Origin: a virus
DNA length: 35,751 bases
Virus record (IMG/VR): IMGVR_UViG_3300020430_000044
Coordinates: 1-35,751 of that record
Strand: one strand, 5' to 3'
Numbering within the stretch: position 1 is the first letter of the stretch; each line of letters opens with the position of its first letter. Shown here in pieces: positions 1-35,751 of the stretch. A program made the translations under genes and the position numbers. The notes beneath the pieces are model-generated. The model ran no database searches, was not told the DNA's origin, and saw only the letters and a program-made list of their open reading frames with translations.

Positions 1-1059
1 AGGTCTTACAACAACTTCAGACAGGTTACAGAACTCACGATCGCGAAGAATGATTTCACTACACGGGTTAGTACCATACTCATGGCCTTCGGTATCGCGT
101 CTACCATTTCTTTGAGCCTGCTCAGTTGCAGATGCACGATTGAAGATACCTCTTTCACCTGACTTGGAGTCGTAAAGAGCTTTCCACTCATCCATAAACA
201 CACCAATGTCTGGCTTTTCAGTATAGCATGCAGAGTTATTCGCAAGAGCTCTTTGGCCTTCATGTTCCCACCATTGACCGGCTTTTGCGTGACGCATGCG
301 ATCGTCAGAAAGATTAGACAACGAAATCAAAGCAGAACGACGAACACCGCCTACCACAACGATTTCGGCAATCTTACATACGATATCATGAGCTTCCAAT
401 GAGCTCAGCTTACGACCTGCAGACTTCTTAAAGATCTCGACTACAAACTGAAAAAGACCATTAAGTGGTTCTGGACCAGATGCTCTACCGCCAAAAGTTT
501 TCAACGGTGCACCGGCAGGACGTACTTTCGAGAGATCCCATGTTGGAATCTGACCTGAATACAACAGGGCAATCAATTCTTTAAATGCTTTAGCCCAACC
601 CAACTTAGAGTCGGCTACTTGAATAACGGTGTCAGTAGGATAAAATTCTTCGGCGACAACAGGAAGCTTGGAAACGAATTGACGCTCCACACTAAAGCCT
701 ACACCTGTACCGTTCATAAGAATATAAAGAATTTCATCAAATGCCTGAACGCGATCAACTGCTACGTATGAACAGTTATAGCCGGCAATGTTCTCTCTTT
801 TAAGAGCTTCACCAGCTGTCATAAGACAACGCATTGACGGCATTACCTTACACTCAAGGATTGCTTCCTCAAGCTTTTTACGTAATGAAGGTTTGACTTC
901 ATAATTATGCATGTCTGCTAAGTGATCGTTAAAGAAGTCGAAGTAACGATCAATAGTTTCTCCCCACGTTTCGCGTCTTCCTTTTTCCGGAAGCCAGCGG
1001 CTATAACGTGACAAGTGAATAAACTCCTGGTACAGAGTCGGCAAATGGTTACTAGCCAT
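1..1059 (-). CDS. Adenosylcobalamin-dependent (class II) ribonucleoside-triphosphate reductase, N-terminal part
   Basis: Reduces ribonucleotides to deoxyribonucleotides using a B12 radical, feeding phage DNA synthesis in the cytoplasm. The 353 visible residues match the monomeric RTPR family (Lactobacillus type): RWLPEKGR at 21-28, a cysteine at 96 (GYNCS) matching the first redox cysteine, TFGGRASGP at 188-196, VRRSA at 239-243, and NPCSEI at 331-336 with C333 at the radical cysteine position. The ATG at 1057-1059 follows AGGAGAGATTC. The gene runs off the left edge, so the C-terminal half is not visible. It lies downstream of the holin gene with a 47-base gap. Family assignment is firm; the substrate level (tri- versus diphosphate) rests on family likeness. 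Confidence 0.9.
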   Translation of the reverse strand, partial: MASNHLPTLYQEFIHLSRYSRWLPEKGRRETWGETIDRYFDFFNDHLADMHNYEVKPSLRKKLEEAILECKVMPSMRCLMTAGEALKRENIAGYNCSYVAVDRVQAFDEILYILMNGTGVGFSVERQFVSKLPVVAEEFYPTDTVIQVADSKLGWAKAFKELIALLYSGQIPTWDLSKVRPAGAPLKTFGGRASGPEPLNGLFQFVVEIFKKSAGRKLSSLEAHDIVCKIAEIVVVGGVRRSALISLSNLSDDRMRHAKAGQWWEHEGQRALANNSACYTEKPDIGVFMDEWKALYDSKSGERGIFNRASATEQAQRNGRRDTEGHEYGTNPCSEIILRDREFCNLSEVVVRP

Positions 1060-1106
1060 GAATCTCTCCTGCTAAATGATGTATAGTTGATTAGTTGAAA
1101 TATTAT

Positions 1107-1565
1107 TTATCTTTTTCGGCTTTTCTCGATGGCCCTCGAACCGAACCAGAACGAAATAATTGCAGCAAAAATTGCTTTTGTTTCGCTGTCCCATAAGAGG
1201 TTAATTGCCTGAGCAAAGTCGGTGCCTTTTTCGATTGCTTCCATGAGAAGCGTAATCTCAATAACGCAGAATAGTCCAAAGAATGCATAGGTGATTACTG
1301 GTCTGACGGACCGTTGCAGTCCACCAATAAATCCACCTGCTTTGGTGATTGCGACATCATGTTCAATGAGGCGCTTATGTTCTTCAGCTGCTCCCATTGT
1401 TTCATACATTTTGATGTCGTGGTCGTACCCATCTTTACGAAGCTCAGCCATGAGCTTCATCTTTGCAAGTTCCTGCTTATTGTCCTGCCTTTTAGCAAAG
1501 GCGTCGGTAATAGCGGGTACTGCAGAACCTGCAAATCCTAATACGGATCCTAAAATTGATAACAT
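1107..1565 (-). CDS. Holin-like membrane protein (GTA-holin / 3TM type)
   Basis: This 152-residue protein probably forms membrane lesions for lysis. A hydrophobic N-terminus (LGSVLGFAGSAVPAI) is followed by a charged helical stretch at about 25-75. Two membrane segments follow near 88-110 (VITYAFFGLFCVIEITLL) and 125-142 (IFAAIISFWFGSRAI), with a basic tail. That layout resembles the 3TM holin family of gene transfer agents and marine phages (PF11351, from memory). Its ATG overlaps the stop of the upstream gene as TAATG. No endolysin was found in this window. A membrane protein is certain; the holin role is inferred from family resemblance. Confidence 0.7.
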   Translation of the reverse strand: MLSILGSVLGFAGSAVPAITDAFAKRQDNKQELAKMKLMAELRKDGYDHDIKMYETMGAAEEHKRLIEHDVAITKAGGFIGGLQRSVRPVITYAFFGLFCVIEITLLMEAIEKGTDFAQAINLLWDSETKAIFAAIISFWFGSRAIEKSRKR

Positions 1566-1747
1566 TATCTTTTTCCTTCGTTTCTTCGGAACATCTTTCC
1601 AATTGAATATTTGTGCCGGCCATCTTGTTTACGAATGCCCGGTGTCAGATCCACACCACCATGAGCTACAGCATTGGCAGGTGTTTCTTCCTGTTTCTTT
1701 TTATTCTGTCGAATGTACTCATTTCTGAGTTGCATAAAAGTCTTCAT
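1565..1747 (-). CDS. Small basic protein with capsid-targeting-like N-terminus
   Basis: A 60-residue, strongly basic protein that I do not recognise. It begins MKTFMQLRNEY, which resembles the T4 capsid-targeting sequence (MKTxxEFxxE type) and the tags on the block at 4311-9622: lysine 2, threonine 3, phenylalanine 4 and glutamate 10. The remainder is polar with no predicted membrane segment. It overlaps the upstream gene as ATGA and the downstream holin gene as TAATG, so it is translated within the late structural run. A small packaged internal protein is a reasonable guess but unproven. Confidence 0.6.
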   Translation of the reverse strand: MKTFMQLRNEYIRQNKKKQEETPANAVAHGGVDLTPGIRKQDGRHKYSIGKMFRRNEGKR

Positions 1748-2328
1748 CTGGTTATGTCCTCTATCGAAACGTAGATTTTTTGTTTAGTCAACTTATGATC
1801 TACTTCGAACACTGGCTCACCTAATACATAACCAACAGGCTCAGTGCCTTCATGTACCAAAACTTTTGTAGCTTCTTTTGCAATGATGTCGCCGGTTAAC
1901 GCCGAGATCATATCCTGAGTCAGTTTATATTCCCCTGGGAAAGGGTTGCCTTCATCAGTTTGGTACCATCTTTTGTTTTCTTCTGGTAAGAAAGAATCAA
2001 AATCAAAACCTGCTTCGTCAAGTGCGCGTTTTAATTGTTCATCATTCATACCGGTGTGTTCTTTTAACAAGAACAGTGCAGCAGCATAAGAAGCGAGACG
2101 TGACTTACCGAAAGGTAACTTATTCAAGATCCTTTTAATATTGAATACGAGCCTGTGGAACAAAGAGTACTCGCTCTTTTCCTCAGGTGTTTCAGGGCTA
2201 CGGATCTTTTTCCCGTTCTCATCGATTAAACCCAGTTCGTATGCCTTCATTTTATTCCAAGGCGTTACGAGAGTTTTCAGGAAACGATACGTATAGTATG
2301 TATCTGCTGCTCTTGAAATAATTCCCAT
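1744..2328 (-). CDS. Conserved T4-like marine phage protein, function unknown
   Basis: A 194-residue protein starting MGIISRAADTYYTYRFLK. I recognise it as a type widely conserved in marine T4-like phages, without knowing its function. The first 110 residues are basic and helical with a moderately hydrophobic segment (SYAAALFLL, about 79-87). The C-terminal part (about 130-194) looks like a small beta-rich domain ending in KIYVSIEDITR. Its ATG overlaps the upstream stop as TAATG, and its stop overlaps the next ATG as ATGA. Position in the late cluster suggests a structural or assembly role, which is inference only. Confidence 0.7.
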   Translation of the reverse strand: MGIISRAADTYYTYRFLKTLVTPWNKMKAYELGLIDENGKKIRSPETPEEKSEYSLFHRLVFNIKRILNKLPFGKSRLASYAAALFLLKEHTGMNDEQLKRALDEAGFDFDSFLPEENKRWYQTDEGNPFPGEYKLTQDMISALTGDIIAKEATKVLVHEGTEPVGYVLGEPVFEVDHKLTKQKIYVSIEDITR

Positions 2329-2696
2329 TAAATTCCTCTCAATACCTTCACAATCACTGGGTCAAGAGGTACATCAATATGCATGTCCTCTTTCAAATAA
2401 TTCAAATAAACAAGAAAGGTTTTCAGTGCCGGCCAATGTTGTTCTTCAACTTTGAAGAATATCATCTTGGTTGCAGCTTCAATCCCAAACACATTGTAGA
2501 TTACAATGATATGATTTAGGATCAACCTTTCTTGCAAATCGCCTGAAGTTGAGTATCTTTTAAAAAGTCTTTTAAGATACTTAAATCTCTGCATGTCATC
2601 TTGGAATTCCTCCATCGATGTACATTGGCGATTGTCATAATATCTTGACGCATATGCTGAAAAGTTAGAATTGGTGAGTTTGTCAAATAGTTGCAT
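2328..2696 (-). CDS. Conserved T4-like phage protein (DUF7207-like), function unknown
   Basis: A 122-residue, mostly alpha-helical protein. The stretch FKYLKRLFKRY followed by ERLILNHIIVIYNVFG at about 59-74 is typical of a protein family I recall from many marine T4-like phages (DUF7207, from memory). There is no signal peptide or clear membrane anchor. The ATG is preceded by GAGGATACT, a usable ribosome binding site, and it is coupled to the next gene by TAATG. The function is unknown. It sits between the acidic SAP/HeH-like protein and the MGIISR protein. Confidence 0.65.
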   Translation of the reverse strand: MQLFDKLTNSNFSAYASRYYDNRQCTSMEEFQDDMQRFKYLKRLFKRYSTSGDLQERLILNHIIVIYNVFGIEAATKMIFFKVEEQHWPALKTFLVYLNYLKEDMHIDVPLDPVIVKVLRGI

Positions 2697-2735
2697 AGTA
2701 TCCTCAGGTAAAATTACTTTACCTGATTATCTATA

Positions 2736-3068
2736 TCACTCTTCGTTCTCTTCGTTCCACTTTTCAATAGCCGCCTCGAGTTCTTCAATCAAGTCGTCTT
2801 TGTTTTTGCGTCTGTCAAGCTCAATTCCATATTCCCGGCCAAGCTCTTCGAGCTCTTTCTTTGACATGGCTTCAAGATCATAGTACTCATCTTCTTCGAG
2901 TTCTACTTCAACCGCCATAGGACCAGGAACTTCTTCAACGACTTCACCATTCCACGCTGCGATTTCTTCAGGTGTAAGTGAAGCGCCTTTCAGCTTCTCG
3001 CCTTTAGGAGAGTAATAGCCGTCGGCCTTTGCAATTGAGTCTTCTAACCAACCAGTTTTTGTTGTCAT
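2736..3068 (-). CDS. Acidic protein with HeH/SAP-like helix-extended-helix segment
   Basis: A 110-residue, very acidic protein. Residues about 68-95 (MSKKELEELGREYGIELD followed by KNKDDLIEELEAAI) have the spacing of an HeH/LEM or SAP-like helix-extended-helix motif, a fold often used to contact nucleic acid or partner proteins in phage structural proteins. The N-terminal half carries short proline/glutamate-rich stretches. The start overlaps the upstream stop (ATGA), and a 39-base gap separates it from the next gene. Motif recognition is by eye, so a plain coiled-coil segment is an alternative. Confidence 0.6.
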   Translation of the reverse strand: MTTKTGWLEDSIAKADGYYSPKGEKLKGASLTPEEIAAWNGEVVEEVPGPMAVEVELEEDEYYDLEAMSKKELEELGREYGIELDRRKNKDDLIEELEAAIEKWNEENEE

Positions 3069-3994
3069 TTTCTTACATCCTTTAAAGTTTTAGGCTTTGG
3101 TGCCTGTTTAGTTTTATCACTGCCGTCTTGCTTATCAGCATCCGGACGATCTTTAACATCAACCTTGTGCTGATCTTTTACTTTTTTGTTAGTATCAGCT
3201 GCAGCCTTTGCATTCTTGCCGTCAGTTTCCGGCTCGATCATGTCTGCCTTTGGTGAAGCAGCATGGCTCTTTTTGTCTTCGTTCATTGCTTCCTCTTTTA
3301 CATAAGGACCTTTCATGATTACACTCATTGGAGGCCTGAAGCCGTTATCACGAGCTTTGACTGCGGCTTCCATTTTGCTGCGAGCATGAATGTTACCTTC
3401 TTTTTGTTTAACGTCACGGATGTGGTATACAAACATTTGCTTGTCTTCTTTAAGATTACCCTCATCATCGTAGTCTTCGCACTTGTAGGTTTTACCAGCA
3501 AATACAAAAGTCTTGTCACCATTCTCCTTTGCTTTCTTTGCAGCATAGACAAAGTCTTTTTTGCTTTCAGCTTTTGAGATAGCTTTTCTTCTCTTATGAA
3601 GATATTCATCAGAATCGTCAACGTCGCCATCGTTATCGATATCTTTATCTTTACGATCCTTAAACTTCTTTTTCAAAGCTTTTTTATCAACCTTATCCAT
3701 ACCTTCGCCGTCATCAGACTTATCATTCGACGCATCTTCTTCTTTGGTTTTGGTCTTTGGATCATCATGTGTATAACCCATTTTTTTCATTCTCTCATGA
3801 TCTTCAGGCTTTTTAGCTTTATAACCTTTGCCTGTTTTAGGGTCGTACATCATGTGAGGTTCGAAGTCTTTTTCTTCACCTAAAGCTTTTTCAACTTCTT
3901 TGCGTGCTTCGATCATACGAACAGTATCATCATCGGCTTTTTCATGCATGCTCATGTATATCTGAGCAATACCTTTTACGTCATCTATATCCAT
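3065..3994 (-). CDS. Large charged protein with a single EF-hand-like calcium loop (possible head/core protein)
   Basis: A 309-residue, highly charged, low-complexity protein with almost no hydrophobic core. At residues 118-130 it carries a textbook EF-hand loop pattern: Asp at 118, 120, 122, 124 and 126, Gly 123, hydrophobic 125, and Asp/Glu at 129-130, followed by YLHKRRKAI. The same DxDxDGDxDxSDE-YL.KRR pattern recurs in marine T4-like phages, usually in proteins annotated as head core or hypothetical (memory). A strong AAGGAG ribosome site lies 6 bases before the ATG. It may be a scaffold or internal head protein; the only direct sequence evidence is the loop and the composition. Confidence 0.65.
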   Translation of the reverse strand: MDIDDVKGIAQIYMSMHEKADDDTVRMIEARKEVEKALGEEKDFEPHMMYDPKTGKGYKAKKPEDHERMKKMGYTHDDPKTKTKEEDASNDKSDDGEGMDKVDKKALKKKFKDRKDKDIDNDGDVDDSDEYLHKRRKAISKAESKKDFVYAAKKAKENGDKTFVFAGKTYKCEDYDDEGNLKEDKQMFVYHIRDVKQKEGNIHARSKMEAAVKARDNGFRPPMSVIMKGPYVKEEAMNEDKKSHAASPKADMIEPETDGKNAKAAADTNKKVKDQHKVDVKDRPDADKQDGSDKTKQAPKPKTLKDVRK

Positions 3995-4007
3995 GAGGTG
4001 CTCCTTT

Positions 4008-4289
4008 TTATCCCATATAGAATTGGCCAGCTACCACTGCGGTAATGGCGGTTACAAAAATCCAGAAAAACTTGTTAATAACTTGAATTGTGCGCGAGTT
4101 CTCGTCAACAGCCTTTTTAATTTCCGTCAACTGGTCCTGCATGTGGTCCATTCTTCTTCTCATTTCTTCATGATCATCATTCAATGCTTTGATCTTCTCC
4201 TCTGCGCGGGCCAGTGCGACGACAGCTTCGGCTAGTTGATCTAGCTTCATTTCAATTCTGTCTAATCTACTTGAATTTGTATCTGCCAT
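4008..4289 (-). CDS. Coiled-coil protein with C-terminal membrane anchor (XhlA-like)
   Basis: A 93-residue protein. Residues 5-65 form a long heptad coiled coil (LDRIEMKLDQLAEAV onward), and residues about 70-90 form one membrane helix (FFWIFVTAITAVVAGQFY). This layout matches XhlA-type lysis accessory proteins, which associate with a holin, and a holin-like gene lies downstream in the same run. No enzyme motif is present. The start is 13 bases below a TATAAATA late-type element, so this may be the first gene of a late transcript. The lysis role is inferred from architecture. Confidence 0.65.
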   Translation of the reverse strand: MADTNSSRLDRIEMKLDQLAEAVVALARAEEKIKALNDDHEEMRRRMDHMQDQLTEIKKAVDENSRTIQVINKFFWIFVTAITAVVAGQFYMG

Positions 4290-4302
4290 TTTACTGTACC
4301 TA

Positions 4303-4310
4303 TATTTATA
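4303..4310 (-). promoter_or_regulatory. T4-type late promoter element TATAAATA
   Basis: Read on the minus strand this is an exact TATAAATA, the T4 late promoter core. It lies in the gap between the 4311-4676 gene and the coiled-coil gene at 4289. Transcription would start near 4296 and run through the coiled-coil, EF-hand, conserved and holin genes. Its intergenic placement just ahead of a gene supports it; the octamer alone can arise by chance in AT-rich DNA. Confidence 0.55.
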
Positions 4311-4676
4311 TTAATTATCTACTTTGGCAGAACCCCGCCACTGATAGCAAGACCAATATCTTGCTTTGTACTTGGGTCCTGGATTGTCACAATTATGTCT
4401 GGCGCGAAAAGAACGACGTCGAGCTGGATCATCTCGTTTAATTTCCATATTAGGATCGCCAAACCGAACAACGACAACTTTGCCATTAGGACCCATAGTA
4501 TAAACTTTAAACTTTTTATTTGGGTTTTCGGATGTTCTGATAGGATCATTAAGCTTTACCTTCTTACCTTGGTATTCGGCTTCCGCAATTACATGATCAT
4601 ACAAACCTGTACATTCCTGACAACAATCAGGTGTTCCACAATTCGGATGCTCTAAAAACGTTTTGAACTTTTTCAT
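4311..4676 (-). CDS. Capsid-tag protein with Cys cluster and conserved viral C-terminal domain
   Basis: A 121-residue protein beginning MKKFKTFLEHP, a capsid-targeting-like tag. A cysteine cluster follows (C13, C18, C19, C22; pattern C-x4-CC-x2-C). The C-terminal half (about 45-117), with FGDPNMEIKRDDPARRRSF, ARHNCDN and ARYWSC, is a domain I recall from many phages and large DNA viruses with no known function. I chose the ATG at 4676, which lies directly after the upstream TAA (TAATATG) with GGTGG upstream. The longer frame from 4688 would overlap the previous gene and bury the tag. Cysteines in the cluster and in HNC/WSC could bind metal, which is inference. Confidence 0.7.
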   Translation of the reverse strand: MKKFKTFLEHPNCGTPDCCQECTGLYDHVIAEAEYQGKKVKLNDPIRTSENPNKKFKVYTMGPNGKVVVVRFGDPNMEIKRDDPARRRSFRARHNCDNPGPKYKARYWSCYQWRGSAKVDN

Positions 4677-4677
4677 A

Positions 4678-5028
4678 TTATCCACCAAACTCGTGTCCTG
4701 CGACTCTTCGCATTTGTTTATTAAATTCTGCCTGTGAAGGCTTTTCCCTATATAATTTAATTGAGATCTCAGGTCTTTCCTTACCTTTAATTCTCCACTT
4801 GTATCCTTTTTCTTTATGCTCAGGCTTTGTAGTCTTTACAACTCGGCGCTTGTAACCAGCTTCCCAAGTTTCTGATTTCTTTTCTTCTACTGACTCGCCT
4901 CTAGCGCTATCAAAATCTTTTTTAGTCGGTGCACCTTTAGACCCTGGCTTACGCATAGGTCTGCCTTCTTTTCTTTTTTTATGTATATTAGCCCAAAGGC
5001 CTTCGCGCAATTCTGAAAATGTTTTCAT
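4678..5028 (-). CDS. Capsid-tag basic protein (MKTFSELREGLWANIH family), function unknown
   Basis: A 116-residue basic protein. The N-terminus MKTFSELREG matches the capsid-targeting-like tag, with an L-R-E sequence suited to gp21-type protease cleavage. It is followed by ANIHKKRKEG and RKPGSKGAPT, a combination I recognise as common in marine T4-like phages. The C-terminal part (about 55-116) is charged, with YKWRIKGKERPEISIKLYRE possibly forming beta strands. It overlaps the upstream gene as ATGA. A packaged DNA-associated internal protein is possible; the biochemical function is unknown. Confidence 0.7.
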   Translation of the reverse strand: MKTFSELREGLWANIHKKRKEGRPMRKPGSKGAPTKKDFDSARGESVEEKKSETWEAGYKRRVVKTTKPEHKEKGYKWRIKGKERPEISIKLYREKPSQAEFNKQMRRVAGHEFGG

Positions 5029-5309
5029 CGCATCGACTTCACTCTTTTACGAGTGCCAAATTTTTTGGTGTCTCCTCTGTCAAGCATGCCTGCCATTCCT
5101 TTGCCAGGATCATCTTTACCGTGCGAGCCTTGAGCTCTACCCGGAGGAAGCTTCTTAATCTTACCGCCTTTAGCTAAAAAAGCTTTAACCGCATCATCGT
5201 CAGCTTTGCTTCTTTTTCTTTCTTTAACATCTTGGCCAGGAGTCATCTTCTTAGTATGCTTAGCATACTCGTCTGTGCCCATCTCATAGTATTCGCGAAA
5301 GTGTAGCAT
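5025..5309 (-). CDS. Small basic protein with tag-like N-terminus
   Basis: A 94-residue, lysine- and glycine-rich protein with no hydrophobic core, starting MLHFREYYEMG. Phenylalanine 4 and glutamate 9 fit the tag shared by its neighbours, though more loosely than the others. The basic low-complexity body (KHTKKMTPGQDVKERKRS and a basic C-terminus RKRVKSMR) suggests nucleic acid contact. It is coupled to the upstream nucleotidyltransferase gene by TAATG and to the downstream tag gene by ATGA. I do not recognise a named family. Confidence 0.6.
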   Translation of the reverse strand: MLHFREYYEMGTDEYAKHTKKMTPGQDVKERKRSKADDDAVKAFLAKGGKIKKLPPGRAQGSHGKDDPGKGMAGMLDRGDTKKFGTRKRVKSMR

Positions 5310-5566
5310 TATTTACCCCTTACTTTTGCAGCAAGGTCTTTATCTGCTTTGCCCCATGTGCCGGAAGACTTAGTGACAAATGAGTTAACTCTTGCCAGTC
5401 CCCACTGCTGAGGTGTGGTACCAGGACGGTGTCCGGTTCTCCAAGCAGCAACCCCGCGGTTGTAAACTTGTCTCAGTACGCCAAGAGGCATGCCTGATTT
5501 GTCTGCCTTTTTCTTGAGAGCAGCATCAGCTTTGCCCTCTTCCATGTGTTGTTTGAATGAGCGCAT
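5309..5566 (-). CDS. Possible internal translation product: tagged DUF5824-like domain alone
   Basis: In the same frame as the nucleotidyltransferase fusion, the ATG at 5564-5566 is preceded by GGAGAAGAC, a well-spaced Shine-Dalgarno sequence. It would give an 85-residue protein starting MRSFKQHMEEG, a better match to the capsid tag than the fusion's own N-terminus (E10 followed by G11). The domain contains AWRTGHRPGTTPQQWGLARV, a signature of the DUF5824 family of phage and large-virus proteins. An independently translated cargo protein nested in a larger one fits; alternatively the site marks an old gene fusion and is silent. Confidence 0.5.
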   Translation of the reverse strand: MRSFKQHMEEGKADAALKKKADKSGMPLGVLRQVYNRGVAAWRTGHRPGTTPQQWGLARVNSFVTKSSGTWGKADKDLAAKVRGK

Positions 5567-6637
5567 GTCTTCTCCGTACATTTGTTTGAATTTCTTTGTG
5601 TGCTTTGACGGCTTAGTCGTTGCACCTTTATCGCCAGGAGCTGGCTTATATGCGGCTGGATTGTCATCATCCATTTCTGCACCCTTCTTAAAGTGTGCAT
5701 CTCTCTTTGCTTTCGTGGACTTTGACATCTCTTTGCCTTTAGCATCTTTACCGTGATATGCTTTAGGCTGTGTACCTTTACGGTCTTTAATATCTGGATC
5801 TTGCGGGCTAGATGTTTTTTCTTCGAGCGGTTCAATCTGGTTGAGCCACATTCTAAATTTACCATTCATTTTTTCTACCAATACATAATTTGTACCAAGC
5901 TGAAGGATTGTGCCGATTTCATTTGTTTCACTGACGACAACGAGATCTCCAACTTCGTATAGGTTACCTTTAACGTATTCTTCTCTTTCCTCAGAAACCT
6001 TTTCAAGCTGAATATGCTGACGATATTCATATGATTCCTTGAGGCCCATGCCTTTACGTACGTCATTAAACAACTTTTGTCCTTCCTTAAAGCCAGAAGG
6101 CAAACCTTTAGAAAATGTTTGGAAGTCGTTATCAGATGCTGCAGCTCTCATCTTTGAAGCTGACATGCCAGTGGCACCTTCTGCATCTGGATCTCTTACG
6201 CCGGCTGATACGATGTTGATTGATTCGAAATTGTAAAAGCCGTGTCGGCCTTTTTGTTTATTGTACTTGTTTACCAGTGCTTCGTATTCGCGGACCCGAT
6301 CAGAACCGGCAACAATGTTAATGCTCTTGTAACCTTCATCATACAATGCACTGCACAGATCCATAATGGTACGGACCTTTGTGTTGATCATGATTCCACG
6401 GGCGTGCTTTGGAAACATCTTGCGCATATACTTGATCTTGTCTTTATATGTGAGGGGATTCTTTTTAGGATCGTTGGACTGAGTTGCATAGATACGATAT
6501 GCAGAACCCTTGGCGACTTTAGCCACAGCAGCCATAAGCTTTTCATGACCGATAGTCGGAGGGTTAAAGCGACCCCAGGCGATAGTAATCGCTTTGACGT
6601 CTTCAGTTACATATTGCGAAAAACTCTTAACTTGCAT
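5309..6637 (-). CDS. Capsid-tagged nucleotidyltransferase fused to a DUF5824-like C-terminal domain
   Basis: A 442-residue multidomain protein. After a tag-like N-terminus (KSFSQYVTED, 4-13), residues about 15-200 form a HIGH-type nucleotidyltransferase: GRFNPPTIGHEKLM with the HxGH-like TIGH at 28-31, and a SASKMR segment near 163 at the place of the ISSTxxR motif. The closest families are NMN adenylyltransferases and cytidylyltransferases. A short beta region follows (about 228-275), then a charged linker. The last 85 residues restart with a second tag (MRSFKQHMEEG, from 358) and carry WRTGHRPGTTPQQWGLARVN, typical of DUF5824. I chose the ATG at 6637 over a GTG at 6649, because 6637 starts nearer the tag and has AGGTGG upstream. 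Substrate unknown. Confidence 0.8.
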   Translation of the reverse strand: MQVKSFSQYVTEDVKAITIAWGRFNPPTIGHEKLMAAVAKVAKGSAYRIYATQSNDPKKNPLTYKDKIKYMRKMFPKHARGIMINTKVRTIMDLCSALYDEGYKSINIVAGSDRVREYEALVNKYNKQKGRHGFYNFESINIVSAGVRDPDAEGATGMSASKMRAAASDNDFQTFSKGLPSGFKEGQKLFNDVRKGMGLKESYEYRQHIQLEKVSEEREEYVKGNLYEVGDLVVVSETNEIGTILQLGTNYVLVEKMNGKFRMWLNQIEPLEEKTSSPQDPDIKDRKGTQPKAYHGKDAKGKEMSKSTKAKRDAHFKKGAEMDDDNPAAYKPAPGDKGATTKPSKHTKKFKQMYGEDMRSFKQHMEEGKADAALKKKADKSGMPLGVLRQVYNRGVAAWRTGHRPGTTPQQWGLARVNSFVTKSSGTWGKADKDLAAKVRGK

Positions 6638-6995
6638 TCCCTTGTCCACCTGCAGGCCGTCTTAACTTTTCTCGATCCCGCTTGCGAACTTGTGGAAGTA
6701 ATTTCTTAGCCAGTCTTTCAATTGCACCAGACTTGCGCTGGAGAATCTTTTCATAAGACTGACGTGCTGAATATGATAGATCTGTCTTGTCCTTATCCTT
6801 CAGAAGCTTCTTTAAGAAAATGTTCCGAGCTTGTTTCTTGGAACGATTCTTCAAAACTTCTGGGGACGCGATCTTTTTCATAGAACGCTTCCGGCCAAGT
6901 TGGATCTTTGCCTTATTCCTACGAAGAGCCTGCTTCAGCTTGACACGTTGCTGAATCGTAAGTGCTTCATCCATGTGTTCTTTAAACGTTAGCAT
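6627..6995 (-). CDS. Capsid-tagged highly basic protein, conserved in phages, function unknown
   Basis: A 122-residue protein with about one third Lys/Arg. The tag MLTFKEHMDEAL has F4, E10 and A11, exactly where T4 internal proteins are cut. The body (LTIQQRVKLKQALRR, KIQLGRKRSMKKIAS, KNRSKKQARN) is a helical, strongly basic family that I recall as common in T4-like marine phages. Such composition fits binding to packaged DNA. GGAAAGAAGAG precedes the ATG, and the 3' end overlaps the next gene's start by about ten bases. Confidence 0.7.
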   Translation of the reverse strand: MLTFKEHMDEALTIQQRVKLKQALRRNKAKIQLGRKRSMKKIASPEVLKNRSKKQARNIFLKKLLKDKDKTDLSYSARQSYEKILQRKSGAIERLAKKLLPQVRKRDREKLRRPAGGQGNAS

Positions 6996-7016
6996 CTCTT
7001 CTTTCCACGGTTTCCA

Positions 7017-8255
7017 TCAGGATCGGGACGGTGTGTCCCAGCCTTTTATTACGTCAGGACTGAAGTTATTAGAACTGAACTCCAGTCGGTCAACTAATTT
7101 AACTGCACCTCCACCAATCTTATCAATAGCTACATAACCTTCTACATCAGTTACATGAAAGCCATCTTTTTTCTTGATGAAAGTGTTCATCTGTGATAGT
7201 CTATTTAGTTTATTTATAATCTTTTGCTTCCCATCAACAATAGCATTTTGTAAATCAAAAATTAATTTGAGGTTAGCTTTATTGCGAGGCGAGAAAAACT
7301 TAAGCATAGCATCTCTCGCTTCTTCTTGTTTCTTTTTACCAGCAGGAGTTGACCGCTTGTCAATTTCCTTTTGGTATTTTGCCTGAATAAATTTAATCAG
7401 GTTGTCAACATGCCTCGAAGTATTAGTTACCTTTTGGCCTGCTCTTACGTATTTGTTGTTGTGCGTCTCGATAACCTTAGCAAATTCTTGATTCCTCTCA
7501 ATTTCCTTGAGAGTAGTAGAAGCAATCTTCTTAAAGATCTTGCCGGCGTTCGACAACGCTTGAGTGACCTCCTTCGTGTCGGCTGCGGTAAAGGTTCCAG
7601 TTCCAGACACGTCGCGAAGACTTGCATCATCTGCCCATAGTCCTTTCTTGTTTTTGAGTTTTGAAACGTCTACTTCATATGAAGCTTTCATTGACTCAAA
7701 GGAAGAACCCTTGTAAGTGGTATGGAAAACGATGCCGATATTTGATGAAGTAATCTTTTTAGCAAGATCTGACTTAGCAGGAACAGCGTACACAATCGTG
7801 TTTGGATGGAAAGTAATATACTGCTCTCCATCAATCTTTTCCTTCTTAAGATCTCGCTTAGTAAACATGATGTCGCCTTGAATCACGTCTTTGATTCCGG
7901 CGTCTTTCAGTGCATCAAAGGCTGCTTTCAATTTGTCTGTAAGGTCACCACTTGTATCTGCTTCAATGTCTTCATAGTTTTTGTAGACTTTAGGTTCTTT
8001 GTTAAAGACACCCTTTTTAGCTACGAAGAACTTGCCGTCACGTGGATCGATACCTGCAAAGACTGCAGGTGCACCATCCCATTTTACTGTGACGTCAACG
8101 GACTTCTTAGAGTTTCCGGCAAGCATATCACGAAGAGATCTTAATGCAAGGATTGCATCTCGAGCTCCTTTCACACCGCCGTAAATCACACGGTCCTCAA
8201 TATGAGTCATGTGAGTATTCTTATCTTCTTTTAGATATTGATTGAAACTTCTCAT
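7017..8255 (-). CDS. Capsid-tagged ligase-like nucleotidyltransferase (DUF6267-like)
   Basis: A 412-residue protein with tag MRSFNQYLKED (F4, L8-K9-E10). The rest carries the ordered motifs of the covalent nucleotidyltransferase (polynucleotide ligase/capping) superfamily: motif I KWDGAP at 58-63 with the candidate AMP-accepting lysine K58, a motif III-like QGDIMF at 126-131, motif IV-like VEGYVAI at 371-377 and motif V-like AVKLVDR at 384-390. Residues about 240-355 form a helical, lysine-rich insertion. I recall the family in phages as DUF6267. The ATG at 8255 overlaps the upstream stop as ATGA; the longer frame from 8279 would bury the tag. RNA or DNA joining is inferred from motifs; the substrate is unknown. 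Confidence 0.7.
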   Translation of the reverse strand: MRSFNQYLKEDKNTHMTHIEDRVIYGGVKGARDAILALRSLRDMLAGNSKKSVDVTVKWDGAPAVFAGIDPRDGKFFVAKKGVFNKEPKVYKNYEDIEADTSGDLTDKLKAAFDALKDAGIKDVIQGDIMFTKRDLKKEKIDGEQYITFHPNTIVYAVPAKSDLAKKITSSNIGIVFHTTYKGSSFESMKASYEVDVSKLKNKKGLWADDASLRDVSGTGTFTAADTKEVTQALSNAGKIFKKIASTTLKEIERNQEFAKVIETHNNKYVRAGQKVTNTSRHVDNLIKFIQAKYQKEIDKRSTPAGKKKQEEARDAMLKFFSPRNKANLKLIFDLQNAIVDGKQKIINKLNRLSQMNTFIKKKDGFHVTDVEGYVAIDKIGGGAVKLVDRLEFSSNNFSPDVIKGWDTPSRS

Positions 8256-9622
8256 TCTTTCACCACGATATGAATGCATGCATCTTCGGAAGTTGAAGCT
8301 GCATAGTTGACTACGGCATTGATAAACTCATCGGCCTTCCTACCGCGATTCGATACAATGTAAAAACAAAGCATAGTTGCTGCATACTTTGAGGCGATCC
8401 AGATCTTATCTTTCTTTGCAAGCTCTGCTTCAAAGTTTACTGCATTCTTTCGATCAACTTTAGCAGCCATCATCTTAAAGTTAGCAATAGCTGCCTTGTC
8501 GCCCTTTTCCATCTTAATAGCTTGTGATTTAATAAAAGGATGAAGAGGAATAGCTTCCCTCATATACCTTTTTGCCATTTGTACAAGGACACCCCAGCCT
8601 GCTCCACCAGCTCGTGCAGTCTTACCTAAAATTTCAACTTTGGAAGATGCCATTGCTGCGTTTGCTTTAATGTCCATACGACCATCACTGTAGATAATCT
8701 GACCTGATTTGTTTGACCAAAAGTTACCACGTTGTGCTGACTGCAACATAGCTTTATTGAATTTGTAAGTCGGTGTGTCAGAACGCTTAGGCGTTTGTAC
8801 TACAATCTTTGCTTTCTTTTTGACAATCTTAAGAGAGATCGGAATAAGCAAGCGCTTTTCGAACAGAGTAAAGATGGAGTTGTTCAGTGCTGCGATTGAC
8901 GTAACATCCAGATCTCTCTTAAGATTCACACTTGGGTCAATAGCCCAAATATCGCCTGGGTTCCACTTGTCATCAGACAAAGGTGATAGACCACTATTTT
9001 TAAATGCAGTCTTCTTGGCGAGATAAATGTACCGCATCTCAGGCGAGTCACGGTGAAATTTCATTTTACTTGTTACATACCCTTGTTTAATCAAAGCTTG
9101 TGCTGAAAGGTATGCCGATACGCCCCATGCTGGGTCAAGCTTGTCAAGTGTATCTTGTAATGTCGTCTTGCCGGTATCTACTTTACCTTCGATCGATTCA
9201 AGTACTTCCGGCGTAAAAAATTCGATTGGTTTATTTTTATGCTTGAGCATTGCGGCAAGATAAAAACACTGCTGCGATTCTGCATAGGCTGTGTTTTCCG
9301 TTCCACCGCCGGCGCCTTTACCTCCACCAAACACCGGAGATTTTGCAATCTTCGAGCTTGAGATAGTGTCGCCATTTGCTTTATAAAGAGTGAATGCTTT
9401 GTTACCTGGGTTAGCCTCAAAATCCTTGATGGAACCGTAGTTACGCTCATCTGTTGCAAGCTTTACTGTATCTCCATCTACAGTTACAATATCAGCCTTT
9501 TGCTGAATGAGTTTTTTGAGGATGTCAAGCCGAGCTTCACCCGTCTGCGAGTTGGGCTTTTCCCACTCAGCAGGAGTTAATGGTCTCATACCTTCCTCCA
9601 AAAATGTCTTAAACGCTTCCAT
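8252..9622 (-). CDS. Large capsid-tagged protein of unknown function, first gene of the tagged block
   Basis: A 456-residue protein that I cannot name. Its tag, MEAFKTFLEEGMR, has F4, L8, E10 and G11. A glycine-rich stretch GGGKGAGGGTENTAYAES (about 99-116) precedes a helical QQCFYLAAML segment. DKWNPGDIWAIDPS near 219-232 is a motif I have seen in other phage proteins without a known role. There is no signal peptide. The C-terminal half is helical and basic. The start lies six bases below a TATAAATA element with no clear ribosome site, so the late mRNA may begin at or near the ATG. A packaged enzyme, possibly a nuclease, is speculation. Confidence 0.65.
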   Translation of the reverse strand: MEAFKTFLEEGMRPLTPAEWEKPNSQTGEARLDILKKLIQQKADIVTVDGDTVKLATDERNYGSIKDFEANPGNKAFTLYKANGDTISSSKIAKSPVFGGGKGAGGGTENTAYAESQQCFYLAAMLKHKNKPIEFFTPEVLESIEGKVDTGKTTLQDTLDKLDPAWGVSAYLSAQALIKQGYVTSKMKFHRDSPEMRYIYLAKKTAFKNSGLSPLSDDKWNPGDIWAIDPSVNLKRDLDVTSIAALNNSIFTLFEKRLLIPISLKIVKKKAKIVVQTPKRSDTPTYKFNKAMLQSAQRGNFWSNKSGQIIYSDGRMDIKANAAMASSKVEILGKTARAGGAGWGVLVQMAKRYMREAIPLHPFIKSQAIKMEKGDKAAIANFKMMAAKVDRKNAVNFEAELAKKDKIWIASKYAATMLCFYIVSNRGRKADEFINAVVNYAASTSEDACIHIVVKE

Positions 9623-9986
9623 GGATATATTTATACTTTTCTAGCATTGATTCCTGTAGCGTATATGCTTCAATTTCACTTGGCCTTTCCAAATAAGGCA
9701 TATCAAAATCAGTAGGCTGATTCCTTTCATACTGACGTACGTGAACCATTTCATGAAAGACTGCTGTAATTAAGTCTTCATCATTCATAGTTCGCTTGAG
9801 TTCAACTTCGTGTTCTCCTCTGTCAATAAAGCAGTGGTAGCCATCAGCTTCCAAACGCCACTTCAAAAAGAACTGGACATCCAAGTTCTTCTTGCGTGGC
9901 ATAAGTTCTTTCATGGCAAAGAAGAATGCTTCTTTGACCATACGCTTTTGCTTAGGGCTACCACCCTCTACCCAACAGAAAATCAT
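9609..9986 (-). CDS. HExxH metallopeptidase-like protein
   Basis: A 125-residue protein with AVFHEMVHVRQYER at about 90-103, a zinc-binding HExxH motif (H94, E95, H98). RPSEIEAY about 15 residues later can supply the third ligand, as in gluzincin-like and SprT-like small metallopeptidases. The protein is short, so it is little more than a catalytic domain, with no signal peptide. Its ATG overlaps the upstream stop as TAATG. The late promoter element for the tagged block lies within its 3' end. Protease activity is inferred from the motif; the target is unknown. Confidence 0.7.
   Translation of the reverse strand: MIFCWVEGGSPKQKRMVKEAFFFAMKELMPRKKNLDVQFFLKWRLEADGYHCFIDRGEHEVELKRTMNDEDLITAVFHEMVHVRQYERNQPTDFDMPYLERPSEIEAYTLQESMLEKYKYIHGSV
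9628..9635 (-). promoter_or_regulatory. T4-type late promoter element TATAAATA, head of the tagged block
   Basis: An exact TATAAATA on the minus strand, immediately before the first gene of the tagged block. Transcription would start near 9622, at the ATG itself, which would make that mRNA leaderless or nearly so; the downstream tagged genes would follow on the same transcript. It overlaps the 3' end of the metallopeptidase-like gene. Placement at the change from non-tagged to tagged genes is the main support. Confidence 0.55.
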
Positions 9987-10300
9987 TAGAAAGGATTCCT
10001 ACGATAAATGTAAGCATCGACACGAGTAGCATCGCCAAGACGAACCGAACCAGCGTTTGGTCCGTAGGTTCCACCACGCTTGTACTTCCAAGCGTTCGGG
10101 TTATTCTTGCCAAGACGACCTTGACATTTAACATAGAACTTGTAGTCTTTTCCAGCGACTTTCAAGTCTTTATTCATATTGGAAACCATCTTACGAACGT
10201 TTTCCAATTGGTTCATATCGTCGGCATCATCATAGTAGAATGTGCCGATGAATGAGCTGCCATAACGGGCAGTACGATTATATGGTACACAAAGTGGCAT
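9986..10300 (-). CDS. Hypothetical protein, 104 residues
   Basis: A small, basic protein rich in aromatic residues and glycine (for example KYKRGGTYGPNAGSVRLGD). It has no signal peptide, membrane segment or motif that I recognise. The ATG directly follows the upstream TAA (TAAATG), and the stop overlaps the metallopeptidase ATG as TAATG, so it is embedded in a coupled run of small genes starting at 10779. Reality is supported by exact junctions on both sides and by codon use like its neighbours. Confidence 0.6.
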   Translation of the reverse strand: MPLCVPYNRTARYGSSFIGTFYYDDADDMNQLENVRKMVSNMNKDLKVAGKDYKFYVKCQGRLGKNNPNAWKYKRGGTYGPNAGSVRLGDATRVDAYIYRRNPF

Positions 10301-10450
10301 TTAGTCCTCCATTCTATTAAGTGCAGGGATTGCCCAAAACATCAAGAGCAATCCAGGAAATCCAATTGCTGGAATCATCCAAAGTGGCTGGTCATCAGTT
10401 ACACCAGATGCCAGCATTACGAGAAAAAATCCGATACAAAACCTAATCAT
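10301..10450 (-). CDS. Small two-segment membrane protein, 49 residues
   Basis: This short gene starts with ATG at 10448-10450, overlapping the upstream stop as TAATG, and ends in TAA directly before the next ATG. The product has two hydrophobic stretches, FCIGFFLVMLAS (4-15) and LWMIPAIGFPGLLLMFWAI (23-41), separated by a polar loop. It is probably an inner-membrane peptide. I do not recognise a family. Tight coupling on both sides supports that it is translated. Confidence 0.6.
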   Translation of the reverse strand: MIRFCIGFFLVMLASGVTDDQPLWMIPAIGFPGLLLMFWAIPALNRMED

Positions 10451-10779
10451 TATGCTACCTCCTCAACTGAAAGCATGAACTGTGAATCAATCTGATCAAA
10501 ACCAGACCGTGCTACTACAAAAGTTTCACCATTGTCTTTAACAAGAATGTCACCGACTGAAATTGAGTGCATATCTTTATGACGCTTGATGAATGTTTCT
10601 GGACCAATGTTGCCATATTCATATGCTTCATTCAGGCTATCGCCTGCAATGTCAGCAACATGCTCATATTTTTCAATATGATCCAGTGGCTTGAAACCAA
10701 TATCACCCATGCCGTATGTGAACGATACTGCAGGATAAAGTGATTCTTGATCACGAATTTGGAAAACTTTAACTGTCAT
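10450..10779 (-). CDS. YodL-like domain protein, function unknown
   Basis: A 109-residue protein. The pattern VFQIRD ... YEHVADIAGDSLNEAYEYGN ... HSISVGDILVKDNGETFVV ... GFDQI resembles the YodL-like domain, whose hallmark is a G/HSLSVGD-type turn followed by a short beta hairpin. The start at 10779 (MTVKVFQ) is preceded by GGAGAGAATA; the longer frame from 10791 is less likely. It is the first gene after an extended -10 promoter, making it the likely head of an early operon running to 9609. The function of YodL-like domains in phages is not known to me. Confidence 0.6.
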   Translation of the reverse strand: MTVKVFQIRDQESLYPAVSFTYGMGDIGFKPLDHIEKYEHVADIAGDSLNEAYEYGNIGPETFIKRHKDMHSISVGDILVKDNGETFVVARSGFDQIDSQFMLSVEEVA

Positions 10780-10810
10780 TATTCTCTCCATCTAACTTTA
10801 TTGTAGATAT

Positions 10811-10839
10811 AGTATACCACAGAAAAAGACAAAAGTAAA
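10811..10839 (-). promoter_or_regulatory. Extended -10 sigma70-like promoter for the 10779-9609 operon
   Basis: On the minus strand, TTTACT (10839-10834), a 17-base spacer ending in TGG, then TATACT (10816-10811). It fits the phage-wide pattern TTTACA-N17-TATAAT seen at six other sites in this window. Transcription would start about 7 bases below, near 10804, giving a short leader to the ATG at 10779. Confidence 0.7.
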
Positions 10840-10861
10840 CAAAAAAATGCATTTTGTTTAC
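10835..10861 (-). terminator. Inverted repeat after gp41, possible weak terminator
   Basis: A perfect 10-base inverted repeat (GTAAACAAAA / TTTTGTTTAC) around a 7-base loop lies after the gp41 stop. On the minus strand it is followed by a T-rich tract. The stem is AT-rich, so it would be a weak terminator, and it overlaps the -35 element of the next promoter. It could instead be an operator for that promoter. Confidence 0.4.
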
Positions 10862-10898
10862 CTTTGAAATCAACTACTTACGTTTTTTTTGATTTTTT

Positions 10899-12278
10899 TT
10901 AATATTGGAAGTCTGAGAAGTCCCTTTTTTGAGTAACGATAGCTTCTCCAGCAGGCGTATTATCAAATACTGGTGTATCGTCAGTCAATGTTTGGGCGTT
11001 TTCTTCCACATCGTATAGCTTCATACGAGCTCGATCCACACCAATAATGAAACGCTTGTTCATTGTTGGATCATTATACCGGTTCTTAAGCTGTTTAACC
11101 ATGATTTGACCAAGCTTTTCGAGATCCTCGGTGGATACCAAAGCAAACATCAAATCGGCTGTAGCTGGCAAGCCAAACGATTCTGACGTATCTTCGAGGC
11201 CAACATCTGAGTTGCTATAACCAGAACGAGTTGTTTGAGTAGCCGTAACGATTGGCAAGTCAAATTCAACTGCAAGGCCACGAAGTTCCTCGGCGATTGC
11301 CTTAACATATGAGTAGGTGTTGATAGAACCACCAAGCCCTTTCATACGAGAGCTTGCACAAATGTTAAGGTAATCAATAAAGATGATGTCAGGCGTAAAA
11401 TCACGCTTGAGCTTGAGCTCGTTGAGCAGTGCACGGAAGTGACCGGAGTGAGCAGCACCTGTAGGATATTCCTTGATGATCAACTTACCTACATTCTTCT
11501 GAGCAATGCGTGTGATCTTGTCATCAAACATTGTCTTGGAAAGTGAAGTAAGTTGATCAATCGGAAGGTTCATAAGGTTTGCATCGATACGTTCAGCGAT
11601 ACGTTCCTCGGCCATTTCCATAGTAACATACAGGACATTCTTACCGAGAGTAAGAACCGACGCTGCATGGTGACACATGAACAATGACTTACCAACACCT
11701 GTGCCGGCAAGGACAACGTTCAATGTCTTGTTTGGAAGACCTTCCTTTGTAATCTTGTTAAAGTATTCAAGATCAAATGGAATACGATCTTCCTTCTTAT
11801 GATAAAACTCATAACGTTGTTCGGAGTTGTCAATATAGTCGTGACCAACGTTACTATCAAAGCAAACACCAAGTGCGTCTGATAGGAGAGATGGGAGTGC
11901 ATCTTTCTGTAGAGTTTTATGCTTTCCATCAATGATCGAAATGGATTCCATAATCGCAAGATAAATGCTGCGATCCTGGCACCACTTTTCGGTTTCATCA
12001 ATGAGCCATTCGCTATTCACTTCGGTTTCAGTAAAGACCGAGTGTAATACTTCACTTACACCTGGACCGTCATGAATGTTAGCGTTGGACAACTCAATGG
12101 AGAGTGCTTCCTTAGTTGGAAGCTTGTTGTATCGATTTACAAAGTCAACCACACAGTCAAAAACAATACGATGATTGTTTTCGAAGTATTCTTTTTTCAG
12201 AAATGGAATAACTTTGCGAGTATAATCTTCGTCGCTAATAAGGCTACGAAGAATTGTTGTTTGAATATCTATGTTCAT
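10899..12278 (-). CDS. 41: Replicative DNA helicase, T4 gp41-like
   Basis: A 459-residue hexameric 5'-3' helicase that unwinds the replication fork and partners with the primase. It has a helical N-terminal DnaB-type domain (about 1-150) and a RecA-like motor from about 165. The Walker A box AGTGVGKS is at 191-198, IIFIDYLNICASS is the Walker B region, and an ATQTTRSGYSN segment matches the H3 motif. The N-terminus MNIDIQTTILRSLI is typical of gp41 homologues, which supports the chosen start. The start overlaps the TauD-like gene by 35 bases. It lies downstream of uvsX, as in T4, but with the dioxygenase-like gene inserted between. Confidence 0.95.
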   Translation of the reverse strand: MNIDIQTTILRSLISDEDYTRKVIPFLKKEYFENNHRIVFDCVVDFVNRYNKLPTKEALSIELSNANIHDGPGVSEVLHSVFTETEVNSEWLIDETEKWCQDRSIYLAIMESISIIDGKHKTLQKDALPSLLSDALGVCFDSNVGHDYIDNSEQRYEFYHKKEDRIPFDLEYFNKITKEGLPNKTLNVVLAGTGVGKSLFMCHHAASVLTLGKNVLYVTMEMAEERIAERIDANLMNLPIDQLTSLSKTMFDDKITRIAQKNVGKLIIKEYPTGAAHSGHFRALLNELKLKRDFTPDIIFIDYLNICASSRMKGLGGSINTYSYVKAIAEELRGLAVEFDLPIVTATQTTRSGYSNSDVGLEDTSESFGLPATADLMFALVSTEDLEKLGQIMVKQLKNRYNDPTMNKRFIIGVDRARMKLYDVEENAQTLTDDTPVFDNTPAGEAIVTQKRDFSDFQY

Positions 12279-13113
12279 AATCTACCTTGCTATAATCAAA
12301 TGCGATACGGTGAAGCACCCGCTGCTTCATACCTTCAAATTGCCATCTCTTGTGGATACTTAACCACTGCTCACTGAGAACGATATCGCCGTCGTCCCAG
12401 TCATGGTCATACCGATATTTATCTTTGAGGACGTGACTTTTGAGCTTTTCCATAGTATAATTAAAAGCTTCTTCATCAAGACTTTTCATACCAAAGATTT
12501 GTAAAAACGGGAAGTAGAGACCAGTCTTACCAGCATCATTTGTATGTACCAGCTTAAATGGCCTATCAGATGCGTGGTGTTCATGAAAGAATTTGCTAGT
12601 GCTGTATGAGCCAGACTTGTATCCTAAAGTAATTTCAGTGTGTTGCAGCTCTTCTTTTGTAACATCATCGAGATCGTTGTAAGCCTCAATCATATTGATC
12701 CAGCTAGTTCTGCTCCCTTTTGTTCCTTCAACACCGTATAACCAGATAAGAGGTTTTCTTTCATAGTTACTTGCCTGGTTTGCGTGCCAGTCAAGTGCAG
12801 ATGTGTGGCCAAACAAACCTTCTTCGCCTTTGTCATTAGGTTTACCCGTAACACGAAGAATATAGTTATCCACAGCCATATGCTCTGTACGTTGACCGCT
12901 ACGAGGCTTTGTTGGATCTATAATTCGTTGGCACTGACCAATCATTGAGCAAAAGTCTTCTTCCTGCTTTGACGTCATATCTTGCTTTTTGATAACTACA
13001 ACCATGTTGCTTACAGTATCACAAGCAATTTCATGCGCTTGCTCTAACGTAGCTTTTGTAATATCAAAGTCGTAGACTTCAATTGCCCAATCATTAATTA
13101 GTCTTTTCTTCAT
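12244..13113 (-). CDS. TauD/TfdA-like 2-oxoglutarate dioxygenase homologue with altered metal motif
   Basis: A 289-residue protein resembling the TauD family over its length. ALDWHANQ at 107-113 stands where TauD has the iron-binding WHTD, so the HxD motif reads H110-A-N112. PLIWLYGVEGTKGSRTSWINM follows, as in TauD after the motif. Near the C-terminus SEQWLSIHKR could give the distal histidine, and VLHRIAFDY the 2-oxoglutarate-binding arginine. The Asp-to-Asn change may weaken or alter iron chemistry. Start at ATG 13113 (a GTG lies just before). It lies between uvsX and gp41. Substrate unknown; a role in nucleotide or DNA modification is only a guess. Confidence 0.75.
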   Translation of the reverse strand: MKKRLINDWAIEVYDFDITKATLEQAHEIACDTVSNMVVVIKKQDMTSKQEEDFCSMIGQCQRIIDPTKPRSGQRTEHMAVDNYILRVTGKPNDKGEEGLFGHTSALDWHANQASNYERKPLIWLYGVEGTKGSRTSWINMIEAYNDLDDVTKEELQHTEITLGYKSGSYSTSKFFHEHHASDRPFKLVHTNDAGKTGLYFPFLQIFGMKSLDEEAFNYTMEKLKSHVLKDKYRYDHDWDDGDIVLSEQWLSIHKRWQFEGMKQRVLHRIAFDYSKVDYEHRYSNNNSS

Positions 13114-13411
13114 CACCTACCCTATAGTTACCTGATTCAAATGCATCAGCAACAATATGCTGAAGGATCTCACCAATGTGATTGCCGAATGCAGGGTTAT
13201 TATCAAGATCCATACCCGTAGGATTCTCAAGGATCTGATATGTAAAATCAAGTCGAGCCAAACCTTCTTCTGTATTTTCAACAACTGCCTTTACTTCACC
13301 GTAAACGTAGATTGTACCTTTCCACATGCTGGATAGGAGTTCTACGCAATGGTGATTACTAAAGTCGGCGTTTTCTACAAACTTGTAATCTTCCTCAGTG
13401 ATCGTTATCAT
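13094..13411 (-). CDS. Conserved T4-like marine phage protein, function unknown
   Basis: A 105-residue acidic protein beginning MITITEEDYKFVENADFS, with beta-rich segments (GTIYVYGEVKAVVE, ARLDFTYQIL) and a C-terminal helix (IGEILQHIVADAFESG). I recognise it as a type that follows uvsX in marine T4-like phages, but know no function. It overlaps uvsX by 17 bases at its start and the dioxygenase-like gene by 20 bases at its end, so it belongs to the uvsX-gp41 operon. A recombination or single-strand-DNA accessory role is speculation from position. Confidence 0.65.
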   Translation of the reverse strand: MITITEEDYKFVENADFSNHHCVELLSSMWKGTIYVYGEVKAVVENTEEGLARLDFTYQILENPTGMDLDNNPAFGNHIGEILQHIVADAFESGNYRVGDEEKTN

Positions 13412-14447
13412 TGGTTTCCTCCAATTCTACTGGAGCAGTTGAACCAATTTGATAGCTTGACTTGATGTATTCTTTAAAGTCTGTTTCTTCGAAGATTGGC
13501 TTCCAGAACTCTTCGGTCAGCGTATCCTTTTCACGGACTTTACCTTCCATTAGTTCGCCAGTTTCACGGTCCACTCGACAATACCAACCAGCACTGGGTT
13601 TGGCAACATAGTGGCCAGCCATAGCAACATCAAGCAGGCCTGACCAGCGTTGAATGCCACCTTCCCAAGAAACGGAGATAGGGATTTTTGATTTTTCACG
13701 TACGAACCTCGATTTCTCAACATTAATAACAAAATGATAACCCTTGATTTCTTGCCCTTGTTTGTCTTGCTGACGGCCAATGATCCAGATGTTATCAGCA
13801 CTATAGTAGATACCGGTGCCGCCAGAAACAATAGCTTTCGGGAACAGACCGATTTCTTGGTAAGTATGGTTTACCGCAAGAAGCGGGATATTTTTCATTG
13901 TAAGATACGGCGTAACCATACGGAACAAGCCTTTAAGCGCTTTAGCACGTGACATATCAGCAACCGATTTCTCGTTAAGCGCATCTTCCAATTCCTTCTT
14001 CGAAGCAAGGTTACCAATCGAGTCAATAACAATAATAACTTTATCGTCACGATCGATTTCTTCAAGCTGTGATACAAGATCAAACTTGAGTTTTTCAACA
14101 TCGGTAATTGGTGTATGCAAAACACGGCTTACGTCGATGCCAAAGGTTTCGAAGTATGATTGTGGTGAACCAAACTCACTATCATAAAAAAGCAGGATAG
14201 CGTCATCATGCTTCTTCATATATGCACTTGCCATCTTCAATGCAAATGAAGTTTTGAAGTGCTTTGATGGACCAGCTAGGACAGTAAGCCCTGATGTAAG
14301 TCCACCTTCTGTATCACCGGACAGTGCTACGTTAATCATAGGCACGTCGGTGGTAACGTAATCTTTATCTCTGAAGAACTGTGAATCGCTGAGTACCGAA
14401 GTCTCCTTCACTTTCGAGTTCTTCTTTAGTTTGTCCATAATTGACAT
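13395..14447 (-). CDS. uvsX: UvsX, RecA-like recombinase
   Basis: A 350-residue strand-exchange protein for recombination-dependent replication. The T4 UvsX-type Walker A box GPSKHFKTS is at 59-67, a Walker B-like strand VIIVIDSIGNLASKKE is near 138-153, and AVNHTYQEIG follows at the L2/allosteric region. The length is near the T4 protein. GAGGAG precedes the ATG, and a strong extended -10 promoter lies 28-56 bases upstream inside the methyltransferase gene's 3' end, so uvsX can be transcribed on its own. It is followed by the 13094 gene, the TauD-like gene and gp41. Confidence 0.95.
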   Translation of the reverse strand: MSIMDKLKKNSKVKETSVLSDSQFFRDKDYVTTDVPMINVALSGDTEGGLTSGLTVLAGPSKHFKTSFALKMASAYMKKHDDAILLFYDSEFGSPQSYFETFGIDVSRVLHTPITDVEKLKFDLVSQLEEIDRDDKVIIVIDSIGNLASKKELEDALNEKSVADMSRAKALKGLFRMVTPYLTMKNIPLLAVNHTYQEIGLFPKAIVSGGTGIYYSADNIWIIGRQQDKQGQEIKGYHFVINVEKSRFVREKSKIPISVSWEGGIQRWSGLLDVAMAGHYVAKPSAGWYCRVDRETGELMEGKVREKDTLTEEFWKPIFEETDFKEYIKSSYQIGSTAPVELEETNDNDH

Positions 14448-14474
14448 TCAATTCTCCTCATGACTATATTGTAT

Positions 14475-14503
14475 ATTATACCATAAACTGGTCGAGTTGT
14501 ACA
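14475..14503 (-). promoter_or_regulatory. Extended -10 sigma70-like promoter for uvsX
   Basis: Minus-strand TGTACA (14503-14498), a 17-base spacer ending in TGG, and TATAAT (14480-14475). The promoter lies within the last codons of the methyltransferase-like gene. Start of transcription is expected near 14468, leaving about 20 bases of leader with the GAGGAG ribosome site before the uvsX ATG. Confidence 0.75.
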
Positions 14504-15675
14504 CTAATTCTTTCAACCTCTTTTGTCTGTGTTTTGTTATCTTGAACCATGTACTTGGTTTCAATCAGCTGGTTGTCAAGTCTTCCCTCACAGAACTTCA
14601 AGACATGCTCCGCCATATCTTGTGCTGTGGTAACAGGCACATTTTGACAAATGTGATTGATGTTTTTCTTTCCTCCCTGTAGGATAAAGTCCTCAGGTAA
14701 TCCCATAATCGATAAGCACTCACGAATCGTAAGGAATCGATCTTCGTCAGGGTGTGTAAGCATAGTTGGGAAAGCACCAACAAAAGCACCGATGTAATCT
14801 TTTGGAACGATTACGCCTCTGCGCATGATGTTTCCACCTGACTTCAGTTTAGATGCCATAGCATCACAGCGAATGGCCTGCTTTTCATAGCCATTGCTTC
14901 TCATCCATTGTGCAACTACGTCATAGGTATATCCACTATCCTCAATATAGTGTTTAACATCTGCACTCTTTTTGATTGTGTCCTGAAATTCATTGTGAGA
15001 CATTCCGCCCTCAATCACCTCAAGGACGTAGCGATAGTATGGGTCTTGTGACGGAACATTTTCGTTTGTAAGGACTGACATTGGATCACTTGGATCGCGT
15101 TTCACGGAACGAATCGTGTCCTCAATCGTTTTATGTTCTCTTTTTATATATTCAAAAACGGGTACTTTTTCGCCCTTCCAGAAAAAATAAAATGTACGAT
15201 CTCTTACCTGGGAAAGTCCATGAAGGATGCTTTTTGTTTTAAAAATGCTAAAACTGTATCCGTTTTCTCTTGCGATTTCTCGAAGATCTTGGACAACTGG
15301 TTCTCCCATTTTGCTAGCGAGTCGTGGTGCATTTTCTCCCCAAAAGACCTTGGGCCGTAAAGTACCGAGTACATGACGAGCACTGGTGCGCATCCAATCA
15401 TTAGCAGCAGCATCAGAACTACTTGTAGTGCTAAGGCTACTAAGGCCAGCACAAGGGCACACAGTGTTAATAACATCAACAGACTCAACCTGAGGTATTG
15501 AATCCCCTTGAATAACATGGTAGGGGACTTCGTTTTTATAATACTCCAATAAGTGTTTATCATTATCTTGAAATCCTTCATATGATAGGATGTATTCGGG
15601 CCGAGACCCGAATACATTTTGCATTGCGATCGTTTCACCGCCGATCAACGGGACAATACTTGCATACTTAACCAT
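14476..15675 (-). CDS. Divergent DNA cytosine-5 methyltransferase-like protein
   Basis: A 399-residue protein with the ordered motifs of C5-cytosine methyltransferases. A motif I-like PLIGGET at 9-15 lacks the usual F-x-G. Motif IV is CPCAGLS with the candidate catalytic C75, motif VI reads GENAP at 113-117 (normally ENV), motif VIII reads QVRDR at 156-160, and motif X is NVPVTTAQ near 348-355. The variable region (about 200-290) would hold the target recognition domain. It overlaps the sugar dehydrogenase gene by eight bases. The altered motifs leave activity uncertain. It would be odd beside a hydroxymethylcytosine pathway unless it acts on another target or at another time. Confidence 0.8.
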   Translation of the reverse strand: MVKYASIVPLIGGETIAMQNVFGSRPEYILSYEGFQDNDKHLLEYYKNEVPYHVIQGDSIPQVESVDVINTVCPCAGLSSLSTTSSSDAAANDWMRTSARHVLGTLRPKVFWGENAPRLASKMGEPVVQDLREIARENGYSFSIFKTKSILHGLSQVRDRTFYFFWKGEKVPVFEYIKREHKTIEDTIRSVKRDPSDPMSVLTNENVPSQDPYYRYVLEVIEGGMSHNEFQDTIKKSADVKHYIEDSGYTYDVVAQWMRSNGYEKQAIRCDAMASKLKSGGNIMRRGVIVPKDYIGAFVGAFPTMLTHPDEDRFLTIRECLSIMGLPEDFILQGGKKNINHICQNVPVTTAQDMAEHVLKFCEGRLDNQLIETKYMVQDNKTQTKEVERISVQLDQFMV

Positions 15676-16492
15676 AATTTACATTCTGCTCCAATTCACG
15701 TTCGTCTTTATCATACTGGTTTCTGTATTTATTATTTTCTTCAATAACCTTCTGAAGGACGGTGAACTCAGGAGCATAGTGTAAAAGTGCTTTAGTATCT
15801 TTAGGAAAACATGCTCCTCCAAATCCGCGTTTGCCATCGAATCCTGGAACTACTGTATGCGAGTTTCCAATTCTTGGGTCTGCTGCGATTGCAGAAATAA
15901 TCCTATGGTAGTTGCCGTGGCCATTGACCACATCATAGAACTGATTAAACCATAGAACCTTTGATGCAAGGAAACTATTAATGCCATACTTAATTAGGCT
16001 TGCTTCCTCAATAGTTACGTGGAACACCGGACAAGGACGACACATAGTAAAGTCCTCATAGATTCTTTCAAGCCATCGACCAAGTTCAGGGATACCTCCA
16101 AACACATGCATCTTAGGATTAATGAAATCTTCGTTTGCATTGCTTTCGGTAAGAAACTCAGGATTGTAAATCAATCGCTGAGCTCGAGTTTTTGCAAGCT
16201 TTGTCAAGATGTCAGGAGTTACTGTCGACTTAATAACAATAATTGCTTTTGTTTTTAAGTACAGTTCATTTACTACTGACTCTACAATGCTACTGTCAAT
16301 AGAACCATCATCACCCATAGGCGTAGGTACTGATACAAAAACAAGATCTGGATCAAACTTTGCCAGATCATTAATGTCAGTACCATACTTAGGATCTACT
16401 AAAAACTTTTCAACTTCATGATGGCTAAAACCATAGTCAACAGCAGTTCCTACAAATCCGCATCCTACGATGCCAAGTCTTAAACCTTCCAT
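15668..16492 (-). CDS. Short UDP-glucose/GDP-mannose dehydrogenase-like protein
   Basis: A 274-residue enzyme likely to oxidise a nucleotide-sugar hexose to a uronic acid with NAD. The N-terminal Rossmann motif is GIVGCGFVGTA at 6-16, then VFVSVPTP, YNPEFLTESNA, a central-helix EASLIKYGINSFLASKV with the conserved lysine, and GFGGACFPKDT with the catalytic cysteine. Typical family members are about 400-450 residues; the C-terminal nucleotide-sugar-binding domain is absent here. I chose ATG 16492, since the longer frame would run through the small upstream gene. It sits with an epimerase and a glycosyltransferase, pointing to one sugar pathway. Confidence 0.85.
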   Translation of the reverse strand: MEGLRLGIVGCGFVGTAVDYGFSHHEVEKFLVDPKYGTDINDLAKFDPDLVFVSVPTPMGDDGSIDSSIVESVVNELYLKTKAIIVIKSTVTPDILTKLAKTRAQRLIYNPEFLTESNANEDFINPKMHVFGGIPELGRWLERIYEDFTMCRPCPVFHVTIEEASLIKYGINSFLASKVLWFNQFYDVVNGHGNYHRIISAIAADPRIGNSHTVVPGFDGKRGFGGACFPKDTKALLHYAPEFTVLQKVIEENNKYRNQYDKDERELEQNVNYG

Positions 16493-16611
16493 TATGCAAA
16501 TCTCCCAATGAGAGCAATGATAACTTGATAGACACCCCATCCTACGCAAGACGCAAGTGCTGCAAAGAGGACGAGCTCGATGCTATCTGTGTTGTCCCAC
16601 CATTTCTTCAT
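16492..16611 (-). CDS. Small single-pass membrane protein, 39 residues
   Basis: ATG at 16609-16611 overlaps the epimerase stop as TAATG, and the TAA at 16492-16494 overlaps the dehydrogenase ATG in the same way. The product starts MKKWWDNTDSIE and has one hydrophobic helix, LVLFAALASCVGWGVYQVIIALIG (13-36). Such exact coupling on both sides makes translation likely. The function is unknown; it may be an inner-membrane peptide unrelated to its sugar-enzyme neighbours. Confidence 0.65.
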   Translation of the reverse strand: MKKWWDNTDSIELVLFAALASCVGWGVYQVIIALIGRFA

Positions 16612-17546
16612 TAGTTAACTCCATAATATGATTTGTACCAGTTACAGAACTCATGAACACCGTCTGCAATTGGGGTTGTAGGATTATACCCATACTTCTT
16701 GAGTTTAGTGGTATCCGACCAAGTTTCAGGAACATCGGCAGGATGCTTTGGTTCTAGATTGCGCGTAGCTTTCCGACCAAACTCTTTTTCAATACAGTCT
16801 ACAAAATCAAGTAACTGCACTTGTTCACCATAGCCAATGTTAAAGATCTCATGACCAGGGATGTCAGATTCAAGTACAATCTGTACACCTTGTACAATAT
16901 CTTCAACATAGGTAAAGTCACGTTTCATGTCACCGTAGTTATAAAGTGTAATGGGTTCATCTTTAACAATACCATCTGCAAACTTAAACAGTGCCATGTC
17001 TGGTCGACCGTATGGACCATACACTGTAAAGAAGCGAAGGCCAATAGTATTGTCAAGAGTACTATGCATAAACTGACATTCGTTTGCACGCTTTGACCAG
17101 CCATACGGATTATTCTGGTGGCCAGGACGATCATGTTCATTCCATGGAAGTGGCTGACCATGCATTACACATGAGCTTGAAGCATACACAACCTTCGGCG
17201 TACCAGCACGTTGAGTAGCCTCAATAAGACGCTGTGTGCCGGTAATGTTGGTGTCGATGTAATGCTGCGGAAACTCAAGTGAATGTCTTGGGTTTGCATA
17301 TGCTGCAAGGTGAAGTACTGCGTCAACTCCTTCTAGGTTTTTATCCCAGTCATAGTCAACTAGGTCGCCGTGTTCTACCACGACGCCCGTAGATTGAGCT
17401 AAAATGTCAGCCCTATCTTCTTTAAGTTGTGGATCGTAGTATGGGTTGAAGTTATCCATACCCACTACTTCGTGTCCAGATCTGTGCAATTTAAGTGCAC
17501 AATGAAAGCCGATCATGCCGGCCATTCCAGTAATTAAAATTTTCAT
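16611..17546 (-). CDS. NAD-dependent UDP-sugar epimerase, UDP-glucuronate 4-epimerase-like
   Basis: A 311-residue extended short-chain dehydrogenase/reductase. It has an N-terminal NAD-binding ITGMAGMIGFHCA at 5-17, the catalytic region YASSSCVMHG with YGWSKRANE supplying the YxxxK pair, and YGPYGRPDMALFKF, a sequence typical of UDP-glucuronate 4-epimerases. Paired with the adjacent UDP-sugar dehydrogenase it would convert UDP-glucose via UDP-glucuronate to UDP-galacturonate. It overlaps the glycosyltransferase gene as ATGA and is therefore co-translated with it. Exact sugar specificity cannot be read from sequence alone. Confidence 0.85.
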   Translation of the reverse strand: MKILITGMAGMIGFHCALKLHRSGHEVVGMDNFNPYYDPQLKEDRADILAQSTGVVVEHGDLVDYDWDKNLEGVDAVLHLAAYANPRHSLEFPQHYIDTNITGTQRLIEATQRAGTPKVVYASSSCVMHGQPLPWNEHDRPGHQNNPYGWSKRANECQFMHSTLDNTIGLRFFTVYGPYGRPDMALFKFADGIVKDEPITLYNYGDMKRDFTYVEDIVQGVQIVLESDIPGHEIFNIGYGEQVQLLDFVDCIEKEFGRKATRNLEPKHPADVPETWSDTTKLKKYGYNPTTPIADGVHEFCNWYKSYYGVN

Positions 17547-18784
17547 GCGAAAAACTCCTCGAGTCCTTGTGGTTGGTTAATATCAGAGGTCGCTAACTCA
17601 ATGATTTCGTTCACAACCATCTCACCGTCTGAGTGTTGCTTCCAAAATTCAAAGGCCATTTCTCTCCAATCATCTCTCATCGATGGATCATTCTTTAGTT
17701 TGACCATCAGGTCACGGCACTCTTCAAAGTTAGTATAATCAAGACCAATAGTGCCGGTATTGGTACATTGAGTAACGGGTTTGTCCTGAACTCTATGAAT
17801 CACATTATCACAAAAGTGCTTATGGAAGATTGGAACTGCACCGGATGCTACGATCTCGGCATGACAGTTTTCAATATTGTTGCCATAAGTTTCTGCCTTC
17901 AAGTGATAAAGATCAGAACCGAATGCAGATAGCGAGAGTCTATTCATGCAATCTACATTTATATATTGAGGATAAAGGTACGCGCCTTTTCCTACAGTTT
18001 CAGTGCCATACATTTCGGGTTTGAACTTGCCAAATTCGCCGTGCTTCTTTTCTGGCCTGAAATAATTTTCAACAATGCGTCGATCCTTAGGTTCCTTTTC
18101 CTTGTTATCACGATAGAGAACAAGAGGATACTGGATCGATGCTTCAAGTCCTTCAAGGACTGTGATGAATTCGGATTCCATAAGAGCATCTTGATGAAAG
18201 TCAATCATCAAGGCAGGACCTTTCCACATGGCAGTACGTCCAATCCAACGTACCATGCTTCGCTGCTGTGCATGAATTGATTTCCAGTATTTTGCTCTAT
18301 GACCATCATAGTCAAAACCAAGTCCCATCTTCTTGAGTGGAACTGTGATTTTATTTTTACGCATAAATCTACAGAAATCGTTTTCCATACTATGCGTCAT
18401 GATAACATCCATCTTCTCACATACCTCTTTGAGGTTTGCATTACGTGCAATGGATGCTGCTTTGTGGTCTACATTGATAAATGCTTTTTTGATTTTGATT
18501 GCGTCAAGCAACTTTAAAAAGTTTTCTTGACAATCTTCGGGATGTCCTTTTGAAGGAACGGAGTATACAATACAGAGGTCGTGCTGATTAACAATATTCG
18601 CCATCTCCTCCCATTCCTTGCCAACAGATTTTTCAAGTTGATGAATATCAAGTCCCTTTGCACGACCCCATTTTTTATCATTAGCTGACAAGATCGTTGC
18701 ATTAGTTACTTTCTGCATCTGAATGGCGCACTGAGTTACGCCGCAGCCTTCAGTGCCGCGTCCTAATACAATAATTGTTTTCAA
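17543..18784 (-). CDS. GT-B-type glycosyltransferase-like protein, candidate DNA glycosyltransferase
   Basis: A 413-residue protein. The N-terminal half starts with IIVLGRGTEGCGVTQCA, a glycine-rich strand-loop-helix. The C-terminal half carries ENCHAEIVASGAVPIFHKHF (about 327-346), the E...A-G-vP segment by which GT-B enzymes bind the nucleotide sugar, followed by a typical DPSMRDDWREMAFEFW tail. The start is a TTG at 18784, six bases after AGGAG. It lies directly upstream of the UDP-sugar epimerase and close to dCMP hydroxymethylase, so transfer of a sugar to hydroxymethylcytosine DNA is a good guess. Host-surface or virion glycosylation is the alternative. Confidence 0.7.
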   Translation of the reverse strand: MKTIIVLGRGTEGCGVTQCAIQMQKVTNATILSANDKKWGRAKGLDIHQLEKSVGKEWEEMANIVNQHDLCIVYSVPSKGHPEDCQENFLKLLDAIKIKKAFINVDHKAASIARNANLKEVCEKMDVIMTHSMENDFCRFMRKNKITVPLKKMGLGFDYDGHRAKYWKSIHAQQRSMVRWIGRTAMWKGPALMIDFHQDALMESEFITVLEGLEASIQYPLVLYRDNKEKEPKDRRIVENYFRPEKKHGEFGKFKPEMYGTETVGKGAYLYPQYINVDCMNRLSLSAFGSDLYHLKAETYGNNIENCHAEIVASGAVPIFHKHFCDNVIHRVQDKPVTQCTNTGTIGLDYTNFEECRDLMVKLKNDPSMRDDWREMAFEFWKQHSDGEMVVNEIIELATSDINQPQGLEEFFA

Positions 18785-18793
18785 TTTTTTCTC

Positions 18794-19168
18794 CTAGGTT
18801 TGAGTTCCAACTTCAGGTAAGTTGAAGTTAATCGTACCCTTGCCGTATGCAAGAATACAAACTTGCTCATTTGGATCTGTTTCTTCACCAGGCTTAGATT
18901 CTGTAAACTCAAGTAAAGTCCAAGTGTGAGTCTTACTGTTTTGAGCCAATACAATCTTAACTGTAGACTCAGTACCGTCTGGCATCTTAACCTTTCCATC
19001 CATATATATGAGTGGATTTTCGCCAAACTTTTTCATCATAGGGACCATTTGTGCTGCAGTAGTACACTGGATAGGTTTACTAGCCCAATATCCCAGGTTA
19101 GGTTCTTGTGATTGCGCAGCTGACGATGCCAGTAAAAACATGCCTGCTGCTGTGATTAAATGTTTCAT
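18794..19168 (-). CDS. Small exported protein, function unknown
   Basis: A 124-residue protein with a clear Sec signal peptide (MKHLITAAGMFLLASSAAQSQ), probably cleaved near residue 19-21. The mature part contains two cysteines (QCTTAAQM and EQVCIL) that could form a disulfide in the periplasm, and a beta-rich body. I chose the ATG at 19168, just after the upstream TAA; the longer frame would run through the UDG-like gene. I recall similar proteins in marine T4-like phages without a known role. Confidence 0.65.
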   Translation of the reverse strand: MKHLITAAGMFLLASSAAQSQEPNLGYWASKPIQCTTAAQMVPMMKKFGENPLIYMDGKVKMPDGTESTVKIVLAQNSKTHTWTLLEFTESKPGEETDPNEQVCILAYGKGTINFNLPEVGTQT

Positions 19169-19169
19169 T

Positions 19170-19541
19170 TTAGCTTTCCAAGTAGTTGCGGCAATCTTCA
19201 ATGACTCCTTTTTCAAAAGAAGGATCATTGAACTTGCGGTTTCGAGGGCTTGGGTGTGGCATCTTAAAATGTTTAACATTAATCTTTTTAAGACACATAC
19301 TTGCATAGTTACCGAGAGCAATTACTTTATCATAGCCCTGCGTACATTGGCGTAGTTGATCGTAATTAGCCTGTAGCTGATTGTAATCGCCGGCTGAATC
19401 TATGCAGTTGATAAAAGAGTGATATGTGATGCCAAGTTCATTGCACCATCTCTCTAGACGTTGAATCGTCTGGGCCTTCTTCGGGCTTTTCCAATTATCT
19501 TTAGCTGGGTTTAATCCCACTATAATGATCTTGTCCATCAT
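19170..19541 (-). CDS. Uracil-DNA-glycosylase-superfamily-like protein
   Basis: A 123-residue protein with the two end motifs of the UDG fold: an N-terminal IIIVGLNPAKDN (about 5-16) in place of the water-activating loop, and a C-terminal MPHPSPRNRKFND (about 94-106) matching the HPS-type loop that holds the DNA. VIALGNYASMCLKK lies between, as in the family. It is small for the fold, which normally has about 190 residues or more. A role in base excision or in recognising modified bases is inference. It overlaps the deaminase gene by 41 bases. Confidence 0.65.
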   Translation of the reverse strand: MMDKIIIVGLNPAKDNWKSPKKAQTIQRLERWCNELGITYHSFINCIDSAGDYNQLQANYDQLRQCTQGYDKVIALGNYASMCLKKINVKHFKMPHPSPRNRKFNDPSFEKGVIEDCRNYLES

Positions 19542-19995
19542 ACTCTATAAAGGTGTATTCAACACCTGCTTCATCAAACATAGATTTTGTCAGTTCCCAT
19601 GAGTCACGCCATTTTTCAGGAACTTCTTGTTCTGGCATGACCACTTTTTTGATTCCTACTTGAATGACTCCTAAAGCACAGTCACTACAAACAGGTAATC
19701 CATAAACATACAACGTAGATCCCTGAAGAGATTGACCGTGGTATGTAGCATTGAAGATAGTATTCATCTCAGCATGCACTATATATTTATACTTCACTGC
19801 ACGATTGCTGAGACGATTCCAACTATCTCTCATCCCCCTAGGCAAACCATTGTATCCTTGAGCGATAACTCGACCATCAGCAACCGCAATAACGCCAACT
19901 TGAGTTGACGGGTCTTTTGACCAACCTGCAATTTCGTGTGCTAGTCGAAGATATCGTTGTTCCCATTTACTTGACAAGGTGGAAGTGCCTTTCAT
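19501..19995 (-). CDS. cd: Deoxycytidylate (dCMP) deaminase
   Basis: A 164-residue zinc enzyme converting dCMP to dUMP. The zinc site is YIVHAEMNTIFNA (H-A-E proton-shuttle motif) with PVCSDCALGVIQ (C-x2-C ligands). KDPSTQVGVIAV near the N-terminus is typical of the family. The start is uncertain: the ATG at 19995 lacks a good ribosome site, and a TTG at 19977 preceded by AAAGG would give MSSKWEQRY, closer to other dCMP deaminases. It overlaps the dCMP hydroxymethylase gene. Together they set the balance between dUMP/dTMP and hydroxymethyl-dCMP. Confidence 0.92.
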   Translation of the reverse strand: MKGTSTLSSKWEQRYLRLAHEIAGWSKDPSTQVGVIAVADGRVIAQGYNGLPRGMRDSWNRLSNRAVKYKYIVHAEMNTIFNATYHGQSLQGSTLYVYGLPVCSDCALGVIQVGIKKVVMPEQEVPEKWRDSWELTKSMFDEAGVEYTFIEYDGQDHYSGIKPS

Positions 19996-20647
19996 AAACA
20001 TGAAGGTTTTGAACCTGCCAGTGCATAAAGCCTGGCTCAATCTTATCACCTTCAGTTAAATCATTATATGCATCACAAAGCATGTCCATTACATGACGCT
20101 GCCAAGCATAATCATTTTTGTATCCAAACACGACGTCATTTGAGCGCATTTGAACAACGGACTGTAGCTCACCATTGCGTATGTAATAAGTAACAGCATT
20201 AGTGCATATGAAATCGTTTTTACCATTTTCATTGTACTCCACCCAAATGCTTGGACGATTGTAGACCATAGTAGCTCTACGACCATCTTGGTTTTTAAGC
20301 AGTTCCCAAAGAACTTGTTGAAACTGGCTGTAATATTTATCGCTATAGATTAGCGTTCCATAATTACTGTTAATTTCTCCGTGTTCATTTGCACTATACT
20401 TCCAAGCTGCTGGAGGTTCTGCGTCAGGTCGTATGTCAAAAATGTTAGTAGACATAGAGTCATACCAATCAAGCTCATCATTAACATACTCTTCATTGAC
20501 AGTGCCGAAGATGCTCGCTTCGTCGGCGATAAAGGACGCAGGCATAAGCTCAATAGTCTTTTGTCCAGTTCTGTCCATTGTGAATGCTTCATCATTTAAT
20601 TCTCCAATAAAGAACTCACGGATATCTTTACAGCTGTATAATCTCAT
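19967..20647 (-). CDS. 42: dCMP hydroxymethylase, T4 gp42-like
   Basis: A 226-residue thymidylate-synthase-fold enzyme that adds a hydroxymethyl group to dCMP. Alignment by eye with T4 gp42 is close throughout: ASFIADEASIFG at 37-48, GEINSNYG at 90-97, DFICTNAV with catalytic C148, MRSNDVVFGYKNDYAWQ at 167-183, and LHVYERHFHLV near the end. Aspartate 179 in YKND replaces the asparagine that thymidylate synthases use for dUMP, which favours dCMP. It ends slightly earlier than the 246-residue T4 protein. Start overlaps the Nmad1-like gene (ATGA). It implies hydroxymethylcytosine in the phage DNA. Confidence 0.92.
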   Translation of the reverse strand: MRLYSCKDIREFFIGELNDEAFTMDRTGQKTIELMPASFIADEASIFGTVNEEYVNDELDWYDSMSTNIFDIRPDAEPPAAWKYSANEHGEINSNYGTLIYSDKYYSQFQQVLWELLKNQDGRRATMVYNRPSIWVEYNENGKNDFICTNAVTYYIRNGELQSVVQMRSNDVVFGYKNDYAWQRHVMDMLCDAYNDLTEGDKIEPGFMHWQVQNLHVYERHFHLVK

Positions 20648-20976
20648 TTCTTTGGCCTGTTAAACATATCGTGATCAGGGTTTTGTCCATCCATCGTACC
20701 ACGCATATATGATACTGCAAAGGATGCATAATTAATCAAATCTTTGAAAGTATCTTCAAGAGATTCGTGGTTAGGCTCACGACCAGATTCGAGAAGAGAT
20801 GCAGCACGCATCATTTTACCGTGCATGATGTCATAGATTGTATCTACACCACGACGATAATGCATAGCTTGCACCACGTTTGACTCGGAGCTTTGATAGT
20901 CTTGGCCTTTCTTAATCTGCAAGTCAATGCATTCTTGCAAGACTTTTACAGATTCGCGTTCATCTACTGTTCGCAT
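20644..20976 (-). CDS. Nucleotide-modification-associated domain 1 (DUF1599)-like protein
   Basis: A 110-residue helical protein. The pattern KKGQDYQSS ... HGKMMRAASLLESG ... HESLEDTFKDLINYASFAVSYM resembles the DUF1599/Nmad1 family, which genome-context work has linked to modified nucleotides in phages. Start at ATG 20976 with GGAGGAAAGAAT upstream; the longer frame from 21039 runs through the promoter and is rejected. It heads the operon leading into dCMP hydroxymethylase and dCMP deaminase. Its biochemical role is unknown. Confidence 0.7.
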   Translation of the reverse strand: MRTVDERESVKVLQECIDLQIKKGQDYQSSESNVVQAMHYRRGVDTIYDIMHGKMMRAASLLESGREPNHESLEDTFKDLINYASFAVSYMRGTMDGQNPDHDMFNRPKK

Positions 20977-20997
20977 ATTCTTTCCTCCATTTTGTAT

Positions 20998-21026
20998 ATT
21001 ATACCAAAATTCAGCTGATTTGTAAA
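20998..21026 (-). promoter_or_regulatory. Extended -10 sigma70-like promoter for the dCMP-modification operon
   Basis: Minus-strand TTTACA (21026-21021), a 17-base spacer ending in TGG, and TATAAT (21003-20998). It overlaps the 3' end of the cytidylyltransferase gene (it lies within or just below the last codons). The transcript would begin near 20991 and lead into the Nmad1-like, hydroxymethylase and deaminase genes. Confidence 0.78.
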
Positions 21027-21436
21027 CCATTTTTTTCACAAACTCTCTTTCTTAAATCGCTTGAACTAAAGCGGTGATCTCTCTTGTTGAAGTAAAGATC
21101 AATGTCACGTTGCTTACAGATGTCACGACCTGTAAACTCTTTTTCACGATATTCTTCGCCAAGAATACGAACGTTGATTTGTCTCATCTGAAGAATGTCT
21201 TCGAGGTCACTTTCATGTAAATAAGGAATAATCTCATCTACATACTTTACAGCTTCAAGCTGTGTATATCTTTCCACGATTGTCTGAATAGGTGGATTCT
21301 TTTCTTTCCTGTCTACACTTGGATCAATCTGCAAAGCGCAGATTAAATAGTCACATTCACCACGAGCTTCACGTAACATTTCCACGTGGCCTGCGTGAAG
21401 TAAATCAAATGTGCTTGCAGTAATACCTACTCTCAT
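21011..21436 (-). CDS. TagD-like cytidylyltransferase
   Basis: A 141-residue nucleotidyltransferase of the glycerol-3-phosphate/ethanolamine-phosphate cytidylyltransferase type. It has TASTFDLLHAGHVEML at 6-21 with the HxGH motif, an ILGEEYREKEFTGRD segment near 94-108, and SSSDLRKRV in place of the ISSTxxR motif. The length matches TagD (about 130 residues). GGAG lies seven bases before the ATG at 21436. It overlaps or abuts the GIY-YIG/ParB gene's 3' end and precedes the modification operon. It activates a phospho-sugar or polyol as the CDP derivative, but the substrate is unclear. Confidence 0.85.
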   Translation of the reverse strand: MRVGITASTFDLLHAGHVEMLREARGECDYLICALQIDPSVDRKEKNPPIQTIVERYTQLEAVKYVDEIIPYLHESDLEDILQMRQINVRILGEEYREKEFTGRDICKQRDIDLYFNKRDHRFSSSDLRKRVCEKNGLQIS

Positions 21437-21440
21437 GGCA

Positions 21441-22652
21441 TTACTCCACGTCTTCTGAGTCTTGTAAACCGGCATTGTAGTCAATTGTTGGGAGATCAAC
21501 AAATTCTACTTTCATATTTACTCGAGTTTTAATAGTCTTTTCATGAGCAGGAAGATGGTCACGTTCCCAATTCTTTTTTGCAGAAGGGTTCGGATGACTA
21601 ATAACAACTACAGCTTTCGTTTTCTTAGGAAAGTCACATGAAATAGCAAGAAGACGATCTAAGCGAAAACCGCCAGATGATGCATGAATAGCAATTGTAT
21701 CACTATCCCTATATTGCTCAACAATAGCATCAAGTTGTTTCTTTCGTGAAACAGGCCAGTTGATCCATACTGCGCCGGCAGGAATAGCAGATTGATTTTC
21801 TACAATCTTCATAGCTTGTTTTTGCGCTGCAACTGCATCTCTTTTCGACCAGCCCCAGTAATGATGCATTTCAACAAGGTTTTGGTCTGACATTATAGAC
21901 AGGCCATTGCCTCCGTCATATCTTTCAAGCAAGAATTTTACAGCATCATATTTATTTCCTGATTTTGCTGGCTTATCTGGTTGAGGATTAAGACGATTAG
22001 CCAGAGCTTTTAACTCTATAGTTTTGAACTCTTTGTATACGGATTTAGGAATAAACTGAACAGGTAGATACCTGCACCGAAGTGAATTCATAGCGGCTAC
22101 GATTCTGTGATTTCCATCAAGAACAAGATGCTGACCTTTACCATTGTAGTCCTGTAAAACATTGATAGGCACAAAGCCGCTAGTGTCACCGTTCTTATCA
22201 TCGATTTTATCACGAAGAATTTTAACATGCTTTGTATCGATCTCGTTAAATCGAACTTGAAACTTATCGTAAGTCGCGATTTCTTCTTTTTTAATTGTTT
22301 GAACTTCAAAACTTCGAGACACAATACTTTCTTGCAGTGTATCTAGGCTAGGCTTAATATAGTTTTTCAAAGCAGCGCCACCGCCGTTTGACTTATTGTA
22401 ATATTCATCATTATTTCGTGCATCTACTTCAAGTAGCATATCTCTCTCCAATGCAATCATATCTTCAACCGTACCTTCTGCTACGATTTCAATTTCAAGA
22501 TTTCCTTCTCCGAAGGCGTCAATCATTTCTTGGCAAGTAGCCGAGGTGTCATAAGGGTCAAGAATCGAACCTTTATGATACCCAATATATTTTTTGTTGG
22601 TTATCTTGTGTGTCCAACGATAAACGTATGCTTCATAACCCACTTCACTCAT
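21441..22652 (-). CDS. GIY-YIG nuclease / ParB-like domain fusion
   Basis: A 403-residue protein. The N-terminus is a GIY-YIG domain: YVYRW at 9-13 and KKYIGYHKG at 20-28, with an ERDML helix near 69-73 and an N-terminal-type YNKSNGGG end. From about 130 a ParB/sulfiredoxin-like domain follows: RFNEIDTKHVKILRDKI, then LVLDGNHRIVAAM at 177-189 with the characteristic DGNHR. The C-terminal third is unassigned. The start at 22652 overlaps the upstream stop as ATGA. The T4 GIY-YIG EndoII cuts unmodified cytosine DNA, so a host-DNA-degrading role is plausible but unproven. Confidence 0.75.
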   Translation of the reverse strand: MSEVGYEAYVYRWTHKITNKKYIGYHKGSILDPYDTSATCQEMIDAFGEGNLEIEIVAEGTVEDMIALERDMLLEVDARNNDEYYNKSNGGGAALKNYIKPSLDTLQESIVSRSFEVQTIKKEEIATYDKFQVRFNEIDTKHVKILRDKIDDKNGDTSGFVPINVLQDYNGKGQHLVLDGNHRIVAAMNSLRCRYLPVQFIPKSVYKEFKTIELKALANRLNPQPDKPAKSGNKYDAVKFLLERYDGGNGLSIMSDQNLVEMHHYWGWSKRDAVAAQKQAMKIVENQSAIPAGAVWINWPVSRKKQLDAIVEQYRDSDTIAIHASSGGFRLDRLLAISCDFPKKTKAVVVISHPNPSAKKNWERDHLPAHEKTIKTRVNMKVEFVDLPTIDYNAGLQDSEDVE

Positions 22653-22888
22653 GGGATATATCCTAAACACCAGTTCTCTGCAGCTGATTCTGCATATGAT
22701 TCACTATGGACAACGTATGTGCCATCATCATTCTTTGTAATCATTTCACGAGCTTCTTTCAACTCGCCGTTTTCAAAGAACTCAACAATAAAACACTGGT
22801 AAGTGTATTTAGCGCTGCTGTCATCTACCCAATAAATCTTAGCTTCTCGTCCACCATCGTGGCTCCAATGTTTATGCAACTCTTGCAT
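22649..22888 (-). CDS. Hypothetical protein, 79 residues
   Basis: A small acidic protein with alternating hydrophobic residues suggesting a beta sheet (AKIYWVDDSSAKYTYQCFIVEFF) followed by a helix (SESYAESAAENWCLGY). It has no motif that I recognise. The ATG is preceded by GGAGTGCATA, overlaps the primase-like stop as TAATG, and its own stop overlaps the next ATG as ATGA. It is therefore part of the same operon. No function can be suggested. Confidence 0.6.
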   Translation of the reverse strand: MQELHKHWSHDGGREAKIYWVDDSSAKYTYQCFIVEFFENGELKEAREMITKNDDGTYVVHSESYAESAAENWCLGYIP

Positions 22889-23817
22889 TATGCACTCCTG
22901 TAAACAAATTCAATTGCACGTTCTGCCTCTTTTTCAAGAGGACGGTTATCATACCAACCACCCGTTTGCGAATCGAGATCTTTACAAAGATCAGCGATTT
23001 CTTTAGGTGTGATTGGGTATTCCATTCTTACTGCAGATGCAGCGATGGACACCATAAGACGATACATGGTATGATACCAGCCTGTTCCGCTGATAGTCAT
23101 GTACTCACTTACGAGTGTTTGGTTGACAAATGGACAATCGCGGAAAGACGTCCATGTGATATCTTGGTTTTCAGCTTGAGCTTTACGATGCTCAACAATC
23201 TGTTCTTGAATAGCAGAAGGTAGCCGTTCAAAGAACGACTTACCTTTAGACTCAATCATAGGATGCTTTGCGATTAAAGCACTAGGGTCAATAGTAGACC
23301 CGTCACGATTAGAGAATATGAAGCTAAAAGAATTATCGTACCGCCCTGGGACATAATACATGCGCGATAAGTCTTTAGTCTGTCGATCGGCAAGGGCACC
23401 CAACTCGTTGTTGAGGGCGTGCCAGAATCTTGGGATGTCTCCACTGATAACCTCGTCTCTAAGTGGGAAGACAAGTCTGAACTTTGGTTGATCAGTCGTG
23501 GAACTGGCCGTAGAATAGCAAACAAAATTGTAGTGAGCAAAGCTGCTAAGTAAATCATCTTTGAGGTCTCCTTGTACCTGATAGTCATCAACGTCGACTG
23601 CACACCATCGTGACCACTTGACAACATTTGCGTTTGACCGTGTAGTACCTTCTCGGTACACGGCTGGTGAAATCAATGTAGCGGCTTGTTTATCCTTCCG
23701 CTGCATTTCAGATATTCCATATAACGCACGTTCAAACGTATCGAAGTCTTCAAATCGAGTGACGTTTGACGTGTCGTTATCATATATATTTTTAAAGTGC
23801 GTTACGTAAAGTTCCAT
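22888..23817 (-). CDS. Archaeo-eukaryotic primase (AEP)-like protein
   Basis: A 309-residue protein. KWSRWCAVDVDDYQ at about 67-80 carries a DxD-type metal motif (D74/D76), followed by FVCYSTASSTTDQPKFRLVFPL at about 98-119, the place where AEP enzymes have the sxH-containing strand and the following FRLVFP strand. DLSRMYYVPGRY near 148-159 matches the third motif region. The histidine of the sxH motif is not evident, so activity is uncertain. The C-terminal part is helical, as in primase accessory domains. No TOPRIM primase (gp61 type) is seen in this window. It may prime replication or be a primase relic. Confidence 0.55.
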   Translation of the reverse strand: MELYVTHFKNIYDNDTSNVTRFEDFDTFERALYGISEMQRKDKQAATLISPAVYREGTTRSNANVVKWSRWCAVDVDDYQVQGDLKDDLLSSFAHYNFVCYSTASSTTDQPKFRLVFPLRDEVISGDIPRFWHALNNELGALADRQTKDLSRMYYVPGRYDNSFSFIFSNRDGSTIDPSALIAKHPMIESKGKSFFERLPSAIQEQIVEHRKAQAENQDITWTSFRDCPFVNQTLVSEYMTISGTGWYHTMYRLMVSIAASAVRMEYPITPKEIADLCKDLDSQTGGWYDNRPLEKEAERAIEFVYRSA

Positions 23818-24214
23818 GATTATCTTTATGAGACGGACCTTCCCAACCCTCAGGCTTTACCAGATCTGGCAGACCAAGTGGGTTTGGACGCGACTCTTTC
23901 ACTCCTGGCTCTTTGGCCATGTTCGCCTTGTGTACAGCATCCCATGCTTTATGAGCATCAACACCGAAGGCATCCAAAGTACCGATTGCAACAACACAAA
24001 GATCAATCAAACCGTCAACGATTTCTTCAGGATCTTTATCAATAAGTGCTGCTGCACGTGTTTCATCCAGTTCTTCCTGGAGAAACTTCAATCTAAACTC
24101 AAGAAACTTGCCAAGTCTAGACCAATCGTTATCTGATTGCACTTCAGCCTGCATCCATTTATGGACACCAAACTTAGCATGCATATCATTAATATCTTGT
24201 ACCCAATCTTTCAT
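23792..24214 (-). CDS. MazG-like all-alpha NTP pyrophosphatase (possible dCTPase role)
   Basis: A 140-residue helical protein with the MazG metal motif: FLQEELDETR (EExxE) at about 50-57 and EEIVDGLIDLCVVAIG (ExxD) at about 68-83. It belongs to the all-alpha nucleotide pyrophosphatase superfamily that includes T4 gp56, the dCTPase-dUTPase that keeps cytosine out of T4 DNA. Given a dCMP hydroxymethylase nearby, a dCTPase role is attractive but untested. I chose ATG 24214, matching the KDWVQDINDMH start of homologues; it lies at the predicted transcription start of its promoter, so its mRNA may be leaderless. Confidence 0.8.
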   Translation of the reverse strand: MKDWVQDINDMHAKFGVHKWMQAEVQSDNDWSRLGKFLEFRLKFLQEELDETRAAALIDKDPEEIVDGLIDLCVVAIGTLDAFGVDAHKAWDAVHKANMAKEPGVKESRPNPLGLPDLVKPEGWEGPSHKDNHGTLRNAL

Positions 24215-24220
24215 TTTATT

Positions 24221-24249
24221 ATTATACTCCATTTTTCACGAATTGTAAA
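24221..24249 (-). promoter_or_regulatory. Sigma70-like promoter for the mazG-like operon
   Basis: Minus-strand TTTACA (24249-24244), a 17-base spacer, and TATAAT (24226-24221). Transcription should begin about seven bases below the -10, at or next to the ATG at 24214, leaving almost no leader. This is the only member of the promoter set whose spacer ends in GAG rather than TGG. Confidence 0.72.
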
Positions 24250-24964
24250 CCATTATTTGCAATATTTCGTAAGTATCTTTCCAGTTTTGAACTTCAATTG
24301 CAGCACCGTTTTGAACTTCTGCTTCAATTGCTTTCTTCAATGGATAGTCATTACCACCTTCTTGCATCTTATCACCGAAGAACGTAATGTTCTTTTCTGG
24401 TAAGTATTCAAGGACTTGGTCTTTCATACAACCTACTGGCATGATATCAAGGCCTGTTTCACCTGCCACTTGAGCAATTACTCCTTCAGTAATAAAGTTT
24501 TCATTGAAGAAACGAGCAATGGTTTCTCGTTCTTCAAAGGACTTATCAAAGTCTTTGTACATCTTACGTTCAGCAAGATGAGCGTTTCTTCCAACTATTG
24601 AAAAGTTGAACAATCCAATACGTTGCTCGAAATGTTTTCCTGTACGAAGAGGGAAGGTAGAGTTATTAAGCTCAACCTCAAGCCACCCAATCATATGATC
24701 TGGAAGAGACCAGTCGGATTCATATGTAACCTCACCGTTCTTCCAGATATGATTACCGCTACAGTTGAATACAGCTTTTACGTTTTCACAGATATACTGT
24801 CCTACTTGCTCGACTGTTTTAGGATAATCCGATCCCGTAACGAGATAGACGTCATGCCTACTCATTAAGTATTTTACAAAGAACTCCTGAAACTCAGGAT
24901 CCATTTGCCCCCTACTCGGTGTAAGGGTACCATCTACGTCAAAGATAAATGTTGTGTCTGTCAT
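24236..24964 (-). CDS. Eukaryote-type phosphomannomutase-like HAD enzyme
   Basis: A 242-residue HAD phosphotransferase resembling eukaryotic PMM rather than the bacterial ManB family. FIFDVDGTLTPSR at 6-18 has D9 and D11. FNFSIVGRNAHLAER (about 118-132) matches the PMM sugar-phosphate-binding LNVSPIGR region. IMPVGCMKDQ follows, then FFGDKMQEGGNDYPL near the end with the magnesium-binding motif. The length equals the eukaryotic enzyme (about 245). Mannose-6-phosphate to mannose-1-phosphate would be the expected reaction, for GDP-mannose. The start overlaps gp43's stop (ATGA). A plain HAD phosphatase is the alternative. Confidence 0.8.
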   Translation of the reverse strand: MTDTTFIFDVDGTLTPSRGQMDPEFQEFFVKYLMSRHDVYLVTGSDYPKTVEQVGQYICENVKAVFNCSGNHIWKNGEVTYESDWSLPDHMIGWLEVELNNSTFPLRTGKHFEQRIGLFNFSIVGRNAHLAERKMYKDFDKSFEERETIARFFNENFITEGVIAQVAGETGLDIMPVGCMKDQVLEYLPEKNITFFGDKMQEGGNDYPLKKAIEAEVQNGAAIEVQNWKDTYEILQIMVYNS

Positions 24965-27576
24965 GCGAAAAATGCATCGAGCGTTGCACGCTCTTCAGCC
25001 TCCCAGCCAATTGATTCCAAGATAGGCGTAATCACATCAAGGAATGTTTTTTCAAATTGAACCTTCTTATCTACATATTTATGAAGTTGTAATTCTTCAG
25101 GCAGATAATCGGTAAACGATATCACGTTTTCACGAATAGGATTCGGCATCTTGAGATAGCAGAACTTGATCTTGTCACCGCTTTTGATTGCGGAATACTT
25201 TTTGTCAAGCCCCATTTGCGAAAGGTGATGATTGTGTAGGATAGCACCACGTACGTGGATTGGTGTACCCTTAGCATAGATTTCACTACGCTTACGAGAC
25301 CACTTGTCAATGTCACTTACACTGCGAGGGAATGATACCTCTTCAGGCGGAAGAGACATGAAGTAAGTCTTGAACTGTGCAATTGCATCCTGTGTTTTTG
25401 TTTCAGAACCAGTAACAATTACTTTGAAGATTTCTTTCAAGGCCTGACGTACTTCGGCAGGCGTACTTGACTTGATAGCTTCAATACCCATGATTTTGAG
25501 TTTTGGTTCAGCATATCGTACACCTTCATTGTCATGCACATTGAGAATGTACCGCTTCTTTGCAGTCCAAATGCCAACATCGGCGATTGCTTCACGAGCC
25601 ATGACCATACGATTGTCATAGCTACCAAGCAGTTCATGCAATTCTGCATAGGCTTTTTCAATAACTGGTTCAATAACATCTTTACAAAATGAGTCAAGAG
25701 CATTGACGTTTTTAGTCATGTCAGTTTGACCAACTGCTTTTACAACCGGTCCGAAGTTAACATAAAGCGAATCTGTATCGATTGCGATAACATAGTCTTC
25801 GCCTTGTGTCTTAAGCACACTGTTGAGTTTTGCATTCACTGTTTCTTCAGCCCAGCGAATACATGTTTGGCCAGTAAGAGTTACAGCCTCGGCCATACGA
25901 AGATCAAAGTACTTAAAGTACTTGTTACCGAGTGCACCATAAAGGCTGTTCATCATAATTTTAATAGCCATCTGCTGATTTTCAAGGCGATTGATTTCAC
26001 GTTCAAGGCGATAGATATTTTGTTTATCACCCTTATCTGCACGTTCAATGGCCTGCTTTGCCTCAAGCATTTTCTTCTTGATTTCAGCACGTTCGGCATA
26101 GTAGTCTACGATAATAGATGGAATGATTCCACGGCGATCATTGCTAAAGTGAACACCATTACCAGCAAGAGAATGAGTATCGGCATTGCGAACACGTCCT
26201 TCCAAGATTGCGTCCGGATGTACACCACCAGTTCTTTCAGGCAAGATTGTTTCAGGCGACATATTCCATTGGACAATGATATTAGGATAAAGCGAGTTCA
26301 AATCAAAAGAACATACCCAATCATGCAATCCAACCTGAGGATCTTTTACATAGCCACCGGCAAAACCAGAAGATTTTGATGTGGATTCTGCAGTAGAACC
26401 CTGCGCATTCGGTGTCTTTGTGTCATGCTTCTTATGATAGTTCTTGTTTGGTTCAAATGTAGGATCACCTTCAATTTGATCAATAGGAGGGATAACCTTG
26501 ACACGGTTACCCATCAGCCTACGATAAATGATAGTATCCCACATTGACGTAGTACCAAGCGTATCATTATAATTGATACCGGCTTTGTACGCAATAGTCA
26601 TAACCAACGTAATCAAACCCATCTTATCTTCGATACGATCAACAAGTTCAACATCACGAATATTATAGTCAATGAACTTTTGGTGATCATTTAAGTAGAG
26701 GGTGTGTAGGTTACTATGTTCTTCATAGGAAAGTTTCTTTTCACCAAGCACCACGTTAGCGATGTTGTTGAGTGAGTATGATTCCTGTGGACCATAAGAG
26801 TAACCAAACTTTTTGAATAGCGTCATATAATCAAGCGAAGCCATTCCAAAGATTTCATAGGTAGTTCTTTCCATGCCTTTGAAGTTACGCTTACGTTGGT
26901 TGATTTTCTTCCAAGGCGAAAGCAGATTTTCTTGGCCGCTACCCATAACATTTGCGATACGATGTACAATGTAAGGAATATCAAAGTATTCGGTATTCCA
27001 ACCTGTTACAACATCAGGCGAATGCTTGTTCCAATGCACAAGGAAAGCACTGAGTAGTTGTACTTCGGTATCACACTTCTTATAGACAACACGGTGTTCT
27101 TTCATGTAACTGGACTCGACGTTATAGTCGCCAAGACCCCACACATAGAACGTGTTGTCGATATTGTTTTTCATTGTGATTGAGATAATTGGATGTGCTG
27201 CTTCGTCTGGCTCAGGGAAGCCATCATCAGAAGCAACCTCAATATCGATTGACGTAACGTTAATAGAGTCACGATCGAACTCGATATCATTTGGAAACTT
27301 TTCAGTCAAGAATTGATTGATATAGTTTTTGTTGCCATACATCTTTTTGCCACCGACACCGGTGTACATTTTGATGTGGTCTGTACAATCACGCATTGTT
27401 TGGAATGATTTAGGTTCTACAAACCTACCGTCCATTCCAATGATTTCTGTTTTCCAGTTGACAGCCTGATAAATTGTGGGCTCAAATGGAACTTCATATG
27501 CGACAGGGCGGCCATTATCATAGCCGCGATATAGGAGCTTGTTACCCCAACGATTGACACATGTGTAGAATTGCAA
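24961..27576 (-). CDS. 43: DNA polymerase, family B, T4 gp43-like
   Basis: The replicative polymerase with 3'-5' proofreading, 871 residues. Exonuclease motifs appear as SIDIEVASDDG (Exo I), TGWNTEYFDIPY (Exo II) and a DYNIRDVELVDRI segment (Exo III). Polymerase motifs are SFDLNSLYPNIIVQWN (motif A), KIMMNSLYGALGN (motif B) and IAIDTDSLYVNFG (motif C). I favour a TTG start at 27576, giving MQFYTCVNRWGN, because GGAGG lies seven bases before it and homologues begin there. The ATG at 27591 would place that ribosome site inside the gene and sits at the transcription start. It follows the clamp and loader genes, as in T4. Confidence 0.95.
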   Translation of the reverse strand: MQFYTCVNRWGNKLLYRGYDNGRPVAYEVPFEPTIYQAVNWKTEIIGMDGRFVEPKSFQTMRDCTDHIKMYTGVGGKKMYGNKNYINQFLTEKFPNDIEFDRDSINVTSIDIEVASDDGFPEPDEAAHPIISITMKNNIDNTFYVWGLGDYNVESSYMKEHRVVYKKCDTEVQLLSAFLVHWNKHSPDVVTGWNTEYFDIPYIVHRIANVMGSGQENLLSPWKKINQRKRNFKGMERTTYEIFGMASLDYMTLFKKFGYSYGPQESYSLNNIANVVLGEKKLSYEEHSNLHTLYLNDHQKFIDYNIRDVELVDRIEDKMGLITLVMTIAYKAGINYNDTLGTTSMWDTIIYRRLMGNRVKVIPPIDQIEGDPTFEPNKNYHKKHDTKTPNAQGSTAESTSKSSGFAGGYVKDPQVGLHDWVCSFDLNSLYPNIIVQWNMSPETILPERTGGVHPDAILEGRVRNADTHSLAGNGVHFSNDRRGIIPSIIVDYYAERAEIKKKMLEAKQAIERADKGDKQNIYRLEREINRLENQQMAIKIMMNSLYGALGNKYFKYFDLRMAEAVTLTGQTCIRWAEETVNAKLNSVLKTQGEDYVIAIDTDSLYVNFGPVVKAVGQTDMTKNVNALDSFCKDVIEPVIEKAYAELHELLGSYDNRMVMAREAIADVGIWTAKKRYILNVHDNEGVRYAEPKLKIMGIEAIKSSTPAEVRQALKEIFKVIVTGSETKTQDAIAQFKTYFMSLPPEEVSFPRSVSDIDKWSRKRSEIYAKGTPIHVRGAILHNHHLSQMGLDKKYSAIKSGDKIKFCYLKMPNPIRENVISFTDYLPEELQLHKYVDKKVQFEKTFLDVITPILESIGWEAEERATLDAFFA

Positions 27577-27601
27577 AGCTTTTACCTCCATTACGAATAC
27601 T

Positions 27602-27630
27602 ATTATACCAAATTTTGTGAGGTTTGTAAA
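27602..27630 (-). promoter_or_regulatory. Extended -10 sigma70-like promoter for gp43
   Basis: Minus-strand TTTACA (27630-27625), a 17-base spacer ending in TGG, and TATAAT (27607-27602). Transcription would begin near 27595, giving a leader of about 20 bases to the TTG start at 27576 that includes GGAGG. Confidence 0.8.
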
Positions 27631-27635
27631 CCACT

Positions 27636-27920
27636 TTATGCAATAATATTTGACGCAGGTGTAATAATTTTGCTAAACATTTTTTGGTATTGATTTTTCA
27701 ATTCAGCCTGTGGCTCAACAATAAACATGATCGAGTTCATGGTCGTATGAAACCCATCCTTTGCATCGCTATATGCCATAAACGGTGCAAGGCCAAGTTG
27801 ATTTTGCTGTGTAGGAATAAGGATTGCTACGTCTTTAAGGATAACTTGATCTGTGCTATTTACTTTTGCATCGCAGATAAGTTCTTCGCCTGTAGTGAGG
27901 CGGACAATTTTGATGTTCAT
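27636..27920 (-). CDS. Sm-like (Hfq/LSm fold) phage protein
   Basis: A 94-residue protein starting MNIKIVRLTTGEELICDAKV. Together with VILKDVAILIP, this follows the Sm1-type pattern of a bent beta sheet: a hydrophobic strand, TTGEE turn and following strand. I recall a structure of a metagenomic Sm-like protein of probable cyanophage origin with the same opening, so the fold is likely. A role in RNA binding is inferred from the fold. The ATG is preceded by TGGAGTTATATA. It lies between the terminator-like hairpin and the polymerase gene. Confidence 0.7.
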   Translation of the reverse strand: MNIKIVRLTTGEELICDAKVNSTDQVILKDVAILIPTQQNQLGLAPFMAYSDAKDGFHTTMNSIMFIVEPQAELKNQYQKMFSKIITPASNIIA

Positions 27921-27946
27921 TATATAACTCCAGTTTGAGAGAAAGA

Positions 27947-27964
27947 AAGGCGGTCACCCGCCTT
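27947..27964 (-). terminator. Terminator-like hairpin below the pseudoazurin group
   Basis: A perfect 7-base-pair GC-rich stem (AAGGCGG / CCGCCTT) with a 4-base loop lies between the 15-residue peptide gene and the Sm-like gene. On the minus strand it is followed by a pyrimidine-rich tract TTTCTTTCTCTC. It would end or attenuate transcripts coming from the Hsp20-pseudoazurin group. Confidence 0.6.
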
Positions 27965-27972
27965 CCCTTTAT

Positions 27973-28020
27973 TTATCGTCCAGAAATGGCGTCGTTTTCT
28001 TCTTCAGTATAAGGCCACAT
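27973..28020 (-). CDS. Putative 15-residue peptide MWPYTEEENDAISGR
   Basis: The ATG at 28018-28020 overlaps the pseudoazurin stop as TAATG, the same coupling used by many real genes here, and the frame ends at 27973. The acidic peptide MWPYTEEE- resembles very small open frames that I recall in other marine T4-like phages. It ends just before the terminator-like hairpin. Length alone cannot prove a gene. Confidence 0.4.
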   Translation of the reverse strand: MWPYTEEENDAISGR

Positions 28021-28451
28021 TACAGTTCACCTAAAAGTGCTTTCAGTTTCTTTTTCGATTTACCCATTGCTTTTGCTTTAGCAATTGCATCTTTGTTTGA
28101 TACATCATTACCAACTACAACAAGACCAATCATGCCCATGCCTTTATGTGGTGTGCACCAGTAGTAATAGATGCCAGGTACTTCGAATGTCATAGAAACT
28201 TCTTTGCCATTCTTAGATTTTTTAGGAAGTTCAGCCCCATCAGGACCAGCAATGAATTCGACATTGTGGCCTTTTGAAATTGGGACCCAAGTAATGGTTT
28301 CGCCTACATCAACTTTCGCAAGTTCTTCGCTGTAAATCATTTTGTTTCCAGCGTCGTCCTTGTTCAACATTTCAATAGTCATATCTGCATATGCAAAGCT
28401 GGAGATAAACACCAGACCAAACACTGCCATGAAAAATGCTAATACTTTCAT
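28020..28451 (-). CDS. Pseudoazurin-like blue copper protein, exported
   Basis: A 143-residue periplasmic electron carrier. A Sec signal peptide (MKVLAFFMAVFGLVF..., cut after AYA near 22) precedes a cupredoxin domain starting MTIEMLNKD, the pseudoazurin N-terminal strand. Type 1 copper ligands are all present: H62 in KGHNVEF, then C99, H102 and M107 in YYWCTPHKGMGMIGL. The C-terminal helices (DAIAKAKAMGKSKKKLKALL) are also typical of pseudoazurin and absent from plastocyanin. Pseudoazurins pass electrons to nitrite and nitrous oxide reductases. The start at 28451 overlaps the upstream stop (TAATG). It is likely an auxiliary metabolic gene. Confidence 0.9.
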   Translation of the reverse strand: MKVLAFFMAVFGLVFISSFAYADMTIEMLNKDDAGNKMIYSEELAKVDVGETITWVPISKGHNVEFIAGPDGAELPKKSKNGKEVSMTFEVPGIYYYWCTPHKGMGMIGLVVVGNDVSNKDAIAKAKAMGKSKKKLKALLGEL

Positions 28452-28582
28452 TATAACCAATACTTTCCTTTAAACATGAGTTCTCTCTGACGTCTTTCAA
28501 GATCGACAAGATCTGTAGACTTAGCGAGATAGTCGTGAATAGGGTCTTTACCTTTGAAGAATGCTTTAATCCACTTAATCAT
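28451..28582 (-). CDS. Small DUF3563-like protein, 43 residues
   Basis: ATG at 28580-28582 follows AAGGAGTTTCCGA, a strong ribosome site. The product contains HDYLAKSTDLVDLERRQREL, very like the yLAqStDLxDLErR core of the short DUF3563-like proteins found in proteobacteria and phages. It has an amphipathic N-terminal helix (MIKWIKAFFKG). The stop overlaps the pseudoazurin ATG as TAATG, and the start overlaps the upstream gene by eight bases. Function unknown. Confidence 0.65.
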   Translation of the reverse strand: MIKWIKAFFKGKDPIHDYLAKSTDLVDLERRQRELMFKGKYWL

Positions 28583-28838
28583 TCGGAAACTCCTTATGAA
28601 TCGATGCGATTGTTCTCGCGTTCAAATCATTTAAGAGTTGCCAATAATCAGACTGACGATATTCGCCAGCATGAATCAGTTGCTGTGCAACTTTCTGATT
28701 GGCTTCTGTTTGACGTGCAATCATCCAACCAATCATAATACCTTGAAGTGTTTTCTTAAAGCCGTTTAAGACGATTTTTAAAACCCCATAGAATCCTTCA
28801 AGTAGACTCTTGGAGTAGCTCAGCGCTATTGTTGTCAT
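28575..28838 (-). CDS. Small protein with hydrophobic helix, 87 residues
   Basis: The real start is the ATG at 28838 (MTTIALSYSKSLLEG), preceded by GAGG. A longer frame to 29030 only reads through the Hsp20 gene out of frame. A long amphipathic to hydrophobic helix (FYGVLKIVLNGFKKTLQGIMIGWMIAR, about 16-42) precedes a polar helical tail. It overlaps the 3' end of Hsp20 by 41 bases. I recognise the general type (short helical proteins in marine T4-like phages) but no function. Confidence 0.6.
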   Translation of the reverse strand: MTTIALSYSKSLLEGFYGVLKIVLNGFKKTLQGIMIGWMIARQTEANQKVAQQLIHAGEYRQSDYWQLLNDLNARTIASIHKEFPND

Positions 28839-29262
28839 TTTGGTTTTCCTCGTTTTTTCCAATTGAAATTTTACGAGGCTGCTTCTCTTTAGGCAGAACG
28901 ACTTCAAGGTTGACAGCCAAGATTCCGTCCTCAAGATCTGCTCCGATGACTTCGGTATATTCCGATAGTCTGAATGACTTCTTCCAGTTCTTCGCACTGA
29001 TACCCTTATGAACATATCGATCCTGCTCACGTCTCGATGGACGCTGACCAGTAATGGTCAGGACATGGTCCTTGACTTCAATATCGATGTGATCTTTCTT
29101 GAATCCAGCCACAGCCATTTCGACGGTGAACTTCATGTCATCGTCTTTTACGACATTATGCGGTGGGTAGGTATCCTTCGCATGCTTGTGAATGCTCTCA
29201 AGCTGATCGAAGATGTGGTCGAAACCGATGAAACCCGAACGTGGGTATACTAATCCAGTCAT
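28798..29262 (-). CDS. Small heat shock protein Hsp20 (alpha-crystallin)
   Basis: A 154-residue ATP-independent chaperone. The alpha-crystallin domain runs from about 38 to 135: FTVEMAVAGFKKDHIDIEV, LTITGQRPSRREQDRYVHKGIS, KKSFRLSEYTEV and GILAVNLEVVLPKEKQPRKI, with the typical A-x-x-x-n-G-v-L near GILAV. The C-terminal IS-I like tail RKISIG is present. Hsp20 genes are common in marine T4-like phages. AGGAGG precedes the ATG, and a TATAAATA late-type element lies 62 bases upstream, so expression may be late, perhaps for virion assembly. Confidence 0.93.
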   Translation of the reverse strand: MTGLVYPRSGFIGFDHIFDQLESIHKHAKDTYPPHNVVKDDDMKFTVEMAVAGFKKDHIDIEVKDHVLTITGQRPSRREQDRYVHKGISAKNWKKSFRLSEYTEVIGADLEDGILAVNLEVVLPKEKQPRKISIGKNEENQNDNNSAELLQEST

Positions 29263-29323
29263 ATGTTCCTCCTATTGACTAGCAAGGTTAAAATTGCGAA
29301 CCCGCTTCCGCGGCATTCAGTTT

Positions 29324-29331
29324 TATTTATA
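29324..29331 (-). promoter_or_regulatory. T4-type late promoter element TATAAATA upstream of Hsp20
   Basis: An exact TATAAATA on the minus strand in the gap between the 30-residue basic peptide gene and Hsp20. Transcription would start near 29317, giving a leader of about 55 bases that includes AGGAGG before the Hsp20 ATG. Its intergenic placement supports a real late promoter. Confidence 0.6.
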
Positions 29332-29341
29332 CGACTCGCGC

Positions 29342-29434
29342 TTACTTCTTACGATTTTTACGTCGATTTATGCGTTTTTGCGAGCCAATTTTACGTCTAC
29401 CTTTCGGCGGACGATTCTTACGTGGCCAAGGCAT
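29342..29434 (-). CDS. 30-residue arginine/lysine-rich peptide
   Basis: ATG at 29432-29434 lies six to eight bases below a perfect GGAGGAG ribosome site. The product, which begins MPWPRKNRPPKGRRK and ends RRKNRKK, is almost half basic residues. Short peptides of this type recur in T4-like marine phages (memory). It sits between RegA and the late promoter of Hsp20. Nucleic acid binding is a likely property from composition alone. Confidence 0.6.
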   Translation of the reverse strand: MPWPRKNRPPKGRRKIGSQKRINRRKNRKK

Positions 29435-29461
29435 ACATCACTCCTCCATAATATAAGGAAA

Positions 29462-29845
29462 TCACGAAGCCTTCGAGTTTCCTATGTTGTATTTTGGACA
29501 CAAGTTCCACTGGTCCTTATCTCTAAATGAGATAATCTTAATCTGCCTCAACGGTGCTTTGTCATGTACCTGTGATTCATCGACAAACGAAATCAGACCC
29601 CAATCCGAAAGGAGCGTAGCTACTGTATTTCGTCTTTGAATATCGTTAACCATCAGGTTCGATGGCTTTCCGTCAAGTAAAAATAATTCTTTAAAATGTG
29701 TAATGAAATATCTGCCTTGTTTGTGCAAGATATGACATGATTGATAGAGAGTATTATCCTTGCGTGAAGCTACGCCAATACGTGTAAGTGTTTCTCGTAC
29801 TTTGAGGAAATCATCCGGCGTGTTAAGCTGGACTTCCAGCATCAT
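29462..29845 (-). CDS. regA: RegA translational repressor
   Basis: A 127-residue protein that binds mRNA at translation starts of early genes to block ribosomes. It aligns closely with T4 RegA: DDFLKVRETLTRIGVASRKD, LYQSCHILHKQGRYFITHFKELF, and a C-terminal WNLCPKYNIGN. The start at 29845 (MMLEVQL) matches T4 RegA; the longer GTG frame at 29887 has a ribosome site that overlaps the codon and is less likely. It follows gp62 and precedes the accessory group and gp43, keeping the T4 order 62-regA-43 apart from the insertion. Confidence 0.9.
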   Translation of the reverse strand: MMLEVQLNTPDDFLKVRETLTRIGVASRKDNTLYQSCHILHKQGRYFITHFKELFLLDGKPSNLMVNDIQRRNTVATLLSDWGLISFVDESQVHDKAPLRQIKIISFRDKDQWNLCPKYNIGNSKAS

Positions 29846-29870
29846 TGCTGGCGTCCATTCACAGCTCTCA

Positions 29871-30251
29871 TTATTTTCGTTTTCCACCTTTGTAAACCTT
29901 TGCTTTTAACTGTTCAATTTGTTCATCATTTAGGATAGTCAAAGCTTGGCGTGCTTTTTCGTTGCTGTAACCATAATACTCTTTGACAACCTTAATGTTA
30001 TCTTCTTCTTCAGCTTTCAACCATTTGCTGAAACGTTTCTTTTTTCTAATTGTATTTATAAAAAAGTCAAATTGAAGACGGTTGTCAAGATGATGCCGTT
30101 GGTTCATTTCATTAGCAAGAAGTGCGGTGTCATAAAAGTATGACAAACCGCGATTCACCATGAATGAGTTGTATTGCTTTTCAGCAATGTCATCAACCAT
30201 GATGTCTTTCTTCGTGCTATTGATCGCATTGAGATATTCAAATGGATTCAT
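29871..30251 (-). CDS. 62: Clamp loader small subunit, gp62-like
   Basis: A 126-residue protein in the position of T4 gp62, between gp44 and RegA. NPFEYLNAINSTKKDI, YNSFMVNRGLSYFYDTALLANEMNQ and KKKRFSKWLKAEEEDNI are features that I recognise from marine phage gp62 proteins. It pairs with gp44 to load the sliding clamp. It is shorter than T4 gp62 (187 residues) and helical. The start at 30251 (MNPFEY) overlaps the upstream stop as TAATG. Confidence 0.85.
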   Translation of the reverse strand: MNPFEYLNAINSTKKDIMVDDIAEKQYNSFMVNRGLSYFYDTALLANEMNQRHHLDNRLQFDFFINTIRKKKRFSKWLKAEEEDNIKVVKEYYGYSNEKARQALTILNDEQIEQLKAKVYKGGKRK

Positions 30252-30406
30252 TAAAACCACCCCAGCTTTATGCCATTATGAGCGATAATAAAAAAACAAG
30301 CGACCAGATGAGTAAGAACCCATGCTGAACGCAAGATAGCTGCAATGTCACTTTCACGGTCATCTCCTATTTTACTGCCAATTGTTTTGGCCCATATTTT
30401 CCACAT
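30251..30406 (-). CDS. Small membrane protein, 51 residues
   Basis: The ATG at 30404-30406 opens a 51-residue frame whose stop overlaps the gp62 ATG as TAATG. The product, starting MWKIWAKTIGSKIGDD, has one hydrophobic helix (AWVLTHLVACFFIIAHNGI, about 28-46). I recall similar MxKIWAKTxG-type small proteins in marine phages. Function unknown; coupling to gp62 translation is the main evidence that it is expressed. Confidence 0.6.
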   Translation of the reverse strand: MWKIWAKTIGSKIGDDRESDIAAILRSAWVLTHLVACFFIIAHNGIKLGWF

Positions 30407-30411
30407 GTATT

Positions 30412-30531
30412 TTAACTTAACCAAGTGTGTACCGCTTTCACACCGAGTTCAAAAATGTTTGAACCATCGATGGGATAAAACAGGAAAGTCAGGACTAATA
30501 TGAACCACCCAAGTCGTATCAATGTAAGCAT
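30412..30531 (-). CDS. Small membrane protein, 39 residues
   Basis: ATG at 30529-30531 overlaps the gp44 stop as TAATG. The product MLTLIRLGWFILVLTFLFYP... has an N-terminal hydrophobic helix (1-20) and a short polar tail, so it is probably an inner-membrane peptide. Six bases separate its stop from the next small gene. I recognise no family. Confidence 0.55.
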   Translation of the reverse strand: MLTLIRLGWFILVLTFLFYPIDGSNIFELGVKAVHTWLS

Positions 30532-31466
30532 TATTTGAACTCCGCGTTGGCCATGATCTCGGTCATACACGCAACGATGTTGAGTTCGTGGTCCGCAACA
30601 AAGGCATTCTTGTACTGATAATCAGCAAGGATAAGAATAACCTGCGGAACTGACTGAGGCTGCAAGTGGTCGCCGGCTGTGTCATAGATGCTACGAAAGA
30701 TAGCAGCTGGTTCAACATCAATGTTTGACGCAACCCACTTACGCATGGATTTAAAATCTTTAGCTTTAAGAGATGCGATAAGATTGTTGAAGTTCTTATC
30801 AGACATACTTACAAGGACACCCGTATCGATAGTACCAGATACGGAATAACGTTGAAGCTCATTAAGAACCCTACGCCAATCAGGTGCAAACTTCATAATG
30901 AGTTCTGCCAACACTTTTTCGTCATAACCTACATTCTCGGTATCAAGAATGTTCTTGACACGAGCAAGGAATTGAACGCAAAGTGCTGGCAGAGTCTTCT
31001 TAGTAGAACCAAACTCATATACACTACACCGAGAGTGCAGAGGTTCGATGATTCGGTTCTTAAAGTTGCAGGTGAGGATAAACCTACAGTTGCTTGAAAA
31101 CTCCTCGATAAATCCACGAAGCGCAGGCTGTGTAGACTGCGCATTCAAGTAATCTGCCTCATCAAGAATTACAACCTTGTAACCACCCTGAAGAGAGACG
31201 GTGGAAGCAAACTGTTTGATTTTAGTTCGCAGAGTATCGATGTTGCCTTCTTCAGAACCATTCACAATAATATAATCGAGATCAAGTTCATTACAAAGGG
31301 CTCGAGCAACTGTGGTTTTACCTACACCTGCAGTACCGGTAAGTAGCATGTTTTGCAGCTCACCGGATTCTACGATTTTCTTAAATGTAACTTTCATATC
31401 CTCAGGGAGGATACAATCTTCAATAGTACGCGGACGGTACTTTTCAACCCACAGAAAATCTGTCAT
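30531..31466 (-). CDS. 44: Clamp loader large subunit, gp44-like AAA+ ATPase
   Basis: The 311-residue motor subunit of the clamp loader. An N-terminal WVEKYRPRTIEDCILPE is typical of RFC/gp44 proteins. Walker A is GTAGVGKTT at 44-52, Walker B is VVILDEADYL at 98-107, and HSRCSVYEF carries the SRC motif that senses the neighbouring subunit. The helical C-terminal collar follows. GGAGAAAGTGA precedes the ATG, and an extended -10 promoter lies 25-53 bases upstream, so the gp44-gp62-regA run can be transcribed separately from gp45. Confidence 0.95.
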   Translation of the reverse strand: MTDFLWVEKYRPRTIEDCILPEDMKVTFKKIVESGELQNMLLTGTAGVGKTTVARALCNELDLDYIIVNGSEEGNIDTLRTKIKQFASTVSLQGGYKVVILDEADYLNAQSTQPALRGFIEEFSSNCRFILTCNFKNRIIEPLHSRCSVYEFGSTKKTLPALCVQFLARVKNILDTENVGYDEKVLAELIMKFAPDWRRVLNELQRYSVSGTIDTGVLVSMSDKNFNNLIASLKAKDFKSMRKWVASNIDVEPAAIFRSIYDTAGDHLQPQSVPQVILILADYQYKNAFVADHELNIVACMTEIMANAEFK

Positions 31467-31490
31467 TCACTTTCTCCATAATAAAAATAT

Positions 31491-31519
31491 ATTATACCAC
31501 AGTTGTGGCATAATGTACA
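31491..31519 (-). promoter_or_regulatory. Extended -10 sigma70-like promoter for gp44
   Basis: Minus-strand TGTACA (31519-31514), a 17-base spacer ending in TGG, and TATAAT (31496-31491). Start of transcription is expected near 31484, leaving a leader of about 18 bases with a GGAG ribosome site before the gp44 ATG. Confidence 0.8.
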
Positions 31520-31927
31520 CTACTTTTGAAATCGTAGTGTATGCCATTTCCCATCGTACATAAACTTTACTGTCGAGTGGGAATATACGGTTTTCGCGGT
31601 TTCGTTATAGCGCGTCTCAGTTGAGCAAACTCTCTTAGTACCACCACTAGCGTTACTATTTGAATGACCAAGCATACCACCAAGAATAGCTCCAATTGCA
31701 CCTCCACCTTCGATATTACCTACGTTGTTACCAATGATACCACCAAGAATGGCACCCTTTACTGCGTCTCCAGTCTTGTCACCAGAAACACTTACATCCC
31801 TACAAATTTCAACTTGGTAGGGAGTTTGTTCGATCACTGTTTTGAAGTGATCTTTAATAATGTTGTCAGCCATTGCAGGCGCAGCAAATGCCATACACAC
31901 TGCAAAGCTCATTAACAGCTTCTTCAT
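31520..31927 (-). CDS. Exported glycine-zipper protein
   Basis: A 135-residue protein with a Sec signal peptide (MKKLLMSFAVCMAFAAPAMA, cut near 21). Residues about 57-88 form a glycine zipper, GAILGGIIGNNVGNIEGGG then AIGAILGGMLGHSNS, of the type found in outer-membrane Rick_17kDa-like and 2TM proteins. The C-terminal part is beta-rich, ending WHTLRFQK. It probably inserts in or associates with the host envelope. The start overlaps the upstream gene (ATGA), and the end lies just before the gp44 promoter. I recall homologues in marine T4-like phages; function unknown. Confidence 0.75.
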   Translation of the reverse strand: MKKLLMSFAVCMAFAAPAMADNIIKDHFKTVIEQTPYQVEICRDVSVSGDKTGDAVKGAILGGIIGNNVGNIEGGGAIGAILGGMLGHSNSNASGGTKRVCSTETRYNETAKTVYSHSTVKFMYDGKWHTLRFQK

Positions 31928-32124
31928 GAGAAGTGCCGATCTAGCATTTCAATACGATCGGTGGCAGCTGCCATTTTGTCAAGCTCTTCTTGGATAGCTT
32001 CAACAATATCGCTATGCTCACCAATGCCAACGCTTTGGTTCATATAGACCATAATGTTTGTCTTCGCGCGCTCGAGCTCGCCTTCCGCGTGCATGCGCGC
32101 AGCTTTAATCAGTTGATCCTTCAT
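31924..32124 (-). CDS. Small helical conserved protein, 66 residues
   Basis: MKDQLIKAARMHAEGELERAKTN... is preceded by a near-perfect GGAGGAGAGA site. The protein is entirely helical. VGIGEHSDIVEAIQEELDKM (about 30-49) is a conserved pattern that I recall from marine T4-like phages. The longer frame to 32187 overlaps the upstream gene and is rejected. It sits between gp45 and gp44 in the clamp/loader operon. Function unknown. Confidence 0.65.
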   Translation of the reverse strand: MKDQLIKAARMHAEGELERAKTNIMVYMNQSVGIGEHSDIVEAIQEELDKMAAATDRIEMLDRHFS

Positions 32125-32326
32125 TCTCTCCTCCTTCCAGATCCATTTCCATTTGATCATCTTCAGGCTCAGCCAGCTTATTTGCATCGATAAATGCAGA
32201 TAGTCGATCGCGAATATTGCCGACTGATACTAGTTCTTCGCCTTTAAAAGCTCCTCGTTGAGCGCATGCGTCGATGATTTTAACACATGCTTCGAGGTCG
32301 TTTACACCGATTGTTGGTGTGTCCAT
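32105..32326 (-). CDS. Small acidic protein, 73 residues
   Basis: Start at 32326 (MDTPTIGVNDLEACVKIID), preceded by GGAGGATAAT and lying immediately after the gp45 stop (TAATATG). It has a helical N-terminal two thirds (CVKIIDACAQRGAFKGEELVSVGNIRDRLSAFID) and an acidic tail (EPEDDQMEMDLEGGENEG). It overlaps the next gene by 20 bases. No function is recognised; linkage to gp45 suggests a replication accessory. Confidence 0.6.
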   Translation of the reverse strand: MDTPTIGVNDLEACVKIIDACAQRGAFKGEELVSVGNIRDRLSAFIDANKLAEPEDDQMEMDLEGGENEGSTD

Positions 32327-32327
32327 A

Positions 32328-33005
32328 TTATCCTCCATAAGTTGAGTTCTTTTCAACAGCAATCCAGTATTCCACTGGCTTCGTTTGATGCTTAAACTGA
32401 GAAATCAATTTAGATGAAAGAGTAACATCGTAATCACCAGGAATGATTTTCAGATTCGGGATAGACAACACAAACTTGAAATCTTCATTTGGTACGCTTG
32501 TCATTTCAACTGCGAGTTCAAATGCGTTTGAAGTTGAGTTATCAAGGTCAGTAACGGTAATTCCATTAGGGGTAATCACCATATCATTTACTCCAAGAGC
32601 ACTGGAGGCTTTCCGGATGGATGCCATATCATCAGCACTCAGCTTTAGTTGGACCTCGGAGCTTGGCATTACGACAGGTTTTGATGGAGATGTAAGAGTC
32701 GTAATGTCTGACAAGTAATACTTTACAGATCGCTTACCTTGTTTGATGGAGACTGATAGGTTATCGTCTGAAAAGATCAGCTCTGGATCGTCAAACATGC
32801 CCATAGCTCCGAGGAACTCGTTAAGGTCATATAGACCAAATTCATTAGAAAAGTTTTCGCCAACTGTGGCGGATGCCATGACTGTACGGGTTTCAGCCAT
32901 AGTCGAAATTACGTTACCTGGACGAACTACCAGGTTTGCATTGATTGCAGAAAAGTTCTTAAGAACTTCGCGGGTTTCAGTACTAAGATTCACAATTGTC
33001 TCCAT
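32328..33005 (-). CDS. 45: Sliding clamp, gp45-like
   Basis: A 225-residue ring-forming processivity factor for gp43, also a co-activator of late transcription in T4. The N-terminal strand-helix (LSTETREVLKNFSAINANLVVRPG), the FGLYDLNEFLGAMGMF segment and the FKFVLSIPNLKIIPGDYDV strand near the C-terminus are typical of gp45 proteins. The length is close to the T4 protein (228). The ATG at 33005 comes two bases after the upstream stop. It precedes gp44 and gp62, the T4 order. Confidence 0.93.
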   Translation of the reverse strand: METIVNLSTETREVLKNFSAINANLVVRPGNVISTMAETRTVMASATVGENFSNEFGLYDLNEFLGAMGMFDDPELIFSDDNLSVSIKQGKRSVKYYLSDITTLTSPSKPVVMPSSEVQLKLSADDMASIRKASSALGVNDMVITPNGITVTDLDNSTSNAFELAVEMTSVPNEDFKFVLSIPNLKIIPGDYDVTLSSKLISQFKHQTKPVEYWIAVEKNSTYGG

Positions 33006-33007
33006 GA

Positions 33008-33352
33008 TTAAGGTGTGTAAGTATAGTTATATGTAATTGGACGAGTAGTGAAGTCACACTCTGGTTTTTCAGGGTAATCTTCAACTTGATTATTTATATC
33101 GTGTTGATGCATAGCAATGATAGCATAGTGAAGAATTTTCATAAGATCATCACGATTTGCGCCGTTCTTTTTTCCATAGCGCTGTGCATATTTCAACACG
33201 TTACCAAGAGCAAATCCCATACCATGACCGCAGTCAATAATGAACTCCGTAGATTGGAATTTGTTTTTCGAATAATGACCTTCATAGGTCTTATCGACAT
33301 ATTGCTGGAGCTCTTTGATAAGAGCTCCTTCGTTGAATTTGTATTTAGGCAT
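33008..33352 (-). CDS. DUF3310-like protein (putative nucleotide kinase-like)
   Basis: A 114-residue protein. Start at 33352 (MPKYKFNEG) with GGAG seven bases before. FIIDCGHGMGFALGNVLKYAQRYGKKNG and the following DDLMKILHYAIIAM closely follow the DUF3310 pattern (F.LGNvvKYv.RagkK....DL.Ka..Yl). DUF3310 proteins are found in many phages; their function is unclear to me, though some are labelled nucleotide kinases. It lies between the MoxR-like gene and gp45. Confidence 0.7.
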   Translation of the reverse strand: MPKYKFNEGALIKELQQYVDKTYEGHYSKNKFQSTEFIIDCGHGMGFALGNVLKYAQRYGKKNGANRDDLMKILHYAIIAMHQHDINNQVEDYPEKPECDFTTRPITYNYTYTP

Positions 33353-34511
33353 TAGCATTCTCCAGAGCAGAATCGAGGATGTCACCAAGTGTTGGATCAG
33401 CGTTATACTCACCGACAGATTCGCCGGTTGCGGTAGCATCTACCTTTGTATAGAGATCAAGGAAAGCTTCCTTGGTATCGCCGTCAAAGCGATTTACACA
33501 AAGTTCAAGTGCTTTCATACGATCACCAAAAATCGCAAACGTTTGAACAATGTGGCAAAGACGACGGGTAGAGATAAGATCATCAATACCATCATCCTCA
33601 TAGGTTTTACGAATAGTTTCAGACCACACTGAAAGCTTCTCGGCAAAGTCAAGATCTTTCTTACCAAACTTATCCATGTGCTTAACGACGATTTTCTTTT
33701 CAATCGAAAGCGAAGGATATGGTTGCTCCATTGTGATAGTGAAGCGCTCAAGGAAAGCTTCATCGATGATGGTAGCTGCAATAAAGCGACCATCGTCAGA
33801 ACCCTTACCTTTAGTGTTGGCGGTGGCAATTACGTTGAAGCCAGATGCTGGTTCAACAATCTCACCAGTTTTCTTGATGAGGATAGGCTTACCTTCAAGG
33901 ACACCTTGAAGACACATGATTTTGTTGGAACCACGATCAAGCTCGTCAATAAGCAGGATTGCACCAGCTTTCATAGCCTTGATCACAGGACCTTCGGCAA
34001 AAACAGTTTCACCATTAACCAAACGGAAGCCACCGATAAGATCGTCTTCATCAGTTTCAGGTGTAATTTGAACACGGATATATTCACGCTTTGATTTAGC
34101 GCAAGCCTGTTCAACCATCATAGTTTTGCCGTTACCAGAAAGACCAGTAATGTACACTGGGTAGAACATGGTAGATTTGACAATGCTTTCCACGTCCTTG
34201 TAGTTACCCCAAGGTACATAATACTCGTCTTTGGCGGGGATAAAGATTTCGCTATTGCGAATTGATTGTACGGATGTAGCCACAGTATTCTCTTGTTGAG
34301 GCTGTTGAACGAAAGGAACCACGACCGACTCGAGGTTGTATACGCCACGACGTACTTTTGGCAGTTGGTTCAACAAATTGAAAGCTTCCCTACGATTGAT
34401 GCCCTTGACATCAGCGATAGCAGTAAGGTGCTTAGGATAAAATTCAGTTTTGCCTGGGTATTCCTTTACCAAAGTTTCAACCAGGGCTTTTTGAGCGAAG
34501 TTCAGTTCCAT
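33345..34511 (-). CDS. MoxR/CobS-like AAA+ ATPase
   Basis: A 388-residue ATPase. An N-terminal domain (about 1-90), probably helical, precedes an AAA+ core: Walker A GLSGNGKT at 123-130, Walker B LLIDELD at 186-192, a sensor-1 VIATANT and an arginine-finger region ERFTITMEQP. CobS, the cobalt chelatase ATPase, and MoxR have this core. Marine T4-like phages often carry a CobS-type gene beside a VWA gene, which is the case here. GGAGACTATATT precedes the ATG. It could chaperone a metal enzyme or a virion component; a link to B12 is only suggested. Confidence 0.85.
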   Translation of the reverse strand: MELNFAQKALVETLVKEYPGKTEFYPKHLTAIADVKGINRREAFNLLNQLPKVRRGVYNLESVVVPFVQQPQQENTVATSVQSIRNSEIFIPAKDEYYVPWGNYKDVESIVKSTMFYPVYITGLSGNGKTMMVEQACAKSKREYIRVQITPETDEDDLIGGFRLVNGETVFAEGPVIKAMKAGAILLIDELDRGSNKIMCLQGVLEGKPILIKKTGEIVEPASGFNVIATANTKGKGSDDGRFIAATIIDEAFLERFTITMEQPYPSLSIEKKIVVKHMDKFGKKDLDFAEKLSVWSETIRKTYEDDGIDDLISTRRLCHIVQTFAIFGDRMKALELCVNRFDGDTKEAFLDLYTKVDATATGESVGEYNADPTLGDILDSALENANA

Positions 34512-34544
34512 AATATAGTCTCCATCTTTTTCAATTCTAGATAT

Positions 34545-34573
34545 ATTCTACCACAGTATTCCGAGAATGTAAA
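34545..34573 (-). promoter_or_regulatory. Extended -10 sigma70-like promoter for the MoxR-like gene
   Basis: Minus-strand TTTACA (34573-34568), a 17-base spacer ending in TGG, and TAGAAT (34550-34545). One base of the -10 differs from the others in the set. Transcription would start near 34538, with about 27 bases of leader. Confidence 0.72.
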
Positions 34574-34582
34574 CCTTTTTTT

Positions 34583-34729
34583 TCACTTTTTTGCATTTTT
34601 TTTCATTATTTTTATGCGTTCTTCTTCTGTCATGCGCAGCCAGTGAGCTATTTGCCATGTAGTTCTACCACATTCAATGCAAACATCATTCTTAAGGACA
34701 CATACCCTTTTACAAGGAGACGATATCAA
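34583..34729 (-). CDS. DUF1289-like small cysteine protein with TTG start
   Basis: A 48-residue protein. A TTG at 34727-34729 follows GGAGGCAGTAGC, a near-perfect ribosome site, and overlaps the VWA stop (TTGA). The product starts MISSPCKRVCVLK and carries four cysteines (C6, C10, C17, C20) in the spacing C-x3-C-x6-C-x2-C, followed by GRTTWQIAHWLRMTEEER, which fits the DUF1289 family of proteobacterial proteins (C..C......C..CGRt..Ei..W..ms..e). Metal or Fe-S binding is inferred from the cysteines. Confidence 0.75.
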   Translation of the reverse strand: MISSPCKRVCVLKNDVCIECGRTTWQIAHWLRMTEEERIKIMKKNAKK

Positions 34730-35751
34730 GCTACTGCCTCCGCAAACTTTGTAGCCAAGACACGGTTACCTTTCTTTGACTTTTGAAACTTTTTGAAGGC
34801 TCTTGAGATTTCGCCTTTCTTAGCCACAGCACTTACCGCAAATTCTTCGTTTGCAGTATCAAGTGCTCGCTTTTCAGACCGAAGGATAAAGTAGTCCGTA
34901 TAGCCACTTTGATTTTTGAAGTGCAAGAACTTGTCTTTCAAGAACTGCTTGCGATCTTGTTCAAAGCCAATGGTATTGACAAATGAAGGGTGAGCCCAAC
35001 GGAATGAGCTGCGATCGCCGCGAGTAAGGAAGTAACCAACCGAAGACTCACAGTAATTTTGTACATTTTCAAGAAGAAGTTCAGTAGTGTTTAGGCCTTC
35101 TTTTTTTGAAAGCATGCGACCATCAACTACAATTTGCTTTTCACCATAATCACTGTATGACATTGACTCAATAGTATTCGAGGAACCATCTGTCATACAT
35201 ACAAAGTTGACTTTCTGAAGGTTATGCTTTTGACGGAATTCTTTCAAAAGCTGAGGTACATATGTAAGAACATGATCGAGAGGAGTACCGCCCATACGCT
35301 CATATCGAGTAAACACCGAATGATTGTTCCAACCGTTTTTGGCATTCATAACCCACGCCATCTTGTGGTAGTGACGGAAGGCTGCAGCAAATTGAGCTTT
35401 ATTCATGCGTGTCGAAAACATTTCAAGACATTGAATATCGCGGTGTTGAACATGCAACTCGCTTGGTAGCTTTCTGTTTTCGTCGTAATCTGCTGAAGTA
35501 AAGCTGTACACTTCAAACGGAATGTTAACTTTCTTACAGAAAGAAACAAGAGTCATAAGCTGCTTGATAACGGAACCAAGATCATTGTACATTGAACCAG
35601 ACCAGTCAATCAGCATGAACAAGCCGTGATTCTTTGCATCAGGAATGTTAGTGATACGCTTGAAAATATCGTCATTGTACTTGTAGCTATGAAGACGATT
35701 TGTATCAAGAGTGCCAGAACGAGCAGTTTGAGCACGCTTGTTTCTCCAAGC
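34726..35751 (-). CDS. von Willebrand factor A domain protein, CobT-like (5' end outside window)
   Basis: At least 341 residues, open at the right edge. The first visible residues (AWRNKRAQTARSGTLDTNRL) precede a VWA domain whose MIDAS starts LIDWSGSM, with D49, S51 and S53 able to bind a divalent metal. VNFVCMTDGSSN later supplies a second MIDAS aspartate. RSGTLDTNRL-HSYKYNDDIF is typical of CobT-like phage proteins. It is paired with the MoxR/CobS-like ATPase downstream, with the DUF1289-like gene between. Likely a metal-insertion or remodelling partner. The true start lies outside the window. Confidence 0.88.
   Translation of the reverse strand, partial: AWRNKRAQTARSGTLDTNRLHSYKYNDDIFKRITNIPDAKNHGLFMLIDWSGSMYNDLGSVIKQLMTLVSFCKKVNIPFEVYSFTSADYDENRKLPSELHVQHRDIQCLEMFSTRMNKAQFAAAFRHYHKMAWVMNAKNGWNNHSVFTRYERMGGTPLDHVLTYVPQLLKEFRQKHNLQKVNFVCMTDGSSNTIESMSYSDYGEKQIVVDGRMLSKKEGLNTTELLLENVQNYCESSVGYFLTRGDRSSFRWAHPSFVNTIGFEQDRKQFLKDKFLHFKNQSGYTDYFILRSEKRALDTANEEFAVSAVAKKGEISRAFKKFQKSKKGNRVLATKFAEAVA

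Follow-up and report, generated by a model that had tools for sequence, protein, structure and literature searches.

The DNA analysed here, referred to as the window, comprises 35.7 kb and comes from an IMG/VR virus record. Judged by its gene content, with a gp43-type polymerase, a clamp loader, RegA, UvsX- and gp41-like genes and Hsp20, the window belongs to a T4-like phage. Embedded among these phage genes is a gene of host metabolic type, as is typical of the auxiliary metabolic genes of T4-like phages. The original prediction had placed a phage-encoded pseudoazurin at 28020-28451 without giving a strand; we found an intact open frame of 143 amino acids plus stop which spans exactly this interval and is read on the minus strand, from 28451 down to 28020. 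The features of the locus are listed in Table 1. The overlap TAATG suggests that the DUF3563 gene and the pseudoazurin gene are co-transcribed, with coupled translation.

Table 1. The pseudoazurin gene, its protein features and the neighbouring phage genes in the window.
Feature	Position	Strand	Remarks
Pseudoazurin gene	28020..28451	(-)	143 aa; ATG at 28451, stop 28020-28022
Sec-type signal peptide, residues 1-22	28386..28451	(-)	predicted cleavage between AYA and D, read by eye
Copper ligand His62	28266..28268	(-)	invariant across 146 relatives
Copper ligand loop C99-T-P-H102-K-G-M-G-M107	28131..28157	(-)	C, H invariant; M in 145/146
C-terminal two-helix extension, helices 120-124 and 131-142, pseudoazurin mark	28026..28094	(-)	predicted model; PDB pseudoazurin match over 123 columns
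DUF3563 gene, directly upstream of pseudoazurin	28451..28582	(-)	43 aa; stop overlaps pseudoazurin start, TAATG, by one base
Hsp20 small heat-shock protein, conserved upstream neighbour	28798..29262	(-)	
RegA-type translational repressor	29462..29887	(-)	Pfam PF01818
gp62-type clamp loader A subunit	29871..30260	(-)	Pfam PF16790
gp43-type DNA polymerase, conserved downstream neighbour	24961..27591	(-)	identity 50% to phage C48C1, 45% to cyanophages

The gene order clamp-clamp loader-RegA-Hsp20-pseudoazurin-polymerase is kept in about 20 phage contigs, some of them cut short, across which the neighbouring genes have diverged to 40-90% identity. In other viral contigs, the pseudoazurin gene adjoins a gp41-like helicase gene or is located elsewhere. 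Phage C48C1, the nearest deposited phage, carries an unannotated gene of 266 amino acids between Hsp20 and polymerase (L177, 8162-8962). Since the same slot holds pseudoazurin in the window, it seems to be a cargo site.

The window also encodes a member of the DNA alpha-glucosyltransferase family (17543-18784; PF11440, E 2e-35), as does T4. In combination with genes resembling those for a cytosine-5 methyltransferase (14476-15675) and a thymidylate synthase (19967-20647), it hints at modified, glucosylated phage DNA. A gene of the TauD/TfdA dioxygenase family (12244-13116; PF02668, E 2e-21) lies between the UvsX- and gp41-like genes; it matches taurine dioxygenase weakly, and its usual HxD metal motif is apparently HAN. 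Two further small genes (18794-19321 and 31520-31927, of which the latter weakly matches a glycine zipper) contain signal-like stretches and may point to the export of additional phage proteins. No tRNAs were found in the window.

The pseudoazurin starts with MKVLAFFMAVFGLVFISSFAYA, a Sec-type signal stretch read by eye, followed by D. From this signal, a secreted or periplasmic protein is predicted. The MTIEMLN start that had been described comes after this signal. In an AlphaFold model built from 17 phage sequences (pLDDT 87), the protein forms a beta-sandwich and both C-terminal helices, the latter as had been proposed, while the signal region is modelled with low confidence, as expected for a signal peptide. 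The type 1 copper ligands His, Cys, His and Met, with the spacing C-x2-H-x4-M, are present at the positions claimed (H62, C99, H102 and M107). This spacing is also common to plastocyanin; hence, the ligands do not set pseudoazurin apart, as the original prediction had assumed, and the distinction instead comes from the C-terminal helices, together with the N-terminus and profile scores.

The Pfam profile Copper-bind matches the protein with an E-value of 1.4e-16 and places it among the cupredoxins. Within the cupredoxin class profiles, the pseudoazurin model TIGR02375 reached E 5e-29, compared with 5e-10 for plastocyanin and 2e-10 for amicyanin; profiles other than pseudoazurin gave E 1e-9 to 1e-11, so that pseudoazurin is ahead by about 18 orders of magnitude. 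TIGR02375 was also the best match of all 17 phage sequences in the alignment. The nearest solved sequences are PDB pseudoazurins (E 5e-25), and a fold search of the PDB with the model returned pseudoazurins as the top 27 matches (TM 0.86-0.89 by target), followed mostly by plastocyanins (TM 0.62-0.75). A better match to another cupredoxin class, which would have spoken against the prediction, did not appear, and an identity as plastocyanin or amicyanin was rejected on the basis of the profile scores and the C-terminal helices. The TIGR02375 score of 100.4 bits is about 9 bits below the NCBIfam equivalog cut-off of 109.85 bits, a threshold which a SAR116 chromosomal homologue also fails to reach (106.7 bits). 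We read this as divergence within the family and therefore classify the gene product, judged by its sequence, as a pseudoazurin family protein that is presumably copper-loaded, rather than as a TIGR02375 equivalog. In a viral structure library, the best matches were to a giant-virus copper protein and the third to a cyanophage plastocyanin, with no viral pseudoazurin among the top matches listed. A search of PHROGs gave plastocyanin only and no pseudoazurin family.

A database search for other phage pseudoazurins, as had been advised, was successful. In two scans of viral contigs, relatives were encoded on 322 and 400 stretches, and the 80 top matches from each scan were examined. Among 50,697 deposited phage records, we found none with pseudoazurin, the nearest proteins being cyanophage plastocyanins with about 30% identity; the open-access literature covered by PMC yielded no report on a phage pseudoazurin or cupredoxin. 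Over 146 distinct viral and cellular relatives, the ligands are essentially invariant (Table 1), and the decay of the copper site in close relatives that would have spoken against the prediction was not found. Over 202 viral pairs, Ka/Ks had a median of about 0.13. Between the window and its nearest relative (L018) it was about 0.04, so that the gene is not a chance frame. The phage gene is under purifying selection and is maintained, not decaying. A passenger gene without a function in infection would fit the variability of the slot, which C48C1 fills with a different gene, yet it is highly improbable given a Ka/Ks well below 1, hundreds of copies and several phage contexts.

In a single scan of genome contigs, most of the cellular relatives, which have 58-80% identity to the phage protein, came from marine Alphaproteobacteria, above all from SAR116, Rhodobacteraceae and single cells of the AG-447 type. 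Viral and bacterial rows are interleaved in the tree and its well-supported forks force at least five changes; the gene has therefore probably been exchanged between phages and bacteria several times. For example, the phage sequence L067 groups with three Rhodobacteraceae rows (support 100/99). The tree, built on 120 columns, has weak fork support around the clade of the window and does not single out a donor lineage or a direction of transfer. The pseudoazurin of a 335-kb contig from a Neomarinimicrobiota MAG (L104) groups with phage rows, by misbinning or transfer. Relatives of the phage polymerase were not found in 729 genomes (136 of the SAR116 order, 297 of the SAR11 order and 296 of the family Rhodobacteraceae). 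In tetranucleotide and GC composition, the window is weakly nearest to Rhodobacteraceae and sox-bearing SAR116 loci and, again weakly, furthest from SAR11 and low-GC SAR116 loci. The phage probably infects marine alphaproteobacteria, the putative host being SAR116 or Rhodobacteraceae-like; its marine origin is deduced from the relatives and not from sample records.

The classical role of characterised pseudoazurins lies in denitrification (PMC12423496), and the original prediction had suggested that the phage supports respiratory or denitrification electron flow. A role as electron donor to copper nitrite reductase or nitrous oxide reductase is improbable here, since NirK above cut-off was found in none of 17 close-homologue genomes and none of 136 SAR116-order genomes, and NosZ in none of the 17 (the NosZ control itself scored below cut-off only, and the reductase markers covered were NirK and NosZ). 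The denitrification role is accordingly not supported, while respiratory electron flow is the likely theme; a haem-copper oxidase is encoded in 13 of the 17 genomes, incomplete assemblies included. Together with the sox and sor context of the homologues described below, these findings speak against denitrification and make it likely that the protein takes part in aerobic electron transfer, to which sulfur oxidation would be one contributor.

The five closest SAR116-order homologues (L085, L086, L088, L090 and L093) are located inside the sox operon for thiosulfate oxidation, between soxD and soxB. The closest SAR116 gene order is soxR-, soxW-, soxY, soxZ, soxC, soxD, pseudoazurin, soxB and flavocytochrome, where the names soxR, soxW, soxD and flavocytochrome are our own assignments from the sequences. 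Around L086, SoxY, SoxZ, SoxC and SoxB all score above the NCBIfam cut-offs, and the other four loci share the order. Among the 136 SAR116-order genomes, 63 carry a homologue, 52 SoxC and 34 both, corresponding to an odds ratio of 3.6 (p 0.0007; a statistic that ignores kinship and completeness). SoxC lies within 2 kb of the homologue in eight of them, among which are the five whose homologues match the phage protein best, and was not found in 29 of the 63 pseudoazurin-bearing genomes, genome completeness not being taken into account. A homologue from Pelagibacteraceae (L110) adjoins a SorT-like sulfite dehydrogenase and a cytochrome. Thus, a sox or sor operon houses the gene in a subset of the bearers and not in all; many cellular homologues (e.g. 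L095, L102 and L082-L084) do not adjoin sox genes.

In Sinorhizobium, azu2 is part of the sorT operon, shares its regulation with sorT and has been proposed as the electron acceptor of sulfite oxidation (PMC3511301), and two pseudoazurin/cupredoxin genes of Hyphomicrobium respond to the sulfur regulators SoxR/sHdrR (PMC12423496). Phage soxYZ, soxC and soxD are known (PMC8190135). With this precedent, and with the position of the five SAR116-order homologues and of L110, it is conceivable, though we do not favour it, that the phage protein is a sulfur-specific helper which mainly relieves the acceptor step of Sox/SoxCD or SorT, an auxiliary gene like those phage sox genes. Other close homologues away from sox speak against such a narrow role. 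A phage soxY beside pseudoazurin was likewise not found: SoxY was missing from 48 fragmentary viral records in which the profile control was silent, and a search of viral contigs, reaching close relatives only, gave no relatives of SAR116 SoxY.

In Paracoccus, pseudoazurin donates electrons to cytochrome c peroxidase. The phage cupredoxin could accordingly serve not respiration but copper or stress buffering, by chelating copper, by donating to a periplasmic peroxidase or by protecting the envelope like Hsp20, which it adjoins in window-type contigs. We regard this as unlikely, considering the full ligand set and redox fold under strong constraint and the sox and oxidase context of the cellular relatives.

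Overall, we favour with moderate confidence that the protein is a secreted, copper-loaded pseudoazurin acting as a shuttle in aerobic electron flow through the periplasm, with Sox or sulfite oxidation as a frequent source. Judging by the position of its gene, it would be made alongside the replication genes of the T4-like phage. In the periplasm of the infected cell, it may pass electrons one at a time to the terminal oxidase, receiving them from the bc1 complex and, where the host has them, from periplasmic sulfur dehydrogenases (SoxCD or a SorT-type sulfite dehydrogenase). Copper would thereby replace the iron of a c-type cytochrome, and respiration and ATP supply could be sustained while host proteins turn over, to the benefit of the phage. 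More tentatively, marine T4-like phages of chemoheterotrophic sulfur-oxidisers may have repeatedly taken up the sox copper electron acceptor of their hosts for infection. Such phages would control the electron outlet and not a pathway enzyme, with pseudoazurin as the equivalent of cyanophage plastocyanin outside photosynthesis.

Electron carriers of this type encoded by phages are known in cyanophages, where they serve photosynthesis. With a widespread phage pseudoazurin family, viral control of electron transport would reach ocean bacteria that do not photosynthesise, and would be linked to respiration that is aerobic and sulfur-fed, and to copper instead of iron. Moreover, the family could serve as a marker gene for the hosts of these phages.

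Compared with characterised pseudoazurins (PDB 1bqk/1zia; Alcaligenes faecalis 1paz; Paracoccus 1adw; Sinorhizobium 3tu6; Hyphomicrobium 3ef4), the phage protein shares the fold, the ligand set and spacing, the MLN N-terminus and the C-terminal helices at 35-45% identity. It differs in being carried by a phage, in falling under the NCBIfam equivalog cut-off and in that the homologue-bearing genomes examined lack denitrification genes; relative to 1bqk, the loop ahead of the ligand region is two residues shorter. The cyanophage plastocyanin PetE (PHROG 515), the best match among deposited phages, is likewise a phage-encoded type 1 copper carrier, but its alignment ends before the C-terminal helices and it serves photosynthesis. 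The pseudoazurins of the five SAR116 sox operons are 70-74% identical over the matched length, with the same ligands and C-terminus, whereas they are chromosomal and a few residues shorter (in the PDGAELPKK segment). If the sox link holds, the phage soxYZ, soxC, soxD, dsrA and dsrC genes (PMC8190135) would likewise be phage genes of sulfur-oxidation electron flow; the sulfur auxiliary genes described there are sulfur carriers or enzymes, and azurin, plastocyanin and cupredoxin are not mentioned in that paper.
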